From the NCBI GenBank assembly GCA_963930775.1, contig OZ005690.1:9636411-9700410 (forward strand): 64,000 nt of DNA. Direction: 5' to 3'. The notes under the pieces were generated by a model, which searched no databases, was not told the DNA's origin, and worked only from the letters and a program-made list of their open reading frames with translations. Source of the DNA: Cliona cf. orientalis (taxonomy: Eukaryota > Porifera > Demospongiae > Clionaida > Clionaidae). The position numbers and the translations under genes were made by a program. Shown piece by piece: positions 1 through 64,000 of this stretch (position 1 is the stretch's first letter; every line of letters begins with the position of its first letter).

Positions 1-289
1 GTTTCTCCTTCAAATATAATTGATAATAATGTTATTATTGTTACTTGGCCGTCAATAATTAATTAAATATAAGTTTATGCGTTGTACTAAGAAGACATTA
101 AATTTTTTACTTCACTGGAACTTTACTGCGCATACTCGCGATGAATCTGCGCATGCGCATAATGTAAAATGTTGTTCTAAAAATCAGCCTTCCCTCCTTT
201 TTGCAGGGTGCTTGCCGCTAAATTTCACGTCTTTGTCCAGGCTCGAGCCGTTACCGGGTCTATTAGTTGCTGACTCAGTGAGTGTGACA

Positions 290-403
290 ATGGACAACCA
301 GATGTGCTACCTTTGTGACCAAACTGCTTGTGTCAACTGTTTGGACTGTGGTAGCGGAAGAGACCAATTTTGTGTCGACTGTGATGGTTTCTTTCATAGG
401 TGA
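290..403 (+). pseudogene. Cysteine-rich zinc-binding exon fragment (B-box/CxC-like)
   Basis: A short reading frame starting with ATG at 290 encodes paired CxxC motifs (CYLC, CLDC, CVDC) followed by a histidine, the spacing of a B-box or of the CxC cluster found at the start of KDZ transposases. Past the TGA at 401-403 the same frame continues with further Cys/His residues (QDCQAHRR). Either the stop is an inactivating change, or the exon ends at the donor-like GTGACA and the rest is intron. No full gene can be assembled from it inside the window. It could be the first exon of the helicase-like fragment at 1,166, but the reading phases do not join simply. I regard it as a gene fragment of unknown function. 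Confidence 0.3.
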
Positions 404-603
404 CAAGATTGTCAAGCACACAGAAGAGAGCGCTCAAGCCACTGACACAACAAGCAGCATCTAATGGGTAAATTCAGAGCAGGTATATAGCTTTTGCTTT
501 TTTCATATTTAGCTAGTTAGCTATATTATACTAGCTAGATCTATAGCTGTGTATATAGCATACAATCATGATTGTCATAATAATAATAATATAATATGTA
601 AGC

Positions 604-893
604 ATTCCCTATAGCGTTGATATTCCTTTTTCTATAATTATTCCCTATAGCGTTGATATTCCTTTTTCTGTACTCACATTTATGATTAATTTAACTGTAA
701 ACAGCTGATTTCATTCTATTAAGTCTCATATGCTTCCCTTGGCTTGGTGACCCCATTCAGCTTAATTATTCCCTATAGCGTTGATATTCCTTTTTCTGTA
801 CTCACATTTATGATTAATTTAACTGTAAACAGCTGATTTCATTCTATTAAGTCTCATATGCTTCCCTTGGCTTGGTGACCCCATTCAGCTTAG
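604..893. repeat. Tandem duplication, about 126-bp unit
   Basis: Two nearly identical units of about 126 bp lie head to tail (about 639-764 and 765-891), each beginning near TTATTCCCTATAGCGTTGAT and ending near CCCCATTCAGCTTA. A 34-bp partial unit starts at 604. Near identity suggests a recent duplication. No coding potential is seen. Confidence 0.85.
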
Positions 894-1165
894 GTCATCT
901 CACCTCTTTTGAGTTATTTCATCTGTACTATTAAGGGCTAACTAAGGATTCCGAATTTAATTTGTGCTGCATCAAGTATAATATTATAAAAGTGTATATG
1001 CTGTAAGCTGCAGTTGTTGTTGAATGATCGGTATTGATTGTTGAGAACTTATCACGAGCTGTAAGCGGGCGCTACTATTACTGTTTGACGATTCGGCAAC
1101 TAGTACTAGCTACAGAAATAATTATGTAATGATTGTCTATTCTAATAGAATACTCACTATCATAG

Positions 1166-1296
1166 GAAGATATTCAGACATTGTTGTATGGACTGGCCAG
1201 TAAGAACTATGGCATCACCTCACCTTACCCATTTCAGCTGGAAGCTGCGGAAAAAGCTATCCGATCGTGTAACACCATAATATCAGCTACATACTA
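1166..1296 (+). pseudogene. Helicase-like exon fragment
   Basis: After an acceptor-like CATAG the frame reads EDIQTLLYGLASKNYGITSP, then PYPFQLEAAEKAIRSCNTII, and stops at 1,294-1,296. The pattern GI-x-x-PYPFQ-x-EA resembles the segment just upstream of the Walker A motif in RecQ/DEAD-type helicases, where a Q-motif glutamine sits in PFQ. No Walker A exon follows before repeats take over, so the gene is truncated or its remainder is elsewhere. Family assignment rests on recalled similarity and is tentative. Confidence 0.3.
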
Positions 1297-1436
1297 ATTA
1301 TGCATGCAGCAGTTACTATAGCTGTCTCAGTTTGATCTGAAAGAGAAACATATAAATTTTCCACTGTAGAGCATCCATCAGTATGGATCTCTTTTACGTA
1401 GAGTGGGTGGAGCTTTGACGGTGAATTGCGTCCCAT

Positions 1437-1830
1437 CATTCTAAGTGATACATAAGAATGTCCCATATAAAAGCATAATATTAATATGAGTCCCTCTTAG
1501 CTATGTGAAGTAGGTGGAGCCTAAAGGGTATGGCTCCTGTCATTAAACCATGGCACATAAGAATGTCCCATATTTAATTTTACAATTTATTATGGGTCAT
1601 TCTTATGTGAAATGGGTGGGGCATGGGGAGAATTCTGTAATTTATTTTAGTAATTGCACATAAGATAGTCCCATATTAAAAAGGGGACACTCTACATAAA
1701 AAAGATCCATAATGTTAGGGTTCTCTGTACATAAGAAAGACCCATATAAGAAAGCACATAAGATAGTCCCATAATATTAGGGGTCACCGTCACATAAAAA
1801 AGACCCATAAAGTTAGGGGTCATATTGTTT
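1437..1830. repeat. Diverged minisatellite (ACATAAGAATGTCCCATAT-like)
   Basis: At least seven diverged copies of a motif resembling ACATAAGA-(A/T)-(T/A)-GTCCCATAT recur at irregular 40-70-bp spacing, alternating with GTTAGGGGTCA-like segments. No reading frame of note. Confidence 0.6.
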
Positions 1831-2134
1831 AAAACTTATCTACTGTACACTGTATATGGCATAGTAGAAAGCTTAAGGTACCATTTAATTGCGTGGGCGT
1901 GAGCGTCAGGAATGGCTAATTCAATTAGCGAATCGTGAAGGGGCGTGGCCGAAGAGGCCATACGAGTGCTTTTGGTCGAAGGTGGGCGTGTCTAGAATCG
2001 GCCAGGGATGATTATGCGCGTGTAATTAGCGACCGGAAGTGGCCCCTGAAGAAAACACCGGTAATTGCCCACTTCAAAGCAAGATCAAAACATTCTTTCT
2101 TAACTATTAACCGCAACGACTTATTAAACACTAA

Positions 2135-2157
2135 NNNNNNNNNNNNNNNNNNNNNNN
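2135..2157. other. Assembly gap (23 N)
   Basis: A run of N marks an unresolved junction exactly where foreign sequence enters TTAA element copy 1. Confidence 0.99.
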
Positions 2158-4170
2158 TAGTTACACACTAAGTAGAAAAAAACAAAATAAATTAATTCAC
2201 GGGGGGTTTGGGAGCACTTGAGGAGATCATTTTTACATGGGCATGCAGAATGGGTCGTAACTAGAGATTTGACCTTGGGGAATTTTGATTCACACCCTAA
2301 AGTGAAAGTTACAACACTTTCAAGTTTCCCCATATGTTTGTGCAGGGAAGCCACGCATTTGCAATGTTTTGAGTCCCGGTGTGCGTTATTTAGAACGTGC
2401 TCGCATATCAGCGCATGCGCGCGCTGGGCATTAATGAGTCCCGGTGTGCGTTATTTAGAACGCGTTTGTATATAAGTGCGTGCCTAGGGCGTTTGAGCTC
2501 AGTTCCTCGTCTACCGGTTTCTGAAAAGAGTCGTGGTTAGGAGGGTGCAATCGAACTTTTCCTCGTTTTTACCAAGTGTTGTAAGTATAAAGTATAGCAA
2601 TCATTTAACAATTTTTAGCGTTTGGTAGGCACAGTCAAATTTTGTTGACAAATGCCTGTCCGTGCTAAGCTATGTAGCGTATGTGGCCACGCAGTGAACA
2701 ACGTTCGTGCTATGGCCTGTATTAGTTGTGGGGAGAGCTTCAGGAAGCGAGATCGTCCTCGTGGGACTACCCGACAAGCTGGCTATGGTAGGCAATGCCC
2801 AGAGTTTCATGATACCATAGAGCTTCCAACTGATTGGTGTCACTCTTGAATTGGTGAACATTGATGATGAGCTGCTCAGATGCCTGCGCACGTAGAAGTT
2901 CACAGCAGCGTACCTTTGATCAGAAGCCACTGGGTTTAGCTGTGTGTTACGGGTGTGGCCATCTATTGTGGAGTAGAGTTGATGGTGGTCACACCTTTCT
3001 TGTGGACAAGCCCAGTGGCATGAGCGAAGATGAGGCGCCTGCAAATGCTTACTTGCGAGCTGTACCTAGCTGTACAGTAGGATTTGTGTACTGGTACGGT
3101 GGCCTGCAACTCAGTACACTGTGCCTCAGTACTTAATGCACCTTCATACAAATTCTTTTATCTTAGGGTGTGGTTAGCTTGTAGTTATACACTAAGTAGA
3201 AAAAAATATAGAAAAATAATTCACAGGAGGATTGGGAGCATCTGGGGCTGTAATTTTTATACGGGCACGCAGAATGGGTCGAAACTAGAGATTTGACCTT
3301 GGGGAATTTTGATTCACGCCTTAGAATTAAAGTTACAGCCCTTTTAAGTATCCCCATATGTTTGTATAAGAAGCCACGCAGTTGCAATGTTTTGAGTCCC
3401 GGTGTGCGTTAATTAGAAAATCGCTAGGCTAGTACATGCATAGGCTACCATGCAGCTGGTATTGTATCCAGAGGCTTGTTGAATGGATGAAGAATCAGCC
3501 ACAGCAGTAGCTCTCCCATTTTGCTGAGAGGTAAGTGGCGTAATACAGCTATAGTTTTACATTATGCATGCGTAGATGTGTGGGAAAGTACATGGAGTTG
3601 AGAAACAACTAAAATTGTTTTGTGCTTTTCCCCTAGCCTTGTGTGTGTGCTATGGTGATTTTGAGTACTAGTAGGATGTAACATGTTGCAGGGGCCACTG
3701 GTACTGAACCTCAATTATGGCATTCCACCAGTACTTTGTGGTGTTTTATTTTTTCTGCTTAGTGTATTGGCTTGCTTGAAAAAAAAAAAAGATTTTTAAT
3801 TAATTAATTCAGGGGGGAACTGGGAGCACTTGGGGACATAATTTTTACACCGGCGCGCAGAATGGATCGAATGCAGAGATTTGACCTTCAGGAATTTTGA
3901 TTCACGCCTTAGAATCAAAGTTACGGCCCTTTGAAGTTTCCCCATATGTTTGTACAGGGAAGCCATGCGTTTGCAATGTTTCCGCCCACGCGCTACGTGA
4001 GGGGCGGGGCCACGCGCGCACATAAACGTGACGACCTTTACCAACTTTTTGACAAAATTTAAATTTAGGCTGCCTGCTTGCATTGTATGGTTCCACTATG
4101 CACCCAGCTCGATTATATGGTGGTTTTTGGACAATTTTTTTTTCTGCTTAGTGTTCAGGTCGCCTTGAAA
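2158..4170. repeat. Composite insertion with three 230-bp repeats
   Basis: Three diverged direct copies of a roughly 230-bp unit occur at about 2,158-2,390, 3,181-3,413 and 3,781-3,990. They share GGGAGCA, GAGATTTGACCTT, GGAATTTTGATTCAC and CCCCATATGTTTGT blocks, and two start with TAGTTA-ACACTAAGTAGAAAA. A 30-bp GAGTCCCGGTGTGCGTTATT-type direct repeat lies at about 2,371 and 2,435. Between the first two units lie two short cysteine-containing frames, so the whole may be a decayed transposon inserted into the TTAA element. Confidence 0.6.
2652..2849 (+). pseudogene. Small CxxC zinc-ribbon-like reading frame
   Basis: A 65-codon frame starts with MPVRAKLCSVCGHAVNNV and has a second CxSC pair followed by a basic stretch (SFRKRDRPRG), as in a zinc ribbon. 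About 120 bp downstream another frame reads VCYGCGHLLWSRVDGGHTF, then VDKPSGMSEDEAPANAY, which looks like coding sequence of the same element in a different frame. Together they suggest a decayed transposon protein, possibly the cysteine-rich N-terminus of a Helitron-type protein, but no helicase or Rep motif is visible. Family unproven. Confidence 0.35.
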
Positions 4171-4935
4171 AAAAAAAAAAAAAAAAAAAAAGCTAATTAG
4201 GCCTAATTAAGCTTGTGGGCGTGTTCCTGGCACTGTGTGGAGTGTGTGCGTGTGCGTTAATGCAGGTTTTATTGCTTCCGATTGGGCGTGGCTTCACGGG
4301 CCAGTGCTTGGATATCGGGGCCTGGGACTTGGCCGCGGCGATAGGTGGGCGTGTCCCGGATGCGGTGGTGACCTTTGCACCCGGCCAGGAGGCTTCGGGG
4401 GCGTGGCAGGAGGTCAAAGGTGAGGCCATGTCAGTTAATGAGGCACTGTACGCCGGTGCGATCGAGGGGACTGTACGGCTGGACGGAGGCTGACGATGGT
4501 TTGAAGCGGATGTGGTTGCGATGACGTGTTGTTACCCCGCCCACACAGGAAATGAGGTGAGCTCTTGTGTGGGCGGTGTGGCAGAACGGCCTCCAAGTGT
4601 TGTGTGTGTTTTGGCCTTGAGGAAGCTGTGTGTTTTAATTGGGATTGATTGTGGGCTTCCGGTGGACATCCGGTGGCCAGTGGGCACTTGATTGAGAATG
4701 ATGGTCCTTGAGGCGCAGGGTGGTGCTGTTTTGGGCGTGGCCTGGCCCCTCCCTTCCGGCTCGGCTTCCGGTGCATGGAGGATACTAAATGAACACTTCC
4801 GGCTCTAGCAGCCACACCCCTGAGACCTGTGCAATTAAAAGGGCGTGGTTACACAACATGCACCTCACTAATGACTTTGATGTGGTTTAAGTGTCATATC
4901 CCCCACCTCACGCCCACGCAATTTAATTAAAAAGT

Positions 4936-5390
4936 AACCTTATACCAACCCCAATATGAATAGCTCCAGGAAACCCACAGTGCAATATTAGTGGCTCAAG
5001 GGAAGTCAAAGTGCAATATTAAATACTGCAGGCCTTGAATAGTAAACATGTTGGTAGCAACAAAGTAAAACTATCAATGGAGCGTCTCGCGAGAGCGTAT
5101 GGCGGGAAAGCTAGGTAGCGGGAGATCGCCGGTTCGAAGCGATGGGCCATAGATCGATGGGCGGAGTCGTGGATCGATCGATCGCGAGTCAACACGGTAT
5201 AGGTAAGCTTACTGCGTAGGCACGTAGCGGGTTGGTATAAGGTTACTTTGATAGTTTTACTTTGTTGCTACCAACATGTTTACTATTCAAGGCCTGCAGT
5301 ATTTAATATTGCACTTTGACTTCCCTTGAGCCACTAATATTGCACTGTGGGTTTCCTGGAGCTATTCATATTGCACTGTGGCTTACCTGA
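4936..5390. repeat. Large palindromic repeat
   Basis: AAGTAACCTTATACCAACCC (about 4,936-4,955) recurs inverted at about 5,228-5,247, and the sequence inside the left end (about 4,955-5,080) recurs inverted outside the right end (about 5,248-5,375). The arrangement is what two head-to-head copies of a small inverted-repeat element would give. It abuts the truncated right end of TTAA copy 1. The central spacer is GC-richer, with GATCGATC repeats. No gene seen. Confidence 0.65.
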
Positions 5391-5714
5391 GGGTGTTCAT
5401 ATTGCACTGCATGTCTCTAGGAAGTGCATTATGGTGTATATTTTACTTAGCAACAACATAGTAACGGGATATAAGGGATAATAGATAATGCCCAAACCAA
5501 TAATATTTATTATAATATTATGTTCATGATGTGTATGCATCCAATTCTGATCAAGATCACCTTTTCACGGCACATCTATCACTACATTCCTTGGAAATGT
5601 TCATTTCCTCCTCATTGTATGTAAACTTCCTACACCTCAGGTAGCTAATCATGTATGAATACATTGTGACAGTGCACATGCCACAGCTAAAGGGATTAGT
5701 TGGTATCCTTACAC
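5391..5714. other. AT-rich stretch with no recognised feature
   Basis: Apart from a further CATATTGCACTG motif related to the preceding palindrome, I see no gene, RNA or repeat boundary here. Confidence 0.6.
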
Positions 5715-5722
5715 AAACAGGT

Positions 5723-6785
5723 ACGGTGGCCCAGAAGGGCCATGTCCATTACCCAATACAATATTTCTCATTACCAATTTCGACTTTTCTCATCACCAGC
5801 TTCCAATTCGGTTATTTCTCGTTTCCAATTTTGAGTTTTCTCATTACTAACTTCCAATTTGGGTATTTCTAATTTCCAATTTCAAATTTTCTCATTTTAT
5901 AACTAACTTGGATAATTATTTCAATTTGGGTAGGCTCTCTTTGCGGGGTTAGTGAAGTATCATAGTATTGATAGGCGTGTACACATGGAAAGCAAGAGAG
6001 GGTGGACAGGTATGTGTTGAAGGCAGAAATTGGTCGTTAAATTTAATACTATTTATACGGTATAGCTACCTTATGACAACCTTCTGAATTACCCTTGATT
6101 AAGGGGGCACTAACATCATTATGACATTAAATCTTGGACACCCTCCCCTCTCCCCCTTTAAGTTAGCATCATGGCAGTCATAGAGCCACACACCTATAAT
6201 GCAATTTAAGCATAGAGGGGTGTGGGTGGCTCCAAAGGCCAGGCTGTTGTCATACCGGACAGACCCTGACTATCAACCTCTTCTCCCTTAATATCGTAAT
6301 TATTATTATAATGACACTAAACAGTCATCGTAAAAAAGGTCCACTGAGGGAGGTTTAGCTAGACATATCACTAGTCTTGTGCCCAGCCCCCTTCACTATT
6401 TCATGCACGAAGGGGGCTGGGCACAAGACTAACATGTAGCCTCCTTGTTGCACAAATGTAGCTAGATCAGAGCACATTCAATTTGGCACATGCATACAAC
6501 TGGCGCCTATATGATAGTTAACTATACTTGCAAAGAGAATCCACGTTGAAGTATCCCAGTTAATAACCCAGTTAATAACATAAATGAGAAATACCCAAAT
6601 TGAAAGTTAGCTAGTAGCTATAATCAGAAAACTCAAAATCGGAAATGAGAAATATCCAAATTGGAAGTTGGTAATGAAACTGGAAACGAGAAATAATCAA
6701 ATTGGAAGCTGGTAATGAGAAAAATCGAAATTGGTAATGGGAAATATTGTATCGGGTAATGGACATGGCCCTTCTGGGCCACCGT
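5723..6785. mobile_element. Foldback transposon with 8-bp target duplication
   Basis: The ends ACGGTGGCCCAGAAGGGCC and its complement bound 1,063 bp, and both are flanked by AAACAGGT (5,715-5,722 and 6,786-6,793). Each arm, about 170 bp, is made of short variants of TTTCTCATTACCAA-TTTC blocks, so the arms can fold on each other. The interior has no transposase. This is the layout of a non-autonomous foldback element mobilised by a transposase that makes 8-bp duplications. Confidence 0.8.
6374..6429. mobile_element. 56-bp near-perfect hairpin (minimal MITE), nested in the foldback element
   Basis: GTCTTGTGCCCAGCCCCCTTC and its exact complement are separated by about 14 bp and flanked by TA on both sides (6,372-6,373 and 6,430-6,431). 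The arm is related to the end of the MITE at 52,458-52,748, so this seems to be a deletion derivative consisting of little more than the two termini. Confidence 0.75.
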
Positions 6786-6968
6786 AAACAGGTGTACTCT
6801 TTTGACCATACTGCTGTAGCTACGTATATAGGTGCTGCCTACTCCATGGGTTAGACATCTATCAAGTAATAAACAGGGGCTTTTTATTTTGAGTTTGAGA
6901 GCTAAAGCATAAAATTTAATTATGTCACTGTGGAGCTGGAGAGCTGGGAAATTAAAATTAATGTGTAC

Positions 6969-7241
6969 CAGTGGAGTAGGAACCAATCGCGTGTTGCAGG
7001 GGCCACCGATACAAGTTGTGGGTGTGGCTTTGATTTGTGACCACAATTATTCTTTTGTAGAGGTCATATTTTAGTAATTTAAACCAGACTTGTGAAGAAA
7101 GTCTGGTATATGATGAAAATTGGAAGAAAACATACACAAGGGTTTTGTATCAAGCCTGATTATTGGAGGGGCCAGGCCCCCCCTTCTGAAATATTGGGGG
7201 GGCCAGTGGCCCCCCTGGCCCCCCTGCTTCCTACTCCACTG
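6969..7241. mobile_element. MITE with CAGTGGAGTAGGAA termini
   Basis: CAGTGGAGTAGGAA at the left and TTCCTACTCCACTG at the right bound 273 bp, flanked by TGTAC (6,964-6,968 and 7,242-7,246), a 5-bp duplication. The right part is rich in GGGGGCC/GGCCCCC runs. No coding capacity. Confidence 0.75.
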
Positions 7242-7246
7242 TGTAC

Positions 7247-10200
7247 GTATATACACACAGCAATGCAGCTTATCTCAGCAGATAATATAAAGAACACCCA
7301 CTCAATCACTTCATACATTAACATCACAATCAGTACAATTATTTCTCTAATATAATTTCGAAGTCAAATTAAACCTATTCAGACATGTACGTACAGTAAC
7401 ATAATATTCAAAAAGTCGTGTACCATACCATGTATGTGTGTGTATGTGTGTGTAGCTTGTGTATATGTACGTAATGTTATTTGTTGGTAGTTGCCTAGCA
7501 ACCATATTTTTTATAGGCAATTTGCTGGCTATGGGAAGGGGTTGGGTCATCGTAAAGTAGGCCAATGATGAACAGAGGTCAACTACGAATAAAATAATTA
7601 TCTGATAGTAATTGGGATTCATTCGACAATGCATCTCATGCACCTCAATTACTGGCAGATAACTATTATGTGTGTGTACGAGTATATACACTGTCATGTG
7701 TGAGCGCATTTGTGTGTATCAATGGATATGTACGTATACGCTATGCATTTTGTGTTAGTGTATACAATGTGCATGTGCATTCAATAATGATCGAGTCTGC
7801 ATTATACAATTAAACACAGCAATCCACCATCTTCCACCACATTATTAATATTAGACTAAAGTCTTGTCACTGTTTTTGTTAGCATAACAATTCCCCCTTC
7901 ACTATTATGGATATGCAGTTCATTCATTATCACTACACACAAATCTCAGAAGTGTATATCCACATACCATTAATTTTGGGATCTGCTCATTGATTTATAG
8001 GGAAATAATTTACTAATAATAATCTGCCATGTCTAATTGGGACTGCTGTGTGTACAATAATTATTCCCCAATTTGTAAGTGAATAATATGTATGTTTGTG
8101 TTTAATTGTCTAGGCCTATTAGAAGCCTTAGATCTAGTTTAACTGTCCAACACAACATTCTGACTATAATATATATATAAGTTTTGCATTTTGGCCTGAT
8201 CCATAATTATAATAATTATTATACTTAGTGAGATAGCACAATATAAATGAGGTGATGAGAATATGAGTCATGAGGTCACCACAAACTTCTGTCTTGTGGT
8301 CATAGAGGCTTACATGCATGACACAAAGGGCAGTGAGCATCTGCCAGCTGGAGACTGTCACAAACCACTCCATAGTATCGTTCAGCCACATAGGGCTTAT
8401 CAAGACCCTTGGTAGTGCCCCACAAGGGCTGGAGTGGGTTACTGGCACTGTAGTGGTTTAGAGCCCTGAATGCTTAAAGACCATGGAAGCATCTGACATG
8501 CTCTTTAATTCATTACGGGCAATACTGTGCAAGGTGGCTGTTGCCATCCAGGCAGATGCACCTACAACCAGAAAGAACTTAGCGAGTACCTCTTAGTGAA
8601 ATGGGAATTTCATAGCATACCAATGTGCTTCATATATATCTCTCCCTTCACTAGTTCACTCTTCATCACTACACACAAATCTCACATGTGCACACACACA
8701 GACCATTTGGGATCTGATCATTGTTTTTAATTATCAAAACTAATGAATTTCACATGATGCACACACAATATTAATGCAGACTCATAATGAATGCAAATAT
8801 TATTATATATAATGTACAGACACGTACTCACTATATGTACACATATAACATGAAGAGCCTGGGCACATGGCTGTGTGTAGCTATGCATACAATGTCATAC
8901 ATAAAAATATATGTCCCTTCAGGTGAGTATTAATTTTTGTGGGTACTAGTCTTAGACTAATATTTTTGCAGATTGGCCCAAAAACGCAAACATTAATTTG
9001 TATCTGCTAACTAGTAATATTCACAGTAGAATATTATTAGAATGTGTCAATCCTGTACCATTATCACATACAAACAGCTAGGGAAATACACACCTGTGTC
9101 TGGTTTGCTAATCTAATCTCTACTGCCACCTCATAAAAACTGGAAATACAATGTCATAGGATCAACTATTCCATAAATGGAAGTGCAAAGAAAGATTAAG
9201 CACACAGTCATGATAAGTACATGTACTCTGCATATACACACATGGAAATAAGTTGACACATAGTACATACACACACACTCCTCACAGGAATCCCTTAATA
9301 ACTATAATATTATTATGGATATGGAGCTATTATGCTAGGAAATTTAATATGTGTAGGAGAGGTCGCAAAAATTATTATGATCTACCAAGCCAGGCCAGTG
9401 GGGGACATTATGTATAGCCAATGGAACTAGATCTAGAATGACCATTCCACATGCCTCATATTATTATGGACAGTTCACTCTTTATCACTACATTCACATG
9501 TTATACCGGTATTAAAAGTGCACATACAGACTTTCAAGAGAAGAACCAAACTTAATATGAGGGAATTTGCAGCCCCGGCAAAAAAAAGATCCAAAATTTT
9601 AAGCTCTGAGGCCTACTGTCAGTAACGATTATGAGATATCTATTGATTTTATTGTGAAAATAAATGGATATTGAAAATGGGGATCTCAGCCGCCTTCTTT
9701 CAGCGTGTGTGTGTGGATGTGTACTCTTCTGAGCAGCTGCAGTAATGCCTACTGGGCCAGACTCCTGTTCACTAAGCAGACACATGATTCATTAGCTGGA
9801 GAGATGGAGAAATTGTAACGAGAAAATTAATGTGTAGCTACATAGCCAGCCCAAGCTTAGAATCTGATGATACAAAAATGCACTCAACAGTCCATTATTT
9901 CCCACTGTCTTTGTTAGCATAACAATGTGCACCATCTGTCCCTTCACCAGATCACTCTATCACTTAATCTATACAGAAATCTCACATGTGCACACACACA
10001 GACCATTTGGGATCTGCTCATTGTTTTATCAAAACTAATGAATATCACTCTATTAGTATAGAACATACATTGTGATCATGCGCACAAATTAATCGTAATG
10101 CACACACAATGAATACAATGTACCAGTAGTCACTACACATCCAGGGATAAAAATAAATATTGTACACACATGTTGCTAGTACATGTAAAAGGAAGTGGTT

Positions 10201-12253
10201 GAATTCATTACACACATCACTCAAACATGCACAAAATTTTGGATAAAATTGTAATTAAATTTGTATGGTTGATTAATATTTGCTCCCTCCATCCTTCCCT
10301 CCTTCACATTAATTGCTATTGGTCATGATTACTGGACTAGTAGAATTTTGAAATTTAAATAAAGTTAATTATGTCAAACTGTAGGACCTGTTATCAGTGG
10401 TATGTGTGTAGCTAGTACCTTGTCTCAACCTTCACTTGTTTTTAATAATATTACACAGAAACCAGGACAAGCTGGAGACATAATATAATTATGTATATTA
10501 TATAATATGTGTGTGTAGCTATGGATGTTATCAGTGGCATAACCAGGGTGTACCGGAGTGTGGTTCTCGCCATAACACTCTTGACAATATTATTGTTTTG
10601 AGCAATACTAAATCTTGACTGTATCCAAAATCTTCTCAGTCACCCCCTATATACTTTTCTATTATACTTGAGCTAGACCATTGTTGATGGGCTAGCTACG
10701 CCCCTGAATGTTATGTGTGTGTACACTCTGAGTGTAACCTAGATGGAGGCACATGCACTAAACTGGTGGCTATCACTCCCTATAGTACACAATTAGTTGG
10801 CAGGTAGTATAAAAATTCATAGACCACAGTACACAGCTGTGGTATTGTATTTGGGGGTGTGGCACTTAATGATCTGCTCATCAAAACTAATGAATTTCAA
10901 ACTGTTTGTGTGTCATGCACACAATCGATAAAAATTAATAGTAATGCTCGCTCCTTTCTTATCTCTCTTCCTTCTCTTTGCTGTTGATCAAGATTATTGG
11001 ACTAGGAGTTTGCAGAAAGTTTTGTCACTGAGTCAATTTATAGGATTTGGTATCAGTGGTATGTGTGTACATACACCTATAGCCTCGTCCCCAGTGATAC
11101 CTCCACACATTTTTAATAATACCCCCAGTATTACATACAGATGGCCTGCATGGTCCAGGGCAGGGCTGCGTATCACTCGGCATGTACTACAATAATTATT
11201 ATAATGTGTGTACGCTCTGATTCAAGTTTATTCACAATTCTCATTCAATACTGGTATGTACCTATATACATGAACACCAACTATAATAGATCAACAGTGA
11301 TTACCATGATGATCATCTGCCAATGTTTGCTTCCTTCAAACCTACACTTTGATATACATTGTATATATACGATACTTGATATACACGTGAATCCCTTGAT
11401 AGCTATTGGTAGCTACAATTTATGCAGGTGCTTACTCTCCTGACTGGCTGCATGTATATGGACTACAATCATGCACTACCCTAACACACACTAAACAGCA
11501 CCTTATTTGGTCATTATTAAACCTGCCTTGTGACTGACAATAACTACAATAATGAAGTCTATGAGACATCTATCACTTAATATGCATTTTCTTCTTCAAT
11601 TCAGCGCTAGCTACACTAGGAACTGATCTATGGTGTGTGTTGGGGGGGGGGGGGGGGACTTCCTTCTGAATGATTACTTGACTGTTGTACATATGAATCT
11701 CACATGATATAGTGCATACACTCAACACAATAATATGCCTATCAGTTACGTAGCTACTATCAAAACAGTGGGATCAATGTTGACTCTTAAACACATCCAT
11801 AACATACACATGCACACACCACACACCACACACACTGTACATGGTTATGTAAACAATTAGCTACACAGAACCACCACTGGAGATGGAGGCACATGCATCA
11901 CTTCCTGTTATACCCAATGGTTGGCCAGGCACAGTCATCATAGACCTAATTTCTAATTCTACCACAATACACAGCTGTGGTATTGTATTTTGGGGTGTGG
12001 CACTTAATGAGATTCATTGGTATGGGATAAGGGGGAGGGTAGCTTTGGAATGCTAGTGCCAACTGGTGAAGCTAACCTTGTTCAGAGGCTCTTTACCCTT
12101 TATTGTGAAATACGAAGCTCACGAAGCTGCTACTATAAGCTCAGGTGTTTTATATCCCACAAATTCAGGTTGGTTCATGCACGGTAGTTATCAGTAGTTT
12201 GTCAACTGAGTTTTATTTGTGAAGCGAACACTAACTTGCCGTCGCAACGGTCA
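7247..12253. repeat. Repeat-rich non-coding block, similar to 45-52 kb and 62-64 kb
   Basis: No convincing gene is present. About 8,164-8,930 matches 46,430-47,145 in the same orientation, about 9,340-10,130 matches 48,640-49,330, and about 11,480-12,230 matches 62,930-63,600. A short block with TCACTACACACAAATCTCAC and ACCATTTGGGATCTGCTCAT recurs at about 7,920, 8,650, 9,960, 46,900 and 49,140. A segment with GTTGGTAGTTGCCTAGCAACC at about 7,480 recurs inverted at about 50,290-50,490. About 9,080-9,250 matches 24,290-24,450 inside an intron of the downstream gene. These are degenerate duplications of an unidentified element or locus. Confidence 0.65.
10532..10706. mobile_element. hAT-like MITE
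   Basis: CAGTGGCATAACCAGGG at the left and TAGCTACGCCCCTG at the right are imperfect inverted ends. The flanks GATGTTAT and AATGTTAT match at 7 of 8 positions, the duplication size of hAT elements. A related copy lies at 22,860. Confidence 0.65.
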
Positions 12254-12953
12254 TTACCCCGCGCGCATGCGCAAGGGGTAAAGCAATCGTCTGTTGTTGT
12301 TGTTGTTGTCGGCACGAAAATCGCCAGATCTCGAGTTCTAGGCGTCTGTGCGTGCTGTAAGCACAACCAATCGGTAGATATCGGTGAAAAACTGGTTTGT
12401 ACGGGCGTCGAATTTCTCAACAAGGCTTACTAGTACTACAAATCGTGCTTTTTCTGTTCAAAATGCCTGTGGTTTATCGACCACACCCACTCTTTAGCAT
12501 GCTGATGCGACTGCGCATGCTCAAGCTCAGTGTTGGAAAGGGTCGTCAGGCCATAAAACGCAGAGTGTTGCAGTACTACGTACGTTACAGTGGCTACAGA
12601 GCGCGCGTATGGCAAGCCAAATGTAACAATATTAAAACGTACGTATGTACGTATTAAACCCAACGTTAAGTGTCTCAAAGGTACGTTGGACCACTAAAAC
12701 GTACGTGTGTGTTCCGACGTACGTACAAGCTCCTTTCCCTAATAATATAATGGGCGTGGTCAATGTCGCCTGCCGGCCGGCCGGTTCTCTTGCCCAGACC
12801 CCACCCACGCGTATGCGCGCGCGGATCCGGACGTCCTGCTATGGCGGCGCAGCGCGCATGCATTTCCGCATGTGCATACCAATAGCCGGCCAAGTTCTAA
12901 GCCAAAGCCATAGATATTCCCCTCCATATTATTATTAAAAATTAATAGTGAGG

Positions 12954-13088
12954 ATGGCTATATGTAGTGTGTCTGATGAATACGAGGGATGGAGCGCCTT
13001 CTTTGAGGAACTGAGCAGATTAATAGAGCAAGCTGAGCACCAGTACGGTCTTGCCAACCGAAGTTTGACGGAGTATATCACTGATTGA
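12954..13088 (+). CDS. Short unidentified reading frame (44 codons)
   Basis: An ATG-initiated frame reads MAICSVSDEYEGWSAFFEEL, then SRLIEQAEHQYGLANRSLTE, and ends with TGA at 13,086-13,088. The composition is protein-like (acidic, amphipathic), but no family is recognised. It lies inside the Helitron-like element and close to the antisense exon at 13,147-13,419, so it may be a captured exon or chance. Confidence 0.25.
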   Translation: MAICSVSDEYEGWSAFFEELSRLIEQAEHQYGLANRSLTEYITD

Positions 13089-13146
13089 CAGGCTCGAATT
13101 TGCAATAACAGTATGTTCTGATTTGTGTGATCATATGCGAGGTGTG

Positions 13147-13419
13147 TCAGGCTTGGATGACTACTATACGTCTACACAAGAACTGATCAGTTTGAAGGAA
13201 GTAGCTCGATGATCCTGACCAAGCTTCTTCGCCGGTTGCTAAATCAGGAAATACGTCAGAAAACGCATCTCGGACTGCTTGGAGGAGGCTAGACTTTTCT
13301 TCTGAGGGATCGTTAGACACTTGAAATTTTACTGGCCTCCTTCTATCCCGAAACACCACCAGAACCTCTTTAAAGCTCTCATTTTGAGCGTCAACTTCAC
13401 TAGCACTACCCTCAGCCAT
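13147..13419 (-). CDS. Possible captured first exon, PB1/ubiquitin-like segment
   Basis: The frame starts at an ATG (13,419; an earlier in-frame ATG lies at 13,455) with MAEGSASEVDAQNESFKEVL and continues VVFRDRRRPVKFQVSNDPSE, then LLQAVRDAFSDVFPDLATGE. Alternating hydrophobic strands with a basic RDRRRPVKF turn followed by an acidic helix fit a PB1 or ubiquitin-like fold. There is no downstream continuation: the frame runs into the inverted repeat. It may be a host gene fragment carried by the surrounding element. Function unknown. Confidence 0.35.
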   Translation of the reverse strand: MAEGSASEVDAQNESFKEVLVVFRDRRRPVKFQVSNDPSEEKSSLLQAVRDAFSDVFPDLATGEEAWSGSSSYFLQTDQFLCRRIVVIQA

Positions 13420-13683
13420 GGCTACGTCGCGTGGAGCATAAATACGCATGCGCACGAAGCGCGTGCCACGCCCACTTTACGAGCGCGCTGCTTCGCTTAA
13501 ACCACGCCTACGTAATTCCTTGTCGGCGCAGCGCACCAAAACTTCCGCAGTGATACGTACGTGCGTACCACAAAGGTACCTTTGAGACACTTAACGTTGG
13601 GTTTAATACGTACATACGTACGTTTTAATATTGTTACATTTGGCTTGCCATACGCGCGGGGTATGTGCTCTACAGAGCTCTAG

Positions 13684-14136
13684 TTTATTTATAGTATACG
13701 GCTTACTACATGTTTAATATAACTACCGGTAGCCAACAGTTAGCAAAGGGATCGAGAGGGAGTGTATGTGCCGAATCATGAGCGAACCGTTGATGAATCG
13801 GCCAACGGGATTGACAAATTAGTTGTCCGTTTGTATCTTTATGGCTGACACTGATGAAAGGCAGCCTGGGCCAGAGGAAAGGTTCTGTGGCATATAAAGC
13901 AACGGTCTAAGCCAGGCCATGAGCTGTGGTGTTATACCACTAGACTAAGTGACGGTCTCAACATTTAGTAGTGTAATCTAATGGAGTAAACTTTAAGGCT
14001 AGCCTAGCCTAGGAAATTTCTGTAAGAATCGAAACGTAATGATTCTCTCCTTCTCTTCTGTGTACATGTATATGTAACAGTATGATAAGTAACTAATGTG
14101 TGACTTGTACTATTATTTTAGATTTCTCAACCAATA
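13684..14136. promoter_or_regulatory. Upstream region of the ankyrin-ROC-COR gene (duplicated at 63.5-64.0 kb)
   Basis: About 13,829-14,136 matches about 63,720-63,998 (shared GATGGCTGACACT-like, AAAGGCAGCCTGGGCCAGAG and AGATTTCTCAACCAA). The shared sequence ends with a pyrimidine tract and TTTTAG or TTTCAG|ATTTCTCAACC, a splice acceptor, so an untranslated first exon probably lies upstream and the start-codon exon begins near 14,122. No promoter motif could be assigned. Confidence 0.45.
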
Positions 14137-14140
14137 TTAA

Positions 14141-15141
14141 GGTACCATTTAATTGCGTGGGCGTGAGCGTCAGGAATGGCTAATTCAATTAGCGAATCGT
14201 GAAGGGGCGTGGCCGAAGAGGCCATACGAGTGCTTTTGGTCGAGGGTGGGCGTGTCCAGAATCGGCCAGGGATGATTATGCGCGTGTAATTAGCGACCGG
14301 AAGTGGCCCCTGAAGAAAAGGCCGGTAATTGCCCACTTCAAAGCAAGATCAAAGCATTCTTTCTTAACTATTAACCGCAACGACAAAAAAAAAAAAAAGC
14401 TTATTAGGCCTAATTAAGCATGTGGGCGTGTTCCTGGCACTGTGTGGAGTGTGTGCGTGTGCGTTAATGCAGGTTTTATTGCTTCCGATAGGGCGTGGCT
14501 TCACGGGCCAGTGCTTGGACATCGGCGCCTGGGACTTGGCCTCGGCGATAGGTGGGCGTGTCCCGGAAGCGGTGGTGACCTTTGAACCCCGCGAGGAGGC
14601 TTTGGGGGCGTGGCAGGAGGTCAAAGGTGAGGCCATGTCTGTTAATGAGGCACTGTACGGCGGTGCGATCGAGGGGCCTGTACGGCTGGACGGAAGCTGA
14701 CGATGGTTTGAAGCGGATGTGGTTGCGATGACGTGTTGTTACTCCGCCCACACAGGAAATGAGGTGAGCTCTTGCGTGGGCGGTGTGGCAGAACGGCCTC
14801 CAAGTGTTTGTGTGTGTTTTGGCCTTGAGGAAGCTGTGTGTTTTAATTGGGATTGATTGTGGGCTTCCGGTGGACATCCGGTGGTTAGTAGGCACTTGAT
14901 TGAGAATGGTGGTCCTTGGGGAACAGGGTGGGGCTGTTTTGGGCGTGGCCTGGCCCCTCCCTTCCGGCTCGGCTTCCGGTCCATGGAGGATATTAAATGA
15001 ACACTTCCGGCTCTAGCAGCCACACCCCTGAGACCTGTGCAATTAAAAGGGCGTGGTTACACAACATGCACCTCACTAATGACTTTGATGTGGTTTAGGT
15101 GTCATATCCCCCACCTCACGCCCACGCAATTTAATGGTACC
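14141..15141. mobile_element. TTAA-flanked element, copy 2 (intact, 1,001 bp)
   Basis: The termini GGTACCATTTAATTGCGTGG and its near-complement are flanked by TTAA on both sides (14,137-14,140 and 15,142-15,145), the target preference of piggyBac-type transposases. It is almost identical to copy 3 at 59,915-60,932 (reversed), so both moved recently. An internal A-tract of about 13 differs in length between copies. It encodes no transposase and so depends on a source elsewhere. It lies between a probable splice acceptor and the start codon of the next gene, inside that gene's 5' UTR. Confidence 0.88.
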
Positions 15142-15159
15142 TTAAATATCATTTGAACA

Positions 15160-18100
15160 ATGGGTGGCAAACAAAGTCAACAAAAAGAAGCCGAATCAAA
15201 TGACAAGGTGAGCTAGTGTAGCCTACTTCTGAACACTCGTATACCTTGTTAACTATGGTATCTATGCACAGTGACTGTTGTAACTGTTTCTAAATTTGAC
15301 TATAATTATTATGATATTACTTGAATCGTTTCTTTTCAGACGAGTCCAGGTCAGCCTCCTGCCAAGGAAGGGAGCTCATCTCAACACACAGCTACAGTTA
15401 AACCTGCTAGCCGTAAGGTGAGGCAACTAAACCGCAACGCAAAAAAAAAATTGTATTGGCAATGTTGTACACATAATAACTAGTAAGCGACGAATGAGGC
15501 TAATAATTACTTTATATTCCATAGGTTGAGTCCGTGCCCCCTCTCCCTCCTAAAGTGGGTGAGTAAAGAAGCTAATCATTCGGGGCGAGCCTGAGCGAGC
15601 CCCGAATACAAGAGTAACATATGGCGAATTCGCTGTACCTATGTATGTATGTATCTATGTATGTATGTAGCGATACGTCGTCCACGTGCTCATAGCGCAT
15701 GCGCAATATGCTTGTGCATTACATCATCACTATGAACGATTTAGCGCGCGTATTAATGTTAGATCGTGACCTCTCTAAAGGTCGTCATTTATGCAGAGGA
15801 ATGAAGCTAGGCTCGGCACGCCAGAATCGTTAGCCATGGTGCTCGCGCTGACTGACTGCAGTGCGCTAGCGTGGGCTCAAAGACTGCTTCATTGAGCACA
15901 CTATCGAGTAGTCTCGCGGAGCCAGACCCTCCCCGCGCATAGGGGTCTTGCTCCACGAGACTAACTATTGAGCAGCATACGACCAGAGTCACTTGTTCAT
16001 GTTGAGTTGGAGCCATAGACTCGCAGTAAGAGATAGCTAAAATGACGTATATAAAGAATGATGCTGTGATCAGACAGAGAGCCTGTGCTAACTGCTCCAG
16101 TTTATAGATGCTTGGCCAACTACTGTACTGAGATCATGGCACAAAAAGAATTGAACTGTAATGCTAGATAGGCAAGAATTGTGCCATGATCTCAGACAAG
16201 AGCCTGAAACTCTGTGTGCTTTAATTGGCACTGCTACTGGGCTAGAGTGGCATCTAAATGGCATACAGTAGGGTGGTAGAGTTTGCAGTCACTTAAAATT
16301 TAAATGTTTAATACAGTAACACCTGATCGTGCCATGAGCGAAGGCTCGCCCCGCATGATGATTATCATCTTTCTAGTATTTTATATACAGTTGAATAGTA
16401 TTACTTAATTAATATTGTGGGCAACTGTTGAAGTTTGTAGAGAGTTATTCCCTGTTTGAGCATACTTATTTCATTCATATTAATTTTATTTGTTATTTGT
16501 AATTTCTTAGCAGCTGAAAAAACCCCTCCACCTCCCCCTGTGGGCAATTTGGACCGCCCATTATTGGCAACCCCTCCTCCCCCCACAACATTAACAAATG
16601 CAATGATGAGGGCCCCTATCTCATCAAGACCTCCCCCTCCACACCCACCCACCAACACCAAAGACAAATTCGGTGGTCACATGACCAGAGAGGACAACCT
16701 ACCACCACACCCCTCACACGGTTCAAAGAATAGGACTGAGGCAGCAACACCTACCCAACCACGCCCCCCTCCTGAGCTAAAACCACCCCTGGATAAGAGA
16801 GAGATGATCGTAAGTGTGAGTATCTCTGCCACCCCACCCCCCCCTTCACCCAATTATCCATAGTTGAAAAGTTTGTTTAGGCTGTGTGCACGGTGTGGTG
16901 TGAAAATGCAAAAGCTGCATATTATTAATATTATTACTCCTTGTAACAAACTAGAAATGCAATATCAAAAATTATGAGAGGCTACACACACTTGTACAAC
17001 GTGCCCCCCCCCCCCCCCCGACATGCATATGTATATAAAATCAAATCTTTCATATCATTATCAGAATCAACTTATGTATATTATATATAGCTGGAATTTA
17101 TTCAACTAGCTACCAATATGATGTGTATGCAGATATTCTTCCCTGACCACTTGTTTGTTCCTTTGCTGTTTCAGGCTAACTACCAGAGAGCATTCCAAGA
17201 GATCATATTTGGAGATATCCGTAATGCTGATATCAGCAAGATCTCCTCTCACCTCAAGCAGGGGGTGGACCCCAACATCTATAACAAAGTAGGACTGTTG
17301 AATAATATTACAACCTTGTTAGTGTGATCACTTGACTTATATCTCAACGTAGGAGGGTAAACATCCTCTATGGCTAGCTGCCTCCATCAACAGGAGTGAC
17401 ATTGTAGAGGTGTTAGTCCAGTATGGTGCAGTAGTGGACCTGCCCATGAATGTGAGATATTCAACCACTCAAATACATGTCCATGCACATTAGCTACAAA
17501 CAACTCAGTGTAGAGCTTGATAGCTGTAGATATGTAGCCACAGTCACATAGTTAATAGCTTCATGCAATAATGATAGTGTGGTTGGCTGTGCTCAGTTTG
17601 TCGACCATTGTCTACATGTCTGGCTTCTCATAAACAAACTCAAAATGTTTGTGGTCATGATAATTATCAAGGTGCATAGGCTACCTCAAAATAATGTTTG
17701 TGGCCATGATTATTCAAGGTGAATTCATAGCTCAATTAAAGGCAATAATAATCTGTGTTGTTATTATTACAATGGAGACAGTTAATTACTTTATATTGTT
17801 CTCTATATCTATTAATTTTGTTCATCATTCATTATTCATGTTGCATTGTCTCAACTCATGCAGAATAAATATGGATCAACAGCATTAATAGTAGCCAGCC
17901 AAGAGGGGCACATCAAATGTGCCACTGTTCTATTGAAACATGGGGCAGATGTTAATTATCAGAGAAAGGTGAGACTGTTGTATGTTGAATGACAAAGAAT
18001 ATCCATGTAGTGTGGCATAGAATGTAGGGAAGTTATTGTGTTAACTCCAACAGCACACTTCAGTGTCTCCTAGATTATGCTCTTAGACTAGTGCTCTGTT

Positions 18101-21100
18101 AATGCATCAAACAATAACCACTTTCAGTAGAAGAGACCTCCCTCCCCCTCAGTCAATCCATGTATAGTCTCACTGTGCAAAAGTCTTATTATTTCTAGTT
18201 AAGATCACATTCATGTATGACAATGTATGTACAACATGCATGACATTGTATATTTTGCTAACCTAGCTCCAAGGTGATACACCATTGATCCAAGCTTGTG
18301 TAACTGGTCAACTAAAGATGGCAGTTCTCCTGATTGATCACGGAGCAGCAGTGGACTATGTAAACACGGTGAGACTGTTGTATGTCCATGGTGGACATGG
18401 TGTGGTACAGAATGGAGGTGGGGCATGTTGTATGTCTGTATAGTCATCACAGTGTAACTATGGGTCAGTGATATTGACACCTGTAGGTAATACCGTATTT
18501 CTTCTAAAAATTCGGCATGAAAATAATAATATTGCTTTAGCTTCGCCGAATTTTTAGAGGTTAATATTCAACGTTCTGTCTGCGTGCGCATTCCATTCCC
18601 GTTTATAGCATATACGCATGACGACCTTTGCCGAAAAATTAGAGACTATATTCAATCATTCGGTAAAGGGTGCCGAATAATTAGAAGGGCCGAATTTTTA
18701 GAAGAAATACGGTATTATGGGTTCAAAATTAGCAGTGTGTTCCCACCTTACTCTGTGTAGTAGATTACATGCAGTGGGAGTGGTTGTTTGATTCCCCTTA
18801 CCCTGTATGTGTGTCTCTCTTACAGGGAGGCGTCACCGCACTCCATTATGCATGTAAATTTGGACATGCAAATATCGTGAATCTATTATTGGAAAAGGGT
18901 GCCAATATTAATAAGGTACAGCTTCAGCTAATTTATTGTGATATAAGTGTGTAATGCAGCAAGGGCAACTACAGGTCATCATCATTCATGTATACTCAGC
19001 TGCTCTCATTCTACAGGGCCTTTTTCCACCAGTGTATGGAGCCAGTAACGGAGGGCACCTGGCCATTGTTGAGCTGCTGGTCAGTCGAGGGGCTAGGATC
19101 GACCAGCCATGTGATGTGAGATTTATTTATTTTTTGTGTGCATGCATGCTAATTATTGGATGAGCTCAAGTGCCCCCCACACAAAACACTGACACGGAAA
19201 TATCACTAGAGTTGTGTATGCATGTGTGTATATGTTGTGGTACATACGTCAACGTGCTTATACTAGCCAGGGTTTCATTTAGGGGGGGGAGGGAGGGGTC
19301 ACTCGCCCCCCCTTGGAAGCTGGCTGCCCCCCCCTTGAAAGTAGCCACCATCCATACATGCAATACATGCACAAGTTAAAGATTTAACTGGTGAAAGTGT
19401 CCAAAGCGGCAATTTTGCTTATTTTTAAGCCATAAATTAGCTAAAGCTTCGCGCTACGCGCGGTAAGAGACACATCCCACATCCTTGCAACATTCGACTT
19501 GAAATAGAGGGGAACCAGTGGATATTACTGACAGACTTTCCCCATCCGAGTGCTCAGAAGCCACCAGAAACAGTCTCAGAGGCTGAAACATTAAAAAATT
19601 TTCCTGGGGGAGCATACCCCCAGACCCCGCTAATGTAATGAACTTAATGAGCACAACATCCTTCTTCACAGATGGAAAAACATACTATAGTCTTTGCCCC
19701 CCCTTAACTCTGGAATTGTCGCGTTTGCCCCCCCTCGACAAAAATCCTAAATGAAACCCTGCTAGCTCATATTGCATGAACACAATTATATCACAATCGA
19801 TTGTGATAAGGATGGATCACATGTTAACACTAAATGTAGCTCACCAAACATAGGCTGAAGCAGACACGGAGTGGCGTAGGGAGACTAGAAAGTGAGAGAG
19901 GGTAGGGGATCAGTGCACAAGAATAGTATCTATCTGTAGCAACAAGGCTCCATAGTGATGCTGTAGAGTAGCTATAGTTTGCCCAGACCATCATCATCCA
20001 TCAAAATAGATAAAGCCACACTAGGGCCAAAACTACTGACAGTAGCTATAATTTTTATAATGCAAACCAGCAGGTATGACCTAAGCTGTGACATTTAACA
20101 ATAATCACTGCCTAAAATGTTTAGAAGCAACCTGGTACACATGTAAGCAGCTCACTGTTGAATGAAGGTTTAGCCTCATCCCTTGGCCTTCACATTGATT
20201 TTGCAGTGAGTGCCATCGGCTGATTCATTCCAACAACAGACATTAATTTTAGTTTGCGTACATGTACTTTGAATCGTAGTTGCTAAGTACTACAAATACT
20301 ACAAATAGGCCTATAGCTGGCTACAAGTTCACTGTGAGCATAGATAGTAAATAGGCAACTCAACCACCCTTCTATTTTTCATGCTGTGAGTGAAGGCTCA
20401 CCCCCTAGATGGTTTACATTACCCTAGTAGTATCAAGGATTGCATGAACTCACGGTAGCAATCTAATACTATAGACCCAGTATGACTTGATGACCCTTAC
20501 CTATGATTAGCTTGTGGATGCACAGCACATGATAGATGTGGTCAATAGGCATAGCCAAACAAAGAGCAAGTGTTTGCAGCCCTTACAAAGCACTTTGTAG
20601 TGAAATTATTTTTTGTGGTTTTTGACATCATGATAGTACTGGTCATAATATGCTAGGATGCCTAACCATTGAATCGTGTTCAAATTAAATTCTGTGTGAA
20701 TAACATCTACATACATGTATCATGTATGCTTTCAATACATTATCCCTTGCATCTGCACAGATTAGATACTTATTCGATGGTATACACTAGTGTGTGTACA
20801 AATACATTTTTGCAGGTGCATGTTTTTTCATTGTTAACCCTCGGCGCATGCGCGAGGGTTACGGTAGTTGTTCTGTGTGTGTGTCTGTCTGTTACCACGC
20901 TAGCTGCTACATACCTCGTTTACGAGTCCAGACTGCTGCGTTACAAGGTTCCTTATGGCGTTCCGAACGCATGATTTGTGTGGAATTCGCAGAAAACGTT
21001 TTGTTCTCCAGTTTTGGCGTTATTTGCTGATTTAAGCTTCTTGACTTTCTCAGCAAGCGGTAGCATGGACTTTACTTATAAATAGAACGTTGTATGTCGC

Positions 21101-24100
21101 GCCCTATATACGGTATAGATCATATGCATGCGCGCACGAGGGCTATATGGCCCAGCGAAGTTAGCCTCGAGCCTGGGTTGCCTTGGGCTACCAGCGAAGT
21201 GTGTGTTATTGACGAGCTTACTTTTTTCAAAGGCCTTTCTGGTGATGAAGCGTCCTCTATTATAATAGTTGGTTGTCTACCACGCTTGCTGCCACACCCC
21301 TCAAATTCATCATATTTCTTATGTAAACTAGTCATGCCAACCTAGGAAATGAATGCAGTTTGCATGGCCTAATATTGTACTCTTGCCTGGTTGTGAGGCA
21401 AGTGCCATAAAGCGCGCCGAGGGTTTTGGGCTCTAGGGAGCTCTAGTTTTTAAAGTGTTATCTCTGCTGGTGGCATTTTATGCACTACAGGATGAGTATG
21501 GTGGCACTCCACTGACCGCAGCTTGTGAAAACAATTCCCTTCAAATAGCCACTTTCTTGATACAAAAAGGAGCCAATATCAACCACCAAACGAAGGTTGT
21601 TCATTGCTTTTATTGCTTTCATAATCATTACGGTTGAGATTTTCTCACAGCAAGGTTTTTCATCCCTCCACTTTGCATCTTTCAAAGGCCACAGAGCTAT
21701 GGTCCAGCTGCTGATTGAATCCCAAGCCAAGCTGGATATTAAAAGCAATGTAAGTGTTGAGCTGCTAGTTGCATGCATGGGTATGGGTAGCTAGTTGACA
21801 TGTCACTAGTATAGGGCTTTAGGCATTGCACTAAAGGTACTATGGGGTTGGTGAAGCATGTCTGGCAGACCTGGAGGACAACAGATCACTGAGCAAAGAA
21901 ACTTAGTTGGAGTAGCTGAAGGTGTGCACAGCTTCAAGTCACAAATTGAAGTCCCAATTTGGCGTGCATCCATACAACATGTCCTGCCCTCAATTAGGAT
22001 GTTGATATTACTTTGTGTTTGTGGCATTACTATAGGATGGTCAAACTCCCATTGATCTTGCAAGACGAGAATGGCACTCGGAAACTGTGAGTCTTCTGGA
22101 GAGAGCAGACCATACCGGTAAGTGACAAGTCAGTGTGTACATGTATGTGTGTACACATAATAATAATATACTGGGGATCTGATTTTGGCTATGATGGGCA
22201 AAGAGAGCAAAAAAGTTGGGTGGTACTAAAAGTAGGAACGGGGAAATGAGAAACGAGAAATTGGAAATGAGGAAATGGAAACGGAAATGGAAATGATCGT
22301 CGTTGTTGCTAGTTGACAATACAGATGTCCATGGATGCCATAGATAATATATATAGGTCTATCTATGGTGTATCAAAATATCTCATTTGTCAAAATTTAT
22401 ATAGACAGATCTCTTGTAGCTACTATAAAATTTAATAGGGGTGCTTATGCATGTGTACCCCTCGGTTTCAGTCACATATTAAAGCAACAATTCTGGATTC
22501 CATAAGATCACGGTTTAGCTACTGAATCACCAACCGAGTTCAGATCATTGGCCACCCCATGGTCACTCAGAGCTTGGTATGATGCAAGTAAATCTCTAAA
22601 GCAAGTCACTGTGAGTGACATCTTCAATACAGCAGTACCAACAAATTTGAGGTTGTTGTTGGACCTTGTAGCTCAGCATCTACCAGCCTGTATCAGGGGC
22701 TGATACTGATTCATGCCTGGTAGGCTGGCGGGCCAGACAGCCTGACTTTATAGTTTTTGTGACTATAGCGTGACACATAAAGGTTAATACTTGTGGCCAT
22801 ATTATTTACAGCAGTGAGTACTACTTAAATTACAGCTAGTACAATTGATGCTGTTACATCAGTGGCGTAGCCAGGGTATGGCAGAGTGTGGCTCTTGCCA
22901 CACCAATCTTTACAAGATTCTATGGACAAGCTTAACTTTCTCCTGAGCTTAAGTTTTGTGTGAGTATCTGCTCCTAAATCTTGGCTGTAGCTATACAAAA
23001 TCAAGCATCCCCCCACCATGCACCGTTCATGGGCTAGCTACGCCCCTGATTACTCGTACAATGGTGTACAGTTAAATAGTAGGTCGTCATAAGTTTCTTA
23101 TGTCTACTTACACACACTTTACACGTATGGATCAGAAAATGTTCCGGATCCCCCCCCCCCCCCCCCCCCCCCCCCCAAAAATTGTTCTTTTGAATCACTG
23201 ATCTAAAATTAAAGGTGTGTAGCTGGTCCTTCAGTGATACTAGGAAAGGCCCAGACTGAGTCTGAGACTGTGATGTAGTTAAACACCCAGACTAAACCTG
23301 AACAGACACACAAGAGCAGGAATCAAATATGTGCTGGATGTGCACACTTTAACAGCGTCCATGGCTATGAAACTAGTCTGTTATATACCCTGCATGAGCT
23401 ATAGGAATTTGCATGCAACTGAAAACTCTGTCTATCTAGTGACGACCATTTCCATTTCCGTTTCCATTTCCACATTTCCAATTTCTCGTTTCTCATTTCC
23501 TCGTTCCTACTTTTAGTACAACCCAAAAAAGTTCCATTTATGCTTTTTCACCAAATTACCTTGTCGGCCCAGGGAGATAACTATATGTGTGTGTGTTATA
23601 GATGGAAGGGGACATCGCCTGTACCTTAGTCATAAGATTAAGTATTCAGTGAGTTATCAACACTAATATTATGTGCACTAAACTTATTTCCTGTAGGTTC
23701 AGCTGAGAATGAAGAGTCTTCTAGTGATGTACAGGCAGAGGGAGGGAAACCTTCTGGTATGTATTGCTACAGTGTGTGGGTGTGTCAAAGGCACCGCTCA
23801 GCCACCTCATGTATATCTGATAAGCTGTCTAGTGTGGACTTTATATTATACTGAGATTTTTTTCTCAATCACCTGTTTATGATCAATTATGCAAGTACTT
23901 CTCTTCCCTTCACTTCTCAATCGCCTGTTTAATATGTTTATACAAATTGTCAAATAGTCTGTGGAAACTCTACTCAGCTACCCCACCATCCCTGTTAACT
24001 CAAGGCACATATTGCACAGTAGATGAGATTATTAACTGCGTGGCTAAATTAATTTTGTTGTAGAGGCAGGCAGTGAAGATGAGGCAGCAGTGTCTATACA

Positions 24101-27100
24101 TGTACCTAGGACCAGTGAGCAGAAATCTACTGAAGAGACGCCAAGAGAGAGAGAAGCTAGCTCCAATTCAACAGGTATGAATGAATGGAGTGGAGAGAGA
24201 TGGGACACTGTCACTGATGTGTGTAGCTGAGTGTGGTAGACAGAGCCCTGTTTGTTCATAACATTACACTGTGGATTGGGAACAGGGAAACACACACCTG
24301 TGTCTGGTTTGCTAATCTAATCTCTACTGCCACCTCATAAAAATAGGAAATACAATGTCATAGGGTCAACTATTCCATAAATGGAAGTACAAAGAAGGAC
24401 TATGTACACAGTCATGTTATTTACTTGCATACACTCACTGCATACACACATTTTAACTTTGACACATGCACACTCCTCACACATATACAGTTCCCTCAGG
24501 TCATATTCTGACCAGGGAAGAGCTGCAGGTGCTTGGTGCTCTACTAGCTCGTTATAGTGATGAGCAGCTGAAATCTATCCAACTCTCCCTTCAAGAGGAG
24601 CAAAAGATTCGAGACATCTCCCGTGAGGAAGTGGAAAAGTCTCTCCGGCAGAGTGGTCTGGCATCCATGGCTGATGGACTCAAGGATGACATAGAAAAAG
24701 GTATTGTATAAGATGGTGACACTCCCCCCACTGCACATACACCACATAATATTGATTATGGGATTCTTAAGGCCACACAGAATAAAGTATTTGTTTGAAC
24801 TTACATGACCACGGAATAGTAGGGTCGGTCGGTCAAAAGGATAATAATTTAACTATTACAAGTGTCAATGTTTCTATGTAAACTTGTAGTATTCCAGCTG
24901 TCCAGAGGTTTGTGCTGTGTGGTACGTAGCTTAAAGATACATTTTTAAGACATTCCTATTAGAAATTTGAGTCGGCATATATACCTGTAGTAAACTCAGC
25001 TATTGAATGCTTTAAATTTTGCGGTCGGTCACGTTAGTTCAAACAAACATTTAATTCCGAGTGGCCTAATATAAATCTTCTAGTGCTTGAACGGTTTTAT
25101 GTGTATCAGATTTTGTTCATTGTTGTGGTGGGAGAGATGGTAGATTATGGGTATGTCATTACGGATACATAGTATTGATTTATATTATGGGAGTCTTAAT
25201 GTAATTATTCTAGCGCAGTTTCGTGTGTATCAGACTTTGTTGAGTGTTGGGGAGGAGGGGGGGTGGAGGGTTGGTAGATTATGGGTATGCCACTACGGAT
25301 GTATCAGGAAACATACTCTGGAGGCATCCAAAGGATATGCTCTCTCCTGTTGTATGTAAAAATAATTTGATGCATGTAAGAGGGACTGCATTCTTATACA
25401 TAATACACACCTATGGTGGAGGGCTATTTTTCATTGTTTTTGTGAATGTATGGAAAATTAACAATGCAAAATTTACAAGCTATCCAATACATTAAATAAT
25501 TGATGTTTACGATGTGTATAAAGCATGGTTTGTAATCAATCAGGTGGCATTTATCTTTTGTATGGCATAATAATAACTGCCTAATTACTGCCACAGTTAC
25601 ATTATATTCTTTTTTGTGCTAGAATAATTTATTTTTGTTCATACTGCATAGATTTTCACGTAGTCATTTTGTAAAATGTCAATAACTGCAAGATGACATT
25701 ATTATAAAGTGGACATAGTGACAGAAGTCTTCATTGTGGATATCCCAAGATATTAATTACAGCTTGTATTTTTTGAACTACATGTTAATAATAATTCTGC
25801 CCATTGTCAAGTGGTTGCTAAGGTATACAAGGTACCGTATATGTGATACAGTCCCTTCTTGTAGGGCTCATGACATTGTCCATAGGTTTACTATTATACA
25901 GATCCTGAGGGCCAGCAAAAACATACAGTTCTATACATGTTTTTTGTATCCATGGAAGCAATGGGCTAGAAACAGTTATTGACCAATCCCTCGCTCTACT
26001 CATCCCTCGGATTTTGCCCCAGCATTTGTACTTACTCCTATACTGCATGCAAACCACAGAAGTTGGTCAAAAATAAGGATGGCATGCAAACCTCAGAAGT
26101 TGGTCAAAAATAAGAATGAAGTAGGGATGGTAGGGCCAAAAAATACACAAACATATCCCAGCAGTCCCTACTTATAGAGTCTACCGACTCTATGATAATG
26201 TAACTAAGTATATAGGTAACTGATACTAAAATTAATTTTACTGGTAGCATACCATAACCAATTCTAACCCACATCAAGAGTCAGTGTCAAAGCATAGAGC
26301 AGACTAGAGGACTATTATTTTATCAACTGTGATTGTAGTCTCCAGGGTTGTTATACCATGTGTGCATGGAATACATACTTGATTCATAATAAAAATTAAA
26401 CTATTAGGTATGCACTACCAAGCCTACGAGGAAGCACTCAAAGGAGGCCTAACCCTAACTTTGCGATACCTAAAATTCCTCTTCTTTGGCCCTCCTCGTT
26501 CTGGAAAATCATCCACTCGACGTCGATTAATAAAGGAGATCGAGAACCTCAATAAACTTGGTGTGCCTTCAGTAAGCACTGGGGTAGCTGAAACAAATGA
26601 CGTCATCATCAAGAAGCTGACGAGCGAGCCAACAGCTATTGTAGGATCACAGTGGTGGTCTATGAAGAGATTGAAGGAGGGCACACAGCTAGACGTGTAT
26701 GCTGAAGGGGATCTCGGCTATATTGCTCAGCTGTTCTACCAACTAATTTCCAGAGGAAGTATCAGTACCACTCCAGTAACTAGCAGTGAGCCAATCCCAG
26801 TCCAGGACGGCAATCAACATTCACAGAGTGAAGCATCTGATCCTAGTGATACCGCCATTGTTCTGATAGACGATGAAACTGAAGTACACACTTCATTGAG
26901 ACTGTCAGATACAGAGAAATCAGAAATTGACGATGCCTTAAAAAAGCTGACCACAATTCTTCAATCCGACAGTCCAGAAGATCTCAAGCGACTACTTGAA
27001 GATCTAACGATGATCAACATGACAGATGTCGGTGGTCAGCCAGCCTTTTTAGACATGCTACCAGCCCTCACCATTGGCCCAGCTCTATACCTTCTCTTCT

Positions 27101-29431
27101 TTCGACTCGACCAAGAGCTTCGAGAGCACTATCCAGTGCGTTTCCTTCAAGATGAAAAACGAACAGAAATAGTGCTAGAGACTTCATATTGCATTGAAGA
27201 AGTCCTTTACCAATGTCTAGCTAGTATTGCCTGCTTTAGCTCACCCTCACAAGCTGATCCCAAGACAGCATCAAAGTCTGGAGCTGTACTCGTTGGAACA
27301 TACAAAGACATTGTAGATGATGCGAAGATCTCACAAGTACAAAGAACATTATATGATAAATTCAAGGATACCAAGTTGTACGAGGAAGGGCTACTACTGA
27401 AGCCACGGGCACCAAAGAATACAATAGCATTCACGGTTGATAATATGAACGGCACAGAGGAGACAGAAATGAAAGATATCCGTAAAGACATCGAAGGAAT
27501 AATCAAAACTTATTTCCCTTCAATTCCAATTCCAGCATCGTGGCTCATGTTCAGAGTAGTATTGCATCTACTAAACAAGCCTGTGTTAAGCCTCGCTCAG
27601 TGTGAAGAAATTGCTAAGCGATTATCAATGCCCACTCCAGTTCAAGAAGCCATTTGGTTCTTTCATCACGACATAGGCAGCCTGATGCACTACTCCAATA
27701 TTCCCTCAATGGAAGATACGGTCATTTGCAATCCCCAGGTCATCTTTGACAGCATTACCAAGCTCATCATTGACAAATTTCAGGATGCAAATCGAACCAT
27801 AACACAAGGTGAAATTAAACAGTTCCATCAAAGAGGCCTCTTCACTTTATCACACATCCAGGATACAACAGATCATCCCCAAAGCAGTCTTCTCAAGCTG
27901 AATCAGCTAGTCGATATTCTCAAACACCACAACATTTTGGCAGAGATGAAGCAAGACGTGGAAAGAGCTTCCTCTAGTGAGCCAAAGCCTGAGCCAAAGT
28001 TCATCATGCCAGCCGTGATGAAGTATGCTTCAGAAGATGAATTACCCTCTCCATCCTCTACTATTGAAGCAATACCTTCTCCTATTTTCGTGCATTTTGC
28101 TGGTGGATTCGTTCCATTCGGAGTCTTCTGTGCTGGTGTTGCTCGCTTGATAGCTCAACTTGATTCAATGTCTCCAAGATGGAAGCTGTGTAACAATCAA
28201 GTGATGAGGAATAAAGCAAAATTCATCATCGATGGAGCATTCTTTGCCACACTTGTATCTCGACCGCAGTACATAATGGTTCACGTTGAACAACATCCAA
28301 AAGCAAGACGTAAAACAACTCTAGAAGTTATTTGCTCCAAAGTACGCAAAACAGTCGTTCAAACATTAGAAACAGTCATATTGAACATGAAATACAAGCC
28401 ATACGAAACACTGCAAATCTCAATTGAGCAGCCATTTGAGCTAGCCTTCACCTGTAACCTGGAGGACTCTCACAGTGACCACTTCATGACGGTTACCAAG
28501 GATGACAGTGGACATCACGCTAAATGTCTCAATAGCCATATCGATTTTGATCTCGAAGACAAGCAAATGATCTGGTTCAAGGTGAAAGTTATTAAGATTT
28601 TGTGCATATTACTAATATTAATTGCAACCGCTGACTATAGGATAAAAGTGGTTCATCTATGTATATAATATTATGTATAGCATTTTACTACGATTTTCAT
28701 ACACTGATTTATTCAGGATAAAAATGGAACATCAAGTTCCAAATCTTCCTCTACAACTGACGTCCAATCTGAATGTGCACTCGATGAGGTGAGAAGCTAG
28801 GCTAGCTGCCTTGAAAAGGCTACGAAATTTAATAACACTATGTGATATTATCTGTCTTTATATGATGTTGATTAAAAATTATTACGTTCAGGATGAACAG
28901 AATAATGGTGATAGACCATACTTTGAGCCTCTACCACCTTCAAGCACTCCTGGCCCAATTGGTACTATAATAATAATTTTCTCTGTATTCCTCTCTTGTG
29001 TACTCAGTTATATAGTTCAGCTAGCTAACTTCCAATTGCAGTGATAAAATTAATGTAGAATTGCATTAAAATTTTATGATTTTGTGTGATCTTATAGGAT
29101 TTACATTAGTGTGCTCTATAATTCCACAGATGGAGATCGTCTGGGTGACGATGACCACAGCAGTATATACAGCAAACTGAAGGACAAAGCTGCCAATTGG
29201 AGGGATATCGGGAAAGAGCTGGGCTTCAAAGAAGGAGAGATGAACAATATTCAGAGTAACCTAGTACTGCTAACACAGTCTCCTCCAAACAGTTTCTTCA
29301 GAGAAATGCTGAGTCAGTGGTTGCAGTGGGCCCCTGGAGATGGGCGTGGCAGTACAGGTTATGCCAGTAAGGACTCATTACGAGCTGCACTCTTAAGAGC
29401 CAACCTCGGACAACTTGCTGACCAGTTTTAA
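15160..29431 (+). CDS. Ankyrin-ROC-COR-death domain protein, 20 exons
   Basis: Exons: 15160-15207, 15340-15417, 15525-15558, 16511-16809, 17175-17288, 17353-17451, 17864-17968, 18267-18368, 18826-18915, 19017-19115, 21491-21595, 21651-21749, 22036-22117, 23697-23756, 24064-24174, 24491-24700, 26408-28581, 28717-28788, 28892-28961, 29130-29431. All join in phase, about 1,450 codons. The start MGGKQSQQK fits an N-myristoylation signal, implying membrane attachment. Then come a proline-rich stretch (residues about 54-153), nine ankyrin repeats (154-452), a Ser/Glu-rich linker, a helical segment (511-580), a GTPase with P-loop GPPRSGKS, DVGGQ and GTYKD, a COR-like region, and a C-terminal death domain. 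The order resembles DAPK1 without its kinase, and ROCO proteins generally: GTP-regulated scaffolds in death or stress signalling. Role here is inferred. The donor after 21,595 (GTTGTT) and the 55-bp intron there are unusual. Confidence 0.85.
15578..16355. repeat. Intronic repeat bounded by GGGGCGAGCC motifs
   Basis: CGGGGCGAGCC...GAGCCCCG near 15,580 forms a short palindrome, and GGCTCGCCCCG recurs at about 16,347, suggesting the two ends of a repeat in intron 3 of the ankyrin gene. ATGTATGTATGT microsatellite follows the left end. No duplication could be defined. Confidence 0.4.
18493..18712. mobile_element. MITE with CCGTATTTCTTCTAAAAATT ends, TA flanks
   Basis: Inverted ends CCGTATTTCTTCTAAAAATTCGG bound 220 bp, with TA on each side (18,491-18,492 and 18,713-18,714), as for Tc1/mariner relatives. 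Intron of the ankyrin gene. Confidence 0.8.
19268..19761. mobile_element. MITE with CAGGGTTTCATTTAGG ends
   Basis: CAGGGTTTCATTTAGG and CCTAAATGAAACCCTG bound 494 bp, flanked by CTAGC on both sides (5-bp duplication). G- or C-rich runs lie just inside both ends. A shorter relative is at 32,058. Intron between ankyrin exons. Confidence 0.78.
20835..21446. mobile_element. Helitron/Helentron-like element, diverged copy
   Basis: The left palindrome AACCCTCGGCGCATGCGCGA-GGGTT and right end GGGCTCTAGGGAGCTCTAG followed by T have the same layout as 12,254-13,683. It ends 45 bp before an ankyrin exon (21,491). Confidence 0.5.
22209..23533. mobile_element. Second foldback element (GGAAATGG-rich arms)
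   Basis: Arms of about 95 bp (22,209-22,305 and 23,441-23,533) are inverted copies built from GAGAAACGAGAAATTGG and GGAAATGGAAACGG blocks, outside of which TTGGGT...ACTAAAAGTAGGAAC also matches. The arm style resembles the foldback at 5,723. A hAT-like MITE (22,860-23,048) and a 27-C run lie inside. Intron after the last ankyrin exon. Confidence 0.65.
22860..23048. mobile_element. hAT-like MITE, second copy
   Basis: CAGTGGCGTAGCCAGGG and TAGCTACGCCCCTG ends and internal GAGTGTGGCTCTTGCCA match the element at 10,532. A clear target duplication is not visible. Confidence 0.6.
24770..25068. mobile_element. MITE with GGCCACACAGAAT ends
   Basis: Inverted ends of about 40 bp (GGCCACACAGAATAAAGTAT, then TTGTTTGAAC; right end imperfect, ATTCCGAGTGGCC) enclose about 300 bp next to TA. 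GGTCGGTCGGTC repeats lie inside. Intron upstream of the ROC-COR exon. Confidence 0.65.
26408..28581 (+). other. ROC-COR GTPase exon (2,174 nt)
   Basis: This single long exon encodes the ROC GTPase and following COR-like region of the ankyrin gene. The P-loop GPPRSGKS is at residue about 608, switch II DVGGQPAFLDMLPAL at about 787, and the base-recognition motif GTYKD at about 877, in place of the standard NKxD. A low-complexity acidic insert of about 90 residues separates the first two. Long uninterrupted coding between short exons suggests this part came from an intron-poor source or lost its introns. Confidence 0.85.
29130..29431 (+). other. Death-domain exon of the ankyrin-ROC-COR gene
   Basis: The final exon encodes a six-helix death-fold pattern: IYSKLKDKAANWRDIGKELG, then FKEGEMNNIQSN, a later REMLSQWLQW helix, and a C-terminal SLRAALLRANLGQLADQF helix. 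The W-R-x-I-G-x-x-LG-F motif and the closing short helices are typical of metazoan death domains, which pair with other death domains in signalling complexes. TAA ends the protein at 29,431. Confidence 0.8.
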
Positions 29432-30976
29432 TAACCTCAATATCTAATCAGATTTTTTTTCTAATTTAATTCGTGTGAATTGCTATTATGACATTGTATC
29501 TTTTATAAAATTATACCCAAAATCAATTAAAAACACAATTATTTTATAATTAATTCTGTTGCAAACGCAATAGAGGTGATGATCACTAAGATCAATAATT
29601 ATTATTATTGCATAATTTTAATAATAATAATATGGTACCTAATTAAAAATAGTTATCACTTTCAGTAATTATTAAATTTGTGTGAATTGGATACCTGATT
29701 TTCAATTCAGGATATTATATAGCACATGCATGATTATGTTCTTAATATTTTGTGAATTGTTTGGCAGGAGTGTGTGCATAATACTTTTAAGCTGGTAATA
29801 GTGCAAAGTGAATAAGGATATCATAATGGAAAATGCCTTAAGAATCACCGCACCCTTAACCTAAAGGATGAACACAGATCCTGGTTTGATGAGGTATACA
29901 ACTATTTTCTCAGATTTTTTTGTGTATTGAGATTAAGTTTCTCCCTAATATATACATAGTAAATCTGTTAACATAATTATTAATTTTACCTACCCTTATG
30001 GGCCTTACCTATACCTACATTAATTTTCATGACATTGTTTCTTTGGTATTACAATGCTGTTATTAGCATGTTCTCTCTTCATTAACAAAATATAATATTA
30101 ATTTTTAATTATAGTGGTCAGCTGCGTGCAGAGATCGAAAGGAGTGCTACTGTATCCGCACTGCAAGGTGTATTACACAGCAAGAGAGACTTGAGTGCAC
30201 AAGATTTCCATGGCTTGTTCACTGAGAGTAGTTTCCAAGTTTGGGAAATAAATTCAGTGCATGTGCAAGCTTGGACACTCAGGAAGTTAATGTTAACTAT
30301 CTTACATTAATTTTGTGGTTGCTTATTCACTGAGTTCATTTCCCAAAATTTGGAAACTGCTTGGAAACTACAAGACTTAGTGAACAAGGAGTGTAAACAC
30401 CAAGTCTTATTATGCACTGCAGTTATGCATTCATGCAGTGTTATAGTACTGTATTATATTATATAGCTTCATGCAGAGCACCTCAGCTGCATGGATGAGC
30501 CTAGATCTTTCATCCCTGGCCCATGATTAATGATGCAATAAACCTTGAGGTACAAATTAAAGTTAACGCAAGTAATTAAATTTTTATCTTATAATATTAT
30601 TATTCTTTATTAATTTTGAGGATCTGGTACATGCCTGCATGTTGCTACATGGTTCCACAGCTATTATAAGTTAACAGATAGGTATTAATGTGCACCTGCA
30701 CGTCATTAATAATAATTATACCTAACCCATTACAACAACAATAATAATAATAATATTATATTATTATAGAAACCAGTTGCATGCGTAAGTATGGTACAAT
30801 AGCTAATAGTACTAATTCTAACGCAATTAAGTCAATAATAATATTATTATTATCAGCATACTACACCAATAGCACACAAATATTATTATTATTATTATTA
30901 TTAATGACAACTTTTTTATAATAGCTAGCTATAACATTATATACAGATTCAATAATAATTATTATCATTAAAATTC
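29432..30976. other. Intergenic region between convergent genes
   Basis: About 1.5 kb of AT-rich DNA separates the stop codons of two convergent genes. ATT/AAT trinucleotide runs are frequent. Imperfect inverted arms of about 65-70 bp (about 30,189-30,262 and 30,332-30,395; TTTCCAAGTTTGGGAAAT and ATTTCCCAAAATTTGGAAA) suggest a decayed foldback repeat. No gene or clear AATAAA signal was identified. Confidence 0.6.
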
Positions 30977-33900
30977 TCAGTGTAGCCTGGAGAAGTCCTC
31001 AACTAGTTTAAGAACATCATCAACTTGGACATCCACTTCACTTCCCTGACTGTCAGTCATCTACAATGTCATAATTATTACAATAATATCATAGAGCATT
31101 ATTAATATTACTCATTGGTATAATTCACTAAAAAATCATTACTGCATTGCGACTCAGTCATAATATCGACAATTGATCTAGTGTATAGCAGGAAGCTTTG
31201 AATAAAATCCTGCGACTACAACCCCCCCCCCCCCCCCCCCCCCCCCTTGTGAATGCTAGTATTGGGGGGAGGGGGCTTATATGCGGGATTATTATAACAT
31301 TTTACAGTCAGGGAGGGGGGAGGGATTCTACGGCTCCAGCAAATCACATATATACACATGTACCTTCAATCCTCTGCATACTTCTTCCATCTGTGTCTGT
31401 GAAAAGTCTAGAAACCTCTCCACCAGGTCACCATCGATGAATCCCTCGGTGATCATTGTCTTGTGCTCAGTGGCACAAGATCGATGACTGAATCACAGGA
31501 ATCAAGGAATACACTACACAGATGTCAATACGAAAGCATAACATAAACGGAGCTAGACCTTCACAATCAGTAGCAGTCTATTATGCTTTATACATGACAT
31601 GTACACTATCATATTATATATTATACCAGAGTAATAGTCTCATTATAACACTTAAATTGTCGATGTCGACAACACTAAAATTTATGATTATTGTAGTAAC
31701 CAAGCAACTTAGAATTATTATTATTATATTATAAACCTACAATGTCATGTAATGGAGAGCCATTAATTTTCACCAAATTTAATGTTCGTCAAAGTCACCC
31801 AATATGTGGTATATTATATGCACCTCTTTTACGACACAATCATAATGATTATGCATTCTAATAATTTGGCAGGGCAGGATACACTTCATGTTCAATATTG
31901 CCGACCGATTTGATGACACGTGACATCTTCTTTTCCAGTCGACTGAGCAGCTCAAACACAGATGGCTCAAGCTGAAAGATGATTCCTAAATCATGTAAGG
32001 AATATCACTAGTGGTTGGCAGTACAGAATACCATGCACTGTATATGTTATAGCTATCCAGGATTTCATTTAGGGGGGCACCCCCCCCCCCCCCCCCCCCC
32101 CCCCACCGAGAGTAGCCATCATTGATATACGCAAAGGTTAAACAAATTTTTATGAATACTACAACATTCTTCATGGATCAAAAAACACTAGAAGTATTAC
32201 TATCGTCTTTAACTCTGCAATCGTTATATTTGCCCCCCCCCCCCCCCCCCGACAAAAATCCTCAATGAAACCCCTGCTACCATAATATTAAATTTCTTAG
32301 CATACAGTTATCATACCAATGCTGCCGTTTACTCCGCCAAAGATGGTCGGCTTTCCTTGAATGGGAAGGGGGTGTGTCCCTGGATGCTCCATTACAAGGG
32401 AACCTATAGGATACAAGTGACAGCTATATGTACATATAATGTACCATAACAATTATTATAGCCGGCGGGGAATTAAATTTGGCGGTTGGCGGTCTATGTT
32501 ACAACCGCCAAATTAAAATCTGCCAAAATTTCCCACTCGTATATATACGTATGGCGATTCCACCAAATTCTAATATTCTTGCAATAGCGACTTTGAGCTC
32601 AACAGCCAATTTTAATTCCCGCCAATATTTCGGGCTATACGGTATGTTGTGAATACTTTTGGTATTATGTAAGTGCATAGCTAATTCTGTGCTACCATAA
32701 TCCATAAGCACATGCACTAGTCAATAAACAATACTCTTTACCTCTTTGAAAGACATTAACACTTTCTCCAACATATATCCTTGAAGGCTGCAGCATGTAG
32801 CGAAGGTCTTCTTCAACAGCGGCCTCACTGCAATGGACAAGTACTTATGCAATATCAGTCCAGATGATGACAAATTTACCAATTAAATATGGAACAAACA
32901 CAATAATTAATAATCATAAGTCCAATTTTTTGGAGGTAAATGTTTTCATGCATGCACATTACATGTGATGACCTTTACCGAGAAGAGGAAGCTAATTCGG
33001 TAAAGGGAATCAAAATTAATGTTTAGAAGAAATACATGCACAGCACTTTTCTAGATATAGATGTACAGTGGACTCTCTGAATAACGGACACCTTGGTACA
33101 TAGGCTTCTGTCCCTTATTCGGGGTATGTCCTTAATTGGGGTGTTTTACTTTAGTCACCCCCCCCCCCACTTCATCTAATATTAATTTTATAGCCAATAA
33201 TTCATTGTTATAAAGAAATTCATTGCACTATTCAGTCTGTTTCAAAGAAGTGATCGACTCGATGAGTGTCAATTGCGTCATGATGGTGGACGAATGCCTA
33301 GTACTTGCCATTTTAGCAAATAAAGCATTGGTTGTTGTCATTACTATAGCTAGACAAAGTATTACCGTTTTTAGAGTGTCTGCATGTTATTATTATTGTA
33401 CAGATTGTTACTAATGTCATGAATTGGATGTAAGATGGTCGTGGGCGGGGTTAGCCACACCCACCGCCGTCCGTTAGTTGGAACATTTTTTGTATTACTT
33501 CGTGCAAGCTGCTGTGTCCGTTATCCGGAATTCGGAGGTTGTCCGCTATTCAGGTGCTGCTACTGTATTAAACATATGGAGATATCGGTTGGTACATAGC
33601 TATAGCAGTGTCCGTTATTTGGTAGAGGTCCATTATTGGGAGTGTCCATTAATAAAGAGTCCACTGTATATGTAAAGTAATTGCACCACGAGGCCATCTC
33701 ACCTATTCTTCTGACAGATGAAGAGATGTCTCCCATCAGCTCCAAGGAACACCTCATCGTCGATCATTTCAATGGCCGTGAGGAAGACAGGGTTGAGGCT
33801 GATGTCCACCGCTATCTCCTCAAGCTTACTCTCATCAGACTTGTACACTAGAAGCTTCATCGAGCGAAGGTCACCAACCTGAAAGCGTATGTATATGGAT

Positions 33901-36900
33901 AACAAAATCTGTCATTACAAAGGATTGCTTATTGAACTTAGCCAAGGCAATAAATTAATTTAAATATGAAAAATTTAGTACATTCATCCAATCCGCAACC
34001 ATCCCATTGCTTGCTCAGGCAAATCTATAACATGTACATGTACATATAGACACTTAACATTTCATAACATTAAATCTTATACATGTAATGATTGATGACC
34101 TTTACCAGATTTTCATAATATGATCGATGACCTTTACCAGATTTTTCCATAATAATTGAGTACGGTATTCAGAGCTTACTAGAATGAAGTCTCCTTTAGT
34201 CTTTAAGAAGAGTGAGAGAATATTATTTTGATAACTACACTCCTCCACAAGCGCTGACTCATCATCATTCCACGACAGAACACACACAGCATGGTTGACA
34301 CTGACAGCCAGCTTGCTACTGGAGAATGGAACTACTTGGTAGATAGCTCCTGCCTTCACTTGACTATGGACGAGGTGAAGCTGCTTACCTACATGTAGAG
34401 AATACAGGTTAATTAATATATGTACCTCTGTATTTATGGTACATGTATCAAACAGAGTATACTCATATAGTCCATAGGCACAAACAAGCCCATATGCAGA
34501 TCACATGAAAGGAGGGTTCGATCACACCCCAGTCCAGATGGCCAGTATTGGTAGGCTAAATCTAGACAGTATAACCTGGTACAATTATGTACTATAAGCA
34601 TTGGTACATGTATCTCATCTAGTGTACATGTACAATGCATAAGCACAAGCCTACTCTCCAGCTGGAAATGGTCGTCACCAAAGTGAGCGTGGCCACGGAA
34701 AAGTGGAGTTCGATCGAATCCCACTGTGTATGGGCCTGACAAAAAAATAATGTACATGTAGGTCACCGTAGCACCATACATTGTGAATATCACACAGTAG
34801 AGGATACACATACATGTACATGGATTCACCCCCCCCCCCCCCCCCCCCCCCCACACACAGATATGCAATGTATACACACTAGCTCATTAGTCTCACTCAA
34901 TCTATTTTTTGCTTACTATCTGTGACTTGGAACACTAAGACTCTTCCCTGAGTCGGCTCTTTCTCTCCAACGTCAACAAACGCAGTGCCCACAACATAAA
35001 AGGTATTCCTGGTGTCAGCACTTTCCCCCAGGGTGCAAGAGGTCAAGCTGATGGCTTGCTCTCCCTGACAGAGCTGGTAGCCATGAATGACTGTGTGTGT
35101 GAGCGAGAGAGAGGAGAAAGAGAGGAAGAGGAGGAGGAGAGAGAGAAACGGAGAGAGAGGGAGAGGGAGGGAGGGAGGGAGAGAGAGAAGAGAAAGACAG
35201 AGAGGGAAGAAGAGAGAACCAGAGGAATGAAAGTAGAAGGAGAGAAACATTTCAATCAATATTCATGTACCAGGAGTACTTACACGTACATAAAATAAGC
35301 TAGTTGCTGTGAACATACCTTCAAATGAATTTTGATCCACTAGTAATACAGTGAATGTTTCAGTCTCGTCACAGCTTTCTAACGAGGGGAGTGTCACTGA
35401 CTCAGGGGAACTGCTCACTGACACATTGCTAATGGTTGTGCTGACACTGCATGGGTGGTGGTATGTGGCAAGGAAGCACAACACATGTTAGAGTAGTGTG
35501 TCCACACGTACATGTACATGTATACAAGAGAAAGTGCAGATATCGCACACCCACATAGCATTCGACAGTTGGTAATGGTTGTCACACGGCAATGTTACGA
35601 TCCTGCTTATAAGCCCTTCCCCGGTTTTGCCTAATGCTAGCATGCACAAAGGGAGGGGGCGTAATCATGGGATTCTATGGTATACATACATGTATAGTAT
35701 AGTGGTGAATACACGAGGGAGAAAATTTTCACGGAATGCTAACTCGTTCGTATATAGGTGGCCCATGGATGGGGTATGCCTCAATTTTGTGAGAAAACAT
35801 TCCTCAAATAGCAAAATTCGTGTAAGTTTTCTCCCTCAAAAATTGCCCAGTATACAGCATCATAATGACCTGTACTACCTTTGTCTGAGTGGTTTGAATG
35901 TCTTGGGGTCGTCTGAGGAAGCTACGTCAATACGGCAGCTGACAACAGCAAACGAGTGAGAGCTTTCTTGGTAGGCTATGCGTCTAATGGAGGTAAATTT
36001 CATGATAAGAGTAACAATTCACAAATTATTTGTACATAATATTATTATTCATGTGTACATGTACATGTACATGTATGTACACAATAACTATACCGCAAGC
36101 GCCCACGTACTGCATTTTAAGGAGTCAATGTAGCAGCTTTTATACAAACACATGGAAGTTATATCGTGGGTAAGAGCCCATGCAAACCAAAATCGCAATT
36201 TATGTTTAAGCGCCCATGAGCACCTACCCGGGACACTACAGCAATTCAATAGCTGTGCATACACACATGCATAATAATAAATATTTTTAACTATTGAAAA
36301 TAGATCCGCTACACATAATGTACATGTATAGTGTTACTGTGTACTTTGGTGTCTCTCCAAGGGGAATAGTTTGTATGTGGAGCATTTGAATTTGATCAAC
36401 TGATCCAATGAGAAGAGTATTGTCATCAACAAGGGCTAGGCTGTAAATAGGAGAGAAGAGAGAGGTATGAGACAGGAGAGAGGGTGAGAGAGAGAGAGAG
36501 AGAGAGAGAGGGTGAGAGAGAGAAAAGAGAGGGTGAGTGGGATATGATATATTTGATCACTAATGTATATAGTTGGGGGTATATACCTGTCTTTAAATGC
36601 TTCTGAGTTGAGAGTACATAAATAGTTGACTTCCTATGAAGAGAGCAAGAATCAAAATACTGCAACCAATGCTAGAATACATACGTGTACACGTACATGT
36701 ACCTTGAGGTTGACGTTTGAAAAGAGGAGTTTATGATTACTAGTGTAGATGATGGTGGGATGGTTGGAGCAGGCAAACACATTAGTCACTCCCGCTGATC
36801 GAAACAACTTGAGCACGATCGGCTTCGTACCAAGAACAACCTTCTTACTAGAACTCAGCTGACCTGTATACAATGTCGTGTTAATTATTGTGCAAATATG

Positions 36901-39900
36901 TGATAGTAACCAATAATGAACCCGAGCCCGAAACCCAATCCCGAATAATATGCAAAGTCTATCATAGGGGTTCCAAAAGCATACAAATCTTGTAGCCATT
37001 TCTGAACTACATGTATTAAAGACAGGGGTTCCTGAAGTGTACAAAATCTTGTAAAACTATTAATCTCTGGCGCCATTCAAGCCATTACCAGTGTTTGTTT
37101 CCAGCTGATAGTAGACGAGGCATCCATCACCCAGGGCACAGAGAAGGTAGTGATAGCCACTGAACGTCACCATCAAGATGGAGCGAGGAATGATATCTAT
37201 ATATGGGGATGTGTATGTGCGTAGGGCAGGATTTTTTTTGGGGGGGGGGGGGGAATCAGAGGGATACTGATGATGCATATGCACCACTACAAAGCATGCA
37301 TGAAACTTTAGTACGTTTATCTTGTACTACGATTCCAAACCTAAGGGGCAAACATCCACCCCATTGCCTGCTCAGGCAAATCTAATTGCAACAAAAGGCA
37401 GAGCCACTTACATGTACATGTACATACTGTATTGCATATCAGAATATTGATATAAAAATCTTGCCAAGGCGAGATTTTGACGAACATAAAACAATATAAT
37501 ATTATGTACCGTATTTTGGGTTATTTCCGTTCAAAAATTATTCAAATTTTAAATTTTCATGTAAAGTAATTTTCGTATGCGGCGACCCCTTACCGTATAC
37601 ATTAACGTTATGAATACGCATGCGTTTGCATTTCGTATTTCTAATTTTCGTATGTGTTATGACATACGAAAATAAAACGATGACGGAAATAACTGAAAAT
37701 ACGGTACTTCACTACGCTAACAAACAACCAAATAACTAAGAACAATATACAAGTAACTACTATAGATCTACGTGTACAACTGTACATGTACATTGTACCT
37801 CCTCCGAGTGGCTGTGTGTGTATGGTTTCCAGTGACGGCAATTTTAGCAGCCTCACTGAGATGTCAGTCCACAGACCAATGGCGCAAAGGTCACTCTTAG
37901 CGGAAAGGTCATCTCCGAGGGGAGTCACATCAACACAGGCCACCTCATGCTCCATCGTAGCTTCACTGTAGTACATGTACATGGATACATACATTTACAT
38001 ATGCATTTTAAGTACACGGTGTATAGCATCAGGTATTGTGCATAGGGTTTATTTCAGGGGGTGCTTTCGTTGCCCCCCCCCCCCCCCGATTTGCTATGTG
38101 TTCCCCCCCTCGTGAGTAAAATTCTGACATAAACCTTAATCATGCACATATGCATACATGTAATATGCAAACATTTAAACACGCGAGATTATTTTCTCTA
38201 CAAACGTGTAATTGTACTTTTATACTTCTGTCTCAATCCATCACCTCTCTCTCCCTCCCTCCCTCTCTCCCTCTCCTCCTCTCTCCCATTATTTCATTTC
38301 TCCCTCCTAGTGACAAATCTATTATCAGTCAGAGAAAGAAGCTTTATGACCTACTGTACGTACACGTACGTGTACAGTGGTATACATGTATGTACTCCCC
38401 AGCTCATGTGTGTATCATGTGATAATCACCTGACTAGCTTTAAGCTGTCTGGTTGTATCTCAAGGTAGTAGAGTTCTCTCCCCACTGCCACTATCACTTG
38501 GACACTGTTACAGGATGCTGTGTTGATGTTCTTACCAGAAGGTGGCTCCCATTTACTGCAGGAATTAAGGTACATGAACATCACGACATACATGTAAAAG
38601 TACATCTCCACAAGTTTTACGGATACACGTTGGTCTATGCCTACATTTGAATGCACATTTAAAAAGTTGTTGTATAGAAGAGCACATTACTGATGCTTTA
38701 CTGCACTTTTAGTACTGACGACCACTTACCATACCAGCTCCAATGATTCTTCATTGATTAGCCTTACCGATGAAGAGGTTATCTACACAAAAAATGAACA
38801 CAGTAACATTAAATTTGAGAGAGAGAGAGAGAGAGAGTGGAAGATAGTGAGAGAAGGGGAGTGGGAAAGAGGGAGAAAGAGAGAGATAGTGAGAGAGGGG
38901 GGTGGAAGAGAAGAAAAAAGTAAGAGAGAGAGGTATATGTAGCTATAGGGGGTGAGAGAGCAAGATAGAGAGAGAGGGAGAGAGACCTTACTGACCTGAA
39001 TGATCCTATTACCGATGACATTGGAGCAGTAGTAAGTCTGTTGGTCAGCGGCCATGGACTGGATCTCAGTCTCCTCCACTTCCTCCCCACACAGACTAAG
39101 AACACTGAACACAAACAGATTATAGAAATTAATCACTGCACACAAGAAGTTGATTCCACAACCATTCTCAACTCTGCCCCATCCTACATGCACACGCACA
39201 TGTATGTACATGTACATATATTTACATCTATGCAAAGCATAAGTTTTGCAAAAGTACAGTGTACATCAACAGCACAATGCTCCACTTACTATCTCTACCA
39301 CATGAGCAAATGGAAAAGGTCACCAAAAGGACACATACAACGGCCTATTCCTCGACTATAACACCTAAACCCGCATAAAGAAGATACACACATACATACA
39401 ATTGTACTCACGTTGTTTGTCCAACAAAGGAGACCACGAGAGTATTGTCGAGGCTACTGTCATCAGCTCCACAGTGAAGGGACCAGATACCTGTTTATAC
39501 ATGCATAATATTATGTACATACATGTACATGTAGCACGTGTTCAGAAAAAGACAAGGACTAGTGTATGATATTTAGATCTGGAGTAGGTAAAATGGGACA
39601 ATAAACAGTGGGAGTGTGTGTATCTCTAATCACGACTGTAAGTGCATGTACATGTATGCGTGCAGTAGGTATATCGGGGAGGGGGGGCGGGGGGATGAAG
39701 GAATTGGCTAAAAGGTCGAAGAAAGACAATAATTCAGTATGTAGGGATTACCTACTTTACCATGACTATAATCATATACATGTAGGTTCACTAGAAACAT
39801 GCATACAGTGGTTTGTAGCTCTCAGAACACAGGTGCATTGGTCAGACCACTACACCACAACTACTCCCAGTATGGTTTGAATATACATGTAAGGCATAAT

Positions 39901-42900
39901 CTGTTTACGCAACCCACTGAGTTGACATGAAATCCATAGTAAATAAATAACTAATATTGCAATGGGATATTATTACACCCATTGGTATGATCATATCACC
40001 TTTGACCCCAGCTAAGTCGATGGAGGCTGCCTCATTGATACCAATGCCACTGCGAATAACTCGAAGAGAACCATCTTTACCATAGCCTGAGCAAGAGACA
40101 ATCTGGAGGGAGGAAGGAGAGAGGGAGGATGAGAGAGAGAAAGAGAGAGGGAGTAGACAGGGAGAGAGAGAGACGCATGATAATGTACATAAACAGGAAA
40201 CAACATGCACACTAGTATGCTTACATAATACAAACATAAATTATGTACAAACACACAGAGACAGTCTGACCAAATCTTGTCCCTGTTTGTCCAGGTCCAC
40301 CACAGACATGTCAAGAATGGGTCCTATGTTCTGGAAGGTCTCCATAACTTGAACAAAACTGCCACTATTGTCATCAGCCACTGAGGTCAGCTGCAGCAAC
40401 CCACAACCAGCAAAAATTATGTATAATGAAATCAGCAATATTTGAAGAGGGGAGCCATACTTATATACATGTATAGCAGGGATTCTCCGGGGATCAAGTT
40501 TTGCTGTTATTGCGGATAATCATTCATAAAAGTAATGTACATGTAGAGTGTGCAATGGCCTTCCATGAAAATTTGACCCAACAAAAATGTCCCACTATAC
40601 GGTATGATACATACCAGAGGAGGTTGGTCACGGTTTCTAATTAGAGTGCGTTTGCCATAAGCTGCAATATACGCCCACGCAACCCAGGTCAACCCGCTGA
40701 GTCAGCAAAAACAATATATTGCCTATAATGCGCGATAATAAAATGCTCATTCCACGAAAATCATGACCAACCTCCTCTGGATACATACCAAGACACTATG
40801 TCCCGTTCAAATTGACTATCGTGTTCGTGTTAATAGAATACAAGCTAAAAAAATTTGATTTTTAATTTTGCACGATTTTCTGGTAAAGGTCGTCATACAC
40901 ATCCTAGAACGCATATTTTCTTGCGCTAATTAGATCATGCATTTTATTACCATAAACATGGTATACCGTATAGCGGGAAATTTTCGTATGGTGCTAATTT
41001 TCGTATATTTCGTATGCTCCATCCCTTATACGAAAATAAAAACTGCGAAAATTTGAACGTACGAAATTTTTTTTCCTTTCGCGCGTGACCTTTGACCTAT
41101 ACGCCTACCACCGGTCGCTAGCGGCATGTGCTAAATGCAAGACTAGCTCACTGAACGATGTCTCTTTATCGATTCTTTGTCAAGGCGTTGAAACGAAGTG
41201 ACCTTTCTGATCCCAGTGGACCGCTATCGGCGTCGATTACGATCATGGAAGCCAGTGATGCCGTATACCGCACGTAAGTGCGAGCGCTACCAGCTGCGCA
41301 TGCGCGCAATGTCCCGCAGCAAGCATACGAAATTAAAAAATACGAAAATTTATTCTAAGGGTGTTTTGGCCAATCATACGAAAATTAGCACCAACGAAAA
41401 TTTCCCGCTATACGGTATTTCATTATTGATAAGTAATGTCTTGGGTGGTGTAAACGACCTACGTGTACATATACTTAATTAATTAATTAATTGTTTACCT
41501 TGACCAGCTGTGAGTCTCCCAGCCTAGACCCAACAAACACCACTCCATTGTCGAGGTAGGCCAGGCAGTGAGGGGTGGAGCATTCACCCAACACCTCCAG
41601 CTTCATCCCAGTGAAGCCACGCCCACTTCCGGGAGAAGATTCCACCCCCTCGTCACTGTCGACAAACAGCATGAGGAGGCGACCTTTGGACTCGTCGCCT
41701 AGGAGACACCGAGAGCCGTCCACCTGACCCACACAAGTGATCACTGACTCCTACAATAAACATGTACAAAGACTAACACATGGAAACTGGTATACTGTTG
41801 GAATATTCATAGGCCCTCAAATGCAAACTGAGTATGTGAATCGACATGTCCATTAATAAATTTGCAATGAGCAAGACTAAGCATAGCCTCGAACCCAGGC
41901 TCACTTTCGGGGGGGAGGGGAAAGAGAGCCTGGTACACACTGTCTGCGCATGCGCAAAGTTTACGGAGCAATTTCTAGTATAATTCGCCGGACACTATCG
42001 CTACCACGTGGTCAGACATGTACGGACTAGGTATACTAAGCAGCCGAAGTCAGTGAAGCTTAAAGACTCGATATTTCTCTAGACTGTTGTATGCAAGACT
42101 TCCTTCGCTCTCATCTCACTTTAAGCAAACCTTCACGAGCTTCAAAGATCTGACAAAGTCCAGGACTGTCAATTTGACAGTCCTGGTTATTCACCAAAAC
42201 ACTTTCGCTAAAAGTGAGTAGGACTCCTTCTCGTAGCTTTTTTATTCTTCCTCTATCAATGTTGCTCGCTTATGACAGCTAGACTTGTCGCAACAAGTGT
42301 CCTTAGCCCGAATTGCAGCCAATATAGACAATGTTTAGGCATACTTGTGGGGTCAAGGTTCACGTTTACGGACAGATAAACGGACAAAAATACGAATTCC
42401 CAGGATTTCTGGGAATTTTGGCGCATGCGCAGACAGTGTGTACCAGGCTCTCTTTCCCCTCCCCCCGAAAGTGAGCCTGGGTTTGAGGCTAGACTAAGCA
42501 TAACGTGACAGATTTTGCATGTATTTTATACATGTACATTAAAATGTATGTACATAATACATGCACACGCTTACACATGCAACTTCACACATTCGGCTGA
42601 TATACGCAACCTTACCATAACTAATTGCAGTGTTAATTTAAATATCTCATTAAGTATTAGTGCAAAAATTCAACAGCGGGGCAGTTATCAATCTCACAAG
42701 TATGCGGGTGGCAAACACACCCCCTTCCCCCAAAAGACCCTAATGACATACATGTAATTATTGTACATGCACTAGGGGTGTACCTTAACAGTGGGAGGAT
42801 CAATTGCGTGCTGAATATCCTTATTGTAGTATGCAATGGTTTGGTAACCAATGGCAACCAGTCCTCCAAGTGGGAGGGGCAGTGGGTGGAGCAAAGAGGC

Positions 42901-44025
42901 CTGGGAGTCGACGGAGATGTTCTTCCACGGTCCACTGTTGATCTCTTTGTCCTTCACGGATATCACTACCGTCTTCAAGCATCGACCACTAGGCTCCTAT
43001 AAATAATATACAGATACCGTATAGTGGGAAAACTTTGATGAGATTTTTAATAATTATTTAAATTGTCAATTTGGTGAACTCAGCACAGATCACCAAATTA
43101 AAAATTAATCTAATGAATGTATAAATGTAGAGAATTTTTTTAAGAGGGAAAGAGCAAATGCATACAGTTACATATATTATATGGGCATTAATCCAGGAAG
43201 GGAGTAGATTTTTTGGCGGGGGGGGGGGGGGGGGGGGGGGTTGGTAGGAGAGAAGAGTATGCCCCCTAGCATCCATTCTCACGTCTGAGAGAACTTCGGA
43301 AACTGATATGTATTATTGTATACTTATAGACTAGTAATACAGCAGGAGTCCCCTAGAAGAAAGTATGATCATAAATATCATTAGATACTCGGTTGGCATT
43401 ATCTTGAGTGCGTAGTCTCACCTCAGCCAGGTAGGCGAGAGTGGGCTGGTCAAACCCTTGAGGAAAGGTCAGATCAATAGCGTAAAGGTAATGCTTTCAA
43501 CTCTAGCTCATCGGACTTCAGATCCAGTGGCACTACCTGGATCCATGCAGAAATTAATGTATAACACGAATATTTCATGTACATGTACATATTTATACAT
43601 ACCTTCAGTAGTCCAGCATAGAGATGAAGGACCACTATTCTACTGTGAGGATCTAATACACCCATTTGACGACTCTCAGTGGGACGATAGACACGCTCCT
43701 AGAGAAAAAAAAACGTACATGTAAAGTACATGTATGCCTCCTTCAATTTTTACTTTATATTTCACGCACTTTCTAACTCTTGCTACTCTGCCCTCCCCCT
43801 CCCTCCCTCCCTCCCTCTCTCTCTCTCCCTCCCTTCCCCCTTCTCTCTCTCTCAGTACATTTATCTCATAATAAGCAATCTATCCAGGGTTCTCCCGACC
43901 ATTAACTCACTCACTTTGACATCTCCGCAAGCCCTAGTGATGAGGTGGCCCGCTGAGCAGTCATACAACACCACGGCAAGGTGGTACTGAGCCGTCATGA
44001 ACACCAACGCATCTTGCTCCTCTCC
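30977..44025 (-). CDS. DDB1: DDB1, damage-specific DNA-binding protein 1 (5' end not found, one frameshift)
   Basis: Exons, 5' to 3' on the minus strand: 44025-43915, 43698-43603, 43536-43422, 42996-42784, 41750-41499, 40390-40271, 40102-40000, 39490-39412, 39104-38996, 38782-38730, 38555-38430, 37965-37799, 37196-37089, 36863-36703, 36633-36587, 36440-36345, 35983-35879, 35446-35319, 35090-34917, 34388-34180, 33878-33703, 32827-32742, 32403-32317, 31985-31883, 31487-31364, 31060-30977. They give about 1,076 codons of the usual 1,140 or so. Diagnostic blocks include [55 protein letters not shown] and [17 protein letters not shown]1 is a triple beta-propeller scaffold linking CUL4-ROC1 to substrate receptors in nucleotide-excision repair and protein turnover. 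The first 70 or so residues were not found, and exon 43536-43422 carries one surplus base between two phase-0 junctions. Confidence 0.88.
32058..32276. mobile_element. MITE with CAGGATTTCATTTAGG ends
   Basis: CAGGATTTCATTTAGGGGGG and ATTGAGG-type right end (CCTCAATGAAACCCCTG) enclose 219 bp with two long C runs. It is related to 19,268-19,761. Flanks CTATC and CTACC match at 4 of 5 bases. DDB1 intron. Confidence 0.6.
33066..33666. mobile_element. pogo/Tigger-like MITE
   Basis: CAGTGGACTCTCTGAATAACGG and the inverted right end TAATAAAGAGTCCACTG are flanked by TA (33,064-33,065 and 33,667-33,668). The CAGT-GACTCTC terminus and TA target are those of pogo-type Tc1/mariner elements. Interior repeats of TCCGTTAT/TCCATTA suggest further subterminal sites. 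No intact transposase. DDB1 intron. Confidence 0.75.
35095..35212. repeat. GA/CT microsatellite at a DDB1 splice acceptor
   Basis: About 115 bp of GAGA/GGGA repeat lies immediately upstream (coding sense: CT-rich) of the exon starting at 35,090, so it forms or extends that intron's polypyrimidine tract. Confidence 0.9.
36475..36535. repeat. GA/CT microsatellite upstream of a DDB1 exon
   Basis: A GAGAGA run of about 55 bp precedes (in coding sense) the acceptor of the exon at 36,440. Confidence 0.85.
37509..37704. mobile_element. MITE with CCGTATTTT ends, TA flanks
   Basis: CCGTATTTTGGGTTATTTCCGT and its imperfect complement (ACGGAAATAACTGAAAATACGG) enclose 196 bp with TA at both sides. DDB1 intron. 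Confidence 0.75.
38815..38990. repeat. GA/CT microsatellite upstream of a DDB1 exon
   Basis: An interrupted GAGA/GGGAGA tract of about 170 bp fills most of the intron between exons 39104-38996 and 38782-38730 and is CT-rich in coding sense. Confidence 0.85.
40105..40175. repeat. GA/CT microsatellite at a DDB1 splice acceptor
   Basis: A GGGAGGA/GAGAGA tract abuts the acceptor of the exon ending at 40,102; CT-rich in coding sense. Confidence 0.85.
40966..41415. mobile_element. MITE with CCGTATAGCGGGAAATTTTC ends
   Basis: Inverted ends of about 40 bp (CCGTATAGCGGGAAATTTTC, then GTGCTAATTTTCGTAT) enclose 450 bp, flanked by TA (40,964-40,965 and 41,416-41,417). ACGAAAATT motifs repeat inside. 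Related terminal sequence (CTATACGGTAT) occurs at about 32,636 and 40,596. DDB1 intron. Confidence 0.8.
41884..42492. mobile_element. 609-bp element with 70-bp inverted ends and 8-bp duplication
   Basis: The ends (AGCCTCGAACCCAGGCTCAC, then TTTCGGGGGGGAGGGGAAAG and on to TGCGCATGCGC) are inverted with few mismatches. The flanks are identical: ACTAAGCA at 41,876-41,883 and 42,493-42,500. Non-autonomous, in a DDB1 intron. Confidence 0.85.
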
Positions 44026-44123
44026 CTAAAAATAGTCACATGATCTTGTATAATTATTATTATGTCATGACAATCCAATAGTCAACATCAACTGGATAAT
44101 GTAGCAACTTAATGCACATACAT

Positions 44124-44261
44124 GCGAAAGTAAAGACATTCGAGCAACACCTCTGGAAGCGCAAGGTGCATGAGGCCATCTGCATCAGAGAGACGAAAGA
44201 GAACAGCAATTTAGACTATGGACTGAGTGTGAACCAAGTATGGTCCCCACTACTGTCCTAG
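44124..44261 (+). pseudogene. Retroelement endonuclease C-terminus (GIY-YIG type), fragment
   Basis: The frame reads AKVKTFEQHLWKRKVHEAIC, then IRETKENSNLDYGLSVNQVW, and stops at TAG. The pattern R-x-VHEAI-x-IR followed by NLDxG resembles the end of the GIY-YIG nuclease of Penelope-like retroelements (EAIYIR...LNRDxG). Downstream sequence to about 44,600 (with ACCGAAACGTTCTGGCTAAT) looks like the rest of such an element's 3' part. No reverse transcriptase is present. It sits where the missing first exons of DDB1 would be expected. Confidence 0.45.
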
Positions 44262-44599
44262 CCTCATCACATCATGCAATCACCCCCCCCCCCTCTATCA
44301 ATCATTTAATAATTCAACTCTTCTTACCTCACCCCTGCCCTGCCAGTCAGATTATACACCACACTGTTCAATAACTTATCATCATGTTTTCAAAATTTCG
44401 ACCACACCCACCCACCATTCGATCTATTTATGTGAATATCAGTTTATGAGTTGTGGCTTCCTGTCCAGTCAGTTGTTCACCAGTCTCCGTGACCGAAACG
44501 TTCTGGCTAATTAAAACCTTTGCAGTGCTACGTAAGTTCTATCTATTTATGTGAATATTAGGGTTGTTGGCTTCCTGTCCAGTCAGTCCTAGAAATTAC

Positions 44600-47146
44600 A
44601 TTTTTTAATATATATAATTATATGGGGTAGACCATCCACTGAGGCATTTTAAATTAACTTAATTATTATTATTTCTATATAGTGCAAAAAAAATTCATAG
44701 ACGTGGAGCTAATAAGTACAGTGTCCTATTATGGCAGAGTGCCTGCATTTGTGCACACAATAACACTAAGTCTTACATGCATGTTTTTATATAATAATAT
44801 GTGTCCATGTGAGCATATTTATGATTTATATTATCATGTGGTTATCTTAGTTTGTATAATTAATTAATAATGAAATCTCATTGTTTGAATATTCCAGATT
44901 CCTGATTGTCAATTAATCCTCCTCTGCTGCTGCATACATTTCACTGACTGTGGTTACTGGAGCTAATCACTAGCCAATGTGGCTAGAGCTTGCTACAATA
45001 ATAATATTATTAGTATATTCCAGCTGTCTAGATGCTTGTCAGACTCAGTCTCTGTGGTATAATAATATGTATTAATTATAGCTGTACCAATAATTATTAT
45101 TATTATGTATCATACAGTTACTATGTGTTTGTATGTATCTTGTGTATTTGTATGTACATGACATGTCCTGAGTGTGCCTAGTGTATGCGTATGTGATGTT
45201 TAGTATATATTGCGTGTACATGTATGTATATCAAGTTTTGCATCATGTACTGACTCAAGGAATTTAACATCAATATTATTACTTCTAGAGAGTAGAAAAA
45301 TTCACAAACATGGAGCCATACATACAAAACTTAGTACAATGCATGGCAGAGTGCCTGTGTGCACACATTACATGTCCATGTGAACTAACCATACTTTGGC
45401 TTGTACCCTCCCTTCACCATTTATTTAGACATTGTTCAGATTCCTGACTGTAAACATCTTAATTATAGTAATACAAACTTATTATACTTACTGGCCATCA
45501 CCTAGCAACCAAATAGGCAAAATTGCTGGCTATCAGAAGGATATGGGTGATCATAATATTATTTATTATGGTAGGCCAATGATGAGAGGGTGTCATAGGA
45601 CAACATAATAGTTGCAAATCCTCAAGCTAATATTACTTACAATAATATTATTATAATAATATTATGTTTGTGTACATGCATGCATTGTGCACCCAGTAGG
45701 AAACTAATCATACAGCCTAGTAGCACTTAATTACCTATTCAGGTTTTATGGGAAGTCCCAGCAATTTGAAAATGGAAGCTGCATAAGAGCACTCCACTCT
45801 GGTAAAGAAGCCCTGATTCAAATATCTCCTGGATCACCCACACATTAGTGATTGCGGTAACCATATATGCATAGCTATAACTGTTCCACTCTCAGCAGGT
45901 GCATGTATCTATTAAAGATGATTTCCACTCTAACTGCTGTTTGTACCATTACGTACTATAACAATGCTCCACCACACAGGTAATATACACTGGTCATTAT
46001 AATAATATTATTATTATATTGTGGGCTAAATTATTCTTTGTAGTTTCAACTTTGTGAACATGATTTGACTATGGATGCTCTACTGCATGGAGAATTAATT
46101 GCCATAGTGACACTAGATACTGTTACTATGGTAACAAAATTAATGTCGAGAAAGATCGAGTAGATAAGATAATAATTATCATAATATGCATGTTGTACTA
46201 TCTGTGATAGAATGTACAGCTCAACTGAGTGCCTTCTGCTTCTCTAGAAAAAGGAGTTAACTATAAATATTAAATGTTGTGTGAAGCTAAATTCTGGCTA
46301 TTAAAACTGGATTTAGAAGCCACAAAAAATAGTCTCCGAGAGTGTAAATTCTAAACATATATTATTTGTGGGGGAGCATGCCCCCAGATCCGGCCCTCTA
46401 GTTTTAACTGTCCAGCACAACATTCTGACTATACTAAGTCTTGCATTTTGGCCTGATCCATAATCAGGATTATACTTATTATAGTGAGATAGCACAATGT
46501 AAAGGAGGTGATGAGGATATGAGTCATGAGGTCACCACAAACTTCTGTCTTGTGGTCATAGAGGCATTTTACAGACATGAAGGGCAGTGAGCATCTGCCA
46601 GCTGGAGACTGTCACAAACCACTCCATAGTATCGTTCAGCCACGTAGGCCTTATCAAGACCCTTGGTAGTGCCCCACAAGGGCTGGAGTGGGTTATTGGC
46701 ACTGTAGTGGTTTAGAGCCCTGAATGCTTAAAGACCATGGAAGCATCTGGCATGCTCTGTAATTCATTATGGGCAATACTGTGCAAGGTGGCTGTTGGCA
46801 TCCAGGCAGATGCACCTGCAACCAGAAAGAACCTAGTGAGTACCTCTTAGTAAAACGGGAATTTCATAGCATACCAATGTGCTTCATCTCTCCCTTCACT
46901 AGTTCACTCTTCATCACCACACACAAATCTCACATGTGCACACACACAGACCATTTGGGATCTGCTCATTGTTTTTAATTATCAAAACAAATGAATTTCA
47001 CATGATGCACACACAATATTAATGCAGACTATAATGAATGCAAACATTATATACAATGTACAGACAGTCACTACATGTACACATATCACATGAAGAGCCT
47101 GGGCACATGGCTGTGTGTAGCTATGCATACAATGTCATACATAAAA
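44600..47146. repeat. Repeat-rich non-coding block
   Basis: No gene is seen. About 44,620-45,000 recurs at about 48,230-48,550 and 50,800-51,175 (shared GGGTAGACCATCC, ATGGCAGAGTGCCTG and ATTCCAGATTCCTGATTGTC). About 46,430-47,145 recurs at 8,164-8,930. A stretch at about 45,500-45,590 (GCCATCACCTAGCAACC) is related to 7,480. Confidence 0.65.
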
Positions 47147-47857
47147 CTAGAGCTCATAGAGCACATACCCCGCGTGCCATGGCAATATCACCTATGGCCA
47201 TGCCTCTTGTTAGAGACCTCCGAGGCTATTCTTTGAAGTTTAATCTCTTGCTACTCATGAACCTTTTCGTTCCCTTCTGAGATCGATAATCACAAAGGAC
47301 ATTAATTTTGTGCTAGAAGTATGCTGTAGAGCAGCTCGAGCATGCACAGTAGACTCCCTAGAGCAAGCATGCGCAAAAGACTTCATGAGGTACTGCTACC
47401 CTAGTAGGTGGGCGTGTCCGACATACTCGCACGATTTGTAGCTTCCCTGGATCTCTTGCTACTCATGAACTTTGTCGTTCCCTTCTGAGGTCCACGATCA
47501 CAAATTGAGCTAGAAGTATGCTGTAGAGCCGCTCGAGCATGCGCAGTAGACTCCCTGGAAATAGGGAGCAGCTCGAGCATGCGCAATAGACTTTAAGAGG
47601 TACTAGGTGGGCGTGTCTGAAGTAGGCGTGTCCGACATACTCGCACGATTTATAGCTTCCCTGGGTATTGCCTAGTGTTAAGAATATGAGACAGGAGGTG
47701 TTTTTTCGCTGTCTTACATCATTTTATCCCATTTATTGATCCTACTTTTGCCTAAATGTTGAGATTTGCCGATTTTTGTGCTGACAGACAACAGACGACA
47801 GACAACAGACAAACCGATTGCTTTACCCCTTGCTGCGCATGCGCGCACGCGGGGTAA
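47147..47857. mobile_element. Helitron/Helentron-like element (opposite orientation)
   Basis: Read on the minus strand it begins with TTTACCCCGCGTGCGCGCAT and ends with GTGCTCTATGAGCTCTAG followed by T, the same ends as 12,254-13,683. The homologous block at about 8,905 reads ACATAAAAATATATGTCCCT without it, giving the empty site. Internal tandem duplication: TCGAGCATGCGCA and GCTACTCATGAAC segments occur two or three times. Confidence 0.6.
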
Positions 47858-50800
47858 ATATATGTACCTTCAGGTGAGTATTATTTTTTTTGTGGGTACT
47901 AATGTTTTTTTGCGGATTGGCCCAAACACGCAAACTTTTGTATCTGCTAACATTATTATAGTAATACGCACTATAACAGCTGAATATTAGAATGTGACGA
48001 TCCTGTACCATTATCACATACAAATCCCAAAGTTTAGTACTCGCAAGACACGTTTCAAGCCAAAATTGCTGGAAAATGTACCTACAAATTATCACTCTAA
48101 AGTATTATTATAATCATGTGTGTACACTCTGATTGTAACCAAGTCTATCCCCAATTCTCCTGCACAATACAATTATACATACCTACAATCTTTCTCAACC
48201 TCAGCTCCTAACATGCCTTTTGTGCATGTTATGGGGTAGACCATCCCCTGACTCAAGGTATTTAACATCATTAATATTATTATTTCTATCGAGCAAAAAA
48301 ATTCCCAGACATGGAGCTATGCATTGCCTTACTATGGCAGAGTGCCTGTGTGCACACAATAATACTTGTCCATGTGAATTACCCGTTATATTATGTGGTT
48401 ATTTTGGTTTATACAATTTTGCACACATGATAAAATCTCATAATTTGAATATTCCAGATTCCTGATTGTCATTAAACCTCCACTGCATACATTTCACTGT
48501 GGTTACTGGAGCTTATCAATAGCCAGTGAGGCTATAATATTAAGTTTGCATGTGTGGGCTATCATAATAGTTTACACAATGACAGATGTACTCCTACAAA
48601 TACCTATAGTGGGTCAGCTATATTATGGAAACAGAGCTATAGTGCTAGAAAATTTAATATACTGGATAGGTCACAATAATCATTATGACGTACCCAGCCA
48701 GGCCAGTGGGGGACATTATGTATAGCCCCCTCCAATGGAACTAGATCTAGAATGACCATTCTACATGCCCCATAATAATTATTATTATTATGGACGGTTC
48801 ACTCTTTATCACTACACTCACATGTTATACCGGTATTAACATCTTCTTTCAGCGTGTGTGTGTGGACGTGTACTCTTCTGAGCAGCTGCAGTAATGCCTA
48901 CTGGGCCAGACTCCTGTTTACTAAGCAGACACATGATTCATTAGCTGGAGAAATTATAACATAATGTGTACACTGTTATAGCCAGCCCAAACTTAGAATC
49001 TGATGATACAAAAATGCACACAACAGTCCATTATCTCCCACTATAATATCACTCCATCCCTTTTTGCCACTAGCTGTCTTTGTTAGCATAACAATGTGCT
49101 CCATCTGTCCCTTCACTATTATGAACAGTTCACTCTTTATCACTACACACAAATCTCACAATGTCATGTGCACACACACAGACCATTTGGGATCTGCTCA
49201 TTAATTGTTTTTATCAAAACGAATGAATTTCACACTGTTTGTATAGAACGTTATGATCATGCTCACACAATGAATACATACACACAATGTACTGGTAGTC
49301 ACTACACATCAATATAAAAAGGGCTTATTAGTACTGTACAATGTCATGCAAAAAGGAAGTGGCTGAGTCACTACACACATCACACACATGTTGTAAAGTT
49401 TGTAGCATTAGAGTCTTATCCATGGGGGTCTGGGTTGATACCTTATGTTATTAACTAGGTGATGGTGTATTGCGCAAAGTAGATGTAGTGCAGCGTAATA
49501 ACTATTATGTCCACCAGCCTCTCCCCCTGCACCAGTATATATAGTTTGCTATAGGCAGCCATACCTTCCTCAGTGTAAAATAAAATTAATCACTGGCTCT
49601 ACACACAAATCTCACAAGACAGTGCATGCACACTGTACGTGTTTACACTTGATCTGCTTTTTCCCAAGAAATATATAGATATATTTTGCTATGGGCAGCC
49701 ATACCTTCCTCAGTGTAAAATAAATCACTGCCTCTACACACAATACAGTGCATGCACACTGTGTTTACACTCAATCTGCTTATTTCCATTATCAAAACAG
49801 TTGACATGATGAACACATGTCACCACACAAAACTGAACACCCACACAACAAAATACTTTAATAGTACACACACACAGTACACAACTGTCGTATTGTATTT
49901 TGGGTTTTGGTATTTAATGAGATTCATTGGTATGGAATAAGGGGGAGGGTAGCATTGGAATACAAGTGCTTGTTGTGACAATAATTTAATTACTGGTGAA
50001 TTGAACAAAGCTGTTCTTGTAACACAGTAAGTGGCCACACATCAGCTACCATCATTGTAAAATCTCTGGTTTCAATGTACTGGTGCCTGTTTGAGAGTAG
50101 GCACTGTCATGTGAATTTTGCATATCTTATATGTACCATGATCTGCTCACTTATTGTCACGAGTTACATAGCTACTACCTATCAAAACAGTGGTATCAAC
50201 GTTGACTCTTGAACACATCCACACATTAATTTTATATCAGCACACAAATCTGACAATATACACACACATACATACCACGCACTGTACATAATTAATAGTT
50301 ATCTGCCAGTAATATATTGGGGTGCATGAGATGCATGGTCTAATGCACCCCAATTGCTGTCAGATAACCATTTTGTTGGTAGTTGACCTCTGTTCATCAT
50401 TGGCCCACTTTATGATGACCCAACCCCTTCCTATAGCAGGCAAATTGCCTATAAAAACGTTGGTTGCTAAGCAACTACCAACAAACGTACATGTGTGTGC
50501 ATCGATGGATGTTTGCATACATTAATAATAATACTATTATGTCACATGAGTGTGAGTGTTAATACATGCATGTATAGCTGTATATACATACATCTTGTAT
50601 AATATTAATACATAATATTATTTTGATATAATTATGTGTTCAAAAATAGCTATAGAAGCTTCACTACATCACTTCATCACTCTGATTGTAACTAAATCTT
50701 TCCTTAATTCCCTTATACAAATATACCTACAGTTTTTTTTTTTTTTTTTATCTTAGCACCTAAAATACCTTCTATGCATGCATGCTTTCAATTGATGTTT

Positions 50801-51176
50801 ATATGGGTAGACCATCCAACATAATGTTATTTTTATAGAGCAAAAAAAAATCAGACATGGAACTATGCATGCAAATACAGTGCCTTACTATGGCAGAGTG
50901 CCTGTGTGCACACACAATAATACGTACTGACTTTTATGTGTCCATATGAATTAACCATAATATTGTGTGGTTATTTTAGTTTGTTTGCCTGCTATAGGAA
51001 GTTTGTACAATTTTGCACACATGATGAAATCTTATGATTAATTTTGAATATTCCAGATTCCTGATTGTCATTAAACCCTCCTCTGCATACATTTCACTGT
51101 GGTTACTGGAGCTTATCAGTAGCCAATATGCGGCTAGCTTGATAAATTAAGTTTGCATGTGTGGGCTATCATAATA
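47858..51176. repeat. Duplicated non-coding block
   Basis: Contains blocks shared with 8.9-12.0 kb and with itself (48,230-48,760; 49,870-49,980; 50,800-51,175). A palindromic repeat at about 50,290-50,490 is the inverse of about 7,480-7,680. Long open frames here lack protein-like composition. No gene supported. Confidence 0.6.
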
Positions 51177-51541
51177 CCGTAGAAACTGGTTGTTAAGCGC
51201 ATGCGCTTATAATACGCGGCAGCAAGAAAATATGCGCTTAACAAAAAGTATGCGCTTAACAGGAAGCATGCGCTTAATTAAAAGTGCTAAAACACGGTAG
51301 GTGGGGCGTGCGTAAAGAACGTGTCGAGGGTAGATAGACCTACAACGATGGCCAAGAAGCGACCAGAGAGCCAGTATACTTCTATCCTTCATTCTGGGCT
51401 CATGTAACCGATCGTTCGTCGTTCAGGTGGCCTGCTGGACATATGCGCCTAACAAAGAGCGGTAAGGCTCGCACAAAACTATGCGCTTAATAAAAAGTAT
51501 GCGCTTAACAGCGAGCAGCGCTTAACAACCAGTTTCTACGG
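51177..51541. mobile_element. MITE with CCGTAGAAACTGGTTGTTAA ends
   Basis: Inverted ends CCGTAGAAACTGGTTGTTAAGCGC enclose 365 bp, with TA on both sides (51,175-51,176 and 51,542-51,543). TATGCGCTTAACA is repeated inside. The related block at about 48,565 reads ATCATAATAGTTTACACAAT, which is the unoccupied target. Confidence 0.9.
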
Positions 51542-51632
51542 TAGTTTACACAATGACAGATGTACTCCTACAGCTAGGAAATACCTATACTGGGTCAGCA
51601 ATCCCTTGACAGGGAATTTCGTACTATCTATA

Positions 51633-51982
51633 CAGTGGCGTGTCCAGGATTTGAAGGAGGGAGGTGCTTAGCCAATCGCGCGCGCGCAAAATTTTAAGCC
51701 ACGCCCCCAAAACGTTGACCACGCCCCTCGCTAACGCGTTCTTGAAGGTAGCTGGCTGACAAAGAACAGGCTGTTTTGGCCAAGTAGCGACGGGAAAGAG
51801 TTGTTTAGAGAGCGAATTTTAGAGGATAGTAAGTTCATTGTTGGTTCTGGCTACCAGTTGTTGATTATTAGCATAAACAGTTGCCACTGAGTAACTGATC
51901 TGGCTGTTGTGCCAGAGCTGAGAGGGGTGCTCGAGCACCCGGAGCCCCCCCCCCCCCCCCCCCCCCCTTGGACACGCCACTG
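51633..51982. mobile_element. MITE with CAGTGGCGTGTCC ends
   Basis: CAGTGGCGTGTCCAGGA and TTGGACACGCCACTG enclose 350 bp, flanked by CTATA on both sides (5-bp duplication). A run of 23 C lies just inside the right end. Confidence 0.78.
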
Positions 51983-52135
51983 CTATATTACAGAAATGGA
52001 GTTATAGTGCTAGGAAATTTAATGTGCTGGACAGGTCACAATGATCATTTAATATGAGCTACCCAGCCAGGCCAGTGGGGGACATTATGCATAGCCCCTT
52101 CCAATGGAACTAGATCTAGAATGACCATTCCACAT

Positions 52136-52218
52136 CACCCGGTACTGGAACCTTTTTGACCACTACTAGTATCAGTACCCGGGAACCCAAGTACCACCCC
52201 AAGTAATGATAGGTTCCA
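52136..52218 (+). repeat. Left terminal inverted repeat of the KDZ element
   Basis: 83 bp, matching the complement of 62,103-62,185 at 81 positions. It contains internal short repeats (GGTAC, GTACC, GGAACC) that could be transposase binding sites. Confidence 0.95.
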
Positions 52219-52329
52219 AATCTTGGCCACTAAATTTAACCCGTGTGTTACACAATTTTAGCAAGTGTTGTTCCTGTTTTAACCCTTGAACCTGCTAACC
52301 TTTCTCCACATGTGTTGCACAGTTGAAGG

Positions 52330-55300
52330 ATGGCAGAAATTGATACTGATTGGTCCAGTGGTAGGGAGCTTGATGAAGATTCAGGATCAGATGAAGAAAG
52401 TGATAACGGTGAATCTATGGTGGAACCCAAGGTTGACGTAAGTGCCAGTCAGTACTAGTCTCATGCCCAGTCCCCTTCATGCATGCGCGAGAAAGGATCT
52501 GATCAAAAGGGTCGCACTAATGCGTCTGGCTGGAATGCAATAATTGGCAATTCCGGTGTGCATACAATAGAAACTAACCACCACTTTCACGTACGTACGG
52601 ACCACACATAATTACATTCCACTAATGTCATGTGACCATGGTTCTGCAACCTGATTGGGCCACAATATACGTACCTCGAGAACAAGGAAGTGCGACCCTT
52701 TTGACAGACCCTTTCTCGCGCATGCATGAAGGGGGCTAGGCACGAGACTAAGTTAGTACATACTCTATAGGTATCCCCTAATATCCCGGCCGCAGTGCTA
52801 CGTGGCTACATATTGAAGAGTCGGTGCATCCAGCCACCAGGGTGCTGGTGCTTTGTGGCGCACATGCATATACTCGGCCCCGCGTTGTTTGTGATTACCT
52901 GTGATATTTTTTGCGATCTGCCATGACTCACAACTAGCAGTATACACATGTTCACCAGACCCTTTCTCTTGAGATTGAAGGGTATGGCTAGTGAGACTAA
53001 TAATTCATTTCATGAATTCCTCTGCAGGCTCAACTTGATAATGAGACTGATAGTGAGTCACCACACAGTGACTCAGAGATTCCAATTCCTAAGGTTAGGA
53101 CAGCGGCTATTGGCTATCCATGGCGGCACTTTGAAATATTCCTTCTACATAATTATATATAATAATTGCATTCCTGCTACAGGGAGAAGAACGTCATACG
53201 ACTCTTCTTGGAAAGCGCACCCGAAATTTCAGTACCACACAAACTGCATTGCTATCATACTACTTTGAGAATGGAATGCGTGGTGTTGGAAAGAAATACT
53301 CTGCCATCATCGACCGTGCTGCCAGTGAAACACACCTATCTACTGACCAAGTCAAGGTATCAATAATACTTCAAGTATAATTATAATTGTTATCACAAGA
53401 CTATACCGTTGCTTGATTGAAACGATGTGTGCTTATGCATGCAGAGATGGATAAAGAAACGCTCCTTTAGAAGGAAGCATGCTAAACCATCCCCAGATGA
53501 ACAAAGACCCGTAAAGAAGGTGAATATAACAGCCTGGCAACAATTTTTAAAGGAATTTAAAGATACGGAGGGTAAGACAATAAAAATCAGTATGGGTATA
53601 TATTAGTATGTAATATTAGCCTTGCTGGAGTGCGGCTACCAATCAAAAACAACTTTTGCCTGGAGATAAATTACCTTTCATTGATCCCAGGTATATTTTG
53701 TCCTGGCATATAGAGCCAAACCAAAGCTGAGTTTTGCCATGCTTCTATATATATACCCTAAATGCATGACCATGGACATAATATAGCAACATGTATGTGC
53801 ATGTATGCAGTTACTGTTTATTGATTTTATCATGCATGTAGTTATTACAGTGTCTAAAGTACTCTATATTCCTATAATACTTTAGAACAAATAATTTACC
53901 GATACATATATTATTGTGTATTACAGATGGGAAGAGTGCACTGAGCATCAGTGCTAGCCACTTCAATAAAGTAGCTAGTACTGCTTATAAAGAAATATCA
54001 GATGAGTATAAGCAGCACTTAATGGAGAGCTCAGGTCCAAGGATTCAACAGATGTCACGCAAGTCCATTATGAAATGCGGAGAGAAGGCCTTTAAAAATA
54101 TTCAAAAGGAGGTATATACATGATATGCATGATTTGTAGGCATCTTAATAATATTATTGTAACTGTCTCTAATTTCAGACTACTGTAGGAACTTTAATTC
54201 CCTGTGCATGCTCAATTGTGGGTGTATTATAATATTATATATATATGTATTCTGAATAGTACCATTTGTGCACCTTTCTTGATTGTGACGCTATGAATTG
54301 TGTGTATTAGTTTGTTGACAGTCTCCGCATGCCATGCCAAGTTTATACACTTTTTTCCAAATAAGGAGAAAAATATAGTAAACGTAGTATTGGTAGGTTC
54401 CAAAACAGTACTATATATGGTATGCTCAGGGTGCTATAATATTATTGTGCTACTTCATAACCACATCATTCTTTGTTCATGCAGTTTGACAAATTAGATC
54501 GCCTTGGTTACTCTGGTATTGGTTTTGGTTTTTTGGAGGATGATGTACATTGTGTGGGAACTCCGAAAGCCTCAACAGTCCTTAGTGATCCTCGACTGAT
54601 TGAATATTTACACTCAATCATTATTGCAAGTAGGTCATGAGCAATATTATATTATATATTGGTCTGCATGCATGCATGGGCGCTTACCCGGGAATCCGAT
54701 ATAACTTTCATATATGTTTGTATGTTAGAAGCTGCTACATTGATCCCTTGAAATGCATGCAATATATGGGCACTTGCCCAGGACACTACAGTATTATCAA
54801 ACATAGTATTACTATAATTGTATGTTTTCAGATAATCCTCCTCCACCTGTGGCCAATTCTACCACCGAACACCCTGAACAGGAGGCTTCATCAACAGCTA
54901 CTAGTCAGATAGCAGAAAAATCCAGGGCAAAAAAAATCAAGGGTATTTCAAAACGTGAAGCTTCTCAAGCCAAGGTTGGTTCTAAAACTCCTGTGGCTAC
55001 TCGCCAGTCAGCAGTCCTTAAGAGAGCCAAGGGTGTTTCAAAAACCAAGGCATCTCCTATGGCTACTCGTAAGTCAGCAGTCCTCAAGAGACTCAAACAA
55101 ACCAAGGTGTCTCCTATGGCTACTCGTAAATCAGCAGTCCTCAAGAGACTCAAAGAAACCAAGGTGTCTCCTATGGCTACTCGTAAATCAGCAGTCCTCA
55201 AGAGACTCAAGGGCATTTCAAAAAATAAGGCTTCTCCTATGACTACTCGTAAGTCAGCAGCCCTCAAGACTCTCAAGGGGATGGCAAAAAACAAGGCTGA

Positions 55301-56501
55301 ATCAAGTATGACTACTCACAAGTCAGTTGACCCTAAGAGAGCCAAGAACTTTCCAAAAAGCAAGGCTTCTACTAGCAAGTCGACAGTCAGGGAATCCAAA
55401 GATGCTGTTGAAACCGATATGGCTACACGCAAGCTGACAGCAAAGAAACCCAAGGTTACAGCCTCTAGAAAGATTACCACTGCTTATTCTAGGATACTAG
55501 CGTTGAAATCTCAGCTTTCTAAAGACTCACAAGGTGATGAGAGCGACAGTAGTAACTCTGATACATCTATGAATTCTCAAGACACAGCTACGTGTACATC
55601 CACATTCAAGAAGACTGAATGTGCAAACTCATCCATATCTCTTGCTGATCCTGAGATTCCTGAAATAGAGCCGGGTAGTTCCAATGATCTAATATCAGAA
55701 TCAGTTTGGATATCCAGCCTAGGACTGTACCAGCATGACCGTGAAGTACTTTTATCCGACAGGTGGCTTAATGATAATATCGTTTATGCAACCGAAAAAC
55801 TTTTAAGCCAGCAGACCAAGGATGCAAATATCTATGGATGGCAGAGCCCACAGTTAGTGAAAACGAAATTTAAGGTCCTACCTCCCAAATGTAAATACAT
55901 TCAGGTTTTGAATGTGCATCAGTCCCATTGGATTACCATTTCCAATATCAGTATCCATGACGACACACATTCTAATAATTCAGTATCAATCTACGATAGT
56001 GATTTTTACGCACGTCCAAGTCTATCAACAAGGATGCAGATTTGCTCCTTAGTGAAACCAACTTCCAAACTTTTCAAGTTTGATGTCTTGAACACAATGG
56101 CACAACCTAATGCTCATGATTGTGGTATGTTTGCACTAGCGTGTGCTACTGACCTAGCCCATGGTCGCGACCCAGTGCTGTCGGAATGGGATCTAGATGA
56201 TAACACTATGAGAAAACATCTTGTTGAGTGTTTAGAAAGGGGCTATATTTCACCATTTCCAGTGAAAAAAACTCGGAGAATTCCACTTGGGAGTCGTGTG
56301 CGCCGAACCGTCGAGGATCAAATATACTGTATATGTCGATTGCCCAACCACAACAAGGATTTAGCGATGATTTATTGCAATGTTTGCCGAGAATGGCACC
56401 ATGAAAAATGCATGGACATAAATATCGATGATTACAGTGGCAAGGAGAAGCCTTGGATGTGCCCAAATTGTGTGAAATTCATGGACTCTCTTGAGCAATA
56501 G
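52330..56501 (+). CDS. KDZ-element accessory protein: homeodomain-like, Ulp1 (C48) protease, PHD finger
   Basis: Exons: 52330-52437, 53028-53093, 53183-53356, 53445-53571, 53927-54111, 54485-54629, 54832-56501, all in phase, about 824 codons. The order is: an acidic start; a homeodomain-like segment (about 70-127) ending QVKRWIKKRSFRRK; a helical segment (about 144-200, AWQQFLKEF, ISDEYKQHL) that faintly recalls an HMG box; and basic repeats of ATRKSAVLKRLK (about 312-425). A Ulp1/SENP peptidase follows with WLNDN, the histidine of QSHW (about 634), the aspartate of YDSD (about 657), and the glutamine and cysteine of QPNAHDCGMFA (Cys about 698). Last is a C4HC3 PHD finger (766-818; YCICRLP, WHHEKC, WMCPNC). 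Predicted to remove SUMO and bind chromatin and DNA in the nucleus, perhaps to protect or target the transposase. Activity is inference. Confidence 0.85.
52458..52748. mobile_element. MITE in intron 1 of the Ulp1/PHD gene
   Basis: Inverted ends of about 60 bp (GTCTCATGCCCAGTCCCCTT, later AAAAGGGTCGCACT) enclose 291 bp, with TA on both sides (52,456-52,457 and 52,749-52,750). Related to the 56-bp hairpin at 6,374. Confidence 0.85.
54961..55300 (+). repeat. Coding tandem repeat (57-bp and longer units)
   Basis: Five to six units encoding ATRKSAVLKRLK plus a short linker (for example ETKVSPM) follow one another inside the last exon. Two adjacent units of 57 bp are almost identical in DNA, so the array is young. 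Lys/Arg-rich units resemble histone-tail or nuclear-localisation-like sequence. Confidence 0.85.
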
Positions 56502-56683
56502 AACTCTTCAAGATGTAGCTACACATACAATGGATTCTTCATGCTATCAATCTTGTTACATTATTATTATTATCTACAGTACGATAATATTATTACTAGT
56601 ATAATATCATTATAATACTTTGATGTCGCAATTGCCACAAAAATTATACAACATTGTTTTATAATAATAGTACATAACTATTA
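56502..56683. other. Spacer between convergent KDZ-element genes
   Basis: 182 bp, AT-rich with ATTATTATT runs on both strands; must carry the 3' ends of both transcripts. No canonical AATAAA is visible on either strand. Confidence 0.5.
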
Positions 56684-59600
56684 CTAATAATCAGCCTCAT
56701 AGTCAGATTCTGATTCGGATGAATCACTGTAGTACTCTGGTATAAGCGAGTTAGAATCAGTAGCTGCTTCATATCCTTCCCAGTCCAGCTTTTGTGGAAT
56801 ATTGATGGTAGCACTGATTGGAAATATTCTACATTCTTGGTGAAGCTTGTCAATCCTTCGGAACAACGAATGGAGTAGTGCAATGGCACCTCTACTGAAA
56901 GGATTGGACTCGGAAATTTGTGCCTGCTTCATCTGATCAATCAACATCAACAGTAATTTTCGCTGTTCAGCATAAAAATGAATGGTATTTGCCATTTCAC
57001 TTTCGAGAAGAACAATTTCCTCATTGCTACGCTTCATTTGTAGGTAGGCTTCAAGTATTTCTTGATGTGGCTTGCTTGAAGTAGTATCAGCATGGAGTTT
57101 AGAGGAAAGAACTTCTGGATCCAAGGCTTCGTCCAGTGTAATTTGAGTGGATGAACTGTTAACAACTAACTGGCAGATATTATACTCTTCCAACAATGTT
57201 CTCAATCTCTTTGTTTCACTGGTCACCTGACGTGATAATTTCTTTGCAATCTTTTGACCATCTACAAGCAATAGGTGACAATGATCACAGTATGATGGTA
57301 ACAGTATTCCGGCTAGTATATACATTGTGGGATTGCAAGTTAGCTATGCAACACACCTGCATATTTAGACTTCAGTCGTAACAAAAACTTTCTCCTAACG
57401 GAGGAAGCCCACAGGCACCGATCGAAGAAATTAAGCTTCTCTAAACAGTATGCGTGCTCCAATTCTTGATAATCCTTATCAGAAGGGTTCCATCGATAAC
57501 GCACACTGTTCTTCTTCTCCAGCTCCTTAAGCTCACGATCCAACCTGCATAATTATAATACACAAGGATGAAACAGCTTTGCACCTATTAGACTGTCGAT
57601 CCCTATGCAGCCCCTTCCCACCATTTCAAATGGATACAATAGTTTGCAGAAAGGAAGACGAGATTACTCTTAATCTGTATCTACCTATAATAATATGTGG
57701 CAACTCAAAAGAATCTGTGGATAAAACGTACTGTGATAACTGCGTTTCACTGGATGAATCACTTGACACCACATTGTCCCTGTGATTTTAAACGAAGTGT
57801 TACGTTAACAATGGACGTTATGCTCTATTATAAACCAATAATGCATGGAGAGAAGGAGAAAGGAGGGGGGGTGGGGAGGAGAGGGGAGAGCGGTGAAGTG
57901 AAGAGATGGGGGTGGGGACAAGACTGGAGAAAGGTGGTGTGCAAGTTGGTGGGTGGGTGGAAAATTCTCCACCACTAAAGAACATACCTCAACTTGTAAA
58001 ATGAATGTAACATTTGGAAATAAACCTTCTTCCACTCGGGGATATCTGAATGATCACGTTATTGTAAAGTAAGTGGCTAGGTGATGACGTAAAGAGGTAA
58101 TTACAAACTTAATGTTATGTTGCCGTAGCCACCAATACTCAGTGAAATTCTTTCATCTGTAAGCCACTCTTTCACCTGATCTTCATGGATATTTCCACCT
58201 GTATGGCATTGGATCATTGGATCTTAAACTTGCACATTATTTTACATACTTTGAGCTGTCAGGTTTGCAAACGTCTCTTCTGACAAATTCTTCATTTGTT
58301 GTGCCCGTTCCCATCGCACCACAAGTAGATGGGCTAATCATGAGTAGTTAATATCACCAAATAAAATTAAATTATCTTAAATTTGAGGGCCTATGGCCAA
58401 CAATTCTCTTTGATGTGGTCATTATAACACCTCCCAAAGCATAGCCTCCCTTGAGATACACGTAGTGATGATCCTTACCAAGCTTCACTTTAGTTTTCAT
58501 CCCATAGCATGCTAGTGCATGTGCTAGAACATCTCTCCTATGGGCTGGCCGCATTTCTTTTGTCATCCTTCCAAAGCGACGTAGATAGGACCATAGCCTC
58601 TCCATCGTCTCTCCATCACTTAGACCTACCCCTTCACATCTCAAAGGACCAAACAACATCTATGAACACATCATGCAAAAGCAAAATGATAATTATTATT
58701 ACACCACAATAATTATTGTGGTATATACCTGGCATGAAGCAGAATGGCCGTAACAGTGAAATGTGGGCAAACAGAGAGTTATTCGCTGCAGCATGTCATT
58801 TCTTCCAGCTGACTGCTTTGTACAACACATTTTATAATTACTATATAGCTTATCAGCGAATTAGACGTCCCATTCTATACCTTGAGATGCTTATACAATG
58901 TACAAGCAATATCATACATTACATAAATTTCCACACTTTCTGTACTTCTTTCAATCAGCCTATCCAGGATAAACTCACCATAAGCCAAGCTAAAGTTTGT
59001 AAAAAAAACGTAATCTTGTTCCCCTTGATATTAACATACATGTACATGTACCGTTCCCCATGCTTCAAGTCCAAAAATAGAACTGGAAACTCATGACGAC
59101 AGGCACATCCAAACAAACCAGTCTCGTCAAGTGCTTTATACCTTGAGGAACTTCGTAAAGCATCTCCAGCCAAAAAGTTACTGCAGTTCTACAAATGTTA
59201 ATGAATGTGGATTGGTAGTAGAAGATAAACCTACTGAATTTTCATGTACATACCCTGATGTATGTATGCATAGTATAGTATAATAGTATATAACTGGACG
59301 TACATTTTTCATCAGAGTATGTGTCTTAGATCCTGCAACGTGTTCGTCAACACATGATTGCTCAACAAAGAACAGATGCCCTTGAACAGCAGGTCTATGA
59401 CTAACACCTGCAGCTTTTTTCCGTGGGAGTCCAAAGAGAGCATCCATAGCATAGACTATTCTGCCTTCACTCTACATTGAGGTACACACACACACATACA
59501 CATATGTACAATATACACATACAAAGGAAAAAAAAACAAAGGTGTAAGGCTGCCATTTACTCTCTCTGGAGCTTACTGACCATGTAGGACCCCCTGGGCA

Positions 59601-60654
59601 CTATGCAGAGGTTCACAAGCCGGCATGTTTTTTTTTAATGTTTTCCTGGACTAATACAACTTGCATGCATGGTGTTGGTACCACAAGTCCTATACCAGAT
59701 TCTTGGCACTATCAATGTCACGTAACTGCTTTGATTAGTTTGTCCACGACCCTTGATTGCTAGGCAATATCATGACACACAGTGCATACACACACTTTAA
59801 GATACTTATTACCTTAGGACAAGCCGGGCAAATATTACCATGATCAAGATCACTAGAGAGATGACTCAGGTGCCTCATTTGATGCTTAAAGAATCTTAAT
59901 GATAATACATTTAAGGTACCATTAAATTGCGTGGGCGTGAGGTGGGGGATATGACACCTAAACCACATCAAAGTCATTAGTGAGGTGCATGTTGTGTAAC
60001 CACGCCCTTTTAATTGCACAGGTCTCAGGGGTGTGGCTGCTAGAGCCGGAAGTGTTCATTTAATATCCTCCATGGACCGGAAGCCGAGCCGGAAGGGAGG
60101 GGCCAGGCCACGCCCAAAACAGCCCCACCCTGTTCCCCAAGGACCACCATTCTCAATCAAGTGCCTACTAACCACCGGATGTCCACCGGAAGCCCACAAT
60201 CAATCCCAATTAAAACACACAGCTTCCTCAAGGCCAAAACACACACAAACACTTGGAGGCCGTTCTGCCACACCGCCCACGCAAGAGCTCACCTCATTTC
60301 CTGTGTGGGCGGAGTGACAACACGTCATCGCAACCACATCCGCTTCAAACCATCGTCAGCTTCCGTCCAGCCGTACGGGCCCCTCGATCGCACCGCCGTA
60401 CAGTGCCTCATTAACAGACATGGCCTCACCTTTGACCTCCTGCCACGCCCCCAAAGCCTCCTCGAGGGGTTCAAAGGTCACCACCGCTTCCGGGACACGC
60501 CCACCTATCGCCGAGGCCAAGTCCCAGGCGCCGATGTCCAAGCACTGGCCCGTGAAGCCACGCCCAATCGGAAGCAATAAAACCTGCATTAACGCACACG
60601 CACACACTCCACACGGTGCCAGGAACACGCCCACATGCTTAATTAGGCCTAATA

Positions 60655-60689
<35 letters not shown>

Positions 60690-62030
60690 TCGTTGCGGTT
60701 AATAGTTAAGAAAGAATGCTTTGATCTTGCTTTGATGTGGGCAATTACCGGCCTTTTCTTCAGGGGCCACTTCCGGTCGCTAATTACACGCGCATAATCA
60801 TCCCTGGCCGATTCTGGACACGCCCACCTTCGACCAAAAGCACTCGTATGGCCTCTTCGGCCACGCCCCTTCACGATTCGCTAATTGAATTAGCCATTCC
60901 TGACGCTCACGCCCACGCAATTAAATGGTACCTTAATTATACAAGTGCGTGTATAAATTAATATTGCATTCAATAGTAATATGGTTAGTTAAACTCTACC
61001 TATACTCCTCAAAGCAGTCAATAAGTCTAGCATACACATCTCGACGCTATAATCAGAATAAACTATCAAATTGGATTAATATTATGGCTAGCTAAAGACT
61101 TAATTATACCTTGGATAAAATATAAGGGCACTTGAAATAAATAGCACTACAGAAATCCTTTAGTGCCACATGACATTCAAGAAGAAATGCCTCTGCCCAA
61201 TCCAGTAAATCAAAAGTGTACGCTAACTGTGGATACTGTGGACTAGCTGGCCATAGTTTGGCTCGAGTGAGAGTCAAAGCAAGATCCTCACAGTCACAGC
61301 AAACAAACAGAACATCGTGTTGAATGCCTGCAGCAAGTATAAACTCACTCAGCATCATTCAAATATGAACCATTAACCTCATACCATACTCATCGAAACA
61401 TTTAAGAGGAGTTTCTCTTCTTGTAGAACAAATGTGGCTTGGACGAACATCTATTCTTCTATTTCTGATATCACATGGTGTGTAGTGATCATTCTACAAT
61501 TATATATAATGCACTAATTATACCTCTTCAGAGTGTATCATTAATATATCACTTACCTCCCATTCTTCGGCCACATGAAAGAAATTGGCAGTCTCGTGCT
61601 GCTTACAGAAGCATTGATAACAGTAGTAAATGTTTGGCCCACATCTTTCACATTTGAACCTTGCTGCGGAGCTACATACAATGCACACTTGACCAAGTGG
61701 CATAGCACTATTCTCTGTAGCCAAAAACAAGATATTTGACCTTAACTTTTCCCACGCATTCGCTGTGGCTTTACGATGTAACTCATGCAAAGTGGGATCA
61801 GTATCCTCAGCACCATACAGCTCAGGAATTTCATTGACAGATGATCCTTCCACAGTATGAGGTGCATCAGTGGATGCTTCATGAATACTCACTGCTTGCT
61901 GCTCTCTCCCTAGTGTTTCCATGTCAGCATCCATATGACCACGGTAAACTTCTCTTGCTTCTTTCTGTGAGTGATGAGTCACCTTTAAGGGAGGTAGCTT
62001 GATTCTTTTATGAGAAGCCATATTTTTCAT
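56684..62030 (-). CDS. KDZ (Kyakuja-Dileera-Zisupton) transposase with CxC zinc cluster
   Basis: Exons, 5' to 3' on the minus strand: 62030-61557, 61493-61385, 61327-61110, 61046-61000, 59894-59813, 59471-59304, 59188-59052, 58989-58881, 58812-58729, 58659-58479, 58333-58250, 58198-58133, 58045-57988, 57544-57357, 57261-56684. They join in phase to about 860 codons. Start codons at 62,054, 62,030 and 62,021 are all possible. The N-terminus has the cysteine cluster CIVCSSAARFKCERCGPN, then YYCYQCF and HVAEEW, typical of the CxC domain tied to KDZ transposases. The core shows CPACPK, GRIVYAMDALFG, FDETG-type ETGLFGCACRH, FLDLKHGER, YDIAC and the hallmark EGVGLSDGETMERLWSYL; the acidic residues of these motifs are the expected DDE-type catalytic set. 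The C-terminal 190 residues are coiled-coil-like and acidic (SDSSESESDYEADY). It catalyses cut-and-paste movement. Confidence 0.9.
59915..60932. mobile_element. TTAA-flanked element, copy 3 (intact, inverted)
   Basis: Ends GGTACCATTAAATTGCGTGG and AATTAAATGGTACC are flanked by TTAA (59,911-59,914 and 60,933-60,936). It is near-identical to copy 2 at 14,141 in reverse orientation apart from a longer T tract. It lies in a transposase intron, about 20 bp upstream (coding sense) of the acceptor of exon 59894-59813, and so postdates the KDZ insertion or moved with it. Confidence 0.9.
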
Positions 62031-62102
62031 GCAATGCACTGGTGCTCCTAGCAACAGAAATTCAATCGCATACGGGTTAATATTAAATTCGGGCGCTAAG
62101 AA

Positions 62103-62185
62103 TGGAACCTATCATTACTTGGGGTGGTACTTGGGTTCCCAGGTACCGATACTAGTAGTGGTCAAAAAGGTTCCAGTACCGGGTG
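62103..62185 (-). repeat. Right terminal inverted repeat of the KDZ element
   Basis: 83 bp, complement of the left end with two mismatches. It ends ...CCAGTACCGGGTG and is followed by the TCCACAT duplication. Confidence 0.95.
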
Positions 62186-62192
62186 TCCACAT

Positions 62193-64000
62193 GCCCTATC
62201 TTATGGACAGTTCACTCTTTATCACTACACTCACATGTTATACTGGTATTAAAAGTGCACACACAGACTTCCAAGAGAAAAGCCAAAGCTATATCTAGGG
62301 ATGTCTGCATGGGATTTGCAGCCCCAGCAAAAAAGTTTCAAAATTTTAAGCTCTGAGGCCTCTGAGTCCTTCTGTCAGTAATAATTATGAGGTTTTTATT
62401 GGTTTTATTGTGAAAATTAATGGATAATGTGGATCTCAGCCGCCTTCTTTCAGCGTGTGTGTGTGGATGCGTACTCTTCTGAGCAGACACATGATTCATT
62501 TGCTGGAGAGATGGAAAAATATTATTGTAACAAGAAAATTAATGTGTAGACAGCCAGCCCAGGCTTAGAATCTGATGATACAAAAAGTGCACACAACAGT
62601 CCATTATCGGCAGTCTCTATTCAGTGGACTGGACTACTGGATTGGAATACTGGACTCGCCTTTGACCCCAAAAATAGTATACAAAAGGCTTCATTTAGCC
62701 CCCTATAGCTAGCTTGGTGGAGCGAGTGGGGTTATAGAATAAGACAGCCTAATGGCCTTTGGCCTTGTGGCTTTATGACCAAATGGCTAAGCAAGCAATT
62801 TATCTCCATTTGAGGTGGATAGCATGTCCCCAGGTCTCTTACTGGGAATGACTGACACTGAATGAATATTAAACTATCTGATCAATGAAAAGAAATTATA
62901 GCATAGACACACATGCACTCGTTTGATCACACACTAAACAGCACCTTATTTGGTCATTACCAAACCTGCCTTGTGACTGATAACGATAGTGGGTACAATA
63001 AATGAAAGTCTATGTGACATCTATCACTTAATATGCATTTTCCTCTTCAATTCAGCATTAGCTACACTAGGGACTGATCTATGGTGTATGTGTTGGGGGG
63101 GGGAACTTCCTTCTGAATGATTGCTTGACTGTTATACATACAAATCTCGCTCTTAAATACATCCACAACATACACATGCACACACCACACACCACACACA
63201 CTGTACATGGTTATGTAAACAATTTGCTACACAAACCACACAGAATCACCACTCGGAGATGAAGCCACATGCATCACTCCCTGTTATGCCCAATGGTTGG
63301 CCAGGCACAGTCATCATAGATTTAAATATCTAATTCTACCACATGAGGTATTGTATTTTGGGGTGTGGCACTTAATGAGATTCATTGGTATGGAATAAGG
63401 GGGAGGGTAGCATTGGAATGCAAGTGCTTGTTATGACAACAGTTTATAAACGTTCCCAGGCTCTTTCTCTCCTTTTCACTTAGAAGCTATTACTGATTAG
63501 AGAAGCTACTGTCCCTCAATTGATCTTGAGGTAGGTTATGGTAGTTATCAGTACTTTGTAAAGTGAACACTATTAAACTTGCCATCATAGTCATAAAAAT
63601 ATCATGGCTAACTAGCTAACTTAGTAAAGAGAGAGGGAGAGTGCTAGTCTAAGAGTATGTGAATGAATATGTGTGTATGAGGCTAGTGTGTGTGTCAACT
63701 GTGATCAACAGGATTAAAATAATTATTTGTCTTTTTGTATCTTTGATGGCTGACACTTACATATGAAAGGCAGCCTGGGCCAGAGGAGAGGTTTTGTGGT
63801 GTAGACCAATGTCCAAGCTTGAGCCAGCCTATGTAGTAGTGTAATCAACAGAATAAAGGCTCAGTTTAGGAAAATACTATATAAAATGTATTTCAAAGAA
63901 ATGTGATTCTCTCCCTCTCTTTTATTATGTGTGTAATAGTGTGATATGTAACTGCTCTGTGTGACTTTTGCTGTTTCAGATTTCTCAACCAACAGTATAA
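62193..64000. repeat. Repeat block similar to 9.5-14.1 kb
   Basis: Continuing from the KDZ insertion, the sequence matches about 9,460-9,850, then about 11,480-12,240, then about 13,829-14,136, in the same order, with the Helitron-like and TTAA elements absent. It ends with a pyrimidine tract and TTTCAG|ATTTCTCAACCAAC, the acceptor that precedes the start codon of the ankyrin-ROC-COR gene. No gene lies inside; a paralogue may start beyond 64,000. Confidence 0.65.

Follow-up and report, generated by a model that had tools for sequence, protein, structure and literature searches.

The 64-kb stretch of sponge DNA analysed here (the window) carries, at 52136–62185, what is almost certainly a complete cut-and-paste KDZ DNA transposon, Kyakuja-like at its ends and equipped with a two-gene system (Table 1). 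Its inverted ends, each 83 nt long, are 98% complementary (about two differences), and either tip abuts one copy of a perfect 7-bp duplication (TCCACAT/CACCCGG ... CCGGGTG/TCCACAT). On its own this heptamer does not stand out as rare in the window (10 occurrences versus 14.2 expected by chance); it is its position against both ends that counts. The joined flanks resemble two sites in the same window at which the target is present once; being members of a dispersed repeat, these are paralogous empty sites, not alleles. The first-pass annotation had described the same 83-bp ends with two mismatches, the same perfect duplication and related unoccupied sites near 9,440 and 48,755, and on these points we agree with it.

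Table 1. Features of the KDZ element and of its related empty sites, in window coordinates
Feature	Position	Strand	Basis or remarks
Left target-site duplication, TCCACAT	52129-52135	.	Flank reading; adjoins CACCCGG
Left terminal inverted repeat, 83 bp, starts CACCCGG	52136-52218	+	End comparison; genome copies
Gene 2, 7 exons, 824 aa	52330-56501	+	Hand-built model, GT-AG introns, in frame
Gene 2 exons	52330-52437, 53028-53093, 53183-53356, 53445-53571, 53927-54111, 54485-54629, 54832-56501	+	
Homeodomain-like segment, residues 69-128 of gene 2, encoded by exons 3 and 4	53213-53480	+	PDB 2da4
Approximate extent of the Ulp1-like cysteine-protease segment in gene 2	55677-56261	+	H, D, C motifs SHW, YDSD, DCG
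PHD finger of gene 2	56328-56471	+	PF00628, E 9.1e-8, 31.9 bits (cut-off 24)
Transposase gene, 16 exons, 882 aa	56684-62021	-	Hand-built model; KDZ PF18758, CxC2 PF18803
Transposase exons 1-8	62021-61557, 61493-61385, 61327-61110, 61046-61000, 59894-59813, 59471-59304, 59188-59052, 58989-58881	-	
Transposase exons 9-16	58815-58729, 58659-58479, 58333-58250, 58198-58109, 58045-57988, 57779-57732, 57544-57357, 57261-56684	-	
Nested element, 1,018 bp, GGTACC ends, TTAA duplication, within transposase intron 4	59915-60932	.	Without counterpart in both sister copies
Right terminal inverted repeat, 83 bp, finishes CCGGGTG	62103-62185	-	End comparison
Right target-site duplication, TCCACAT	62186-62192	.	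Flank reading; adjoins CCGGGTG
Paralogous empty site, TCCACAT once (9446-9452)	9318-9550	+	84% identity to joined flanks, 243 columns
Paralogous empty site, TCTACAT once (near 48755)	48628-48839	+	84% identity to joined flanks, 216 columns

The transposase model, which we built by hand from open frames and splice sites, runs from ATG to stop with GT-AG boundaries at 15 of 15 introns and with all predicted exons in phase, as had been claimed before. When it was compared with 12 of the 42 homologues found, every one of the 15 junctions was gap-free in at least one of them, the weakest being junctions 8 and 12, gap-free in only 1 and 4 of the 12, respectively. The profile search bore out the proposed KDZ identity, with PF18758 matching residues 312–522 (E 1.5e-45; 156 bits versus a cut-off of 26.6). 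The CxC2 cysteine cluster lies before this core (E 1.1e-6; 29.2 bits versus a cut-off of 27), and CxC1 reaches 21.4 bits, under its cut-off of 26.9.

Whether such an element can still move is an evenly balanced question, as it may be a relic, complete in outline, that has lost its mobility, perhaps with the nested element blocking transposase splicing. Only three two-ended copies of its family (family A) were found in the genome, A1 in the window plus A2 and A3, and neither sister copy is intact: A2 shows frame-shifting gaps in both genes in an automatic alignment, while A3 has an interrupted gene 2 and has lost part of one end. Moreover, aligned pieces of the family A copies differ by 1–10%, whereas the compared copies of two sister families (three of family C, two of family F) are 99.5–99.7% alike, and the nested element stops 20 nt ahead of the exon-5 splice acceptor, where it might disturb splicing. 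Against a relic, both hand-built gene models are open from start to stop with their splice sites present, and the two ends have diverged from each other very little. The transposase dN/dS is 0.16 between A1 and A2, and 0.46 between A1 and A3, the latter pair (11 synonymous and 19 non-synonymous changes) indicating weak constraint. The earlier description of the element as possibly autonomous stands as far as the two open reading frames carry it, and we would word it more softly.

The genome, when searched with the 83-bp end, yielded further two-ended copies, and 19 were found for four KDZ families, most of them read at their ends only; a complete animal copy with both termini, thought by the first-pass annotation to be uncommon, is thus not so in this genome as regards the ends. 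A duplication of 7 bp had also been flagged for a check against the ~8 bp reported for the superfamily. It proved to be the rule: two of the three family A copies have it (the window copy and one sister, the third having lost part of an end), as do most copies of the three sister families. Among the 17 copies of these four families whose tips are both intact, the 7-bp duplication is exact in 12 and has at most one mismatch in 15, compared with 0 of 272 mispaired flanks at either stringency; the other two copies match at 5 of 7 and 0 of 7 positions. Exact duplications of 4, 5, 6, 8, 9 or 10 bp were absent from these 17 copies, nor did any of them show an 8-bp duplication with up to one mismatch, and all 17 have CA..TG ends (CACCCG..CGGGTG). 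A family F element sits in the right duplication of a family B element and splits it, and reading beyond the former gives back the 7 bp of the latter. Of the two copies of a further family, E, one has an exact 7-bp duplication (CATAGAG) and the other a repeat 3 bp out of register. Sister families B, C, E and F resemble family A in their CACCCG..CGGGTG tips, their mostly 7-bp duplications and the ~9–12 kb between their ends.

Both the 7-bp rule and the CA..TG ends fit Kyakuja as published, and not Zisupton or Dileera: Kyakuja elements have 7-bp target duplications and 5′-CA..TG-3′ ends (PMC12730594), while 8-bp duplications are given for Zisupton and Dileera (PMC12730594, PMC9297572). The 8 bp of the first-pass annotation is right for the latter two lineages but not for Kyakuja. 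The fungal Kyakuja elements share with the sponge elements the duplication length, the CA..TG ends and the KDZ transposase; however, the two characterised fungal families are described (PMC12730594) without inverted repeats and with a TET/JBP gene, whereas the sponge ends are inverted over 83 bp in family A and over at least 60 bp in families B, C and F, and Pfam detected no TET/JBP domain in the transposase or the gene 2 protein. Because its 83-bp inverted ends depart from this reported absence of repeats, we call the window element only Kyakuja-like. It could instead belong to the Zisupton or Dileera lineage, with 7 bp as a local departure from 8 bp, a reading that we judge less likely than not. 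Zisupton elements likewise have a KDZ transposase and multi-exonic genes, Dileera shares the transposase (PMC12730594, PMC9297572). In favour of a Zisupton or Dileera origin, fungal Kyakuja is described without inverted repeats, while Cryptococcus KDZ1–3 combine long inverted ends with 8-bp or 4–8-bp duplications (PMC12810828); they resemble the window element in size (~9–11 kb), in their ends and in pairing KDZ with a CxC-type domain, and differ in their duplications and in having been demonstrated to move. In addition, our transposase tree, which lacked labelled references for Kyakuja, Dileera and Zisupton, shows where the transposase falls among animal sequences, its fungal rows being distorted by long branches. 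What weighs against a Zisupton or Dileera origin is the recurrence of 7 bp in four families together with CA..TG ends in 17 copies, as published for Kyakuja.

Convergent with the transposase gene lies gene 2, which, like the nested insertion, was absent from the first-pass annotation. Its homeodomain-like segment matches PDB 2da4 with an E of 9e-4 (0.022 with the whole protein as query), and Pfam gave no homeodomain match (PF00046) in the window copy. The protease segment scores 17.3 bits with PF02902, under the cut-off of 20.7, and is for that reason named Ulp1-like only; PF03421 scores slightly higher at 19.2 bits, under a cut-off of 24.4. The best PDB match of this segment has an E of 0.099, and a single-sequence structure model of the Ulp1-PHD portion, with a pLDDT of 34, was discarded. 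The segment is 35% identical over 265 aa to a 1,146-aa frame with an Ulp1-PHD tail (L035), which scores 20.6 bits with PF02902; no transposase family was matched in Pfam by this frame, which may be Mutator-like. Searching proteins of ~450–1440 aa with the final third of gene 2 as query gave one match, P0043. Between A1 and A2, gene 2 has a dN/dS of 0.24 (0.20 in its last exon); between A1 and A3 the last exon gives 0.28 and the whole gene 0.62, the latter including exons spoiled by the insertion in A3.

Across the genome, 142 matches to the Ulp1-PHD tail were found. Nine of the ten best begin no more than 15 kb from a KDZ match, as opposed to 0 of the remaining 132; three of these nine belong to family A and six to other KDZ loci, two of which, both family E elements, were read. 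Although 133 of the 142 matches have no KDZ match that close, and the single copy compared from each of families B, C and F gave no match to gene 2, gene 2 is unlikely to be a host gene captured by chance, outside the transposon's working set, considering that both diverged family E elements that were read carry the same convergent pair (tail identity 42–45%, with matches to parts of the start and N-terminal half of gene 2 as well as to its end), that its last exon shows a synonymous excess, and that in families B, C and F open frames lie antisense to the transposase, with a hand-joined peptide in family C giving sub-threshold homeodomain (PF00046, 19.9 versus a cut-off of 22.9) and HMG-box matches.

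The ends, the duplication, the paralogous empty sites, the open frames, the KDZ, CxC2 and PHD domains and the recurring gene pair are observations; how the element is joined to its target, how the parts of the partner other than the PHD finger fold and work, and any activity today are inferences. The KDZ transposase, with its CxC2 cluster, would recognise the CACCCG..CGGGTG inverted ends and link the element to the two target strands, cut at a distance of 7 bp; repair by the host would leave the 7-bp duplication behind. The gene 2 partner, with its homeodomain-like start and its Ulp1-like protease and PHD finger end, would probably bind DNA or chromatin and trim SUMO-like modifiers at the element or its target.

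More broadly, we tentatively propose, as a reading somewhat more apt to fail than to hold, a Kyakuja-like branch of sponge KDZ elements marked by long inverted ends, a strict target cut of 7 bp and a pair of genes. The partner gene would retain a homeodomain/HMG-like start that binds DNA and swap its end, which is Ulp1-PHD in families A and E and of another kind in B, C and F. The Ulp1-PHD module would be one that KDZ elements have in common with unrelated repeated genes of this genome, which probably belong to other mobile elements, much as TET/JBP is shared among fungal transposons. Such a module is known from hydra Ginger1-9_HM, which has Ulp1 and PHD domains, and a figure legend in PMC2836005 aligns both domains of Ginger1 and Mutator transposases; there the tail lies within the transposase of another superfamily, whereas in the window element it ends a separate gene. 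If the Ulp1-like reading is true, KDZ joins the superfamilies known with SUMO-protease and PHD domains, via a recurring partner. Our literature search, from which subscription journals were mostly absent, returned no paper in which KDZ stood together with a SUMO protease, Kyakuja with sponge, or transposon or transposase with both Ulp1 and PHD as search terms, and the pair could already have been reported. The KDZ elements of this sponge now have precisely defined ends and a target cut of measured length; the latter separates Kyakuja-like from Zisupton-like behaviour, and a direct test of binding and joining becomes possible. The nested element, for its part, has a second copy in the window, at 14141–15141, with TTAA on both sides.

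The window element, copy A1 of a family that we call A, is a genuine KDZ transposon with two genes, an outline that is complete and Kyakuja-like target cutting, in what is probably a sponge; its novelty is that of a variant, not of a kind. Three features described in the first-pass annotation were found at their reported positions: inverted ends of 83 bp, the duplicated TCCACAT and a pair of related sites. Aligned within the window, both related sites are 84% identical to the joined flanks of the element, and the target is single in each. Both sites belong to a dispersed repeat, and what they show is therefore the state of the target in paralogues prior to insertion rather than an empty allele.

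The 7-bp duplication had been flagged as doubtful, since reported duplications for the superfamily are around 8 bp. The KDZ Pfam model has 68 matches in the genome containing the window, and comparison of copies defined the ends of three multi-copy sister families (B, C and F), after which end matches were listed (F, 15; C, 8; B, 14). When opposite ends on the same contig were paired, with 60 bases read per end, 19 copies had both ends (three of A, six each of B and F, four of C); the end matches that stayed unpaired, three from F and two from B, lie outside the count. Two of the 19 (one C and A3), having no intact 6-bp tip, were left out. An exact 7-bp duplication flanks 12 of the remaining 17 copies and one with at most one mismatch flanks 15, while one copy matches at 5 of 7 positions and one at none; mispaired flanks gave 0 of 272 at 7 bp under both thresholds. 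No exact duplication of 4, 5, 6, 8, 9 or 10 bp was found among the 17 copies. One of the one-mismatch cases arises because a family-F element sits in the right duplication of a family-B element; at this B–F pair, the 7-bp duplication of F takes in the last base of B. Outside the 17-copy count, two copies of a further family, E, were read: one has an exact duplication (CATAGAG), and in the other 3 bp separate the repeat from the left end. According to Kojima 2025 (PMC12730594), Zisupton and a Dileera family have 8-bp duplications, and two Kyakuja families have 7-bp duplications and CA..TG ends without inverted repeats. Together with the 17-copy count, this settles the doubt: the 7-bp length is real and fits Kyakuja as described there, except that inverted repeats are present here and absent in those two families. 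For Zisupton elements of Pristionchus, another study reports inverted ends, and a target duplication was not found (PMC9297572).

Coordinates of the features discussed (C1 and C3, contigs of the genome; unprefixed positions, window)
Feature	Position	Description
A2	C1:2225409-2234483	two-ended copy, duplication GATGATC
A3	C1:35786287-35802020	tip of one end gone; left out of duplication test
Nested element	59915-60932	1,018 bp, GGTACC ends (GGTACCATTAAATTGCG), TTAA duplication, in transposase intron 4
Second complete copy of nested element	14141-15141	~1 kb, GGTACCATTAAATTGCG ends, TTAA both sides
Partial copies of nested element	4168-4927; 1877-2123	
B–F pair	C3:3756121-3775582	family-F element inserted at right end of family-B element
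L035 frame	1376-4816 of locus C1:37358500-37365500	1,146-aa open frame, Ulp1-PHD tail at its end

The window lies on contig C2 of a 216.8-Mb genome (149 contigs), in which other copies of the element's ends do exist: six matches to the end sequence pair into three two-ended copies, A1–A3. Identity to A1 over the main aligned pieces is 91–96% for A2 and 90–99% for A3. Both genes are open in A1 alone; an automatic alignment places frame-shifting gaps in both genes of A2, and the transposase frame of A3 is open, with a 21-bp gap and a stop one codon early, but its gene 2 is interrupted. The description of A1 as intact is qualified by transposase intron 4, where the nested element, missing from A2 and A3, stops 20 nt upstream of the exon-5 acceptor. 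Copies of this insert in the window are 96–98% alike.

The transposase gene (minus strand) has 16 hand-chosen exons encoding 882 aa, all introns being GT-AG, and the predicted protein scores over the Pfam cut-off for both KDZ and CxC2. By name, its 42 homologues comprise 25 animal proteins, seven fungal ones and 10 without an organism name. Checked against 12 of them, 15 of 15 exon junctions are gap-free in at least one, although for junction 8 this holds in just 1 of 12 and for junction 12 in 4 of 12. A 36-row tree (the window protein, 34 of the 42 homologues and P0046, a further protein) places the transposase together with four rows: Halichondria, Amphimedon and a pair of unnamed proteins. 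Support is 100/99 for this five-row group and 89/63 for the fork immediately joining the transposase. The octocoral Dendronephthya is its closest neighbour (95/90 for that join), with other sponge rows lying further out, which makes a demosponge the probable host.

Gene 2 (plus strand, seven exons, 824 aa) lies tail to tail with the transposase gene and ends in a PHD finger that exceeds the Pfam cut-off. We read the preceding segment as Ulp1-like because of a sub-threshold Pfam score (17.3 bits; cut-off 20.7), H, D and C motifs, which we take to be the C48 pattern, and a score of 20.6 for the related L035 frame. Against this reading, PF03421 scores slightly higher (19.2), itself sub-threshold (cut-off 24.4); PDB matches of the segment are weak (best E 0.099) and comprise OtDUB, two Ulp-type entries and SENP8. 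Another segment appears homeodomain-like, given its match to PDB 2da4 (E 9e-4 as a segment query, 0.022 with the whole protein) and the sub-threshold match of a hand-joined family-C peptide to PF00046 (E 7e-4); a sub-threshold HMG-box match (PF00505, E 1e-3) occurs in family C only. Across 426 residues, gene 2 shares 98.6% identity with a 470-aa predicted protein (P0043, source ena), which beyond that point changes frame and lacks the PHD finger; P0043 differs from gene 2 of all three copies.

The Ulp1-PHD tail has at least 142 matches in the genome, three being A1–A3, a lower bound since 141 of 344 first-look candidates were scored. By start coordinates, a KDZ match lies within 15 kb of nine of the 10 best matches (one at 12 kb) and of 0 of the 132 others listed. 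Six KDZ-linked matches fall outside family A, and in the two that were read the pair is again arranged tail to tail, the match to gene 2 including parts of its N-terminal half. No match to gene 2 was found in one copy each of families B, C and F. Compared visually, the open frames that lie opposite the transposase in these copies (from L018-L029) have in common an end segment, with stretches like LHGHTIPQGYVKV and TAWP, that may resemble a domain of plant transposon proteins; pieces of the B and F frames matched no Pfam family. Among the listed tail matches, many lie in long frames, and 97 of 142 fall on C1, which makes up 37.5 of the 216.8 Mb. The tail of the L035 frame is 35% identical to that of gene 2 over 265 aa, and the first 620 residues of that frame matched no Pfam family. 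Outside KDZ elements, such a tail has been described in Ginger1-9_HM, a figure legend aligning this type with Mutator transposases (PMC2836005), and C48 peptidases in some Cryptons (PMC3212892); our literature search, of far from full coverage, found no report of such a tail in KDZ elements.

Between A1 and A2, the transposase has a dN/dS of 0.16, whole gene 2 one of 0.24 and the last exon of gene 2 one of 0.20; between A1 and A3, the values are 0.46, 0.62 and 0.28, the 0.62 taking in exons spoiled by the insertion in A3. We infer from these values that constraint acted on both proteins during the period in which family A moved, the A1–A3 comparison being weak by itself. Families C and F probably moved more recently than A, judging by the 99.5–99.7% likeness of their compared copies (three and two, respectively) across 9.8–10.2 kb. 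Mobility of KDZ elements is described for Cryptococcus (PMC12810828), and active movement in Chlamydomonas is cited in PMC12477816.
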